This document shows, one piece after another, positions 1 to 46,383 of a stretch of DNA of 46,383 nucleotides. How positions within the stretch are numbered: the first letter of the stretch is position 1; every line of letters starts with the position of its first letter. The stretch covers positions 1 to 46,383 of the forward strand of contig JACQDT010000025.1 in NCBI GenBank assembly GCA_016200965.1, written 5' to 3'. Below the pieces are notes generated by a model. It was not told the origin of the DNA. It did not search any database and worked only from the letters and a program-made list of their open reading frames with translations. This DNA is from Candidatus Azambacteria bacterium. GTDB taxonomy: Bacteria; Patescibacteriota; Minisyncoccia; GWC2-36-17; WO2-46-25. The translations under genes were made by a program, and so were the position numbers.

Positions 1-1
1 C

Positions 2-3000
2 GACGGAGCGAATGGGAATGCCGCAGACCTCACGAGTAAGATCTCCTCGTTTTGGTCAACGAACGCGGTGAACGCGCTCGCCTATGACGCGACGTCGGGC
101 GCGGTGTATATCGGGGGATCGGGAGGGAAGTTTGGGAGATTGAGTGTCGGGAACGGCGGTTTATCGGGCACCTACACCTCCGCTGTCTATGATACGGGGC
201 AGGCGACTGATTTTGCAACGGTATCTTGGACGGAAACGCTCAACGGGCAGACCCTTGCGATGAGCGTGAGGGCGGGCAATTCCAATCCTCCCACGGACGG
301 AGCGTGGACGGCGGTCGCAAACGGAGCGGACACCGGCGCGGTGTTTGACGGCAAACGGTATGTGCAGTATCAGGCGGCGTTTTCCACGACGGACGCCGCG
401 TTTTTGCCGAGCTTGGACAGTATGCAGATCAACTGGCAGACCGCCGCCAATTATAATTTCTCTCTCTCTTACTTGTCCTCATTTAGCAGTATACTCGCGG
501 GGCAGTCGGTGCGCGTGGGTTCGGTGACGGTGGCAGCGCAAAGCCCGCAGGACGCATCTATTGTCGACCGCACCAATCTCACTTCTTCCGATTCACATGT
601 TACTTTCTCTCCAAATGCGTATTGCACGCCAAGTAGCGGGAGCTGTGTAGTGGATGTATACGCGTCATTTCCCTCCACAGGCACGTATGCCATAACTCTG
701 ACGGGGAATAATGCGTCGGCAACATATCCGTACGGTCTTACCGCCACTACGTCGTTCTCGCTCACCGTTTCCCCGCAGATGACGTACATGCTCGGTTTAA
801 GCGCGAATTCCGGCGAGGTTATCCGCTCGTCGGCGTCGGGCGCGTATGCAACGCCGACATTTCAGACTATGCTGACCGTCACGCGCACGGGCGGCGCGGA
901 TGAGGGCGTTGCTTCCATCACTGCCGCCGCGCCTTCGGGCATCACCGCCGATCCCTCTCCATTGAACTCCGCGCCGTTTGGAACGACATTTACCAGTATT
1001 ATCACCATGAGCGCGGCAAGCACCGTCACCGCAGGCGACTATACGTTTACTATCACGGTGGTGCCGGCGCTTTCAGGCAGTTCCAATCAGCAAACTATTT
1101 CATTCACCCTGCAGGTACGCGATCCGCTTTCGTATTCGCTTGCGGGAGGGTCGGGTACGGTGACGCAGGGCAACACGATCAGCGCGTATATTCCGGCAAA
1201 TTATTCTTCGGGGGGGTCTGAAACGGTACAATCGTTTTCCGTCGTTTCCATTGTGCCTTCCGTTTCCCTTGCCTCCGGCGAGTCGCTTCCTTCGGTGTCG
1301 TTTCCCACCTCTTCCTGCGGCCCCCTGCCCCCGAGTAACGCCACCTGCGCGCGCATGAGCGTGCAGACCTTTTCAAATACGCCCGCGTATGTGTATACCA
1401 TCACCGTCACCGCGCGGTCGCAGATTACGAACTCCGCGCCGACGTCCGACGCGGTGTATACACTTACCGTGACCGGTCCGTATGATTTCTCGCTTGCCTA
1501 CGGCGCGCCCGTTGCGCCGTGTACGCAAAGCACGTCATGCTCCGTGGAGCAGTCAAATACCATGCAAATTGCCGTGAATATCACCTCAACCGCGCTTGCG
1601 GGTGAACCAGTCGCGCTCACGGTTTCCGGGAGTCCGGTGACCCCCGGCATCTCATATTTCCAAGATAGCGCAACGAATTCCACATCCTGTTCTCCTTACA
1701 GCGGCCATGCGTGCGTGGCGACTATCACTATTTTAACCACCAGCGCCACTTCACAAAACATTTATCTTGTGTACATTACCGGCAACACGCTGGCTAGCAG
1801 CATTCCGCGCAATCATACGCTTACCCCCGAATACACGCTTACCGTCACGGAGGGGTTCACGTTTGATATTACACTGGGGCCTCCCGCGTCGGGAACCACC
1901 ATCAATACGGGGAACATGACCGTGAGCGTGCAGGCGACCGTGACGCTCCGCACCGGCACCGCTCCCCAGCCGGTCACGCTTGCCGTATTCGGATCGCTTC
2001 CTTCCGGAGTCACTGCGACATTTCCCTCCAATAATCCCTGCACTCCTTCCTGCTCGCAGATTATCGCGTTGCGCGCGCAAGGGACTACGGCAGGAAATTA
2101 TACCATTACCATCAGAGGACAGTACGGCACGTATATCGTGGATAAAACATATGTGCTGACGGTGGAAGATCCGTTTGATTTTTGTCTAAAATGGACGGCG
2201 GGCAATCCGTGTTCAGGCGCTTCCGCGACAGGAGACATTTTTACCATTCCAAGCGCCGCTCCGCTTGATGTGCCGTATTCGGCAACATGGAACGCGGGCG
2301 GGACGGCCGCCGTCTCATTCGCCGCTCCTTCGCCTGCCGCGCAATTAAGCGTCAGCATAAGCCCCAGCGGATGCGGTACGCTTAATCAAACTACATCGTG
2401 TCCAGGGACTATTTCATTTGAGGCGCTTTCCGGCCTTACTCCCGCGACCTATACCGTAACTATGACGGCGTTTTCCAGTTCCCTTTCGGGAAGCGTGTCC
2501 AAAAGCATTATCATGCGCCTGACCGTGGGATCCTCGTTTCGTTTTTCACTCGCTCTTTCCCCGGATTCGGCGCGGGTGGATCCGAAGCCGGGCGTCACTT
2601 CCGCGGACGTCATCGCCGCGCTCACCAATCCGCCGGCGGGGCCCGTTACGCTCTCCATCCAAAATGAAACCAAAAACTATACGTTGCCGGCGGGGGTTAC
2701 GGCAAGTTTCACCGGGTCGCCATGCACCCCGTCATCGGATGCGATAGGCGCGACCTGTCCCGCGCCGCCGCAGGTGACTTTTTCGGTGGCGGCAAGCGCG
2801 GCCGATGGTGTGTACAATGTTCCTATTTTTGGTTCAAGCGGACCGGCGGAGGTGGTGGCGTATTTTACGCTGAAAATAGGGCCGCTTAATCTCACACAGT
2901 ACCAGTCCTCCGATCTTCTTACCGAGGCCCATCAGCGGCCGGCGCCTTTCTTCATGTGGTCTCCGCAAGCGCCGTTTGTGGGAGATCAGGTGAATTTTGA

Positions 3001-3307
3001 CGCGGCATCTTCTACCGTATGGGGCGGCTCCGGAATGGTTCCCGCAGACGTCACGAACGCATATTTCGGATGGAGTTTTACGGGCATCAACAGCCCAACT
3101 GTTTCAAACAGCTATACCGCGTCGGGCATCGCCATCCCAACACTTTCCGTGAGGGACACCAATCCGTCATCGGTGTGTTACACGAGCGTTGCCACCGACA
3201 CCACGCAGACCGAAGCGTGCCAGTGCGCGACCAGCACCGATGCGTTTTTAAACGGAGGCATCACCGTATCCAAGCCGCGGCCGTTTTTCAGAGAAATTAA
3301 ACCGTAG
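2..3307 (+). CDS. Large secreted/surface protein with repeated Ig-like/beta-sandwich segments (5' end outside window)
   Basis: Frame is open from base 2 with no stop before the ORF-track GTG at 68; Thr/Ser/Gly-rich repeats such as 'YTFTITVVP..QQTISFTLQVRDP'; directly upstream of pilM. Confidence 0.7.
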   Translation, partial: DGANGNAADLTSKISSFWSTNAVNALAYDATSGAVYIGGSGGKFGRLSVGNGGLSGTYTSAVYDTGQATDFATVSWTETLNGQTLAMSVRAGNSNPPTDGAWTAVANGADTGAVFDGKRYVQYQAAFSTTDAAFLPSLDSMQINWQTAANYNFSLSYLSSFSSILAGQSVRVGSVTVAAQSPQDASIVDRTNLTSSDSHVTFSPNAYCTPSSGSCVVDVYASFPSTGTYAITLTGNNASATYPYGLTATTSFSLTVSPQMTYMLGLSANSGEVIRSSASGAYATPTFQTMLTVTRTGGADEGVASITAAAPSGITADPSPLNSAPFGTTFTSIITMSAASTVTAGDYTFTITVVPALSGSSNQQTISFTLQVRDPLSYSLAGGSGTVTQGNTISAYIPANYSSGGSETVQSFSVVSIVPSVSLASGESLPSVSFPTSSCGPLPPSNATCARMSVQTFSNTPAYVYTITVTARSQITNSAPTSDAVYTLTVTGPYDFSLAYGAPVAPCTQSTSCSVEQSNTMQIAVNITSTALAGEPVALTVSGSPVTPGISYFQDSATNSTSCSPYSGHACVATITILTTSATSQNIYLVYITGNTLASSIPRNHTLTPEYTLTVTEGFTFDITLGPPASGTTINTGNMTVSVQATVTLRTGTAPQPVTLAVFGSLPSGVTATFPSNNPCTPSCSQIIALRAQGTTAGNYTITIRGQYGTYIVDKTYVLTVEDPFDFCLKWTAGNPCSGASATGDIFTIPSAAPLDVPYSATWNAGGTAAVSFAAPSPAAQLSVSISPSGCGTLNQTTSCPGTISFEALSGLTPATYTVTMTAFSSSLSGSVSKSIIMRLTVGSSFRFSLALSPDSARVDPKPGVTSADVIAALTNPPAGPVTLSIQNETKNYTLPAGVTASFTGSPCTPSSDAIGATCPAPPQVTFSVAASAADGVYNVPIFGSSGPAEVVAYFTLKIGPLNLTQYQSSDLLTEAHQRPAPFFMWSPQAPFVGDQVNFDAASSTVWGGSGMVPADVTNAYFGWSFTGINSPTVSNSYTASGIAIPTLSVRDTNPSSVCYTSVATDTTQTEACQCATSTDAFLNGGITVSKPRPFFREIKP

Positions 3308-3328
3308 CAGGGAAGCATCCGCTCAGTT

Positions 3329-4471
3329 ATGAAACTATTCAATTTTCTCAAACCAAAGAGCTATTTGGGGATCGATATCGGAACGTCGGCAATTAAAATC
3401 GTTCAACTTTCGCATGCGCGCGACACGTTTCGGGTTGAACAGTACGGCGAGATTACATTTTTTTCCAAGGAAGCGCCGATGGAAGTATACCAGCAAAGCT
3501 CGTTGAAAATGCCAGATGAACAGGTGGCGGAACTGGTGCGCAAAATACTGCATGAGTCGAAAGTTACCGCGACAAAAGCCGCGATGTCGTTGCCGGTGTT
3601 TTCAAGTTTTTCCACCATCATTGAACTGCCGCCGATGCCCAAAGACGAAATGGAAAAAGCGATTCAGTTTGAAGCGCGCCAGTACGTGCCCATTCCCATC
3701 AGTGAAGTATCACTTGATTCGTTGGTGCTGGGCGAAGAGCGGAAACAACAACAAGAAGAAAATCACGCCGGGCGGGAGGAAGCGGAGGATCAGGGATGGC
3801 GCGCCGACCCCCGGGCACAAAAGTCAAAAAAGCTGGAAATTTTGCTTATTGCCGTGCCGAATGAGATCAAGAAAAAATATGAACACATCGCTCAACTTGC
3901 CGGACTTGAACTCACAGCGCTTGAGATGGAAACGTTCCCGTTGGCACGCGCCATGCTCAAAGGCAATCCTACGGTGACTGCGGTAGTGGACATTGGCGCG
4001 CGTTCCACCGACATTTGCATTGCTGACGGGGGAGTCGTGAGAATTTCCCACAACTTTGAGTTTTCCGGCGTGGATATTACCAAAGCGTACGGCGAATTTG
4101 CAAAGTTGGATTACGTTGAGGCGGAAAAAAGGAAAAAAGTAACGGGACTCAATCTGACGCCGGGACAACTGCTCGGCGCAGCGGGACTCCTTGCGATTAT
4201 TGACGATATTATCAACGAAACCGAACGCATCACGCACTCGTATTTCAATAAAACAGGAAGAATGGTGACGCGCGTGGTGCTCGCGGGAGGCGTGTCGCGC
4301 ATGCCCGGGCTTCTTGAGCAGTTTCGCGAACGATTTTCATCCCTTCCCGCCGACGCCGTTTCCATAGGAAACCCCTTCAGCGGCCTTGTGTACCCCAGAG
4401 AACTTGAAAAAATTCTTCAGGAAATAGGCCCCTCTTTTGCGGTGGCGGTAGGGCTCGCGATGCGGCGTTAG
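3329..4471 (+). CDS. pilM: Type IV pilus assembly protein PilM (actin-like ATPase)
   Basis: SYLGIDIGTSAIKIVQL, VVDIGARSTDICI, VVLAGGVSRMPGL motifs. Confidence 0.93.
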   Translation: MKLFNFLKPKSYLGIDIGTSAIKIVQLSHARDTFRVEQYGEITFFSKEAPMEVYQQSSLKMPDEQVAELVRKILHESKVTATKAAMSLPVFSSFSTIIELPPMPKDEMEKAIQFEARQYVPIPISEVSLDSLVLGEERKQQQEENHAGREEAEDQGWRADPRAQKSKKLEILLIAVPNEIKKKYEHIAQLAGLELTALEMETFPLARAMLKGNPTVTAVVDIGARSTDICIADGGVVRISHNFEFSGVDITKAYGEFAKLDYVEAEKRKKVTGLNLTPGQLLGAAGLLAIIDDIINETERITHSYFNKTGRMVTRVVLAGGVSRMPGLLEQFRERFSSLPADAVSIGNPFSGLVYPRELEKILQEIGPSFAVAVGLAMRR

Positions 4472-4607
4472 GCGGCGAATAGCAAATAGCAAATAGCAAA
4501 TAGCGAATAGCGAATAGCAGGAGCGCGCCGGCTGTTTGGTAGCATTTCTTTGTTTTGTAATGTATAATAATGAATGATGCTATTTGCAATCAGCTATTCA
4601 CTACACA

Positions 4608-5150
4608 ATGCCTGACGTATCTTTGCTTCAGCGTGAATATTATGGCGAACAAGAGCAAGAAAGCCGTTTGCCCGGCGTCGTTTTTACCGCCGCATTGAGC
4701 GCGCTTCTCATTGTCATCGCCGCGTACGTGGGCCTTTTTCTCTATAACCGAGTGCTGGTATCAAGGGCCGACGCCATCGCGAAGCATACTAAGGATTTAA
4801 AAGTAGAGGACATGGCGGAGACCATTAAAGATCTGGAAGCATTGGGAGTGCAAACAAAAAACCTCAAAATGCTTCGCGAAGCGCACACCTATTCCACAAA
4901 AATGTTTGCGTATATGGAAAGCGCAACGCATCCCGCGTCTCGTTTTTCCGACACCATTATCGACGCAGTGGAAAAAACGATACAAGCGAAAGGATTTATT
5001 TCTTCTCCTGTGCTGCTTGCGCGCCAGGTGGAAATCTACGAAAAGGACAAAAAAGAAGGGCGCATTCTTGATTTTAGCCTGCAGAACATAGGGTACGGAG
5101 AGAGACAAGCGGTCGCGTTTAACCTTGTGCTTACTCTCGGCAAACCATAA
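4608..5150 (+). CDS. pilN: PilN-like type IV pilus assembly protein
   Basis: Short N-terminus, single TM segment, coiled coil, position between pilM and pilO. Start taken at MPDVSLLQREYY. Confidence 0.75.
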   Translation: MPDVSLLQREYYGEQEQESRLPGVVFTAALSALLIVIAAYVGLFLYNRVLVSRADAIAKHTKDLKVEDMAETIKDLEALGVQTKNLKMLREAHTYSTKMFAYMESATHPASRFSDTIIDAVEKTIQAKGFISSPVLLARQVEIYEKDKKEGRILDFSLQNIGYGERQAVAFNLVLTLGKP

Positions 5151-5152
5151 TT

Positions 5153-5737
5153 ATGGACAGACGTTATGTTATCGCGGGTTTGTTTTTCGCGGCGGCGGCG
5201 ATTATGGCTGTCGTGCTTGTGTATCCGGCGTATCAGCGAATGCTCAGCGCTTCGCGGTCCGTCGCACACAGCCAGGAAGAATTCAATGCTCGGGCGGGGG
5301 TTGTCAAGGAGATAAGCAAACTGAAAGGGCAATATAAGCAAATGGAAAAAGATATAACGAATGTGTTTGAAATCCTCCCTCTTTTCGGCACGCGGAGCAT
5401 CTCCGAATTTTTCATAGAACTTGAAGGGCTGTCCGCTCAAAGCGGCGTTTCACTTGAGACCGTAAGCTTCAGTCAGAGCAAAGCGAAAGAGGTGAAAAGC
5501 GGCAAAAGAGGGTATACTGCCGTCAACGCCCGGATTGCGTTTAAGGGATCGTATGAAAACACGAAGAGATTCGTGCGGGCGATTGAAACAAACAAACATC
5601 TCATGGATGTAAAGGATATTGCGCTGGCTCCGCCGCAGATGTCCGCCGGAAAATCGGAAAAAGAGAAAACGGATGTCGTTTCCGAACGAACCGATTTATT
5701 TTCGGTTAAAATATCTCTTGACGCGTATTATCAATAA
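5153..5737 (+). CDS. pilO: PilO-like type IV pilus assembly protein
   Basis: N-terminal TM, coiled coil, 'YTAVNARIAFKGSYENTKRFVRAIE', operon position. Confidence 0.8.
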   Translation: MDRRYVIAGLFFAAAAIMAVVLVYPAYQRMLSASRSVAHSQEEFNARAGVVKEISKLKGQYKQMEKDITNVFEILPLFGTRSISEFFIELEGLSAQSGVSLETVSFSQSKAKEVKSGKRGYTAVNARIAFKGSYENTKRFVRAIETNKHLMDVKDIALAPPQMSAGKSEKEKTDVVSERTDLFSVKISLDAYYQ

Positions 5738-5744
5738 TGAACCG

Positions 5745-6041
5745 ATGAATCTTCTTCCTCAAAATCCAAAATCGCGCCAGGCAGCGCTTATCGGAATGCT
5801 CGCGGCAGTCCTCTTATTCGGTTTCGGCTTTTTCTACATCAGATATTTTGCGCAAGAATCTCCCGCTGTTTTTGATGAAACGGCGCTCCCGCAAGCGTCT
5901 CAGAATGCCGTGTATACGATAGAGCGAAATATTACCGCGCTTCAGGAAGAACTGAAAAACGGGTTTTACGCGTCGTTAAAGAAATACCGTTGGATCCCCG
6001 ACACAACCGCGCCCGGAAAAGCGAATCCATTCATACAATAA
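5745..6041 (+). CDS. Small single-TM protein in the PilP position
   Basis: MNLLPQNPKSRQAALIGMLAAVLLFGFGFFYIRYF; between pilO and pilB. Confidence 0.55.
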   Translation: MNLLPQNPKSRQAALIGMLAAVLLFGFGFFYIRYFAQESPAVFDETALPQASQNAVYTIERNITALQEELKNGFYASLKKYRWIPDTTAPGKANPFIQ

Positions 6042-6107
6042 ACCTTTAACCTTTGACATTTGATTGTCACGTGCCAGATGTCACGTGTCAAATGTGCGCG
6101 AAGCGCT

Positions 6108-7826
6108 ATGCCCATCACTCTTATTGACATTCTTCTTCGGGACAGAAAAATAACCGCCGCGGAGGCGGACTCTTTTCGCCGCGAGCTTAGAACGAAACGT
6201 ATCACCGAGGAGGATTCGTTGCTCGCGAAGCTTCCCGAAGAAATAGTGTTTGAGGCAAAAAGCAAGTTTTACGGCGTGCCGCTTAAAAAATTAGATGAAG
6301 ATCATACCATTCCGCCCGAGATGCTTACGTATATTCCCGAGGAAGCGGCGCGGACGTATAAATTTATCGCTCTTTCAAGAATTGACAGCGATACCATTGA
6401 GGTGGGGATGGTGAATCCTCAGGATGTGCGCGTGCTGGACGCGCTCAAGTTTACGCTGACCAGCAAGAATGTGAACGCGAAGATTTTGCTTATTACTCCG
6501 AAGCAATTTGAAATGTTGTTCCAGCAGTATTCCAGTTTGCACGGCGAAGTAAAAGAGGCCTTGCAGAATTTGGAAGAAGATATCGCGGACATTGACGCGA
6601 TGGCGGGCCCGAAAATAGACACAACCGAGCTCACCGCCAATGCCCCGATTGCGCGCGTGGTGGCGGTTATTTTCAAACATGCCTTTGAAGGGAACGCGTC
6701 GGACGTGCACATTGAGCCGCTTGATAAAAACACGCGGGTGCGGTTTCGCGTGGACGGCATATTGCATACGAGTTTGCTTCTGCCCAAGTCCATTCACGCG
6801 GCGATCGTGTCACGCATCAAGATTCTCACCAATATGAAGATAGACGAATCCCGGGTGCCTCAAGACGGGCGATTCCGCTCGCGGATTTCAGGGAGCATTA
6901 TTGATTTTCGCGTCGCCACGTTCCCCACCATCAACGGCGAAAAAGTCGTGATGCGCTTGCTTGATCCGTTCGCGGGAGTAAAATCGCTTGAAGAGCTCGG
7001 CTTTGTGGGAACTAATCTTGAGATGATCAAGCGCGCGGTGCAAAAACCGTATGGGATGATTCTTATCACCGGACCGACCGGATCGGGAAAGTCAACCACG
7101 CTTCAGTCGTTGCTCGGGACGACTAATAAGGAGGGAGCAAACCTGGTGAGCTTGGAAGATCCCGTGGAATATAACATAGAAGGCGTCAATCAGTCGCCGG
7201 TCCGGCCGGAACTTGGCTACACCTACGCGCTTGGTTTGCGGAGTATTTTGCGTCAAGATCCCGATATTGTCATGGTGGGAGAAATACGCGACGCGGAAAC
7301 CGCCCAGCTCGCGGTGCACGCCGCGCTCACCGGCCATGTGGTGCTCACGACGCTTCATACCAACAACGCGATTGGCGTTATCCCGCGCCTTGTGGATATG
7401 GGCGTAGAGTCCTATTTAGTTCCTTCGGCGGTGGTACTCGCGGTTGCTCAGCGCCTGGTGCGCAAATTATGCAATGATTGCAAACAAAAAGTTCCGGCGG
7501 AAGGACGAGCGAAGAAAATCATTGAAGAAACGGTAGCGGGCATGCCCGACGACACGCAGGCAAAAGTCAGGAGCGATGCGTATTGGATTTGGGAAGCGCC
7601 TGGGTGCGGAAAGTGCGCGCACAAAGGGACCAAAGGCCGGCTTGCGATAGCCGAGGCGCTTGAGATGACACCGGAACTCAAGCGAATTGTCATTGAAGGA
7701 ATCACCGAAGAAAAGATTATTAACGAGTCAAAGCGGCAGAATATGCTCACTATGATACAGGATGGGGTCATGAAGGTGCTTGACGGCATGATTTCGCTGG
7801 AGGAAGTTTTACAATCAACGGTATAG
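6108..7826 (+). CDS. pilB: Type IV pilus assembly ATPase PilB/GspE
   Basis: Walker A GPTGSGKSTTL, Asp box, Walker B, SDVHIEP, CxxC pair; start MPITLIDILLRDRKI. Confidence 0.93.
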   Translation: MPITLIDILLRDRKITAAEADSFRRELRTKRITEEDSLLAKLPEEIVFEAKSKFYGVPLKKLDEDHTIPPEMLTYIPEEAARTYKFIALSRIDSDTIEVGMVNPQDVRVLDALKFTLTSKNVNAKILLITPKQFEMLFQQYSSLHGEVKEALQNLEEDIADIDAMAGPKIDTTELTANAPIARVVAVIFKHAFEGNASDVHIEPLDKNTRVRFRVDGILHTSLLLPKSIHAAIVSRIKILTNMKIDESRVPQDGRFRSRISGSIIDFRVATFPTINGEKVVMRLLDPFAGVKSLEELGFVGTNLEMIKRAVQKPYGMILITGPTGSGKSTTLQSLLGTTNKEGANLVSLEDPVEYNIEGVNQSPVRPELGYTYALGLRSILRQDPDIVMVGEIRDAETAQLAVHAALTGHVVLTTLHTNNAIGVIPRLVDMGVESYLVPSAVVLAVAQRLVRKLCNDCKQKVPAEGRAKKIIEETVAGMPDDTQAKVRSDAYWIWEAPGCGKCAHKGTKGRLAIAEALEMTPELKRIVIEGITEEKIINESKRQNMLTMIQDGVMKVLDGMISLEEVLQSTV

Positions 7827-7843
7827 AAGATATAATTGACGTT

Positions 7844-8245
7844 ATGAACGAACAGAATAAAAAAACCGTGCTTATCGTGGAGGATGATTCGTTTCTTTCC
7901 GACATGTACGCAACGAAGTTTTCCTCGACCGGGTATGAGGTCAAGCTCGCCCAAGACGGAAAACAGTGTTTTGATATGCTTAAGGAGGGATTGCGGCCGG
8001 ACATCGTGTTGCTTGACATCGTGATGCCGAAAATGGACGGCATCGCTTTGCTTGAAGCCGTCCGGCGCGACGAACAACTGAAACATATTCCCGTGGTACT
8101 GCTCACGAACCTCGGGCAGGAATCCGATATCGCGCGCGGAATGGAATTGGGCGCGGTTGATTATTTAGTGAAGGCACATTTTACGCCGTCGGAAGTGATG
8201 AAAAAGACGGAGGAAATTCTTCGGAAGCTGAAGCACAAAACATAA
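7844..8245 (+). CDS. CheY-like response regulator receiver protein
   Basis: VLIVEDDSFLSDMYATKFSSTGYEV...DIVLLDIVMPKMDG...VVLLTNL. Confidence 0.9.
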   Translation: MNEQNKKTVLIVEDDSFLSDMYATKFSSTGYEVKLAQDGKQCFDMLKEGLRPDIVLLDIVMPKMDGIALLEAVRRDEQLKHIPVVLLTNLGQESDIARGMELGAVDYLVKAHFTPSEVMKKTEEILRKLKHKT

Positions 8246-8259
8246 CTTATTTTGATTAT

Positions 8260-8428
8260 GAATTACGAAACGATATTTTTTGTATCGGGCTGGCTGTGGG
8301 AACCTTCGGCGGTGCGCGACAGAAAGGCATTTTTACCTTGCCGGACCCAAAGCGGGGAAGCAAATAAAAATGCTTTTCCGCTCGCGCACTCAAAAGGGAG
8401 GCGCACAAAAAATATCGTTTCGTAATTC
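8260..8428. repeat. 169-bp hairpin/MITE-like element with 24-bp perfect terminal inverted repeats
   Basis: GAATTACGAAACGATATTTTTTGT (8260-8283) and its exact reverse complement at 8405-8428; an inner near-inverted segment also pairs. Confidence 0.75.
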
Positions 8429-8435
8429 AAAGATT

Positions 8436-9503
8436 ATGAATATTACACAAGAACTTGAAGATCTGTTGCGTACCGTAATCGAGCGCGGCGCGTCCGATTT
8501 GCATATTTCCGTAGGAAGGCGTCCCACATTGAGAATAGATGGTCAGCTGGTTCAAATAGAATCCAAAGACGTTGTCAGTGATGATTTTGCCAAACAATTC
8601 GTCAGGGAAATTTTAAAAGAGGACCAGCGCGCGCGATTCGCCGAGGAAAAAGAAATTGACTTTTCGTATGGTTTTGCGGGAGCTGCCCGTTTTCGGGTGA
8701 ATGTGTTCGTACAGCGCGGCCATCTCGCCGCGGCCCTGCGGCTTATTCCCACGAAGGTGCTCACGCTCGACGAACTCAATCATCCGCCCATTTTGCATAA
8801 CGTGACAAAAATGTCGCAGGGCTTTTTTCTCGTGGTGGGTCCTTCGGGGCAAGGCAAGTCTACGACGCTTGCGGCGATGGTGGACGAGGTCAACCATCGG
8901 CGGCCCTGCCATATTCTCACTATTGAAGACCCGATAGAATATCTGTTTACTAACGACAAAGCCATCGTGGATCAGCGGGAAGTGGGTCAAGACACCAAGA
9001 GTTTCCATGCCGCGTTGCGTTCGGTCCTGCGTCAGGACCCCGACGTGATTATGGTGGGCGAAATGCGCGATCCGGAAACCATTTCCGCCGCAATCACCGC
9101 CGCGGAAACCGGACACCTCGTGTTTTCCACTTTGCATACCAATAACGCCTCGCAGACGATTGACCGCATCATTGACTCGTTTCCTTCTGCTCAGCAAAAT
9201 CAGATCCGCGCTCAGCTGGCCGGGACCTTGCTTGGTGTGCTTTCGCGGCGGCTTATCCCGAAAGTGGGAGGAGGGCGGGCGGGAGCGTTTGAGCTTCTTA
9301 TGGCAAACGCGGCGGTAAAAAACCTCATCCGTGAAAATAAAACCCATCAGATTGATTTGGTGATAGAAACGTCGGCGGAAGAAGGGATGATCTCGTTGAA
9401 TCGCTCGCTTGCCATGCTGGTTAAAAAGGGAGACATTTCATACGAAGATGCGATGGTACATTCCTTAAATCCGTCGGAGTTAAGGATACTTGTCTCACGA
9501 TAA
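8436..9503 (+). CDS. pilT: Twitching motility ATPase PilT
   Basis: MNITQELEDLLRTVIERGASDLHISVGRRPTLRIDG, GPSGQGKSTTLAAM. ORF-track start 8280 lies inside the hairpin element; 8436 is the likely start. Confidence 0.93.
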   Translation: MNITQELEDLLRTVIERGASDLHISVGRRPTLRIDGQLVQIESKDVVSDDFAKQFVREILKEDQRARFAEEKEIDFSYGFAGAARFRVNVFVQRGHLAAALRLIPTKVLTLDELNHPPILHNVTKMSQGFFLVVGPSGQGKSTTLAAMVDEVNHRRPCHILTIEDPIEYLFTNDKAIVDQREVGQDTKSFHAALRSVLRQDPDVIMVGEMRDPETISAAITAAETGHLVFSTLHTNNASQTIDRIIDSFPSAQQNQIRAQLAGTLLGVLSRRLIPKVGGGRAGAFELLMANAAVKNLIRENKTHQIDLVIETSAEEGMISLNRSLAMLVKKGDISYEDAMVHSLNPSELRILVSR

Positions 9504-10708
9504 TGCAATTTTACTATCAAGTTCGCACGCGGCAGGGCGACGTGAAGAACGGCACGATGGAAGCCCCGCATCGGGATGCCGCCATTGAAGTGCTCCGCCG
9601 GAGCAATTTTATCATTATCAGCATTGAAGACGTTTCGGCGACGCCGTTTTTTTCGCGCGGGATCAAGTTTTTCTCGCGCATATCCAAAAAAGAGGTGGTC
9701 ATCTTCTCACGCCAGATCGCGACGCTTTTTCAGGCGAAAGTGCCTCTTCTGGAGGCGCTTAAAACCATGATGGATCAGACAGTGAATCAGGCATTCAAAG
9801 ATGCCCTGCTTGATATCGTCAAAAATGTGGATGCGGGAGCTCCGCTTTCCAAGGCATTTGCCGAACACAAAAAGATTTTTTCCGGTTTTTATGTCAACAT
9901 GGTGAAATCAGGGGAGGTCTCGGGAAAGCTTGAAGAGGTATTCGGCTATCTTGCCGACGCGCTTGAGCGGGAATATTATATTGTGCAAAAAATCAGGGGC
10001 GCGATCACTTACCCCGCGTTTATTATATTCGGATTTGCCGCGGTGATGTTCGTGATGATGGTGTGGGTGGTGCCGAATTTAACCCTTATTTTGAAAGAAA
10101 CGGGCGTCGAGATGCCGTTTCTTACGCGCGTGGTGGTCGGAATATCCGACGCGTTTGCGAATTACTGGTGGGCTATTCTTATTTTCGTGTTCGCGTTCAT
10201 GGGCGGTCTTTGGTATTATATCAGCACGCGCCAGGGAAAAGCGTTATGGGACAGGGTGCAATTGAAAATTCCCATCATCGGAAACATGTTCAGAAAATAT
10301 TATCTTGCGCGGATGGCCGACAGTTTAAGCGCGCTCATTCAGGGAGGCATTCCCATCGTGCAGGTCATCGGGATCACCGCGGAGGTGGTGCGCAACAGTG
10401 TGTTTGAATCGATATTGCTTGAAGCGGCCGAACAGGTGAAAAAGGGCAATACGATGAGCTCCGTGTTTAAAGGCAAAAAAGACATCCCCGTCATGGTGAC
10501 CCAGATGGTGTTTGTGGGGGAAGAATCCGGCAAACTAGACACCACGCTCAAAGCCGCCGCCGATTTCTATCATAAAGAAGTGACGGTGATGATGGACAAC
10601 CTGGTGACGCTCATTGAGCCGGTCCTTATTTTACTGCTTGGCGTGGGGGTGGCGATTTTGCTGGTCGCGATTCTCATGCCGATGTATAACGTGGCCCAAA
10701 ATTTTTAA
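9503..10708 (+). CDS. pilC: Type IV pilus inner membrane platform protein PilC/GspF
   Basis: FYYQVRTRQGDVKNGTMEA, FSRQIATLFQAKVPLLEAL, duplicated T2SSF-type domains. Confidence 0.93.
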   Translation: MQFYYQVRTRQGDVKNGTMEAPHRDAAIEVLRRSNFIIISIEDVSATPFFSRGIKFFSRISKKEVVIFSRQIATLFQAKVPLLEALKTMMDQTVNQAFKDALLDIVKNVDAGAPLSKAFAEHKKIFSGFYVNMVKSGEVSGKLEEVFGYLADALEREYYIVQKIRGAITYPAFIIFGFAAVMFVMMVWVVPNLTLILKETGVEMPFLTRVVVGISDAFANYWWAILIFVFAFMGGLWYYISTRQGKALWDRVQLKIPIIGNMFRKYYLARMADSLSALIQGGIPIVQVIGITAEVVRNSVFESILLEAAEQVKKGNTMSSVFKGKKDIPVMVTQMVFVGEESGKLDTTLKAAADFYHKEVTVMMDNLVTLIEPVLILLLGVGVAILLVAILMPMYNVAQNF

Positions 10709-10714
10709 ATTGGC

Positions 10715-11248
10715 ATGACTTCCAAATCCCTCAACGCGTTGCTTATTATCGCCATTGTCGTCGTGCTGGCTGTCGTTCTGTTTTTTGCGTATCGCCTGTG
10801 GACGGAACAGCGGGGAGCCGCGCTCACCCAACTATTTTCCGCCCCGCAGGAAAAAAAGAAATTTTCTCCCGAGCCGATAGTGAATAAGGGAAAAGAATCA
10901 GAAGATCGGGATGCCGCCCTGGAAGCGGACGTGCGGACCATAGACGCCGCGGTGCGCGCGTGGGCAACCGATCATAAAGGGAAATACCCCGAATCCGATT
11001 TTCGTAATCCGTGCGCGGGGGTACGAATGTGCCTGAAAGGAGTCAACATCAACACGCCAAAGAAGATATACCTTGAGCGGATTCCGCAGGCATTCCCCTA
11101 TCATCAGGATTATTATTACCGCGCCGACAACGCAAAAAAGACATACTGCGTGAAAATGCCGAGCATGCTGGAAACGGCCGCGCCGCTGATTTTTCAGTGT
11201 ACGCAAGGTGGGTGTGCACGAGAGCCGTTCGTGTCTTCCTGCTGGTAA
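10715..11248 (+). CDS. Single-TM hypothetical protein in the pilus locus
   Basis: ORF with N-terminal TM between pilC and the major pilin. Confidence 0.6.
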   Translation: MTSKSLNALLIIAIVVVLAVVLFFAYRLWTEQRGAALTQLFSAPQEKKKFSPEPIVNKGKESEDRDAALEADVRTIDAAVRAWATDHKGKYPESDFRNPCAGVRMCLKGVNINTPKKIYLERIPQAFPYHQDYYYRADNAKKTYCVKMPSMLETAAPLIFQCTQGGCAREPFVSSCW

Positions 11249-11295
11249 CGAAAGGGACTTGGGTCCTCTTCTGGTGGGTGTGGATAATGTCTTTC

Positions 11296-11324
11296 TTGTT
11301 TGGCGGGAGGTTGCGTAGTATAAT
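11296..11324 (+). promoter_or_regulatory. Putative sigma70-like promoter of the pilin gene
   Basis: TTGTTT-17 bp-TATAAT. Confidence 0.55.
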
Positions 11325-11362
11325 AGAAAGCGTATTATTGAAAGGTCGGTAGCATACGCTAT

Positions 11363-11397
11363 ATGTATAAGCCCTCCCAGTACTGGGGCTTATGCAT
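11363..11397 (+). promoter_or_regulatory. 5'UTR hairpin upstream of the pilin gene
   Basis: ATGTATAAGCCC...GGGCTTATGCAT, 12-bp stem with one G.U; contains CCCAGTACTGGG. Confidence 0.5.
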
Positions 11398-11440
11398 CAT
11401 CAATTACATTCAAATAAAAACCTTATTAATTTAATAACTT

Positions 11441-11977
11441 ATGATACACACTGCAACAAAAAAGGGCTTTACGCTTATTGAGCTTTTGGTGGTCATTGCC
11501 ATCATCGGCATTTTGTCGTCGGTCGTCATCGTTTCTCTGAACAATGCCCGCTCAAAAGCGCGCGATTCCGCGCGTAAGTCAAATTCGCAGGCAATGGCGA
11601 CGGCGTTTGCGCTGTACGCGTCCGAGCAGTCGCCCGAATCCATGCCTGTGGCGATAGATACTGCAACCACAGGATGGACTACGGATGTAACGGCGGCAGC
11701 CACGATAAGCGTTCCCAGCATCGGCGGAGGGTCGCCCGCGCTGAGTACATTCCTGAAAGTGCTTCCTGTTGACGCGACCGCAAATACGTATACCTACAGC
11801 AATGCGGGATCCGACGGGACCTACTGTTTAGGAACATATCTTGAAAACGATAACACGACTTTCGGTGGCGCAGGTGACAAACGATTTATCTGTACTTCCG
11901 GTGGTTGTGGCGATATTTCCGGTGACAAGGCGACTCCTGGCGGCGCATGGGTTATCGCTGACTGCACAGAAGCATAA
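11441..11977 (+). CDS. Type IV pilin (class III signal peptide)
   Basis: KKGFTLIELLVVIAIIGILSSVVIVSLNNARSKARDSARKSN. Confidence 0.9.
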   Translation: MIHTATKKGFTLIELLVVIAIIGILSSVVIVSLNNARSKARDSARKSNSQAMATAFALYASEQSPESMPVAIDTATTGWTTDVTAAATISVPSIGGGSPALSTFLKVLPVDATANTYTYSNAGSDGTYCLGTYLENDNTTFGGAGDKRFICTSGGCGDISGDKATPGGAWVIADCTEA

Positions 11978-12000
11978 GCGATGCATTGAGAAGTTTTTAC

Positions 12001-12033
12001 AACAGGGCTCCGAAAGGAGTCCTGTTTGTTGTT
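12001..12033 (+). terminator. Rho-independent terminator after the pilin gene
   Basis: AACAGGGCTCCGAAAGGAGTCCTGTTTGTTGTT. Confidence 0.65.
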
Positions 12034-12062
12034 AAGCGGCGAAGAGAAAAATATGTTACAAT

Positions 12063-12830
12063 ATGGATTATATGGATAGCGCGTTTGTTTTTCTTTTCGG
12101 TCTTGCCATCGGCAGTTTTTTGAACGCGGCGATGTACCGGCTTGAAGTCGGCGGCAACATTGTTTCCGATCGTTCGCGGTGCCCGCGGTGCGGGCACACA
12201 CTCTCATGGTACGAACTGATTCCTCTTTTAAGTTTCGCGATCCAGCAGGGCAGATGCCGCGCGTGCCGCGGGCCTATTTCTTGGCAGTATCCGCTGGTAG
12301 AGCTCGCATGCGGTGCATTGTTCGTTTTAGTGTGGTGGCGTCTGCCGCAGTACTGGCATGGCGGTGAGGCGGTGTATCTTTTTTTCGTGTTTGCATCGCT
12401 GTTGACGATTTTTGTATATGACCTGAAACATTATATAATTCCCAACAGGGTGATGTATCCGCTCATTGCCGCCGCGTTGCTTCATGTGTGGTGGAGCGGA
12501 GGATTTGTGCCCGCGGCGCATCCGGTCTGGTCGGCGCTTGGCGCGGGGGGATTTTTCCTTTTTTTGTTTCTTGTTTCAAAGGGAACGTGGATCGGCTTCG
12601 GCGATGTCAAATACGGGTTGTTCATGGGACTTTTTCTCGGTTTTCCTCTCATACTGGTCGGGTTCTTTTTCAGCTATTGCATCGGCGCGCTCGTGAGTAT
12701 ATTCTTACTTGCGCGAAAAGGGATGGCGCTTGCAAGCCAGATTCCTTTCGGGCCGTTTCTCGCGCTCGGCACGGCTATCGCGTATTTTTGGGGAAGTGAT
12801 ATTATCCAATGGTATTTGAATATCTTGTAA
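12063..12830 (+). CDS. pilD: Prepilin peptidase PilD
   Basis: GSFLNAAMYRL, CPRCGHTLSWYELIPLLSF, CRACRGPISWQYPLVEL, GFGDVKYG. Confidence 0.92.
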   Translation: MDYMDSAFVFLFGLAIGSFLNAAMYRLEVGGNIVSDRSRCPRCGHTLSWYELIPLLSFAIQQGRCRACRGPISWQYPLVELACGALFVLVWWRLPQYWHGGEAVYLFFVFASLLTIFVYDLKHYIIPNRVMYPLIAAALLHVWWSGGFVPAAHPVWSALGAGGFFLFLFLVSKGTWIGFGDVKYGLFMGLFLGFPLILVGFFFSYCIGALVSIFLLARKGMALASQIPFGPFLALGTAIAYFWGSDIIQWYLNIL

Positions 12831-12884
12831 CGCGTAACTTGAAACATGAAACGTAAAAAAAACAAACCAAGAATGCTTCACGCT
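12831..12884 (+). repeat. 54-bp exact direct repeat, copy 1
   Basis: CGCGTAACTTGAAACATGAAACGTAAAAAAAACAAACCAAGAATGCTTCACGCT. Confidence 0.9.
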
Positions 12885-13385
12885 TCATGCTTCACGTTTC
12901 ATGACGCGGGGTTCACCCTCATCGAGCTTCTTATTTCCGTTGCCATTATTGCCGTGATATCTTCCGTTATTTTCGCGAACGTGGGCTCGCGAAAAACCGA
13001 TCTTGCGCGCGCGGCGCGCGCGCTTATTCTTGACGTGCGATACGCGCAAAACTTGTCGCTTGCGCCAAGCGCGATACCTATATGCATATATGGACTGCGC
13101 GTTCAGTCCGCCACGCAGTATTTTTTATATCAGCGCCCGGATTGTTCGGACGGACAGTATCGGTATGTGGCCGGGTTTTCCGTTCAAGTAGGGAACACGA
13201 TTACCCTTGAGGACGGCATTCTCATTTCAAGCGGTGCGGGGCAGGACGTGGCGTTTGAAGCGCCGGAGCCGATTACATACGTAAACGGACTGCAAAATCA
13301 GTCGCTGGTCATTACGTTAACGTCATCAGACGGACAGACGAAAAACGTCTCGATAAATCGTTTCGGCAGAGTGGAAATACAGTAA
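12846..13385 (+). CDS. Minor prepilin (GspH-like)
   Basis: DAGFTLIELLISVAIIAVISSVIFANV after leader MKRKKNKPRMLHASCFTFH. Confidence 0.85.
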   Translation: MKRKKNKPRMLHASCFTFHDAGFTLIELLISVAIIAVISSVIFANVGSRKTDLARAARALILDVRYAQNLSLAPSAIPICIYGLRVQSATQYFLYQRPDCSDGQYRYVAGFSVQVGNTITLEDGILISSGAGQDVAFEAPEPITYVNGLQNQSLVITLTSSDGQTKNVSINRFGRVEIQ

Positions 13386-13393
13386 TCATGTAG

Positions 13394-13447
13394 CGCGTAA
13401 CTTGAAACATGAAACGTAAAAAAAACAAACCAAGAATGCTTCACGCT
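13394..13447 (+). repeat. 54-bp exact direct repeat, copy 2
   Basis: Identical to 12831-12884. Confidence 0.9.
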
Positions 13448-14029
13448 CCCTGTTTGTCCAAGAGCATAGCGATTGGCAACAAACAGCAGTCCAGCGAGGT
13501 CGCAGACCGAGTCGCGGCTTCACGCTTCACGCTTCACGAGAAGGGGTTCACCCTGCTTGAAAGCTTGGTCGCAATTGCGGTATTTACTGTGGGAGTGAGC
13601 GCCGCGATAGTGCTCATTATCAGTTCCCTGAATGTTGGTACGCGGACGCAGCACAAAATAATTGCGGCAAATCTGGCACAGGAAGGGATCGAGGCAACGC
13701 GCAATATTAGGGATAGAAACTGGCTTTCGGGCAAGCCGTGGACGGATGCCATCGCCGATACGACTTCTCCCTATACGCTCACCGGCTGCATCCAGTGGGA
13801 CGGCAATGCAATTGATGCTACCTGCGCGCTGGGAACGCGTCTTGTGTTTGACGGGTCGCATTACGCGCATGATCCCGCCGCAAGCGATTTTTCGCGCACG
13901 ATAAGCACGCAGTATTTTCCCGCAGATATTTCTACCGGCGATCCGGAGAAAATGAAAATTTCGTCAGTCGTCGCGTGCGGAACCGATTGCAGTATCACGC
14001 TTGAGGATTATTTGTATAACTGGAAATGA
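13409..14029 (+). CDS. Minor prepilin (PilV-like)
   Basis: EKGFTLLESLVAIAVFTVGVSAAIVLI after an unusually long leader (~48 aa). Confidence 0.82.
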   Translation: MKRKKNKPRMLHAPCLSKSIAIGNKQQSSEVADRVAASRFTLHEKGFTLLESLVAIAVFTVGVSAAIVLIISSLNVGTRTQHKIIAANLAQEGIEATRNIRDRNWLSGKPWTDAIADTTSPYTLTGCIQWDGNAIDATCALGTRLVFDGSHYAHDPAASDFSRTISTQYFPADISTGDPEKMKISSVVACGTDCSITLEDYLYNWK

Positions 14030-14033
14030 TGTC

Positions 14034-14615
14034 ATGAAATGTCAAATGTCAAATGTCAAATGTCAAATGTTCAGCGGGGGATACTCTCTCATTGAATTAC
14101 TGGTGGCGATCGGCGTGTTTTCAACCGTTGTTGCCGTTCTTTCGGGCGCATTCATTATTTCTTTAAACGGGCAGAAAAAAACAGTTTCTGTGCAGAACGT
14201 TGCCGACGATGTTCGCTATGCGACAGAGATCATGGCGAAAGAAATAAGAATGATGGACGTGGATCCTTCCCGGCAGGCAACTGCGGACAATAATGGGGGA
14301 GCATGTTCGGGGAATTGCCGCATGCTGTTTTATTCCAATATGCCGCACCGCAATCCAAACGCGCAAGTTGCGTTTTATCTTGATCCGGCTTCTCACACAA
14401 TCATGTTTGATGACGACACGAGCGATGCGCTTGCCGCGGAACCTATCACGTCGTCCGGCGTGACGGTCAATGCGCTGGCTTTTGACGTGTCCGGTATTCC
14501 GCCCTCCAGCCAGCCGCGGGTTACGTTTGTGGTGCGATTGGCGTCAAACGACTCCAATGTCGCTGTGCGCACGACTATGAATGTGCAGACAACCATATCA
14601 CCGCGCACCTTATGA
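14034..14615 (+). CDS. Minor prepilin (PilW-like)
   Basis: GGYSLIELLVAIGVFSTVVAVLSGAF; leader MKCQMSNVKCQMFS encoded by an AAATGTC tandem array. Confidence 0.82.
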   Translation: MKCQMSNVKCQMFSGGYSLIELLVAIGVFSTVVAVLSGAFIISLNGQKKTVSVQNVADDVRYATEIMAKEIRMMDVDPSRQATADNNGGACSGNCRMLFYSNMPHRNPNAQVAFYLDPASHTIMFDDDTSDALAAEPITSSGVTVNALAFDVSGIPPSSQPRVTFVVRLASNDSNVAVRTTMNVQTTISPRTL

Positions 14616-15133
14616 CAATCATGAAACATACCACACAAAACAAAATCAAGTATTATTTCAATGAGAATGGGATTACGATTTATCTGGCCATGCTGGTGAT
14701 GAGCGCCGCGCTTGCGACTGCGCTGTTTGTTGCGACAATACATACGCGAGAATTTACCATTTCTAAAGATGTCATTGATTCTTTAAGAGCAGTGTATGCG
14801 GCCGACACCGCAGTGGAGTATACATTGTATAAAAATCGCTTATCCCTGCCCGATTTAATCTGGTTGAAACATACAAACGACCTTGGTCTTACCGGATCGC
14901 TTTCCGGAAACGGATACTATACCCTTGTGGAAGCAGGTTGTACGAGCGCGATCGCGCTTCCTTTGGCGGTGAATAGCGCGTGTAGCATTGGGGTGGTAAC
15001 CGATCTTGATCCGGCGCGCAATGATCCGGGCTGTCCTTCCGCCTCCGCCGCGGTAAGCTGTACAAAAATCACGGGAAGAGGTTCCTACGGGAATATCAAT
15101 CGCGCGATAGAAATCGTATACGAGAACCTTTGA
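14612..15133 (+). CDS. PilX-like pilus-associated protein
   Basis: Single TM 'GITIYLAMLVMSAALATALFVATIHTREFTISKDV'; operon context. Confidence 0.65.
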   Translation: MTIMKHTTQNKIKYYFNENGITIYLAMLVMSAALATALFVATIHTREFTISKDVIDSLRAVYAADTAVEYTLYKNRLSLPDLIWLKHTNDLGLTGSLSGNGYYTLVEAGCTSAIALPLAVNSACSIGVVTDLDPARNDPGCPSASAAVSCTKITGRGSYGNINRAIEIVYENL

Positions 15134-15134
15134 T

Positions 15135-17225
15135 ATGACTCACAAAGAAGTAAAAACACGCATCGAAAAACTCAAAAAAGAGATCAACTATCACCGGTAT
15201 CTGTATCATGTGCTTGACCGGTCCGAAATTTCCGCCGCCGCGCTGGACTCGCTTAAAAACGAGCTTACAAAACTTGAGCGGGAACACCCCGAATTGCTTA
15301 CTCCGGAATCTCCCTCTCAACGCGTGGCGGGGAAACCGCTGAAAGGATTCAAAAAGGTGACGCACCAAACCCCGATGCTTTCTTTGGAAGATGCGTTTTT
15401 AAAAGATGAGATCAGGGAATGGGAAGAACGGATCAAGAAGGTGTACCCGCGGGGCGATTTCGGCTATTTTTCCGAGCTTAAAATCGACGGTTTTGCTATT
15501 TCTCTGGTCTATGAAAACGGGATTTTGAAAGTCGGTTCCACGCGCGGCGACGGAATGGTCGGCGAGGATGTGACGGAGAACCTCAAAACGATAGAGGCAA
15601 TTCCGCTTATCTTGCTCAACGCGGAAGAGCTCGAAAACCGCTTAACCATGCCCTATATTGGGAAAATCATGAAGATCCTGAAAGAGCGCTTGCATAAAGG
15701 AGAAATAGAGGTGCGGGGAGAGGTATTCATGACAAAGAAGGTATTTGAAGGGATAAACAAAGAGCGGCAAAAAAACGGGGAATCCTCGTATGCAAACCCC
15801 CGCAATACGGCGGCCGGATCCATACGCCAGCTTAATCCGAGGATTGCCGCGTCCCGAAAATTGGATTTTTTGGCATATGGCCTCGCGAGCGACGTTGGTC
15901 AGGAAACGCACAGTGAAGAGCATGAGATTTTGCGGGCGCTCGGGTTCAAAACCGATGCTTTGGCCAGAGTATGCGCTACGCGCAACGACGTGTATGCGTT
16001 TTGGCATGAAATAGACCGCGCGCGCGAAAAATTGCCTTATCAGATAGATGGCGTGGTGGTGGCGGTGAACGATAACGATACGTTCGCGAAGCTTGGGTTC
16101 GTCGGAAAAGCGCCCAGAGGAGCGGTGGCGTTTAAATTTCCGGCGGAAGAAGCGACTACGACCGTAGAAGATATTCTAGTTCACGTGGGGCGGACTGGCG
16201 CGCTTACGCCCGTGGCGCGCTTTGCGCCCGTGTCCATCGGGGGGACCACGGTATCGCACGCGACACTTCATAATGAGGATGAAATTACACGGCTTCATCT
16301 GAACATAGGTGATACCGTGATAGTGAAGCGCGCCGGGGATGTCATTCCCAAGGTGATGCGCGTCCTTGAAAACCTCCGCACGGGGAAAGAAAAAAAGTTT
16401 GTAATGCCGGCCCGCTGTCCCGCGTGCGGGGAGACGGTGATGCGTCCCGAGGGGGAAGTCATCGCAAAGTGCGTGAATAAAAAATGTCCGGCAAAAAACA
16501 AAGAAGCGCTTTCTCATTTTGTATCGCGCAAGGCGTTTGATATCCGCGGCCTCGGAGAAAAAATCCTGAGCCGGCTTTCGGAGGTGGGGCTTGTGTCGGA
16601 TGCTGCTGACATCTTTTCGCTTGAAACGGGAGACCTGCTCGGGCTTGAGCGTTTCGCCCAAAAATCGGCGGACAATCTTATCACGGCGGTCGCGCGGGCA
16701 AAAACAGTTGCTCTTGCGAAGTTTTTGTTCGCGCTCGGCATTATCCATGTTGGCGAGGAGACAGCAATCGATCTGGCCAATTATTTCGCTTCAAAAAGCC
16801 GCATAGAAAGCCCCGCTGATCTTTATGCCGCTCTGCGACGCGAAACGGAAGAATCACTCCGACGCATTCCGCATATAGGCGAGAAAATGGCACACAGCAT
16901 CGCGGCATATTTTTCCAGCGCGTATGCAAAGCGGCTTTTGCAAAAACTGGCGAATGCTGGTATCATCATCCAGAGTCCGAAAGCAAAAAAGAAAGCACAG
17001 ACGCTCGGGAAAATGAGTTTCGTGCTGACCGGAGAGCTTGTGCGCATGTCGCGCGACGAGGCCAAAGAAAAAATACGCGATCTCGGGGGAGAGGTTCAAA
17101 GTTCGGTATCAAAAAAGACAACCCATGTGGTGGCGGGCGCACATCCCGGATCAAAATATGAAAAGGCGAATGAGCTGGGAGTTACCATTATTGGCGAGGA
17201 GCAGTTTTTGAAAATGTTAAAGTAA
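15135..17225 (+). CDS. ligA: NAD-dependent DNA ligase LigA
   Basis: Adenylation motif KIDGFA, Zn finger CPACGETV..CVNKKCPAKNKE, HhH, C-terminal BRCT. Confidence 0.97.
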   Translation: MTHKEVKTRIEKLKKEINYHRYLYHVLDRSEISAAALDSLKNELTKLEREHPELLTPESPSQRVAGKPLKGFKKVTHQTPMLSLEDAFLKDEIREWEERIKKVYPRGDFGYFSELKIDGFAISLVYENGILKVGSTRGDGMVGEDVTENLKTIEAIPLILLNAEELENRLTMPYIGKIMKILKERLHKGEIEVRGEVFMTKKVFEGINKERQKNGESSYANPRNTAAGSIRQLNPRIAASRKLDFLAYGLASDVGQETHSEEHEILRALGFKTDALARVCATRNDVYAFWHEIDRAREKLPYQIDGVVVAVNDNDTFAKLGFVGKAPRGAVAFKFPAEEATTTVEDILVHVGRTGALTPVARFAPVSIGGTTVSHATLHNEDEITRLHLNIGDTVIVKRAGDVIPKVMRVLENLRTGKEKKFVMPARCPACGETVMRPEGEVIAKCVNKKCPAKNKEALSHFVSRKAFDIRGLGEKILSRLSEVGLVSDAADIFSLETGDLLGLERFAQKSADNLITAVARAKTVALAKFLFALGIIHVGEETAIDLANYFASKSRIESPADLYAALRRETEESLRRIPHIGEKMAHSIAAYFSSAYAKRLLQKLANAGIIIQSPKAKKKAQTLGKMSFVLTGELVRMSRDEAKEKIRDLGGEVQSSVSKKTTHVVAGAHPGSKYEKANELGVTIIGEEQFLKMLK

Positions 17226-17344
17226 TGCCGAATACCAAAGCTCAAATGTCAAATCAAATCCAAAATCCCAATGTCAAAGCGTTTTAGATTTTGAGCTTTG
17301 AGCTTGATTTGTAATTTAGATTTTGTCATTCGGGTTTTATCGTT

Positions 17345-17632
17345 ATGGACATCAAAACCGTACAACACATCGCCAAGCTTTCGCATCTTCGGCTTTCCGA
17401 AGATGAAATGGAGCATTTTGCAAAAGAACTGTCTTCCATTTTAAGTTACGCGTCTGAATTGGACAAGGTGAATGTGAAGGATGTCCAGCCGACAGGGCAC
17501 GCAGTCGCGGCGCACAACGTGTTTCGCGCCGATGAAACGGCGCGTCAAGCGGACGCGGAGCATTCAGCCGGCCTGGTCAGCGCCGCGCCCGACAAAGAAG
17601 ACGGGTATGTAAAAGTAAAAGCGATACTCTGA
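17345..17632 (+). CDS. gatC: Asp/Glu-tRNA amidotransferase subunit C
   Basis: HIAKLSHLRLSEDEMEHFAKELSSILSYASELDKVNVKDVQPTGHA. Confidence 0.93.
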   Translation: MDIKTVQHIAKLSHLRLSEDEMEHFAKELSSILSYASELDKVNVKDVQPTGHAVAAHNVFRADETARQADAEHSAGLVSAAPDKEDGYVKVKAIL

Positions 17633-19065
17633 TGGAACTGCGTGATCTCTCCATACAAGAGCTGCATGAGAAGCTTGCCGGCAAGAAAATTTCGGCGGTT
17701 GAGCTTGCGCAGGAATTCATCGCGCATATCAAAAAGACCGACGGCGAAATATGCGCGTATCTTGACTATCATTTTGACGTGGCGCTCACAGAGGCGAAAG
17801 AAGTGGATGATCGCATCGCGCAAGGCGACCGCATCGCTCTTTTGGCCGGCATACCGTGCGCGATAAAGGACAATATGCTTATGAAGGACACGCGTACCAC
17901 CGCAGGGTCAAAGATTCTCGCGCCGTACGTTGCTTCCTATGATGCATATGCAGTTGAAAGGTTGCGTCAGGAGCGCGCTGTTTTTTTGGGAAAGACGAAT
18001 ATGGATGAATTTGCCATGGGTTCTTCCACGGAGAATTCGGCGTTTCAAAAGACGAAAAATCCCGTTGATACGATGCGGGTGCCAGGCGGCTCTTCGGGCG
18101 GATCCGCCGCCGCCGTCGCATCGCGCCAGGCGGTATTCGCGCTCGGATCGGACACCGGCGGCTCTATCAGACAACCGGCGTCGTTTTGTGGCATTGTGGG
18201 TCTGAAGCCGACCTATGGCGCGGTATCGCGTTCCGGTTTGATGGCGATGGCATCATCGCTCGACCAGATCGGCCCGTTCGCGAAATCAGTTCAGGACGTG
18301 GAAACGGTGTTTGAGGTTATCAAGGGGAAAGATCCAAAGGATATGACCAGTGTGCATTTTCCCCAAGAGGCGCCTTTAAAGAAATTGAAGGGTTTGAACG
18401 TGGGTGTGCCGAAAGAATATTTCATAGAAGGCATGGAAAAAGGGGTGACGGAAGCCGTGAAAAAATCAATTGCGGCAATGGAGCGCGCGGGGGCGCACAT
18501 CATACCAATCAGTTTACCGCATACGAAGTACGCCATTGCCGTCTATTACATCATTATGCCCGCGGAAGTTTCTTCAAATCTTGCGCGCTACGACGGCATT
18601 CGTTTCGGATATTCCACGCATCATCTTACCGATGGTGACACGGATCTGGCGGCCGTATATGACCGGTCCCGTTCGGAAGGGCTGGGCAAGGAAGTGAAAC
18701 GCCGCGTGATGCTCGGCACGTATGTGCTTTCGGCCGGCTATTACGACGCGTATTACAAAAAAGCCCAGCAAGTAAGAACGAAGATCACGGAGGATTTCAC
18801 GCGCGCATTCACACAAGTCGATCTTATTGCGACTCCGACATCCCCAACCGTCGCGTTTACATTCGGCGCAAAAACGAAAGACCCGCTTTCCATGTATTTG
18901 GCTGACGTGTTTACCGTACCGGTCAATCTTGCCGGCGTGCCCGCGCTTTCCATGCCGTGCGGTCTTTCGGAAGGTCTTCCCGTGGGATTGCAGCTTATCG
19001 GACCGTGGTTTGGCGAGCGTACGCTGTGTTCTGTCGGCAAGGAGATAGAAGAAGCCCTGAAATAA
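17632..19065 (+). CDS. gatA: Asp/Glu-tRNA amidotransferase subunit A
   Basis: Amidase signature GSSGGSAAAVAS..GSDTGGSIRQPASFCGIVGLKPTYG. Confidence 0.97.
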   Translation: MELRDLSIQELHEKLAGKKISAVELAQEFIAHIKKTDGEICAYLDYHFDVALTEAKEVDDRIAQGDRIALLAGIPCAIKDNMLMKDTRTTAGSKILAPYVASYDAYAVERLRQERAVFLGKTNMDEFAMGSSTENSAFQKTKNPVDTMRVPGGSSGGSAAAVASRQAVFALGSDTGGSIRQPASFCGIVGLKPTYGAVSRSGLMAMASSLDQIGPFAKSVQDVETVFEVIKGKDPKDMTSVHFPQEAPLKKLKGLNVGVPKEYFIEGMEKGVTEAVKKSIAAMERAGAHIIPISLPHTKYAIAVYYIIMPAEVSSNLARYDGIRFGYSTHHLTDGDTDLAAVYDRSRSEGLGKEVKRRVMLGTYVLSAGYYDAYYKKAQQVRTKITEDFTRAFTQVDLIATPTSPTVAFTFGAKTKDPLSMYLADVFTVPVNLAGVPALSMPCGLSEGLPVGLQLIGPWFGERTLCSVGKEIEEALK

Positions 19066-19079
19066 CCCCATCATTGTTT

Positions 19080-19622
19080 ATGGACCCACTTACATTTTTT
19101 CAATCGGTTTCCGAAGGGGGAGATATTGCCGCCATTACGGCTTCCCCGGTTTTTCTCGCGATAAAATTCCTTTTTATCGTTGCCGCGCTCTTCTTTTTTT
19201 TGCACAGCATATACCTTCTTCGTAAGACAGGGTTGATCGGAGAAAAAGTTGCGTTTTATAAAAACGCGTTTATCCAAAAACTTCCGCCGATTTCCAAGGA
19301 TGAGCTGGTCAAAGCATGGGAAGCGATTCAGGCGCGCATGGCGACGATGCGCGAGCCGGACTGGAAGCTTTCCATCATCGAAGCCGACAAGCTTCTTGAC
19401 GAATTGTTCAGGCGCACAGGGTATAAAGGCAAGGATATGGGCGAACGCATGAAGCAGATAACGACAGAACAGCTTTCCTGCATCAATGACGTGTGGAAAG
19501 CTCACAAAGTGCGTAACCTTCTTTCCCACGACATTAATTATCACATCAGTTTCTCCGAGGCGCAGTGGGTGATTGAAACCTACAAAGAAGCGCTCAAAGA
19601 GATCGGGATACTTGCCCAGTAA
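19080..19622 (+). CDS. Single-TM hypothetical protein
   Basis: MDPLTFFQSVSEGGDIAAI... TM ... HKVRNLLSHDINYHISFSEAQWVIETYKEALKEIG. Confidence 0.65.
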   Translation: MDPLTFFQSVSEGGDIAAITASPVFLAIKFLFIVAALFFFLHSIYLLRKTGLIGEKVAFYKNAFIQKLPPISKDELVKAWEAIQARMATMREPDWKLSIIEADKLLDELFRRTGYKGKDMGERMKQITTEQLSCINDVWKAHKVRNLLSHDINYHISFSEAQWVIETYKEALKEIGILAQ

Positions 19623-19757
19623 TACAACCTCGACTGGGTACGCCGTTTGATGAAACGTCTCGTATGCATTGGTTATCTCCACAGAGACCAAGCATCGCAG
19701 ACCATGATTACCAACGGCGCACCCCGACGTTTCGTCAGTCGAGGTTGACATACTGGG
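19615..19757 (+). repeat. 143-bp CCCAGTA-bounded inverted-repeat element, copy A
   Basis: CCCAGTAATACAACCTCGACT...AGTCGAGGTTGACATACTGGG; homologous to 46162-46306 on the minus strand. Confidence 0.85.
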
Positions 19758-19827
19758 CTTGAATAATTCTGAATTTCAAGTACAATAGATGCTATTGGCT
19801 ATTTGCTGATAGCTATTTGTTTTATTC

Positions 19828-19901
19828 CCCGGGGTGGAGCAGTCTGGTAGCTCGTCGGTCTCATAAGCCGAAGGTCGCGGGTTCAAATCCCGCCCCCGGA
19901 A
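19828..19901 (+). tRNA. tRNA-fMet (CAT), initiator
   Basis: Full cloverleaf; C1xA72 mismatch in the acceptor stem; anticodon loop CTCATAA; no encoded CCA. Confidence 0.9.
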
Positions 19902-19991
19902 CACTTATTAGCTCATAACTGATAACCTATAACTTATAACTGCCTGCTCTGCCGTTATTAGTTATAAGTTATTTGTTGTTAGTTATCCTAA

Positions 19992-20063
19992 GCCAGCGTA
20001 GCTCAATGGCAGAGCGAGCGTTTCATAAGCGCTAGGTCGCAGGTCCGATTCCTGCCGCTGGTA
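19992..20063 (+). tRNA. tRNA with CAT anticodon (elongator Met or Ile2)
   Basis: GCCAGCG...CGCTGGT acceptor; loop TTCATAA. Confidence 0.85.
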
Positions 20064-20150
20064 CTCAATTAGATTTTGCCACGCGAAAGCGCCCACAAAA
20101 TCAATTGTCCCGAGCGAGTCCCGCCCTTTGAAAATATTCATATTCTTTAA

Positions 20151-20251
20151 ACATGTCGTCTGCGGGCCCGTGGTCTAGTCTGGTCTATGGCGCCTCCCTG
20201 TCACGGAGGAAATCGCCGGTTCAAATCCGGTCGGGCCCGCAGACGACATGT
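20151..20251. repeat. 20-bp perfect inverted repeat enclosing tRNA-Asp
   Basis: ACATGTCGTCTGCGGGCCCG (20151-20170) is the exact reverse complement of 20232-20251. Confidence 0.9.
20164..20239 (+). tRNA. tRNA-Asp (GTC)
   Basis: GGGCCCG...CGGGCCC acceptor; CCTCC CTGTCAC GGAGG; T-loop TTCAAAT. Confidence 0.92.
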
Positions 20252-20377
20252 TCCAGCCCAAATGCATTCTATTTCCAATAAACAGCCAAGCAATGCACAT
20301 CCAAAATAAAGATTTGAAAAAGCACCACCGTTGAATGAAGATTGATTCAAACGTGAAAATGCGTTACCATACATACT

Positions 20378-20731
20378 ATGCGGCGCGGCGTGTTGATTTT
20401 GATGTGCGGTCTATTTTTCCTCTCCCTTTGTTCTTTAATGTTTTTTCTTTTCTTGGTTGATCCGGCGTATTTAAGTTTCAGCGGCTTTCTGCTTTTTTAC
20501 TTAAGCGTATTTGCGTGGGTGTGGAGCTTTTTTCTTCTTGGCGGACACTTTCTTTTGGGCGGAAGAAAAAAAAGGTCGCTGGGCGGCGCGTTTGCGCGGA
20601 GAACCGCTCTGCTTGCTTTGCTTGTAGCGACAAGTATTTTCCTTTCGCACACAAATCTTTTCTCGCTGTACGCATTCATTGCGCTTCTCGCGCTGGTTAT
20701 TTTTGCGGAATATATGTTTATGCGGCGATAA
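20378..20731 (+). CDS. Small multi-TM membrane protein
   Basis: Hydrophobic ORF upstream of pheS. Confidence 0.6.
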   Translation: MRRGVLILMCGLFFLSLCSLMFFLFLVDPAYLSFSGFLLFYLSVFAWVWSFFLLGGHFLLGGRKKRSLGGAFARRTALLALLVATSIFLSHTNLFSLYAFIALLALVIFAEYMFMRR

Positions 20732-20740
20732 TCAAACGGT

Positions 20741-21895
20741 ATGGATTCAGAAAAAAATCATTACATGGAAGTGCAATCTCCGGAAGAGCGGAAGCTTCGA
20801 GAGATGCTCGCGCATAGAAATGACGCTGAGGCGAAGCGGCTCACCCGCTTTCTTGAACTTCCCGATTTAACGCGTGATAACGCAAGCCCTTTGTTTGAAT
20901 TGGTCGGGCGCATTAAAAATATCAAGCATTTCTCCGGTTTTGACGATATTAAAGTGCCCGAAATCGTCCGGACCGATGTGAGTTTTGACTTATTCAATTT
21001 TTCTCCCGATCATCCCACCCGAAGGCCTTCCGATACGTATTACGTAGACAAGGACCATATCTTAAGGACGCATACCACGGTCATGTGGTACTACTATTTA
21101 AATGAAAAAGCCGTTAAGGAAAAGATTAAGAATAAGCAATCTGTCGGCTCGCTTTCTTACGGCAAAACATATCGTAAGGATGAGATAGATCGGAACCACA
21201 TGAACGTCTTTCATCAGATAGACGGATGGTATCTCTCTCCCAAATCGAAAGAGGTGATAACGATAGACGACCTGAAAGTGGTCCTCACCGAAATCGTGCA
21301 AGCTATTTACGGAAAGGATATCAAGTTTCGATTTAATATCGATACGTTCCCGTTCACTGATCCAAGCGTTGAGATGGAGATAGAGGTAGAGGGCAGATGG
21401 GTGGAGGTCTTGGGTTCGGGCGTTGTGCACCCCGCCGTGCTTAGAAACTTGGGCGTTGATCCGGATATCTACAACGGCTGGGCGTTCGGCTTCGGCCTCG
21501 AACGGCTCGCAATTATCAGCATGAATCTTCCCGATATCCGCCTTCTCTGGTCCGACGACCCGCGGATTAAAAAACAGCTCCGTTTAGGAAATAGCTATGT
21601 TCCCGTGAGCAAGTATCCGCCGATCACGCGGGATATTTCGTTCGTGGCGTCCGACGATTTCATCCCCAATAATTATTTCGATCTGATACGGGATCTTGGC
21701 GGCGAACTGGTTGAGGAGGTGAAGCTCACGGACAAGTACGAAAATCCGGAAAAATTCGGCGTGCATAAAACAAGCTATACCTATCGCATCGTGTATCGCA
21801 GTAACGACAGGACCTTGCTTTCAAGCGAGGTGGATCCCATCCAGAAAAAAATATACGAGGAAACCGCGAAGCAATTCCACGCCCAGCTAAGATAA
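20741..21895 (+). CDS. pheS: Single-chain phenylalanyl-tRNA synthetase-like protein: PheS catalytic core fused to C-terminal FDX-ACB domain
   Basis: HPTRRPSDTYYVDKDHILRTHTT, VEGRWVEVLGSGVVHPAVLRN, GWAFGFGLERLAI, DIRLLWSDDPR, then KYPPITRDISFV...YFDLIRDLGGELVEEVKLTDKY...TSYTYRIVYRSNDRTLLSSEV. Confidence 0.9.
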   Translation: MDSEKNHYMEVQSPEERKLREMLAHRNDAEAKRLTRFLELPDLTRDNASPLFELVGRIKNIKHFSGFDDIKVPEIVRTDVSFDLFNFSPDHPTRRPSDTYYVDKDHILRTHTTVMWYYYLNEKAVKEKIKNKQSVGSLSYGKTYRKDEIDRNHMNVFHQIDGWYLSPKSKEVITIDDLKVVLTEIVQAIYGKDIKFRFNIDTFPFTDPSVEMEIEVEGRWVEVLGSGVVHPAVLRNLGVDPDIYNGWAFGFGLERLAIISMNLPDIRLLWSDDPRIKKQLRLGNSYVPVSKYPPITRDISFVASDDFIPNNYFDLIRDLGGELVEEVKLTDKYENPEKFGVHKTSYTYRIVYRSNDRTLLSSEVDPIQKKIYEETAKQFHAQLR

Positions 21896-21941
21896 AGGAG
21901 CTCTCTCAATATACGCCTCGAATTTATTGAGCTTTTTAAGG

Positions 21942-21970
21942 TGGACATACGCCCTGAATTTTGGTACAAT
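21942..21970 (+). promoter_or_regulatory. Putative gyrB promoter
   Basis: TGGACA-17 bp-TACAAT just upstream of the gyrB ATG. Confidence 0.5.
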
Positions 21971-21978
21971 TTATTCAT

Positions 21979-24063
21979 ATGGCAGTCGGTAAAAAAGACG
22001 AAAAAGCGAAGGGAAATCCTCGGTATAGCGCTGAGGATATTTATGTATTGGAGGGGCTTGAACCGGTCAGAAAGAGGCCGGGAATGTACATCGGCTCCAC
22101 CGGCCCCGACGGGCTCCATCATTTGGTGTGGGAGATTTTTGATAACTCGCGCGATGAGGCGATGGGCGGGTTTGCGACGGAGATTGAAGTGGCGCTCTTG
22201 CCCGGAAACGTAGTGCGCGTTGCCGATGACGGCCGCGGCATTCCCGTGGATATCCATCCCAAGACGAAAGTATCCGCGCTTGAGACGGCGATGACGACGC
22301 TCCACGCGGGCGGAAAATTCGGCGGGGAGTCGTACAAGGTCTCGGGCGGTCTGCACGGCGTGGGCGCGTCGGTAGTCAACGCGCTTTCCTCATGGCTTCG
22401 CGCGGAGGTGCATCGCGACGGGGGCATGTACGTGCAGGAGTACGACCGCGGAGATCCGCGCGCGAAAGTGAAAAAGGTTGGTTCTTCAAAGCGGCACGGC
22501 ACGATTATTACTTTTACCGCGGACCCCAAAATTTTTACTACCACGACGGAATTTGATTTTCTGAAAATCAAAGACCATCATCGCCAGCAGGCGTATCTGG
22601 TCAAAGGCATGAAGGTGCGGATCATCGACGCGCGGGAACACAAAGAAAAAATAGACACCTCTGTGTTTTTTTTGGACGAATTGCATCTTCCCGTGCCGAC
22701 CTATTCTTTTTATTTTGAAGGCGGGCTTTTGTCGCTGGTGAAATATCTCAACAAAGAGGAAGAGGTCCTGCACGACTCCGTTTTTTACGTGGAGAAAGAG
22801 CACGAAAAAATGATGGTGGAGGTCGCTTTGCAGTACATTGCCGATGTCACCATGCGGGAGATGAGTTTTGCAAATAATATTCACACGCCGGAGGGAGGCA
22901 TGCATCTGACCGGTTTCCGCTCGGCGCTCACGAGGATACTGAACGACTACGCGCGCAAAAACGGCATTTTGAAAGAATCCGACGACAATCTGTCGGGAGA
23001 AGACGTGCGCGAGGGACTGACCGCGGTGGTATCCGTGAAGATTCCCGATCCGCAGTTTGAGGGGCAGACGAAGGCAAAACTCGGTTCGCCCGAAGGAAGG
23101 ACGGCGACGGAAGCCGTAGTGGGAGACGCGCTTTCCGATTTTTTGGAAGAACATCCGCAAGACGCGCGCCGCATCGTGGAGCGCTGCATTCTTTCCCAAA
23201 AAGCGCGCAAAGCGGCAAAAGCCGCGCGCGAAACGGTTTTGCGCAAAGGCATTTTGGAAGGACTCGCCCTCCCGGGAAAGCTTGCCGACTGTTCCTCAAA
23301 ACGTCCGGAAGAATCGGAACTGTATATCGTGGAAGGAGATTCTGCGGGGGGCAGCGCAAAGCAGGGCCGCGACAGGAAATTCCAGGCCATACTGCCTTTA
23401 AAGGGAAAGATTTTGAACATTGAAAAGGCGCGGCTTGACCGGATGCTCGCGTTCACGGAGATCCGCGCGCTCATCATCGCCTTGGGGACGGCGATCGCGG
23501 ACGAATTTGACCTCTCCAAACTTCGGTATCATCGTGTTATCATTATGACGGACGCCGACGTGGACGGCGCGCATATCCGCACGCTTCTGCTCACGCTCTT
23601 TTACCGCTATTTCCGCCCGTTGATCGATAAAGGATATATCTATATCGCCCAGCCGCCGCTGTATCGCCTGCAAGTCGGCAAGAAAGCGGAATATGCGTAT
23701 GCCGATAAAGAAAGAGATGAAATTCTTGCGCGGGTGAAAAAAGAGGGCGCATCAAAAAAGAAAGAGGGAAAAGAGGAGAAAGAAGAGGGAGAAAAAACGG
23801 AAGGTGAATCGGAAGAGGCAGGCGAAGGGAAAGAGAAAATACGGGGCGTGAGCATTCAGCGCTACAAGGGGTTGGGTGAAATGAATCCGGAACAGCTGTG
23901 GGAAACCACGATGAATCCCGCGCGGCGCGTCATGAAGCGGGTCATGGTTGCGGACGGGCAGGAAGCCGATAAAATCTTTGAAGTGCTGATGGGATCGGAC
24001 GTCTTACCCCGCAAGCGATTCATCCAGACGCATGCAAAAAACGTAAAGAATTTAGATGTATAG
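21979..24063 (+). CDS. gyrB: DNA gyrase subunit B
   Basis: RKRPGMYIGSTGPDGLHHLVWEIFDNSRDEA, EGDSAGGSAKQGRDR, RYKGLGEMNPEQLWETTMNP. Confidence 0.97.
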   Translation: MAVGKKDEKAKGNPRYSAEDIYVLEGLEPVRKRPGMYIGSTGPDGLHHLVWEIFDNSRDEAMGGFATEIEVALLPGNVVRVADDGRGIPVDIHPKTKVSALETAMTTLHAGGKFGGESYKVSGGLHGVGASVVNALSSWLRAEVHRDGGMYVQEYDRGDPRAKVKKVGSSKRHGTIITFTADPKIFTTTTEFDFLKIKDHHRQQAYLVKGMKVRIIDAREHKEKIDTSVFFLDELHLPVPTYSFYFEGGLLSLVKYLNKEEEVLHDSVFYVEKEHEKMMVEVALQYIADVTMREMSFANNIHTPEGGMHLTGFRSALTRILNDYARKNGILKESDDNLSGEDVREGLTAVVSVKIPDPQFEGQTKAKLGSPEGRTATEAVVGDALSDFLEEHPQDARRIVERCILSQKARKAAKAARETVLRKGILEGLALPGKLADCSSKRPEESELYIVEGDSAGGSAKQGRDRKFQAILPLKGKILNIEKARLDRMLAFTEIRALIIALGTAIADEFDLSKLRYHRVIIMTDADVDGAHIRTLLLTLFYRYFRPLIDKGYIYIAQPPLYRLQVGKKAEYAYADKERDEILARVKKEGASKKKEGKEEKEEGEKTEGESEEAGEGKEKIRGVSIQRYKGLGEMNPEQLWETTMNPARRVMKRVMVADGQEADKIFEVLMGSDVLPRKRFIQTHAKNVKNLDV

Positions 24064-24064
24064 A

Positions 24065-24712
24065 ATGCGTATCTATGTACTATGTGCGGCGGGAATATTG
24101 GCGATGATGGTTTTTGGTTTTGGCGCGCTTGGCGCTGGTTGTCCCAGTGGTTCGACGGATTGTTATCCTCTCGCAAATCCTCTGTCGGGAAAAGCTGATA
24201 CTGCTCAAGGTCTTATTTGTTTGGTCGTTAGTTTTCTTGCCGCGAAGCTCATGCCGCCCATCGCGGTGTTTGCGGCGTTGTGGGCGAGTTTTCTTTTTTT
24301 GACTTCAACCGGCGACCCCGGCAAGGTGGTTCTTGCGCGGCAGGTACTGGTATGGACGGTCATCGGCGCGGGCATTCTTATTATCGCGCCGGCATTCGTG
24401 ACGCTCGCCATTGACGTGTTCGGTGGCAGTACCAGCGGGAGCACGGTGTCTTCCTGCAGTGCGTCCACGGCCACCGCAACGGTGGTGGGCACGCTTATCA
24501 ATATCATCAATTGGTTTTCGTGGCTTTTGGCGATTCTTGCTGTGGCGGTCGGCTTGTACGCGGGCTTTCTCTATATGACCACAAACGGCGAGCCACAGAA
24601 ACTTACGGTTGCTCACAAGGTTCTTTTTTATGCAATTGTCGGCATAGCAGTCGCAGTACTTGCGTTCAGCATCATTTCCATCGTGGAAGGACTGGTGGGG
24701 GGGGGAGCGTGA
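24065..24712 (+). CDS. TrbC/VirB2-like integral membrane protein with two repeated hydrophobic modules
   Basis: Two pilin-like hydrophobic segment pairs; ORF ends right after a G9 tract. Confidence 0.6.
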   Translation: MRIYVLCAAGILAMMVFGFGALGAGCPSGSTDCYPLANPLSGKADTAQGLICLVVSFLAAKLMPPIAVFAALWASFLFLTSTGDPGKVVLARQVLVWTVIGAGILIIAPAFVTLAIDVFGGSTSGSTVSSCSASTATATVVGTLINIINWFSWLLAILAVAVGLYAGFLYMTTNGEPQKLTVAHKVLFYAIVGIAVAVLAFSIISIVEGLVGGGA

Positions 24713-24933
24713 GTCCTGTTCTCGGTCCGGCGCCAACTTGTCCTTCTCTTCCACCCTTACCAAGTCCTCTCCCAAGTATGACTGAGATTAGCGGCTCTTA
24801 TACATATTTTGACTGTAATAACTGTGGCGCGAGTGTTACGGTTTCTCCGCCATCTGGTTCTTGTACGACTGTTACCAATGAGTTAGTTTTGGGTGCGTAT
24901 TGTGGCACTAGAGTGGTTTGCGTTCCTTAGAAT

Positions 24934-24956
24934 TTACGAGACTAAGTCTCATAAAT
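24934..24956. repeat. REP-like palindrome, copy 1 (overlaps RAYT stop)
   Basis: TTTACGAGACTAAGTCTCATAAA. Confidence 0.75.
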
Positions 24957-25685
24957 TTGTGATTTGGGGCTGTATTCTAGAGAGTGTTCTCTGACGCTTT
25001 CCTCATGTGCTTCTTGTAGCCACTCGAAAATATCTTTTTTATGTTTTTCTGGTTTTCCGAAGTAATTTAACAGAAAATCTCTTGACGTGACTGAGGGAAA
25101 GTTTTTTATACCGATGTAGTCAGGATAACTAGACCATCGGTACTGTTCCAAAAATTTCATCGCTTCCTTGCGATCGGCAACCTTCCCTTGTCTCCAGCCG
25201 GGAAATTTCAGTGCAAGTGGATTAAGATGAAGGTAATAGGGGAGATGTATAAAATGAGCTTCGCGTTTTACAAGAACCGCTTTAAAAGTTCCTTGGAATA
25301 AAGATCCAGTTCTTTGATATTTCTGATTGAAATACATTGTGTATCCTACTCCCAGTTTGTGCATAAACTCCGTAATTCCATTTTCTTTTCGCTGTTTAAG
25401 GAGTAGATGAAAATGGTTTGGCATAAGTACAAACATCAGAATTTCTACAATCAATTTCCTTCTCAATTTACGAGACTTAGTCTCGTAAATTGGTTGGTTA
25501 AGATCAAGATTTTGAAATGAGGGTTTTTTATAGAATAAGTTTCGAGCAGGTTCTTCATTGTTGAATTCAAACAAGTTATGAACAAATCGAAAATGATCCT
25601 GATCGTCTAAGAAGACAGATCGCTTTTCCACGCCGCGGTTGTAGATGTGGTAAATTTCCCCCTCTGTAAATGTAACTTTTCGCAT
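24942..25685 (-). mobile_element. REP-associated tyrosine transposase (RAYT, Y1 family)
   Basis: EGEIYHIYNRGVEKRSVF, MPNHFHLLLKQ (HxH), QRTGSLFQGTFKAVLV, YLHLNPL, YRWSSYPDYIG. Confidence 0.93.
25466..25490. repeat. REP-like palindrome, copy 2 (inside RAYT CDS)
   Basis: TTTACGAGACTTAGTCTCGTAAA. Confidence 0.75.
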
Positions 25686-25692
25686 ACATATA

Positions 25693-25715
25693 TCTTACGA
25701 GACTAAGTCTCGTAA
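25693..25715. repeat. REP-like palindrome, copy 3 (upstream of RAYT start)
   Basis: CTTACGAGACTAAGTCTCGTAAG. Confidence 0.75.
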
Positions 25716-25772
25716 GTCAATCAGGCATAGTTGGTTGACTAATTATTAGGAAGGGAGTAGAGTAGTGTTGAT

Positions 25773-25796
25773 GCCCGTTCGGGGCTTTTTTAAATA
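25773..25796 (+). terminator. Short rho-independent terminator
   Basis: GCCCGTTCGGGGCTTTTTT. Confidence 0.55.
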
Positions 25797-25820
25797 GCGT
25801 AAATAATTTTGCTTACACGC

Positions 25821-26024
25821 ATGAATTTCTTTTCGCGAATGTTCACTACTGCGGTCGTATTCCTGCAGGAGGTAAAAACAGAGCTCAAAAAGACCAGTTT
25901 TCCCGATAGAAACGCGACGACCCGCAACACCATCGCGGTTATTGTGTTTTCAATCGCGGTCGCGATGTTTTTAGGAGGACTTGATATGCTGTTTGCCTAT
26001 CTGCTAAACAGGTTCGTGTTTTAA
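25821..26024 (+). CDS. secE: Preprotein translocase subunit SecE
   Basis: FLQEVKTELKKTSFPDRNATTRNTIAVIVFS; precedes nusG. Confidence 0.9.
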   Translation: MNFFSRMFTTAVVFLQEVKTELKKTSFPDRNATTRNTIAVIVFSIAVAMFLGGLDMLFAYLLNRFVF

Positions 26025-26033
26025 AAGGGCATC

Positions 26034-26579
26034 ATGACCAAACAAACCCTACAGCAAGGAAAGAGTTGGTACGCGATCCACACCTACGCGGGATACGAAG
26101 ACGCGGTGGCGCGGAATTTAAAGCAAAGGATTGAATCCATGGGGATGGAAGAAAAGATCTTCAATGTGCTGGTTCCCAAGGAAAAAAAGATAAAGATCAA
26201 AAACGGGAAGCGGCAGGTGGTGGAAGAAAAGATCTATCCCGGGTACGTGCTGGTGGAGATGGAGGTCACCGACGATTCATGGTACGTGGTGCGCAATACG
26301 CCGCGCGTGACAGGGTTTGTGGGTTCCGGTGTGACGCCGACTGCGCTCTCTCTCGGGGAGATCAAGGTGTTGCAAAAGCGGATAGGCGTGGAAGAGCCGA
26401 AGTACAAAATTGACGTGGCGGCAGGGGACGCGGTGAAAATCACCGACGGCCCGTTTAAGGAATATGACGGCAAGGTTGCCGAGGTGGATGAAGAGAGAGG
26501 AAAAGTGAAAGTATTGGTCTCGCTTTTCGGGCGTGAAACGCCGGTGGAGCTGGATTTTTTGCAAATTAAGAGGATATAA
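26034..26579 (+). CDS. nusG: Transcription antitermination protein NusG
   Basis: WYAIHTYAGYEDAVARNLKQRIESM, YPGYVLVEMEV, TPRVTGFVG, KOW motif. Confidence 0.96.
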   Translation: MTKQTLQQGKSWYAIHTYAGYEDAVARNLKQRIESMGMEEKIFNVLVPKEKKIKIKNGKRQVVEEKIYPGYVLVEMEVTDDSWYVVRNTPRVTGFVGSGVTPTALSLGEIKVLQKRIGVEEPKYKIDVAAGDAVKITDGPFKEYDGKVAEVDEERGKVKVLVSLFGRETPVELDFLQIKRI

Positions 26580-26859
26580 AGGGCTTTATCCGAAACTACG
26601 AGTTAGCTTGACTGATGAAGTAATTTCGGATATAAAACCTTTACCCCGCCCTTATTTTGCAATAGAATACCGTGCGAAGCGCGAGGAGCGAATAGCTCCA
26701 CTCCGTTTGGGGCGAAGCGCTTCGCCCCAAGAAGGGATATGCCTATCCGGCATACGCACTTCGCGATGAGATGCAACGGCACAATAAGGGTGGGGGTGCT
26801 CATAATTGTAGTGAAATTTACTTCGCTACAAAGAGATGAGCTCATACATTTCAACAATT
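26577..26859 (+). promoter_or_regulatory. Module E1: hairpin + promoter (TTTACC-17-TAGAAT, 26640-26668) + structured ~185-nt leader of rplK
   Basis: Homologous to the reverse complement of 44931-45223; predicted stems P1 26673-26683/26755-26765, P2 26685-26699, P3 26709-26728, P4 26739-26753, distal hairpin ~26800-26844. Confidence 0.85.
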
Positions 26860-27285
26860 ATGGCAAAACCCATTAAAGCGATAGTAAAATTGAATCTCAA
26901 GGCGGGCGAAGCGAATCCCGCGCCGCCGGTGGGAACGATGCTCGGCCCGCACGGTATCAACATTCAGCAGTTCTGCCAGCAGTACAATGAAAAGACCAAA
27001 GAACACAAAGGCGATGTGGTGCCCGCGGAAATAACCATCTATGAAGACAGGAGCTTCGAGTTCAAGCTTAAAACGCCTCCCGCGTCAGAGCTCATCAAGA
27101 AAGCTGCGCGCATAGAGAAGGGTTCCGGCGTGCCCCAGAAAAACAAAGTAGGGAGCATCACTAAAGCCCAGGCGCGCGAAATCGCGGAGAAAAAGATGGC
27201 GGATCTCAATGCGTACGATGCCGACCAGGGCGCAAAGATCATAGAAGGCACCGCCCGCTCAATGGGAGTTACTGTAAAGGACTAA
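26860..27285 (+). CDS. rplK: 50S ribosomal protein L11
   Basis: [43 protein letters not shown]. Confidence 0.97.
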
Positions 27286-27295
27286 CAATGCTTAC

Positions 27296-28768
27296 ATGCT
27301 TGAAGCGGTTATTGGGCTTGAAATCCATTCTCAGCTCAAGACGAAATCAAAGCTTTTTTGCGACAACCTCAACGATCCTCAGGAGTCGCATCCGAACGTG
27401 AACGTGTGTCCCGTGTGCATGGGGCATCCGGGGACTTTGCCAGCGCTCAATAAAAAAGCGGTTGAACAGGTGATCAGAGTTGGCCTCGCGCTTGATTGCG
27501 CCATTGCCGAGCGTTCAAAATTCGACCGTAAGAATTATTTTTATCCCGATCTCCCCAAGGGGTATCAGATATCCCAGTATGATATGCCCCTGTGCGAAAA
27601 AGGGGTTCTTCGCGTCGGGGAAAAAGACATTAGAATAACGCGCATTCATCTTGAGGAAGACACGGGACGGCTCGTGCATGATGCGTATGGCGCGAGTTTG
27701 GTTGATTTCAACCGCGCGGGCGTGCCGTTGATGGAATTGGTGACGGAGCCCGATATTGCAAGCGCCGACGAGGCGGTGGGATTCGCGCGAGCGTTCCAGA
27801 CGATACTGCAGTATCTTGACGCATCCCACGCCAACATGGAAAAGGGCCAGATGCGGTGCGAGGTGAACATCAGTATGCATGAAAAAGGAAAGCCGTTTGG
27901 CACGAAAGTGGAAATAAAAAATTTGAATTCGTTCGCGGCAGTCAAAAACGCGATTGAGTATGAAACGAAGCGCCAGTCCGAATTGCTCGGAAAAGGCAAA
28001 GAAGTGATACAGGAAACAAGAGGATGGGACGACAATAAAAAGGCGACCGTTTCCCAGCGCCTGAAAGAGTCCGCGCACGATTACCGCTATTTCCCCGAGC
28101 CCGATCTGCCCGTCCTTGAACTGGGAAAAAAGGCGGGTATGCCGGAAGAAGCGATTATTGACGTGGAAAAACTGCGGGCATCGTTGCCCGAGCTGCCAAA
28201 ACAGAAGCAGAAACGATTTGAAAAGGAATTTGATCTGGGGGAAAAAGAAGCCATCTTACTGGTATCCGACAAGGGGACTGCATCATTTTTTGAGCACGCG
28301 CTGTCGGAGTTGATGAGTATGGCAAAGGAATTTACTGAGGCAAAAAAACAGCTTGCCAAGCTTGCGATCAATTATCTGAATTCCGACCTGCGCGCGCTTA
28401 TCAACGAAACCGGTACGCCTGTTTCGGAAATGCGGGTAACGCCGGAAAACTTCGCGGAGCTCATCGCGTTGATTCACAAGAGCGCCATTACTTCGGCGGT
28501 TGCGAAGTCGGTGCTTGCCGAAATGTTCGCGACAGGCAAAGATCCGTCCAATATCATTGAAGAGAAGGGGCTCGCGCAGGTCAGCGACGCAGGCGAGCTG
28601 GAAGAGAAAATAAAAGCGATTATCTCGGCCAACCCCAAAGCGGCAACCGATTTCAAGGCGGGCAATCAGAATGCCCTTCAGTTTTTACTGGGGCAACTAA
28701 TGGCAAGCACAAAAGGCAAGGCAAACCCGGAAGCGAGCACGGAAATCCTTAAAAAATTTCTTTCGTAG
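27296..28768 (+). CDS. gatB: Asp/Glu-tRNA amidotransferase subunit B
   Basis: EAVIGLEIHSQLKTKSKLFCDN, VCPVCMGHPGTLPALN, DFNRAGVPLMELVTEPD. Confidence 0.97.
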   Translation: MLEAVIGLEIHSQLKTKSKLFCDNLNDPQESHPNVNVCPVCMGHPGTLPALNKKAVEQVIRVGLALDCAIAERSKFDRKNYFYPDLPKGYQISQYDMPLCEKGVLRVGEKDIRITRIHLEEDTGRLVHDAYGASLVDFNRAGVPLMELVTEPDIASADEAVGFARAFQTILQYLDASHANMEKGQMRCEVNISMHEKGKPFGTKVEIKNLNSFAAVKNAIEYETKRQSELLGKGKEVIQETRGWDDNKKATVSQRLKESAHDYRYFPEPDLPVLELGKKAGMPEEAIIDVEKLRASLPELPKQKQKRFEKEFDLGEKEAILLVSDKGTASFFEHALSELMSMAKEFTEAKKQLAKLAINYLNSDLRALINETGTPVSEMRVTPENFAELIALIHKSAITSAVAKSVLAEMFATGKDPSNIIEEKGLAQVSDAGELEEKIKAIISANPKAATDFKAGNQNALQFLLGQLMASTKGKANPEASTEILKKFLS

Positions 28769-28827
28769 TATCTGAATATTTGAGAGCAGATTGTATGTTT
28801 TCCAGCGATAGTATGAAAACGTACAAT

Positions 28828-29739
28828 TCATGTTTTTAGAAATACTTGCGCAAGTTTTTCAGCTTCTCCGGGCGTTGCTATCCAGCGCACATTCGGGGTG
28901 TTCCGGAACCAGGTCATTTGGCGGCGGGCATACTGCCAGATTTTTATGTTGAGTGTTTGCATCATTTCTTCCTTGCTCATTTTTCCTTGCAGATAAAGCG
29001 CCAGATATTTGTATTCAAGCCCGATTTCTTCCATGCGCTTGAATGATACGCCCCCTGCATGCAGACGCCTTGCTTCAGCCGCCATCCCCTTTTTAATTCT
29101 TTCATCAAGCCGTTTCGCAATCGCCCTTTGCAGTTCTCGGGGTGATTTTTTTATGCCGATGATGAGCGCATTATAGCGCGGCGCGGCCTGCATGGCAGGC
29201 ACCTTACCCAATGCTTTTGCGATTTCAATGGCGCGCGCAAGCCGGCGCGGGTTATTGGAATCAATCGTTTTTGCCCGTGCAGGGTCAAGTTTTTTAAGCG
29301 TCAAAAAAAGTTCGCGCGGTGATTTTGCGTCCAGCTTTTTGCGCAATTTCCAGTCGGGCGGCACGTCAGGATACGCAACGTTCTCAATAAGCGCCTTGAT
29401 GTACAGTCCCGTGCCGCCGCAGACGATGGGGAATTTTCCGCGGCGCGCGATATCGGCAACCGCTTTGTCGGCACGCTTTTTCCACTCCACCACGTCGTAT
29501 ATTTTTTTAGGCGATGCCACGTCAAGCAGGTGATGCCTCACTCCCCGCATCTGGGTTTTGGTGATTTTGCCCGTTCCGATGTTCATACCCTTATACACTT
29601 GGCGCGAATCGGCGGAAATCACCTCGCCGTTGAATTTCTTGGCGAGTTTCACCGCAAGCGCCGACTTCCCCGACGCGGTGGGGCCTAAAATGACGATTAT
29701 TGCTTGCTTTTTTACGGTTTTTGAGCGAGGGCTTGACAA
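28828..29739 (-). CDS. miaA: tRNA dimethylallyltransferase
   Basis: IVILGPTASGKSALAVKLAKKFNGEVISADSRQVYKGMNIGTGK. Confidence 0.95.
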   Translation of the reverse strand: MSSPRSKTVKKQAIIVILGPTASGKSALAVKLAKKFNGEVISADSRQVYKGMNIGTGKITKTQMRGVRHHLLDVASPKKIYDVVEWKKRADKAVADIARRGKFPIVCGGTGLYIKALIENVAYPDVPPDWKLRKKLDAKSPRELFLTLKKLDPARAKTIDSNNPRRLARAIEIAKALGKVPAMQAAPRYNALIIGIKKSPRELQRAIAKRLDERIKKGMAAEARRLHAGGVSFKRMEEIGLEYKYLALYLQGKMSKEEMMQTLNIKIWQYARRQMTWFRNTPNVRWIATPGEAEKLAQVFLKT

Positions 29740-29762
29740 AATATATTTATGTATGCTATCAT
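29733..29762 (+). promoter_or_regulatory. Putative promoter of the DGR target gene
   Basis: TTGACA-18 bp-TATCAT. Confidence 0.55.
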
Positions 29763-29878
29763 TTAACCGTTAGATTAGCATAGCACTTTGTAAATGTATT
29801 TGCGAACGGCCGCATAACGCGGTACCCCCGCCTCGGGCAGAGGGAAACTATCGGCAAACAGCCGAAAAGGAGAATACC

Positions 29879-30403
29879 ATGGGTCAGACGACTCGCAATT
29901 GGCGCAAAGAGAACGGCGTCATCTACTTCTCGGTCACCAGCAATGGTACGACCGGCGAGGGATGGATCACCCGGCTCGAGAGCAAAGGTTTCCGCGTGGA
30001 TAGTAACTACGCCAAGCCGGTGCTCCGTTCGTCGGATTTTAAACCGACCAACGGCGTGACCGAAGTCGCCGTTCTCAAAGGCATGCTCTTTGCGGACAAC
30101 GACCGGATCACGAGGAAGATTCGCGCCGAAGCCGACAAGCGCAAGCTTGGGAAGCCAAACGCCGAAGTGGCCTGCCTTATCCGTGAGAAGTTCACGGACG
30201 AGGAGATCGAAGCCATGGGTCTGTGGTACATCGTCGCCATGCACGAACCCATCAACGACTCCGAGGGCGATCCGAACTTGCTGAGCGCGGTCCGTATCGG
30301 CGTTGATCGCTGGCTCGGCGCGCGCCGCGGCGGGCCTGACGACGGGTGGGATCGTGATGGCGGGTTCGCGTTTGCCGTGTCGCACGTTAGCTCTCAACAC
30401 TAA
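29879..30403 (+). CDS. DGR target (variable) protein with C-terminal variable region
   Basis: SD AAGGAG upstream; C-terminus RWLGARRGGPDDGWDRDGGFAFAVSH is encoded by VR, matching the TR-encoded RWLNAYNDRPDNRWNRDNGFAFAVSQ. Confidence 0.9.
   Translation: MGQTTRNWRKENGVIYFSVTSNGTTGEGWITRLESKGFRVDSNYAKPVLRSSDFKPTNGVTEVAVLKGMLFADNDRITRKIRAEADKRKLGKPNAEVACLIREKFTDEEIEAMGLWYIVAMHEPINDSEGDPNLLSAVRIGVDRWLGARRGGPDDGWDRDGGFAFAVSHVSSQH
30260..30384 (+). repeat. DGR variable region (VR), 125 bp
   Basis: Aligned to TR at constant offset 464; 104/125 identical; 18 of 21 mismatches are at TR adenines; last 23 bp identical (IMH-like). Confidence 0.92.
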
Positions 30404-30435
30404 GTTGCTTTGGACTACAGTCCTTGGTAACTTAG
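30400..30435 (+). other. Hairpin 15 nt downstream of VR (DGR cruciform/hairpin candidate)
   Basis: CTAAGTTGCTTTGGACTACAGTCCTTGGTAACTTAG. Confidence 0.65.
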
Positions 30436-30438
30436 CCC

Positions 30439-30479
30439 TTAGCCCCATTCCGACAACTCGGAATGGGGCTAATTTTTTT
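30439..30479 (+). terminator. Rho-independent terminator after the DGR target gene
   Basis: TTAGCCCCATTCCG-ACAACT-CGGAATGGGGCTAA followed by T7. Confidence 0.9.
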
Positions 30480-30723
30480 AGAAAGTATGATATACTTGTA
30501 TTGGCAGTAGGTGAATATGTGGGCGGTCAAGGCTTCCCGCTACCGAACCCAGTATCCATGCATCGGGAGTATCCGCGGCCACGGTTTCGGATAGAGTGGT
30601 GCATGTAGAAACTTCAATAAAAAAGAAGATACTTGGCGCGAGACATTAAGGCATTACGATGCCGGATTCGATTCAACCATGAGAGTATTCGAGGGGTGGT
30701 GACATGGAAGATGTTTCGCGCAA

Positions 30724-30848
30724 TCCGAAGGCGATCCGAACTTGCTGAACGCGAACCGTAACGACGGTGGTCGCTGGCTCAACGCGTACAACGACAGGCC
30801 TGACAACAGGTGGAATCGTGATAACGGGTTCGCGTTTGCCGTGTCGCA
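30724..30848 (+). repeat. DGR template repeat (TR), 125 bp
   Basis: Adenine-rich AAC codons at the positions that vary in VR; directly upstream of and overlapping the RT ORF. Confidence 0.92.
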
Positions 30849-31801
30849 ACCCTCTTCATTTCTCTCCCGACCGCGTGAACCGTACCTATCGTCACGGCGG
30901 CTACCATGCTTTCAACATTTTCGACCCAAAGCCGCGCAATATCCACAAAGCATCCGTGCGAGACAGGGTGCTGCACCACACCATCTATCGCGTCCTGTAT
31001 CCGTTCTTTGACCGAACGTTCATCGCGGACTCTTATTCCTGCCGTTTGGGAAAAGGGACGCATAAAGCCCTTAATCGTTTTCGAGCGTGTGCGTATCGTG
31101 TGAGTAAGAATAACACCCGTACGTGCCGGGTGTTGAAGTGCGACATCAGAAAGTTTTTTGCGAGCATTGATCATCAAACTCTGCTTACTATCTTGAAGCA
31201 ACGCATTCCTGACCAGAATATTCTCTGGCTTCTCGAACAGGTGATATATAGTTTTTCGAGCACTGCTCCCGGAAAAGGTTTGCCGCTTGGCAATCTCACC
31301 TCACAGCTGTTGGTGAATATCTACATGAACAATTTTGACCAGTTTGTGAAGCATACACTCAAAATGAAACACTACATTCGCTACGCGGATGATTTTGTCA
31401 TTTTCTCGGAGAACCGCGCATGGCTTGAGGGGCTTATTCCCCGTATACGGGAGTTTTTAGATATGCGCTTGAAGCTCACGCTCCATCCCAAAAAAGTTTT
31501 CATCAAAACTGTTATTTCCGGAATGGACTTTCTCGGATGGGTGCATTTCCCGGATTACCGGGTATTGCGCACCGCGCCGAAGAAACGAATGCTGAAAAGA
31601 ATCGTACGCAACGCTTCGGTCGAAACGCTGAATTCCTATCTCGGCCTTTTGCGCCACGGCAATACGTTTAAAATCAGACAAAAGTTAGAGAGATATTTCT
31701 TAGTCCCAATTTTTCTTCAACCCGCTCGAGCCGAGCCTGCACAATGGCAAATTCGTGTTCAAGGTCGGCATGGGTCTTTGCATGTTTATCGAGTAAATTA
31801 A
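30767..31801 (+). CDS. DGR-type reverse transcriptase, apparent N-terminal truncation
   Basis: TYRHGGYHAFNIFDPKPRNIHKASVRDRVLHH, LKCDIRKFFASIDH, GLPLGNLTSQLLVNIYMN, HYIRYADDFVIFS, KLTLHPKKVFIKTVISGMDFLGW, SYLGLLRHGNTFK. Confidence 0.9.
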   Translation: MVAGSTRTTTGLTTGGIVITGSRLPCRNPLHFSPDRVNRTYRHGGYHAFNIFDPKPRNIHKASVRDRVLHHTIYRVLYPFFDRTFIADSYSCRLGKGTHKALNRFRACAYRVSKNNTRTCRVLKCDIRKFFASIDHQTLLTILKQRIPDQNILWLLEQVIYSFSSTAPGKGLPLGNLTSQLLVNIYMNNFDQFVKHTLKMKHYIRYADDFVIFSENRAWLEGLIPRIREFLDMRLKLTLHPKKVFIKTVISGMDFLGWVHFPDYRVLRTAPKKRMLKRIVRNASVETLNSYLGLLRHGNTFKIRQKLERYFLVPIFLQPARAEPAQWQIRVQGRHGSLHVYRVN

Positions 31802-31931
31802 GTATGCGGTCATTTTTTTCGTCAAGAGAAGAAAGATGCCGCATTGTCTCCTTGTGAAAGGATTCAACATCGTACCGCAATGACGCGATATCTCCTTTTG
31901 TGGCAGGTACTTTGAGATTTGTTTTTGGCAT
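31674..31931 (-). CDS. Small coiled-coil protein
   Basis: MPKTNLKVPATKGDIASLRYDVESFHKETMRHLSSLDEKNDRILNLLDKH; convergent overlap with the RT 3' end. Confidence 0.6.
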   Translation of the reverse strand: MPKTNLKVPATKGDIASLRYDVESFHKETMRHLSSLDEKNDRILNLLDKHAKTHADLEHEFAIVQARLERVEEKLGLRNISLTFV

Positions 31932-31981
31932 ATGATTCTATTGTATCAGAGAAAAAGGATAAGTCAATTTGTAACCGCTGG

Positions 31982-33769
31982 CTATTTCTTTTTCTCAATT
32001 TCCATGTGCAACTGCGCGAGCAGTTTTTTTGTTTTGAGGGCGCCTTTGTCCGCGCCTTTGGTGCGCACGGCGACGGACTGCGATTTGACTTCCTTGTCGC
32101 CGATGATGAGCATATAGGGAATCTTCTGCTGTTCGCCTTCGCGTATCTTTTTGCCGATGGTGGCGTCCTCGTCTTTCAGTTGGGCGCGGATGCCATGCGC
32201 CGAGAGAAGTTTCAAAACCTCCCCGGCGTATTTTTTGTGGCTTTTGCCGATAGGCATCACCCATGCCTGCTCCGGCGCAAGCCACAACGGGAACGCTCCG
32301 GCGAAGTGTTCTATGAGAATGCCCAAAAAGCGCTCGGTGGATCCCAAAATGGCGCGATGGATGACGATGGGGCGCTTCTTTACGCCGTCTTTGTCGGTGT
32401 ATTCAAGCGCGAACCGTTCGGGGAGATTCATGTCAAGCTGGATGGTGGAGAGTTGCCACTCTCGGCCGATGGCGTCGCGGAACATGAAGTCCAGCTTCGG
32501 CCCGTAAAACGCGGCTTCGCCCGTGCCGATTTCGTGTTTCCATTTTTTGCTCCTGATGAGTTTTTCAAGCGTCGCCTCCGATTGTTTCCATACCGCCTTG
32601 TCGCCGATATAGTTTTCCGGATGCGCGGGGTCGTGCGTGGAGATGCGCACCCAAAAATCAGCGAATCCGAACGCGCGGTACGCGGCTTGGATCATGGCGA
32701 GCATGAGCGCGATCTCTTTTTCTATCTGTTCGGGCGTGGCAAAGACGTGGCAGTCGTCCTGTGTGAGCGCGCGCACGCGCGTCAGTCCCGACAGTTCCCC
32801 ACTTTTTTCATAGCGGTAGTTGGTGGTCGTGGAGGTCCAGCGCAAGGGGAGTTCGCGATAGGAATGCGGCGCGCTTTTGTAGAGCATCATGAAATGCGGG
32901 CAGTTCATGGGTTTGAGATAGTATGACGCTTCATCTTTCAGCTCCATGGGCGGATAGAGCGCATCGAATTTTTCCAGATGCCCGGAGATGCGGTACAGCT
33001 CGCCCTTGGTGACGTGAGGAATCCATATCGGGTGGTAGCCGCTTTTTTTCTGAAGTTCTCCGATGTAATTTTCCACGAGCGTTCGCAGGAGCGCGCCTTT
33101 GGGGTAAAACAAGGGAAGCCCCGGGCCAATTTCATCAATGATAGTGAACAGCCCCAGTTCCTTGCCGATTTTTCGGTGGTCGCGCTTAGCCGCTTCCTCC
33201 TGTTGTTTCAGATATGCATCCAGCTCTTCTTTTGTCGCAAACGCCACGCCGTAGATGCGCGTGAGCATCGGGTTTTTTTCACTTCCGCGCCAATAGGCGC
33301 CCGCGATTTTGGTGAGACGGAAGGCGTCGCGCGCGATGTCTTTCGTGTTTTCTACATGCGGGCCCTGGCACAGATCGGAAAATGCGCCCGTGGCGTAGAC
33401 GGAAACGATTCCCTTGCCCGCCTGTTTCAAGCTTTCATCCATCGCGGTGGTTCCTTTGGTTTCTATATCGTTGATGAGCTCAATTTTAAACGGCTGGGAT
33501 GCGAACATTTCTTTTGCCTGCGCGACGGACAGTTCGCTTCGCACGAACGCGAGGTTTTTTTTGGCGAGCGAGCGCATCTTCTGTTCTATTTTTAAAAGAT
33601 CCGTCTGAGAAACGGGCTTTGAAGTCAGGATGTCGTAATAAAACCCGTTTTCTATGACGGGTCCCACGCCGAGCTTTGCGTTTTTATCTTCTTCAAGCAC
33701 CGCCGCCGCAAGCAAATGCGCAAGCGAGTGCCGGACTTTATGCAGCTGTTCGCTTTCCATGGATGTCAT
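31982..33769 (-). CDS. thrS: Threonyl-tRNA synthetase without N-terminal TGS domain
   Basis: HSLAHLLAAAVLEE, MNCPHFMMLYKS, GPKLDFMFRDAIGREWQLSTIQLDMNLPERF. Start placed near the predicted promoter TTGAAA-17-TATGAT. Confidence 0.95.
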   Translation of the reverse strand: MTSMESEQLHKVRHSLAHLLAAAVLEEDKNAKLGVGPVIENGFYYDILTSKPVSQTDLLKIEQKMRSLAKKNLAFVRSELSVAQAKEMFASQPFKIELINDIETKGTTAMDESLKQAGKGIVSVYATGAFSDLCQGPHVENTKDIARDAFRLTKIAGAYWRGSEKNPMLTRIYGVAFATKEELDAYLKQQEEAAKRDHRKIGKELGLFTIIDEIGPGLPLFYPKGALLRTLVENYIGELQKKSGYHPIWIPHVTKGELYRISGHLEKFDALYPPMELKDEASYYLKPMNCPHFMMLYKSAPHSYRELPLRWTSTTTNYRYEKSGELSGLTRVRALTQDDCHVFATPEQIEKEIALMLAMIQAAYRAFGFADFWVRISTHDPAHPENYIGDKAVWKQSEATLEKLIRSKKWKHEIGTGEAAFYGPKLDFMFRDAIGREWQLSTIQLDMNLPERFALEYTDKDGVKKRPIVIHRAILGSTERFLGILIEHFAGAFPLWLAPEQAWVMPIGKSHKKYAGEVLKLLSAHGIRAQLKDEDATIGKKIREGEQQKIPYMLIIGDKEVKSQSVAVRTKGADKGALKTKKLLAQLHMEIEKKK

Positions 33770-33795
33770 CATAACAGGGGAGCCAGTGTTTTTCA

Positions 33796-33867
33796 ACCCA
33801 GTAGAAGCACTTCGGCTGACTTTGTCAGTTTGTTGCCATAAGCAACCGCCGAAGTCCTCTACTGGGT
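33796..33867. repeat. 72-bp three-way-junction inverted repeat between divergent genes, CCCAGTA ends
   Basis: ACCCAGTAGA-AGC-ACTTCGGC / GCCGAAGT-CC-TCTACTGGGT enclosing CTGAC-TTT-GTCAG and GTTGC-CATAA-GCAAC. Confidence 0.75.
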
Positions 33868-33966
33868 CAATGAGTATGTTGTATTGACAAAGTCGTTTTT
33901 AAGGCGTACTATGCGTTCCATTGAGTCATACGTTTTATAGTTCACCATTCACCGCGGAGGGAAGCT

Positions 33967-34353
33967 ATGACGTGGATAACAGTGTTTGTCTCGGTCGGGG
34001 CTACGCTGGCAGTGGTCGGAATTTTGCTCTTTTTTTCTCCGCAGAAACGTTATCGCAGGCGATTGCGGAAACAGTTACGGAAAGACGAACTGAGGTGCCC
34101 AAAATGTTTTGAGCAGTTATATTGTTTCAAGTCCAGGAGGGTGATCGGTTCCGTCGGGTTTGACGGCGTGTTTGAAGAAACGCTGGTATGTTTAAATGAT
34201 CCCGCGTTTTGTAGCGCCGTCGGCCTCCTGCTTACCATCACGTATCGGGATAGAAATCTCGACCGATCAGCATGCGGCCATCGGCATCCGAAACTCGTCC
34301 CCCGGCTACCAAAAGATCAGGTGGAAAAAATGCGCTCGGCGCACCTGCACTAA
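33967..34353 (+). CDS. Single-TM protein with CxxC motif
   Basis: SD GGAGGGAAG before ATG; TM then LRCPKCFEQLYC. Confidence 0.6.
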   Translation: MTWITVFVSVGATLAVVGILLFFSPQKRYRRRLRKQLRKDELRCPKCFEQLYCFKSRRVIGSVGFDGVFEETLVCLNDPAFCSAVGLLLTITYRDRNLDRSACGHRHPKLVPRLPKDQVEKMRSAHLH

Positions 34354-34369
34354 ATTACCAAAAGGATCA

Positions 34370-34414
34370 AATCAAAAGCCGTCTTGTGCAACCGCAAGCG
34401 GCTTTTTGATTTTT
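34370..34414 (+). terminator. Rho-independent terminator
   Basis: AATCAAAAGCCG...CGGCTTTTTGATTTTT. Confidence 0.7.
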
Positions 34415-37400
34415 ATATCGTTTTCGCCGCGTTGCAGATGAGTTTATACGCGCCGTTGCGGAGGTCCACCTTGCCTGAAACGAGCACGATGTTGTCGTCT
34501 TGCCATATTTCGCGCATTTTCTCCAGTTTTTCGGGAAATATGACGACTTCAATGACGCCGCCGAAGTCCTGCAGGTTCGCAAACGCCATCGGTTCGTTGT
34601 TCTTGGTCATGATCTTTTTTACGCCGGAAAGTATGCCGCCTACCTTTACGCTTTTACCCAGGATGTTGTGCGTGATGTCGCGGATGGGCAGTATGCCCGA
34701 GGCAAATTTTTCCTTGTACTCGTCAAGCGGGTGGCCGGACACGTACAGACCGAGCAGTTCTTTTTCCCAGGCGAGTTTCTGGCGGAAGCTTGCCGGTTGG
34801 GCATCCTCCAGTTTGAGCGAGCCGACTTTCATGCCGTGCGCGGCGAACAGTCCTATTTGCGAAGAATGTTCGTTTTGTTGCGCTTCTTTCGAATATGCAA
34901 GAAGCGTGTCCAGGTTCGCCAGGAGTTTGTTGCGTTCTTCTAATGCGTCCAGCGCGCCGCACTTAATGAGTGCTTCAAGCGATTTTTTATTGAGGTCTTT
35001 ATGTTTGACGCGCTCAATGAAATTTTCAATTGAGGTGAAGTGCGCTTTGCCCCGTGCGGCAATGATTGCTTCCACCACATTCTCGCCCACATTCTTGACT
35101 GCAAGCATGCCAAAGCGGATTTCTTTGTCGGACATGACGGTAAATGTTTTTTGGCTTTCATTGAGCGTGGGCGCAAGAACCGCAATACCGATATTTTTTC
35201 CTTCTTCCACCAAAAATGCGATGCGTTCCACGTCGGCGAGGTCGGATGTCATGAGCGCCGCCATAAATTCTGCGGGGAAGTGCGCTTTTAAAAACGCGGT
35301 GTGGTATCCGACCATCGCGTACGAGATGGCGTGCGAACGATTGAATCCGTATCGCGCGAACGGTTCAATGAAGTCCCATATTTGCTCGGCAGTTTTTTGC
35401 GCCACGCCGTTTTGTACCATGCCGGCGATTATCTTTTCGCGCTGTTCGTCCAAAAGTGATTTGATCTTTTTCCCGACCGCTTTGATGAGCGTGTATCCCT
35501 GAGGCAGGGTGAAACCGGCGAGCGAATTTGCGACCTGCATGAGCTGTTCCTGATAAATGATGATGCCGTGCGTGCTTTTGAGTATCGGCTCAAGCTTGGG
35601 ATGGAGGTATGAGACCTGTCTTCTTTTGTGTTTGCGCGCGATGAATTCGGGAATGAGCTCCATCGGCCCCGGGCGAAACAGCGAGACCATCGCGACGATG
35701 TCTTCAAATTCTGTGGGAACGAGCTCTTTGAGATAGCGCTTCATCCCGGCCGATTCAAGCTGAAACACGCCGGTGGTCCGTGCGTCTTGCAGGAGCTTGA
35801 ATGTTTTTTTGTCGTCTAACGGGATTTTGTCCATGTTGACGCTTTTGCCGTGGCGCGCGCGGATGAGGTCAAGGGTATGTTCTATGATGGAAAGGTTCTT
35901 TAAGCCCAAAAAGTCCATTTTAAGCAATCCGAGGTCTTCAATGGCGTGCATCTCATATTGCGTGACGATTTGTTTCGCTCCTGTGGTTTCACCGCCGTTG
36001 TCGTCCTGCGCGCGCGTGGCGTATTGGAGCGGCACGATTTCGTTCAACGGATTTTTCGAAACAACGACGCCGCATGCGTGCACGGAAGCGTGTCGTGCGA
36101 CCCCCTCGAGTTTTTTTGCCATGTCCAATATCAGTTTCGCGTCGGGATTGGTCTTGTACAATGTCTGCAATTCCAAAACGGAAGCAAGCGCTTCTTCAAG
36201 CCCCGTGCCGAAGGGGATGAGTTTTGCGAGCGTGTCGCAAAAACCGTAGGAAATGCCAAGCGCGCGTCCCGTGTCGCGCACGGCGGCGCGAGCGGCCATG
36301 GTGCCGAAGGTGACGATTTGCGCTACGCGGTCGTGTCCGTATTTATTGATGACGTATTCAAGGACGCGGTCGCGGCCTGTGTCGGCGAAATCAATATCAA
36401 TGTCGGGCATGCTCACGCGTTCAGGGTTTAAAAACCGTTCGAACAGCAGATTGTATTGTATCGGATCAACATTCGTGATGTTTAAGATATAAGAAATAAT
36501 GGATCCCGCCGCCGAGCCGCGACCCGGGCCTACAACGACGCCATGCGTTTTTGCCCAGTTCACGAAATCCTCTACGATGAGGAAATACGACGCAAATCCG
36601 GTTTTTTCAATGACGGAAAGCTCATACGCCAGCCGGTCATGCACCTCTTGCGTGGGGGCCGGGTATCGCTTGGGCAGATTTTCCACGCATAATTTTTGCA
36701 GATAGGAGTCGGCCGTTTCTCCTTTCGGGAGAGGAAACTGGGGGAGTTGAATTTTGCCCAGCTCAATTTCAACGTTGCACCGGTCGGCGATTTTTTGCGT
36801 GTTTTCAAGCGCGATTTTCGGATAGGGAAAGGTCGCGTATATCTCATCAGCGGTTTTAAACGAGAAATCCTCCTGTACCATCGAGAGCCGGTCTCCCTCG
36901 CCGAGCTTCGCGCCGGTTTGTATCGCCATGAGCGTGTCTTGGGCTTTGGCGTCTTCTTTTTCAAGATAATGGATATCGCAGGTGGCGACCAGCGGCACGT
37001 TATATCGCTCGGCGTATTCAATGAGCTTGTTGTTTATTTCGTCCTGTAGCTTGATGTTGGGGTGATGCGCGATTTCAAGATAAAAATCGTCCGGACCGAA
37101 TATGTTTTTGTATTCTTTGATGAGCGCCTCGGCAAGTTCAAAATTCTTTTGCGCGATTGCGCGCGGAATTTCTCCCGACAAACACCCCGATAGCGCGATC
37201 AGCCCATCGGCGTACGCGCGAAGCGCTTCCTTATCAATGCGCGGCTTGTAATAAAATCCTTCAAGGTTGGCGACGGTGACGAGCTTGATGAGGTTTTTGT
37301 ATCCTTTATCGTTTTTGGCAAGGAGAATGATGTGAAAGCGTTTATCATCCATTCCCGGTTGCTTGTCGCGCATGCTGCGGGCGGCCACATACAGTTCCGC

Positions 37401-37592
37401 GCCGATGATCGGTTTCACGCCGATTTTTTTTGCGGTTTTATAAAATTCAATCGCGCCGTAGAGCGAGCCGTGGTCCGTCAGCGCGAGCGCGTCCATGCCG
37501 AGCGATTTGGCTTTTTGAACCAGCTCCGGAATTTTTGGCAGGCCGTCCAAAAGCGAGTAGTGACTGTGCGTATGGAGATGAACGAATTTCAT
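34413..37592 (-). CDS. dnaE: DNA polymerase III subunit alpha
   Basis: MKFVHLHTHSHYSLLDGLPKIPELV, VVGPGRGSAAGSIISY, MPDIDIDFADTGRDRVLEYV. Confidence 0.97.
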   Translation of the reverse strand: MKFVHLHTHSHYSLLDGLPKIPELVQKAKSLGMDALALTDHGSLYGAIEFYKTAKKIGVKPIIGAELYVAARSMRDKQPGMDDKRFHIILLAKNDKGYKNLIKLVTVANLEGFYYKPRIDKEALRAYADGLIALSGCLSGEIPRAIAQKNFELAEALIKEYKNIFGPDDFYLEIAHHPNIKLQDEINNKLIEYAERYNVPLVATCDIHYLEKEDAKAQDTLMAIQTGAKLGEGDRLSMVQEDFSFKTADEIYATFPYPKIALENTQKIADRCNVEIELGKIQLPQFPLPKGETADSYLQKLCVENLPKRYPAPTQEVHDRLAYELSVIEKTGFASYFLIVEDFVNWAKTHGVVVGPGRGSAAGSIISYILNITNVDPIQYNLLFERFLNPERVSMPDIDIDFADTGRDRVLEYVINKYGHDRVAQIVTFGTMAARAAVRDTGRALGISYGFCDTLAKLIPFGTGLEEALASVLELQTLYKTNPDAKLILDMAKKLEGVARHASVHACGVVVSKNPLNEIVPLQYATRAQDDNGGETTGAKQIVTQYEMHAIEDLGLLKMDFLGLKNLSIIEHTLDLIRARHGKSVNMDKIPLDDKKTFKLLQDARTTGVFQLESAGMKRYLKELVPTEFEDIVAMVSLFRPGPMELIPEFIARKHKRRQVSYLHPKLEPILKSTHGIIIYQEQLMQVANSLAGFTLPQGYTLIKAVGKKIKSLLDEQREKIIAGMVQNGVAQKTAEQIWDFIEPFARYGFNRSHAISYAMVGYHTAFLKAHFPAEFMAALMTSDLADVERIAFLVEEGKNIGIAVLAPTLNESQKTFTVMSDKEIRFGMLAVKNVGENVVEAIIAARGKAHFTSIENFIERVKHKDLNKKSLEALIKCGALDALEERNKLLANLDTLLAYSKEAQQNEHSSQIGLFAAHGMKVGSLKLEDAQPASFRQKLAWEKELLGLYVSGHPLDEYKEKFASGILPIRDITHNILGKSVKVGGILSGVKKIMTKNNEPMAFANLQDFGGVIEVVIFPEKLEKMREIWQDDNIVLVSGKVDLRNGAYKLICNAAKTI

Positions 37593-37620
37593 GTGGTATG
37601 ATTCATTTTAGGAAGTTGTG

Positions 37621-37767
37621 GAGCGGCAAGAATATTACAAAGAAAACCGTGTCGTAGGCCAAGCGGGCATGGTGGTCGCCCAGGGCGACCGAGCGAGGCC
37701 GGAGGGCGAGCGGCGCGCTCTCGCCGGGAGCGCGAACGCGTGTTTTCGTGTAATGTTCTTGCCGCTC
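37621..37767. repeat. 147-bp MITE-like long inverted repeat between dnaE and rnhB
   Basis: GAGCGGCAAGAATATTACAAAGAAAAC / GTTTTCGTGTAATGTTCTTGCCGCTC, with internal hairpins such as GGTCGCC-CAG-GGCGACC. Confidence 0.75.
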
Positions 37768-37787
37768 AAAATCATTGTCATTCTATC

Positions 37788-38453
37788 ATGCAAAGAAAAA
37801 CCATTCCAACATTGGCCGAGGAAGAAAAAATATGGCGCCATGGCGGCGTACTCGTTGGCGTTGACGAAGTCGGAAGAGGTCCGTTGGCGGGGCCGGTATG
37901 CGCCACGGCCGTGGCGTTTGATCTCGGCGATGCACAGACAGCGCTTTTTATCGGCGAGCTTGGCATCAACGACTCCAAGAAGCTTTCTGTAAAAAAACGC
38001 GAGCAGATTTTTGAAGCGCTGACGACGCATCCGAACGTATATTGGGCGACCGGGCAGGCGGACGAAAAGGCGATTGACCGGATAAACATTTTGCAGGCAA
38101 GCTTGCGCGCGATGCGCCACGCCGTCGGAGGGCTTCAGGAAAAATGCGGGGCGTTGAAGCGCAGGGAATTGTTGTATATAGACGGCAGGGAGATCATTCC
38201 GGAAATAGCGTCGGATCAAAAAGCCATTATCGGCGGCGACGCGAAGATATGCTCCATTGCCGCCGCGTCCATTATCGCCAAAGTCCTGCGCGACAGGATG
38301 ATGCGCGAGTACGCGAAGCAATACCCGCAGTATCGGTTTGAAAAGCACAAGGGTTATGGTACGAAACTCCACTTTGAACTCATCAAAAAGCACGGTATGT
38401 CGCCCATTCACCGCAGAAGTTTTTTGAAGGGTTTCAAATCGCCCACATCTTGA
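37788..38453 (+). CDS. rnhB: Ribonuclease HII
   Basis: GVDEVGRGPLAGPVCATAV, GDAKICSIAAASIIAKVLRDRMM, KHKGYGTKLH. Confidence 0.95.
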   Translation: MQRKTIPTLAEEEKIWRHGGVLVGVDEVGRGPLAGPVCATAVAFDLGDAQTALFIGELGINDSKKLSVKKREQIFEALTTHPNVYWATGQADEKAIDRINILQASLRAMRHAVGGLQEKCGALKRRELLYIDGREIIPEIASDQKAIIGGDAKICSIAAASIIAKVLRDRMMREYAKQYPQYRFEKHKGYGTKLHFELIKKHGMSPIHRRSFLKGFKSPTS

Positions 38454-38548
38454 ATTGTATGTCTTAATTGCTATCACATCTCAGGTGTACAATTTAAATT
38501 TCATGCTTTTTGGGACGATGATGAACGAGAGGCAATAAAAAGATAATT

Positions 38549-38965
38549 ATGATTCTTTTCGTGTGCAGAGGTAATATGTTCAGAAGCCCGATTGCAAAGG
38601 CATTTTTCAATTATTTTGCAAAAGGTAATGTAGCCGCAGAGTCCTGTGGCACTTGGGTTCGGAAGGAGCACAACAGCGGCAAGACATTGTTTGCAATAGG
38701 TTCGTTTAACACGCTAGAGTACATGAGCAAGCAGGGTTTTGACTTATTTCACGAAAAAGCGCGGCAGATAACTCCTGACATGGTGCGCCGCGCAGAAAAA
38801 GTCATCGTCATGGCCGAGAGAGATACATGGCCGGAATATTTACGAAAGAGTCAAAAGGTTGTGGTATGGCATATAAAAAATCCGGACACGTTCAGCGCCA
38901 CAGAAGCATCGCGAATAGGGAATCAGATAAAATCAAAAGTGCTTGAACTTGCGCGTCGGATTTGA
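38549..38965 (+). CDS. Low-molecular-weight protein tyrosine phosphatase-like
   Basis: MILFVCRGNMFRSPIAKAFFNYFA (C-x5-R loop). Confidence 0.8.
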   Translation: MILFVCRGNMFRSPIAKAFFNYFAKGNVAAESCGTWVRKEHNSGKTLFAIGSFNTLEYMSKQGFDLFHEKARQITPDMVRRAEKVIVMAERDTWPEYLRKSQKVVVWHIKNPDTFSATEASRIGNQIKSKVLELARRI

Positions 38966-39026
38966 CAACATTCTCAATACACAGTATCTTTATAGTAAGA
39001 TGCAACCAATAATATAAAGAAAAACT

Positions 39027-39275
39027 ATGAGTATTGAGATGCCGTCAAATAAAGAGGAGGCGGAAAAAATGGAGGAGATAATGGATCGCGTCGATGAATT
39101 GAGATATAAAAAATATACCGATGAGGAAATCATGGATTCTATGTCCGTTGACGAGGGGTATGAGAAGGAGCGTATTGAAAAGGCCATGAAAAAATTGGAT
39201 GAGGAGAAAGAAAAGAAAGAGGCGGAAGGAGGAGATGCAAATATCGGTGAACTGGATTCAAGAGAAGAGGAGTAA
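39027..39275 (+). CDS. Small charged coiled-coil hypothetical protein
   Basis: Lys/Glu-rich ORF. Confidence 0.5.
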   Translation: MSIEMPSNKEEAEKMEEIMDRVDELRYKKYTDEEIMDSMSVDEGYEKERIEKAMKKLDEEKEKKEAEGGDANIGELDSREEE

Positions 39276-39287
39276 TTTGTTTTTATT

Positions 39288-39995
39288 ATGAAAAAATGGT
39301 CTGAAATGCCGCAGGACTTGGAGTCAGAAACCAGTGGCGAAGAAGCCGGGGTTGAAGATGCGCCCGAGGAGTTGGAAGAAGTAATTTCCGATATGGAGGC
39401 GCCGGCGGCAATGCGGGAGTATGCGGCCGAACAAGAAAAAATGGCGGACGCGCAGTTTGAGCTGTTGCGGGAGTTTCAACAAGAAGAGCGGGAAGCGTTT
39501 GCGTCCGTTGAAGCGAGCGGTGAAAAGAAAGAAAGTTTGTGGCAATCACGCATGAAAAAAGGAATGATGGGAGTTACCGCCGGCATGATGCTTATGATGG
39601 CGATACCGGCGTTTGCCGAACAACCCGTGGGAAAGCAGTTGGATGAGCCGCAAAGAATCGAACAGTCTCAAGAAGCTTCACAATTCGAAAAAAACCATAA
39701 AGCGATGGTGGAAGAGACGAAGAAAGAAGTGGAAAAACACGGCAATTACAATATTATGATCAGTTACGAGGCAAATGAAGTGATGAAAGAGCGCGGGTGG
39801 AGGATTTTGCAAAGAATCGATGTTATTGAATTTGGAAATCCTCACAAAGTATTGACGCTTGATGAAAACACCAAAAAGGTTAATATCGGATTAGAGAAGG
39901 ATGGCGATATTCGGATAATCGTGGAGGATAAGGACGGCACAATTACTATTGTGACGGTGAATGAAAAGGGAGATGTTACGTTCTATAATCGATAA
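39288..39995 (+). CDS. Hypothetical protein with one internal TM
   Basis: Acidic N-terminus, TM GMMGVTAGMMLMMAIPAFAEQ, hydrophilic C-terminal domain. Confidence 0.6.
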   Translation: MKKWSEMPQDLESETSGEEAGVEDAPEELEEVISDMEAPAAMREYAAEQEKMADAQFELLREFQQEEREAFASVEASGEKKESLWQSRMKKGMMGVTAGMMLMMAIPAFAEQPVGKQLDEPQRIEQSQEASQFEKNHKAMVEETKKEVEKHGNYNIMISYEANEVMKERGWRILQRIDVIEFGNPHKVLTLDENTKKVNIGLEKDGDIRIIVEDKDGTITIVTVNEKGDVTFYNR

Positions 39996-39997
39996 AA

Positions 39998-40279
39998 ATG
40001 GGTATTCAACAAGGTAATACATCGAAGTCTGCGTTACTGGAAATCATTGCGGTTTCTTCTCTCCCGGAAACACAAAAAACAGTTTGGAGCGCGTTTATCA
40101 ATGCGGCAACGGAGAAAGAAATTATCCCCATTTTGGATGCGCTCGCAAGCGATGCGGACACGCTTTCGTTTTTGACAGAAAATCTGATGGCGAAAATGGA
40201 AGCAATGAGCAAAAAAGATGTCTCTTTGTGGGGGAAAATCATTGAAGAGGAAAAAGCGCATCTACACTCACGCGGTTGA
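39998..40279 (+). CDS. Small hypothetical protein
   Basis: Adjacent ORF followed by a terminator. Confidence 0.55.
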   Translation: MGIQQGNTSKSALLEIIAVSSLPETQKTVWSAFINAATEKEIIPILDALASDADTLSFLTENLMAKMEAMSKKDVSLWGKIIEEEKAHLHSRG

Positions 40280-40291
40280 ACTTCTTGCGAA

Positions 40292-40322
40292 AGCCTGAGG
40301 GAACGCACCCCGGGCTTTTTTC
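40292..40322 (+). terminator. Rho-independent terminator
   Basis: AAAGCCTGAGGGAACGCACCCCGGGCTTTTTT. Confidence 0.65.
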
Positions 40323-40546
40323 TTCTCATTTTTCAAATTACATATACATTCAACATAGCTCAATTTGTATGCAATTTGAGTGGAAGTTTTTTGAGAAAAA
40401 TGCCATCCACGGGGATATTGACATAATTCGTAAGCGGTGATACCATATTTCTGCTATCATTTTGTTCATTTTTTTGTGCCCAAGTATGCCTTGAAACAAT
40501 CACGTTTCTTGGCAGGAATCTTGGGTAAAACGAGGGGGAGGTGCTT

Positions 40547-40888
40547 ATGAAATACCTTGCAGGTATTTTCATGGGAGCGTTTCTTCTGGTGGCGACGCTC
40601 TGGTTTGCCGATGTCAGTCCCACGGTGGTGTGGGCAAAAGACACCGCGGCAACCGGGCAGGCGTTTCTGCCGGAGGTTGTTCCGGAAGTGCTGGCCGCAA
40701 TGCCAGCCACATTTAAGGACGACAATGTGATGCAACTCACCGCGACCGCGGCCATCGGCGCCGGCGGGTCCAGGGGCCAGCCCTGTTGGGCGGTTTCCAC
40801 GATTGACAATTTTGTTCTTCGTAACAACTACTTGTACTTGACCGGGACCGGACTGGCCAATTTGCCAGGACATCCGCTCAGGTTGTGA
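40547..40888 (+). CDS. Small secreted protein with signal peptide
   Basis: GGGGGAGG before ATG; MKYLAGIFMGAFLLVATLWFADVSPTVVWA. Confidence 0.65.
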   Translation: MKYLAGIFMGAFLLVATLWFADVSPTVVWAKDTAATGQAFLPEVVPEVLAAMPATFKDDNVMQLTATAAIGAGGSRGQPCWAVSTIDNFVLRNNYLYLTGTGLANLPGHPLRL

Positions 40889-40904
40889 GTTTCAACTGTG
40901 ACGA

Positions 40905-40960
40905 CCTCCGGGTCGCGCATGCAAAACTTTGCATTGTGTGACCCGGAGGTTTCGTTTTTT
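40905..40960 (+). terminator. Rho-independent terminator
   Basis: CCTCCGGGTC...GACCCGGAGG followed by a T-rich tract. Confidence 0.8.
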
Positions 40961-40994
40961 TGACGGAGGCGCGCGATTGCTTTATGATGGATGG

Positions 40995-43187
40995 ATGGCA
41001 AAGGGAAAAAATCCGGCGGCGAATGGGAAAAAGAAACTAAGATTGGATCTTCATCCGGAGACGAAAAAGGGCGTGCTTGCGGTTGTTTTTTTCGTGCTCG
41101 CGGCGATTTTTATGCTTTCGTCCTTTGGGTATGCGGGCCGCGCGGGGACGTATTTGTACGGCGCGTTTCACGCTCTGCTTGGCGTGGGATTTTTTCTTGT
41201 GCCGCTTTCGCTTGTTATGGTAGGAGTCGGTTTTTTGCGGTCGCGCACGACAAATGTGTATTTCACCCCGCTTCTTGGCGGTGCGCTTTTCTTGCTTAGT
41301 TTTTTGGGGCTTATAGACACCATCGCGCGGTATGACCCCGTGGCGGTTGGATATCCTGCCGGGTTCATCGGGTATGCCATTTCCGCTCCCTTTTTATATT
41401 TGTTCGGATTTTGGGTGGCGCTGTTGGTGTTTGTCTCCTTCGCGCTTATCGCCGTGTCGGTTTCATTTAATTTCCCGCTCTTTTTCAAGAAAGAAAAAGA
41501 CGAAGATGAGGACGACGAGGAAGAATTTTCGCCCAAGGAAGAAGACAGCGAGCCGGTACACGCCCAGACCATAGAGGACATTGAGAGGGAGCGCGGCGGG
41601 GGTTTTGTCGCGCGCGCCGTTGAACAGGTGAAGGAAAAAGTGAAAGAAACAATTGAAAAGAAGGAGGCCTCATCAAGCAAGAAGGTTGCCGAGTTCGTGA
41701 TTGAAACGCATCAGGATTATTATCAGATTCCGCCCATCGATCTTTTGGAAAAAGACACGGGAAAGCCGACATCGGGCGATGTGGACGCGTATGCGCAGGT
41801 GGTGCAAAAAACCCTCAAGCATTTCGGGATTGAAGTAGAAATGGCAGAAGTGAATGTGGGGCCCACCGTTACCCAATATACGCTCAAGCCCGCTCAGGGC
41901 GTGAAGCTTTCGCGCATCGTGGCATTGCAAAACGACCTTTCCCTCGCGCTTGCGGCGCATCCTCTGCGCATCGAAGCGCCTATTCCTGGCCGTTCGCTGG
42001 TGGGCATTGAAATCCCGAACAAAGCGGTGGCGCTCGTGCGCTTGCGCAACCTCATCGACAGTTCCGCATTCGCACAGGCGGCGCCTTTAACCATTGCGCT
42101 CGGGCGCGACGTGGCGGGCAACCCGCAATACATGGATATAGAAAAGATGCCCCATCTGCTTGTCGCGGGCGCCACGGGCGCTGGCAAAAGCGTGTGCCTT
42201 CACGTGCTGTTGACGAGCTTGCTGTATAAAAATTTCCCGCAGATGATGAAGCTCATCATCATAGACCCGAAACGCATCGAGCTTGCCGCCTATAGCGGCA
42301 TTCCGCATTTGCTCACGCCCATTATCGTGGACCGCGACAAGGCGATCGCGGCCTTGCGCTGGGCGACGCGGGAAATGGAGCGGAGATACGAATATCTCGC
42401 GCAGTTTAAAGTAAGAAGCATCTCATCCTACAACACGCAGGTCGCCAAAGGAAAGGGGAATGAGCCGATCATGCCTTATATCCTCATCGTGGTTGACGAG
42501 CTTGCGGATCTGATGATGACCGCGGCAAAGGAAGTGGAAGCGGCGATCGTACGCTTGGCGCAGATGTCGCGCGCGGTGGGAATCCATCTCATTATTTCCA
42601 CGCAGCGGCCGTCGGTGGAGATCATCACGGGGCTCATTAAGGCGAATATTCCGTGCCGCATCGCATTTCAGGCATCGTCGCTGATTGATTCGCGTACGAT
42701 TTTAGACATGTCGGGCGCGGAAAAATTGCTGGGCAACGGCGATATGCTTTTTCTCCCGCCCGACGCTTCAAAGCCCCGCCGCATCCAGGGCGCATTCGTT
42801 TCCGAAAAAGAAGTAAAGCGCATCGCCGACTTTATAAGGGAAACGGCCGAGAGCGCGGTGCCCGCTGTAACATCCACAGAACCAGCCGTAGACAGCATTG
42901 CTCAGGCGCTTGAAAAGCCGGCACGGCAGGGAGGAGGATTTATGGATTCCGCCCCTGAATCGGGGAGCGACGAAGAACTGCTGGAACAGGCGAAGGAAGT
43001 CATCTCGCGCGCGCAGAAGGCGTCCGCTTCCCTGCTTCAGCGCCGCCTGAAGCTCGGCTATGCGCGCGCCGCGCGGCTCATTGATATGCTTGAAGAAGAA
43101 GGCGTGATAAGCCCTCAGGACGGCGCACGGCCGAGAGAAGTGTATCTGAAACCAAAAGATAATTTCAGCGATGCAGACGTTCATTAG
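40995..43187 (+). CDS. ftsK: DNA translocase FtsK
   Basis: N-terminal TMs; LLVAGATGAGKSVCLHVLLTSLLYK; IIDPKRIELAAYSGIPHL; C-terminal winged-helix gamma domain. Confidence 0.96.
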   Translation: MAKGKNPAANGKKKLRLDLHPETKKGVLAVVFFVLAAIFMLSSFGYAGRAGTYLYGAFHALLGVGFFLVPLSLVMVGVGFLRSRTTNVYFTPLLGGALFLLSFLGLIDTIARYDPVAVGYPAGFIGYAISAPFLYLFGFWVALLVFVSFALIAVSVSFNFPLFFKKEKDEDEDDEEEFSPKEEDSEPVHAQTIEDIERERGGGFVARAVEQVKEKVKETIEKKEASSSKKVAEFVIETHQDYYQIPPIDLLEKDTGKPTSGDVDAYAQVVQKTLKHFGIEVEMAEVNVGPTVTQYTLKPAQGVKLSRIVALQNDLSLALAAHPLRIEAPIPGRSLVGIEIPNKAVALVRLRNLIDSSAFAQAAPLTIALGRDVAGNPQYMDIEKMPHLLVAGATGAGKSVCLHVLLTSLLYKNFPQMMKLIIIDPKRIELAAYSGIPHLLTPIIVDRDKAIAALRWATREMERRYEYLAQFKVRSISSYNTQVAKGKGNEPIMPYILIVVDELADLMMTAAKEVEAAIVRLAQMSRAVGIHLIISTQRPSVEIITGLIKANIPCRIAFQASSLIDSRTILDMSGAEKLLGNGDMLFLPPDASKPRRIQGAFVSEKEVKRIADFIRETAESAVPAVTSTEPAVDSIAQALEKPARQGGGFMDSAPESGSDEELLEQAKEVISRAQKASASLLQRRLKLGYARAARLIDMLEEEGVISPQDGARPREVYLKPKDNFSDADVH

Positions 43188-43539
43188 AAGCGGGCCATAT
43201 GTGACGCCACGGGCGCTTGCGGCGGCGTTTGAAATTGCCATCGGGGTTGGTATTGCGGCGTATTTCGGATACCACCTTTTTCTTTTGTATTCCCCGCCTT
43301 TTCTCATTGTGGCAAATCCCGAACGTGATATAATAATAAAAGACGCATCGTTTGCGCTTTCAGGAAGGACTCAGAAAGAAAGCCATGTGTTCGTGAACGA
43401 TCGGGAAATCGCGGTGGCCGATGACGGCGCGTTCTCCGACACGCTGGTGTTGCAGGAGGGAATGAATATTTTGGAAATAAAGTCGGTTAATAAATTCAAG
43501 AGAGAAACAAGCCAAGTAAGAAGGATCATTAAAGAGTAA
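43171..43539 (+). CDS. Single-TM hypothetical protein
   Basis: Overlaps the ftsK 3' end; TM followed by a small beta-rich domain. Confidence 0.65.
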   Translation: MQTFIRSGPYVTPRALAAAFEIAIGVGIAAYFGYHLFLLYSPPFLIVANPERDIIIKDASFALSGRTQKESHVFVNDREIAVADDGAFSDTLVLQEGMNILEIKSVNKFKRETSQVRRIIKE

Positions 43540-43619
43540 GAGCATACAAACATATGGCGAAGGAAAAGGAGGATAAAAAAGCGGAAAGCGCGCGCGATAA
43601 ATCCATATAGCAGGCGGTT

Positions 43620-44606
43620 TTGGAAATCAAGGAAAAGTTCGGCGAGGGGTCCATTATGCGGCTGGGAGAGGCAAAGAAAGTGAAGGTGGCGGCAATCCCG
43701 ACCGGTTCTTTTTCGCTTGACCTCGCGCTTGGCGTGGGCGGCGTGCCGCGGGGGAGGGTGGTGGAAGTGTTCGGCCCCGAGTCCTCGGGCAAAACGACGC
43801 TTGCCCTGCATATCATCGCCAACGCGCAGAAAAAAGGCGGCACGGCGGCGTTCGTGGACGCCGAGCACGCGCTTGACCCTGAATACGCGAAACGCATCGG
43901 CGTGAATGTGAACGAGCTTTTGATTTCGCAGCCCGATCACGGAGAACAGGCGCTTGAAATAGTGGAGACATTGGTGAAATCGGGCGGCGTGGATGTGGTG
44001 GTGGTGGATTCCGTCGCGGCGCTGACCCCTCGCGCGGAAATAGAGGGCGAGATGGGGCAGCAGCACATGGGTCTGCAGGCGCGGCTCATGTCGCATGCTC
44101 TGCGCAAGCTGACCGGCATGATCTCGCGCACCAACACCACGGTTGTGTTCATCAACCAAATCCGCATGCAGATTGGCGTGTTTTTCGGAAATCCGGAAAC
44201 GACGCCGGGCGGCAAAGCGCTCAAGTTCTACGCGTCGGTGCGCATTGATGTCAGGCGCGCGGCGCAGATCAAAAAGGGTGAGGACGTGATCGGCAACCGC
44301 GTGAAGGCGAAGGTAGTGAAAAACAAAGTGGCGCCGCCGTTTCGCACCGCGGAGTTTGACATTATGTATAACGAAGGCATTTCTTTTGAGAGCGACGTCA
44401 TTACCATGGCGGCGAAGCTCGGGGCGCTCAAAAAGAGCGGCTCATGGCTTATATTCGAAGGCGAGAAAATAGGGCAGGGCGTTGAGGCATCGCGCAAAGC
44501 GCTCAAGGCGAACGCCACTCTCACCGAGAAACTGATTTCAGAAATCCATAAAAAGATAGCGGAAGGCAATACCGAGGAAGAACCCGCAGAGTCCGAAGAA
44601 GAATAA
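43620..44606 (+). CDS. recA: Recombinase RecA (open frame from a TTG; likely original start ATG 43554 separated by TAG at 43608-43610)
   Basis: [90 protein letters not shown]. Confidence 0.95.
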
Positions 44607-44608
44607 GA

Positions 44609-44646
44609 ATAACAAAACCCCCGCATCTCGCGGGGGTTTTGTTATT
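44609..44646. terminator. Strong bidirectional terminator between recA and rpsR
   Basis: AATAACAAAACCCCCGC-ATCT-CGCGGGGGTTTTGTTATT. Confidence 0.92.
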
Positions 44647-44930
44647 TATTGCTGTACGGAGAAATGCTGGTTGCGGTCTATGGTGTAGGGAAGAAACGCC
44701 ATGAAGCGCGCCCGTTTGATGCATTCGGCCAACATGCGCTGGTGCGTCGCGCAGGTGCCTGTTTTTTGCCGGGGGTACATTTTTGCCTGCATGGACACGA
44801 AACCGCGCAGAAACACGGGGTCTTTGTAGTCAACCCATTGCGTGTTGGTGGAGCAGAAGCGGCATTGCTTCTTTTCCTGGTTCATCTGGTCCTGCATCTT
44901 CATGGTTTGCCTCTTGCGTATCATTGCCAT
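44646..44930 (-). CDS. rpsR: 30S ribosomal protein S18
   Basis: CRFCSTNTQWVDYKDPVFLRGFVSMQAKMYPRQKTGTCATHQRMLAECIKRARFMAFLPYT. Confidence 0.93.
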   Translation of the reverse strand: MAMIRKRQTMKMQDQMNQEKKQCRFCSTNTQWVDYKDPVFLRGFVSMQAKMYPRQKTGTCATHQRMLAECIKRARFMAFLPYTIDRNQHFSVQQ

Positions 44931-45223
44931 AATTGTTGAAATTTTCGAGCTTAATAATCTCTCACAATTGCAGCGAAATAAATTTCACTACAATTATGAG
45001 CACCCCGCCCTTATTGTGCTGTTGCATAACTCGCGAAGTGCGCCCCGCGAATAGCGGGATCCCTTCTTGGGGCGAAGCGCTTCGCCCTAAACGGAGTGGA
45101 GCTATCCGCTCCTCGCGCTTCGCATAATATTCTATTGCAAAATAAGAACGGGGTAAAGGTTTTCTAATCCCGATGAGAATGTTTGAAGGAAATAAACACT
45201 CTCATCGGGAAGAAAGCCCTTTA
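44931..45223 (-). promoter_or_regulatory. Module E2: hairpin + promoter (TTTACC-17-TAGAAT at 45157-45129) + structured leader of rpsR
   Basis: Reverse complement aligns with 26577-26859; P4 stem changed from ATGCC/GGCAT to CCCGC/GCGGG with the TATYC loop kept. Confidence 0.85.
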
Positions 45224-45664
45224 AAACGGTATGTCTTTTACTTCTATTTCTTCTTCCTGAAACGACGGGATTTCTTCCTGCTGCGCCGCGCGCGGCGCTC
45301 TCTCTGTCTTTTCTCCTGTCGCGCCGCCTGCGCCTGATAACTTCGGCCCGAACTGGATGTTTTCCGCGATGATTTCCGTTCTGAACTTTTTGGTGCCGTC
45401 CGGGGCGTTCCACGAGCGCGACTCGATTCTTCCTTCCGCGAACACGAGCTGGCCCTTTTTCAGATATTGGGCGCAAATCTCGCCGAGGCGGCCCCACGCG
45501 ACGATATTGTGAAATTCAACCTTCTGCTGTTTCTGCTTTTGCTGGTCGGTGTAGAAACGGTTGGTGGCGACGCCGAATGTCGCGACGGTCTGCCCGGAGG
45601 GCGTCGTGCGCGATTCCGGATCCCGCGTCAAGTTTCCCAAAATCATCACCTTGTTGAGATTCAT
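45221..45664 (-). CDS. ssb: Single-stranded DNA-binding protein
   Basis: MNLNKVMILGNLTRDPESRTTPSGQTVATFGVATNR; C-terminal DIPF. Confidence 0.95.
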   Translation of the reverse strand: MNLNKVMILGNLTRDPESRTTPSGQTVATFGVATNRFYTDQQKQKQQKVEFHNIVAWGRLGEICAQYLKKGQLVFAEGRIESRSWNAPDGTKKFRTEIIAENIQFGPKLSGAGGATGEKTERAPRAAQQEEIPSFQEEEIEVKDIPF

Positions 45665-45667
45665 TTT

Positions 45668-46159
45668 CTATTTGTTTAGTATCTCTTCCAGCTTTTTATC
45701 CAGCTCTTCCAGTTCCAGTTTCTTTTCTTCCAATTGCGGCGCGCCTTCCTTGAAAATCGTCTGCTTTATCTTTTCTTTGTCAATTGCCGTTCTTTTCAGT
45801 TTTTCCTGCAGGGCGGCCGACTGGTACGGTTTTTGCATCTGGGTGATCTGTTTGGCGTCCACGGTCACCAGCAGATGCCGCAGGATGCTCTTATCAAGAG
45901 AAAGCGTGTTCTTGATTTCCGAAATTTTCACCGGCGAGGCATGAAAATGGAGGTAGCCGAAATATCCCTGTGTCTTGTGCCGGATGGGGTAGGCGAGCCG
46001 TCTTTTGTGCGGCGCCTCTTCTTTGCTGACATCCCCCGCGTGCGACACAATGAGATTTTTCACGCTTTGCGCGTGCAGAGCCACCTCTTCGTCTTTGAGG
46101 TCCGGGGTAATAAAATATGAAAGCTCATAGAGCTTTTTGTTTCCTGCTTCAGTATCCAT
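45668..46159 (-). CDS. rpsF: 30S ribosomal protein S6
   Basis: KLYELSYFITPDLKDEE...KRRLAYPIRHKTQGYFGYLHF; upstream of ssb and rpsR. Confidence 0.92.
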   Translation of the reverse strand: MDTEAGNKKLYELSYFITPDLKDEEVALHAQSVKNLIVSHAGDVSKEEAPHKRRLAYPIRHKTQGYFGYLHFHASPVKISEIKNTLSLDKSILRHLLVTVDAKQITQMQKPYQSAALQEKLKRTAIDKEKIKQTIFKEGAPQLEEKKLELEELDKKLEEILNK

Positions 46160-46161
46160 AC

Positions 46162-46306
46162 CCAGTATATCAACCTCGACTTAATGAAACGTTCGGGTGC
46201 GCCGTTGGATAAACATGGTCTGCGTTGGTTCGTCTGTGGTGCAAATAACCATTGCGGATGAAACGTTTCATCGAACGGCGTGCCCAGTCGAGGTTGTATT
46301 ACTGGG
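46162..46306 (-). promoter_or_regulatory. 145-bp structured element, copy B, occupying the predicted rpsF 5'UTR
   Basis: Minus strand CCCAGTAATACAACCTCGACT...AGTCGAGGTTGATATACTGGG; homologous to 19615-19757; ends 2 nt before the rpsF ATG. Confidence 0.8.
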
Positions 46307-46317
46307 CATACGCAAGC

Positions 46318-46347
46318 ATGGTAGCATAACGCGTTTTCCTTTGTCAA
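46318..46347 (-). promoter_or_regulatory. Putative rpsF operon promoter
   Basis: Minus strand TTGACA-18 bp-TACCAT, just upstream of element B. Confidence 0.55.
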
Positions 46348-46383
46348 TAAACGGCGAGTGGCTCAAAGGTATTTCCTCAGTTC

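Follow-up and report, generated by a model that had tools for sequence, protein, structure and literature searches.

How does a bacterium charge tRNA-Phe when its phenylalanyl-tRNA synthetase looks like the single chain known from mitochondria? The question is raised by a 384-aa ORF ahead of gyrB on a contig of a Candidatus Azambacteria bacterium (JACQDT010000025.1, assembly GCA_016200965.1), whose 46,383 nucleotides are referred to below as the window. Phenylalanyl-tRNA synthetase (PheRS) has been described in three forms, of which the heterotetramer is stated to be conserved across every known prokaryotic species and the monomer to be mitochondrial (Klipcan et al. 2010, PMC3275996). AARS Online exemplifies the monomeric form, PheRS-M, by the structure of human FARS2 (PMC11580382). 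We consider it very likely, with a probability of about 0.88, that the sole PheRS of this Azambacteria genome is one chain from an old family, which has been exchanged repeatedly with pheS-pheT (pheST) at the gyrB locus.

Domain make-up and active site of the 384-aa protein

The original prediction had placed a PheS catalytic core and an FDX-ACB domain in one 384-aa chain, and the Pfam profiles bear this out. Residues 47–279 match the PF01409 core (197.6 bits, cut-off 19.8) and residues 290–384 are a true FDX-ACB domain by HMM (PF03147, 77.5 bits, cut-off 31.1). Neither the PheS N-terminal coiled-coil family nor any other PheT domain was found in the protein with Pfam. With FDX-ACB attached directly behind the core in a single chain, the protein has the arrangement of single-chain PheRS (PheRS-M). 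The coordinates of the gene, its domains and its neighbours are listed in Table 1.

Among solved structures, the top sequence relatives are the chains of human mitochondrial PheRS (E 5.6e-60), and the human FARS2 motifs given in the original prediction are present in the human chain. We built an AlphaFold2 model of the protein from 16 window and locus sequences (mean pLDDT 91). Its top Foldseek match in the PDB is human mitochondrial PheRS 3cmq, over the full length, with a TM of 0.80 and 31 % identity. Bacterial PheS chains match mainly the core, and a fold search of BFVD returned just weak class II aaRS matches. On the mitochondrial equivalog profile TIGR00469 (pheS_mito) the protein scores 231.2 bits, below the curated cut-off of 258.35; a copy exceeding this cut-off was seen in six of the 238 class genomes.

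Table 1. Features of the single-chain PheRS locus, in window coordinates
Feature	Position	Strand	Evidence
117-aa ORF upstream of the single-chain gene	20378..20731	+	homologue in G002
Single-chain phenylalanyl-tRNA synthetase, 384 aa	20741..21895	+	Pfam domains, AF2 model, Foldseek
PheS-type class II catalytic core (PF01409)	20879..21577	+	own-genome search, E 3.7e-59
Motif 2 segment YRKDEIDRNHMNVFHQIDGW, residues 144–163, with R145, Q159, D161	21170..21229	+	alignment of CPR copies
Phenylalanine pocket segment FPFTDPSVEMEI, residues 203–214	21347..21382	+	alignment of CPR copies
Motif 3 GWAFGFGLERLAI, residues 246–258, with A248, R255	21476..21514	+	alignment of CPR copies
FDX-ACB (B8) anticodon-binding domain (PF03147)	21608..21892	+	own-genome search, E 9.8e-23, 80.2 bits, cut-off 31.1
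gyrB, conserved downstream neighbour of single-chain PheRS and of pheS-pheT in the class	21961..24063	+	locus comparison

The active site was compared across 170 CPR copies, using equivalences to T. thermophilus residues that were mapped within this analysis. The Azambacteria protein keeps the equivalents of His178, Arg204, Gln218, Phe258, Phe260, Ala314 and Arg321, and those of R204, Q218, F258, A314 and R321 are present in essentially all CPR copies. In motif 2, R145 and FH are invariant (170/170) and Q159 is found in 167 copies, with D or G standing where canonical enzymes have Glu (Glu220 in T. thermophilus, Glu159 in human). The pocket reads FPF in the Azambacteria protein and FPY in 150 of the 170 copies, which have Tyr at the Phe260 position. 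All 170 copies carry Trp (residue 116 of the 384-aa protein) at the position of Gln183 in T. thermophilus and Gln124 in human; human mitochondrial PheRS and most canonical CPR PheRS pockets have Gln there. In the human mitochondrial enzyme, the meta-hydroxyl of m-Tyr is bound by Gln124 and Glu159 (PMC3275996). Because both residues are replaced in CPR copies, the CPR pocket may discriminate differently, as would fit an enzyme without an editing domain.

Judged from its sequence, the 384-aa protein is predicted to have phenylalanine–tRNA ligase activity and is probably monomeric, and loss of editing would be the expected phenotype. The PheS-like class II core would activate Phe and load it on tRNA-Phe, and the C-terminal FDX-ACB domain would, like that of mitochondrial PheRS, bind the anticodon; the enzyme has no PheT editing domain. 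Automatic annotation may already call such genes phenylalanine–tRNA ligase.

pheT and the distribution of the single-chain gene

The original prediction saw gyrB and no pheT next to the gene, and gyrB indeed starts 65 bp downstream. The search for pheT, which had been proposed as a check, was extended to the whole genome (865,754 bp, 42 contigs, 94 % complete) and revealed no pheS-pheT pair elsewhere. With TIGR00472 (E ≤ 1), the sole match was the FDX-ACB domain of the single-chain gene. This gene also holds the only PheS core (PF01409) and the only FDX-ACB copy (PF03147) of the genome, in which the B3/B4 editing domain (PF03483) was not found. The genome has neither a PheT partner gene nor the separate pheS and pheT of an alpha2beta2 enzyme. 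The B3/B4 domain was not found in the genomes G060, G118, G107 and G185 either, and it was detected in the pheST relatives G002, G003 and G042.

We surveyed a class-wide sample of 238 genomes and a phylum sample of 380 genomes. In the class, the two gene types exclude each other almost throughout: the single-chain gene is present in 68 genomes, 67 of them without pheT, and the curated pheT cut-off was passed by 139 of the 238. The only carrier that also has pheT (G047) has its pheST on a 4.4-kb contig. Three genomes assembled into a single contig, G060 (836,881 bp), G118 (923,369 bp) and G107 (615,149 bp), carry the single-chain gene and no pheT. Since the same pattern is found in single-contig genomes of the class, a missing contig does not explain the absence of pheT, and an assembly gap is ruled out as its cause by these genomes and the class survey. 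In the phylum sample the gene is present in 33 genomes, some of them outside the class of the Azambacteria genome. A scan of named genomes recovered it in Wolfe-, Giovannoni-, Yanofsky-, Doudna-, Wildermuth-, Azam-, Specht- and Liptonbacteria, and among the nearest named relatives of the 384-aa protein the identity reaches 79 % (to a Wolfebacteria protein). From these relatives, the host is probably a CPR bacterium of the Parcubacteria type.

A pheT candidate in G185 (E 1.7e-43) was rejected, as it proved to be a 139-aa OB-fold ORF standing alone and corresponding to just PheT positions 40–153. This ORF (L286, 1441–1860) is flanked by a tyrS-like ORF and the single-chain PheRS of G185, and could possibly be a trans-acting tRNA-binding domain. 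Another contig, L112, is titled Nanoarchaeota archaeon and encodes a PheRS that shares 65 % identity with the CPR enzyme; the record is probably mislabelled or mis-binned.

In the literature searched, which left subscription journals mostly outside, we found no report of a single-chain PheRS in bacteria or phages, and an earlier description of the bacterial form may exist in those journals. The PheRS passages of a study of CPR aaRSs (PMC5370408) report a CPR PheRS beta without the B2 domain, and a single-chain PheRS is not described in them. The single-chain architecture itself is already known from mitochondria, and what appears to be new here is its bacterial branch. Many tiny bacteria of the Parcubacteria type seem to rely on one small, mitochondria-like enzyme to charge tRNA-Phe, in place of the four-subunit form regarded as universal in bacteria.

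The locus beside gyrB

Across 139 single-chain loci, gyrB was found at most 1.4 kb away in 107, in 95 of these downstream in the same orientation; some of the remaining loci are too short for gyrB to show. The order pheS-pheT-gyrB, with gyrB within about 1 kb of pheT, is present in all ten pheST relatives examined (G002, G003, G006, G013, G031, G037, G042, G057, G087 and G128). As gyrB lies beside both gene types, the single-chain gene occupies the pheST position. In the family relatives G002 and G003, the gyrB that follows pheT is 80–81 % identical to the Azambacteria gyrB, and in G002 a homologue of the 117-aa ORF (48 % over 93 aa) is found directly upstream of pheS.

Other features of the window were noticed around this locus. 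Three tRNA genes (Met, Met, Asp; 19828–20240, + strand) directly precede the PheRS region. A 247-aa ORF (24942–25685, − strand) that lies between the gyrB region and nusG reads like a REP-associated tyrosine transposase.

The swap can be delimited within one genus, where G006 carries pheST and G124 the single-chain gene. The flanking DNA of the two is 84–86 % identical on both sides. The homology extends across the start codon (ATGGCAGTTGAAAA), breaks off and restarts at the gyrB start; between these breakpoints, G006 has pheS-pheT on about 3,055 bp and G124 the single-chain gene on 1,177 bp. The first codons (MAVEN) are common to G006 pheS and the G124 single-chain gene.

The gyrB tree follows the taxonomy, with f1, f2, f7 and f8 each recovered as a clade at 100. 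About six changes of PheRS type are found on it, five of which are forced. Because the type changes on a tree that follows the taxonomy, we infer many swaps in which gyrB was not carried along. In CPR, the single-chain gene and the resident pheS-pheT have repeatedly traded places at this one locus, most likely via recombination in the conserved flanks beside gyrB. A core translation enzyme is exchanged at one locus, even inside a genus, and the natural pheST/single-chain pairs offer a way to ask what benefit a second subunit and the editing of Tyr bring.

Phylogeny, rival origins and likeness to known systems

The phylogeny of the fused protein, also named as a check in the original prediction, was inferred from the joined PheS core and FDX-ACB domain of 66 enzymes under LG+C20+F+G4 PMSF. 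For canonical enzymes the pheS core was joined to the FDX-ACB of pheT, and the eukaryotes were represented by one sequence, human. The single-chain enzymes all fall into one clade (100/100), separate from CPR pheST, which shows common ancestry with mitochondrial PheRS to the exclusion of alpha/beta PheRS. Human mitochondrial PheRS and 24 huge-phage enzymes form a clade (100/99), and the CPR single-chain enzymes, themselves a clade of moderate support (78/92), are its sister branch. SrmL attaches to the CPR branch (90/67) by a very long branch. The grouping of human with phages returned in separate trees of the core alone (99) and of FDX-ACB alone (98), and phages as one clade without human were not rejected (AU p 0.54). 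The label "mitochondrial-type" given in the original prediction is apt for the architecture and does not hold for the clade, as the 384-aa protein falls outside the one with the human enzyme. The tree is consistent with an old single-chain family of at least three branches, namely CPR bacteria, huge phages with mitochondria, and SrmL ligases.

The gene could also have arisen in situ, by a large internal deletion in the resident CPR pheS-pheT that joined the core to the last PheT domain, the mitochondrial likeness being secondary. Such a deletion would yield the observed architecture, the gene takes up exactly the pheST position next to gyrB, and the MAVEN start is common to both gene types. 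However, the grouping of CPR single-chain enzymes with CPR pheST is rejected (AU p 0.0024), the single-chain clade includes human and phage enzymes, and the many switches would demand many independent identical fusions, which makes this origin improbable. In a variant, a single old fusion in a CPR lineage may later have been exported.

It is very unlikely that the protein is an SrmL-type ligase and not a PheRS, with pheST missing merely from incompleteness of the MAG. The genome is 94 % complete, and the NCBIfam SrmL profile (NF051887) scores slightly above pheS_mito (239.8 vs 231.2 bits). Yet this score is below the curated SrmL cut-off of 300, which two real SrmLs pass with 524 and 423 bits, and SrmLs have PHQ and a His for the first pocket Phe where the 384-aa protein has FHQ and FPF; cut-off and pocket residues together rule out SrmL as its identity. 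The gene also sits at the pheST locus, and the carriers without pheT include single-contig genomes. Acquisition by bacteria from eukaryotic mitochondria, suggested by the top solved-structure relative being human mitochondrial PheRS, is hardly credible, as the human enzyme groups with huge phages and not with CPR, and a position inside CPR is rejected for it (AU p 0.023, with one eukaryotic sequence in the tree).

The preferred reading remains an old single-chain family exchanged with pheST, and its phage branch bears on the mitochondrial enzyme. Huge-phage enzymes are the closest relatives found for human mitochondrial PheRS, and one group of them is 45–52 % identical to it. Four phage PheRSs were scanned and score 263–386 bits, all above the TIGR00469 cut-off of 258. 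Phage PheRS contigs reach 536 kb, and in several the neighbours (PHROGs) are a tail tube protein, RIIA, helicase, homing endonuclease or tRNA-His guanylyltransferase; on this basis, which covers several of them, the contigs were taken as phages. Full-length single-chain PheRSs were noted on the viral contigs L207–L229 and L256–L284. The gene adjoins a tRNA-His guanylyltransferase in L212, and in L260 it has six tRNA genes and a CysRS-like ORF in its vicinity.

The RNA and DNA polymerases of mitochondria are regarded as descendants of phage-like enzymes. Tentatively, mitochondrial PheRS might derive from a single-chain PheRS of the huge-phage type and not from alphaproteobacterial pheST, and one mobile, pheST-displacing PheRS might be behind the enzymes of CPR, phages and mitochondria. 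With the phage branch at hand, the origin of mitochondrial PheRS becomes a testable question.

Of the known systems, human mitochondrial PheRS (FARS2; PheRS-M; 3cmq, 5mgu) shares with the CPR enzyme the PheS-like core and C-terminal FDX-ACB in one chain, the lack of the PheS coiled coil and of the PheT editing and core-like domains, the overall fold (TM 0.80, 31–33 % identity) and the active-site motifs. The CPR enzyme differs from it by Trp for Gln124, Asp for Glu159 and the bacterial pheST locus. Huge-phage PheRSs have the same two-domain chain and keep FHQ, FPFT and the motif 2 and 3 residues; unlike the CPR enzyme, they belong to the clade with the mitochondrial one, and the four scanned exceed the TIGR00469 cut-off. 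SrmL, a PheS-related mystery ligase, also joins a PheS-like core and an FDX-ACB-like tail in one chain, but its pocket is altered, with PHQ for FHQ and His for Phe258. SrmL-type ligases were seen on a Glutamicibacter plasmid (L175, 5013–6131) and in a 635-kb phage genome (L176, 2992–4071). The bacterial heterotetrameric PheRS has a homologous core and FDX-ACB and uses the same gyrB-side locus in the class, whereas it is encoded by two genes, is alpha2beta2 and has more PheT domains, among them the B3/B4 editing module.
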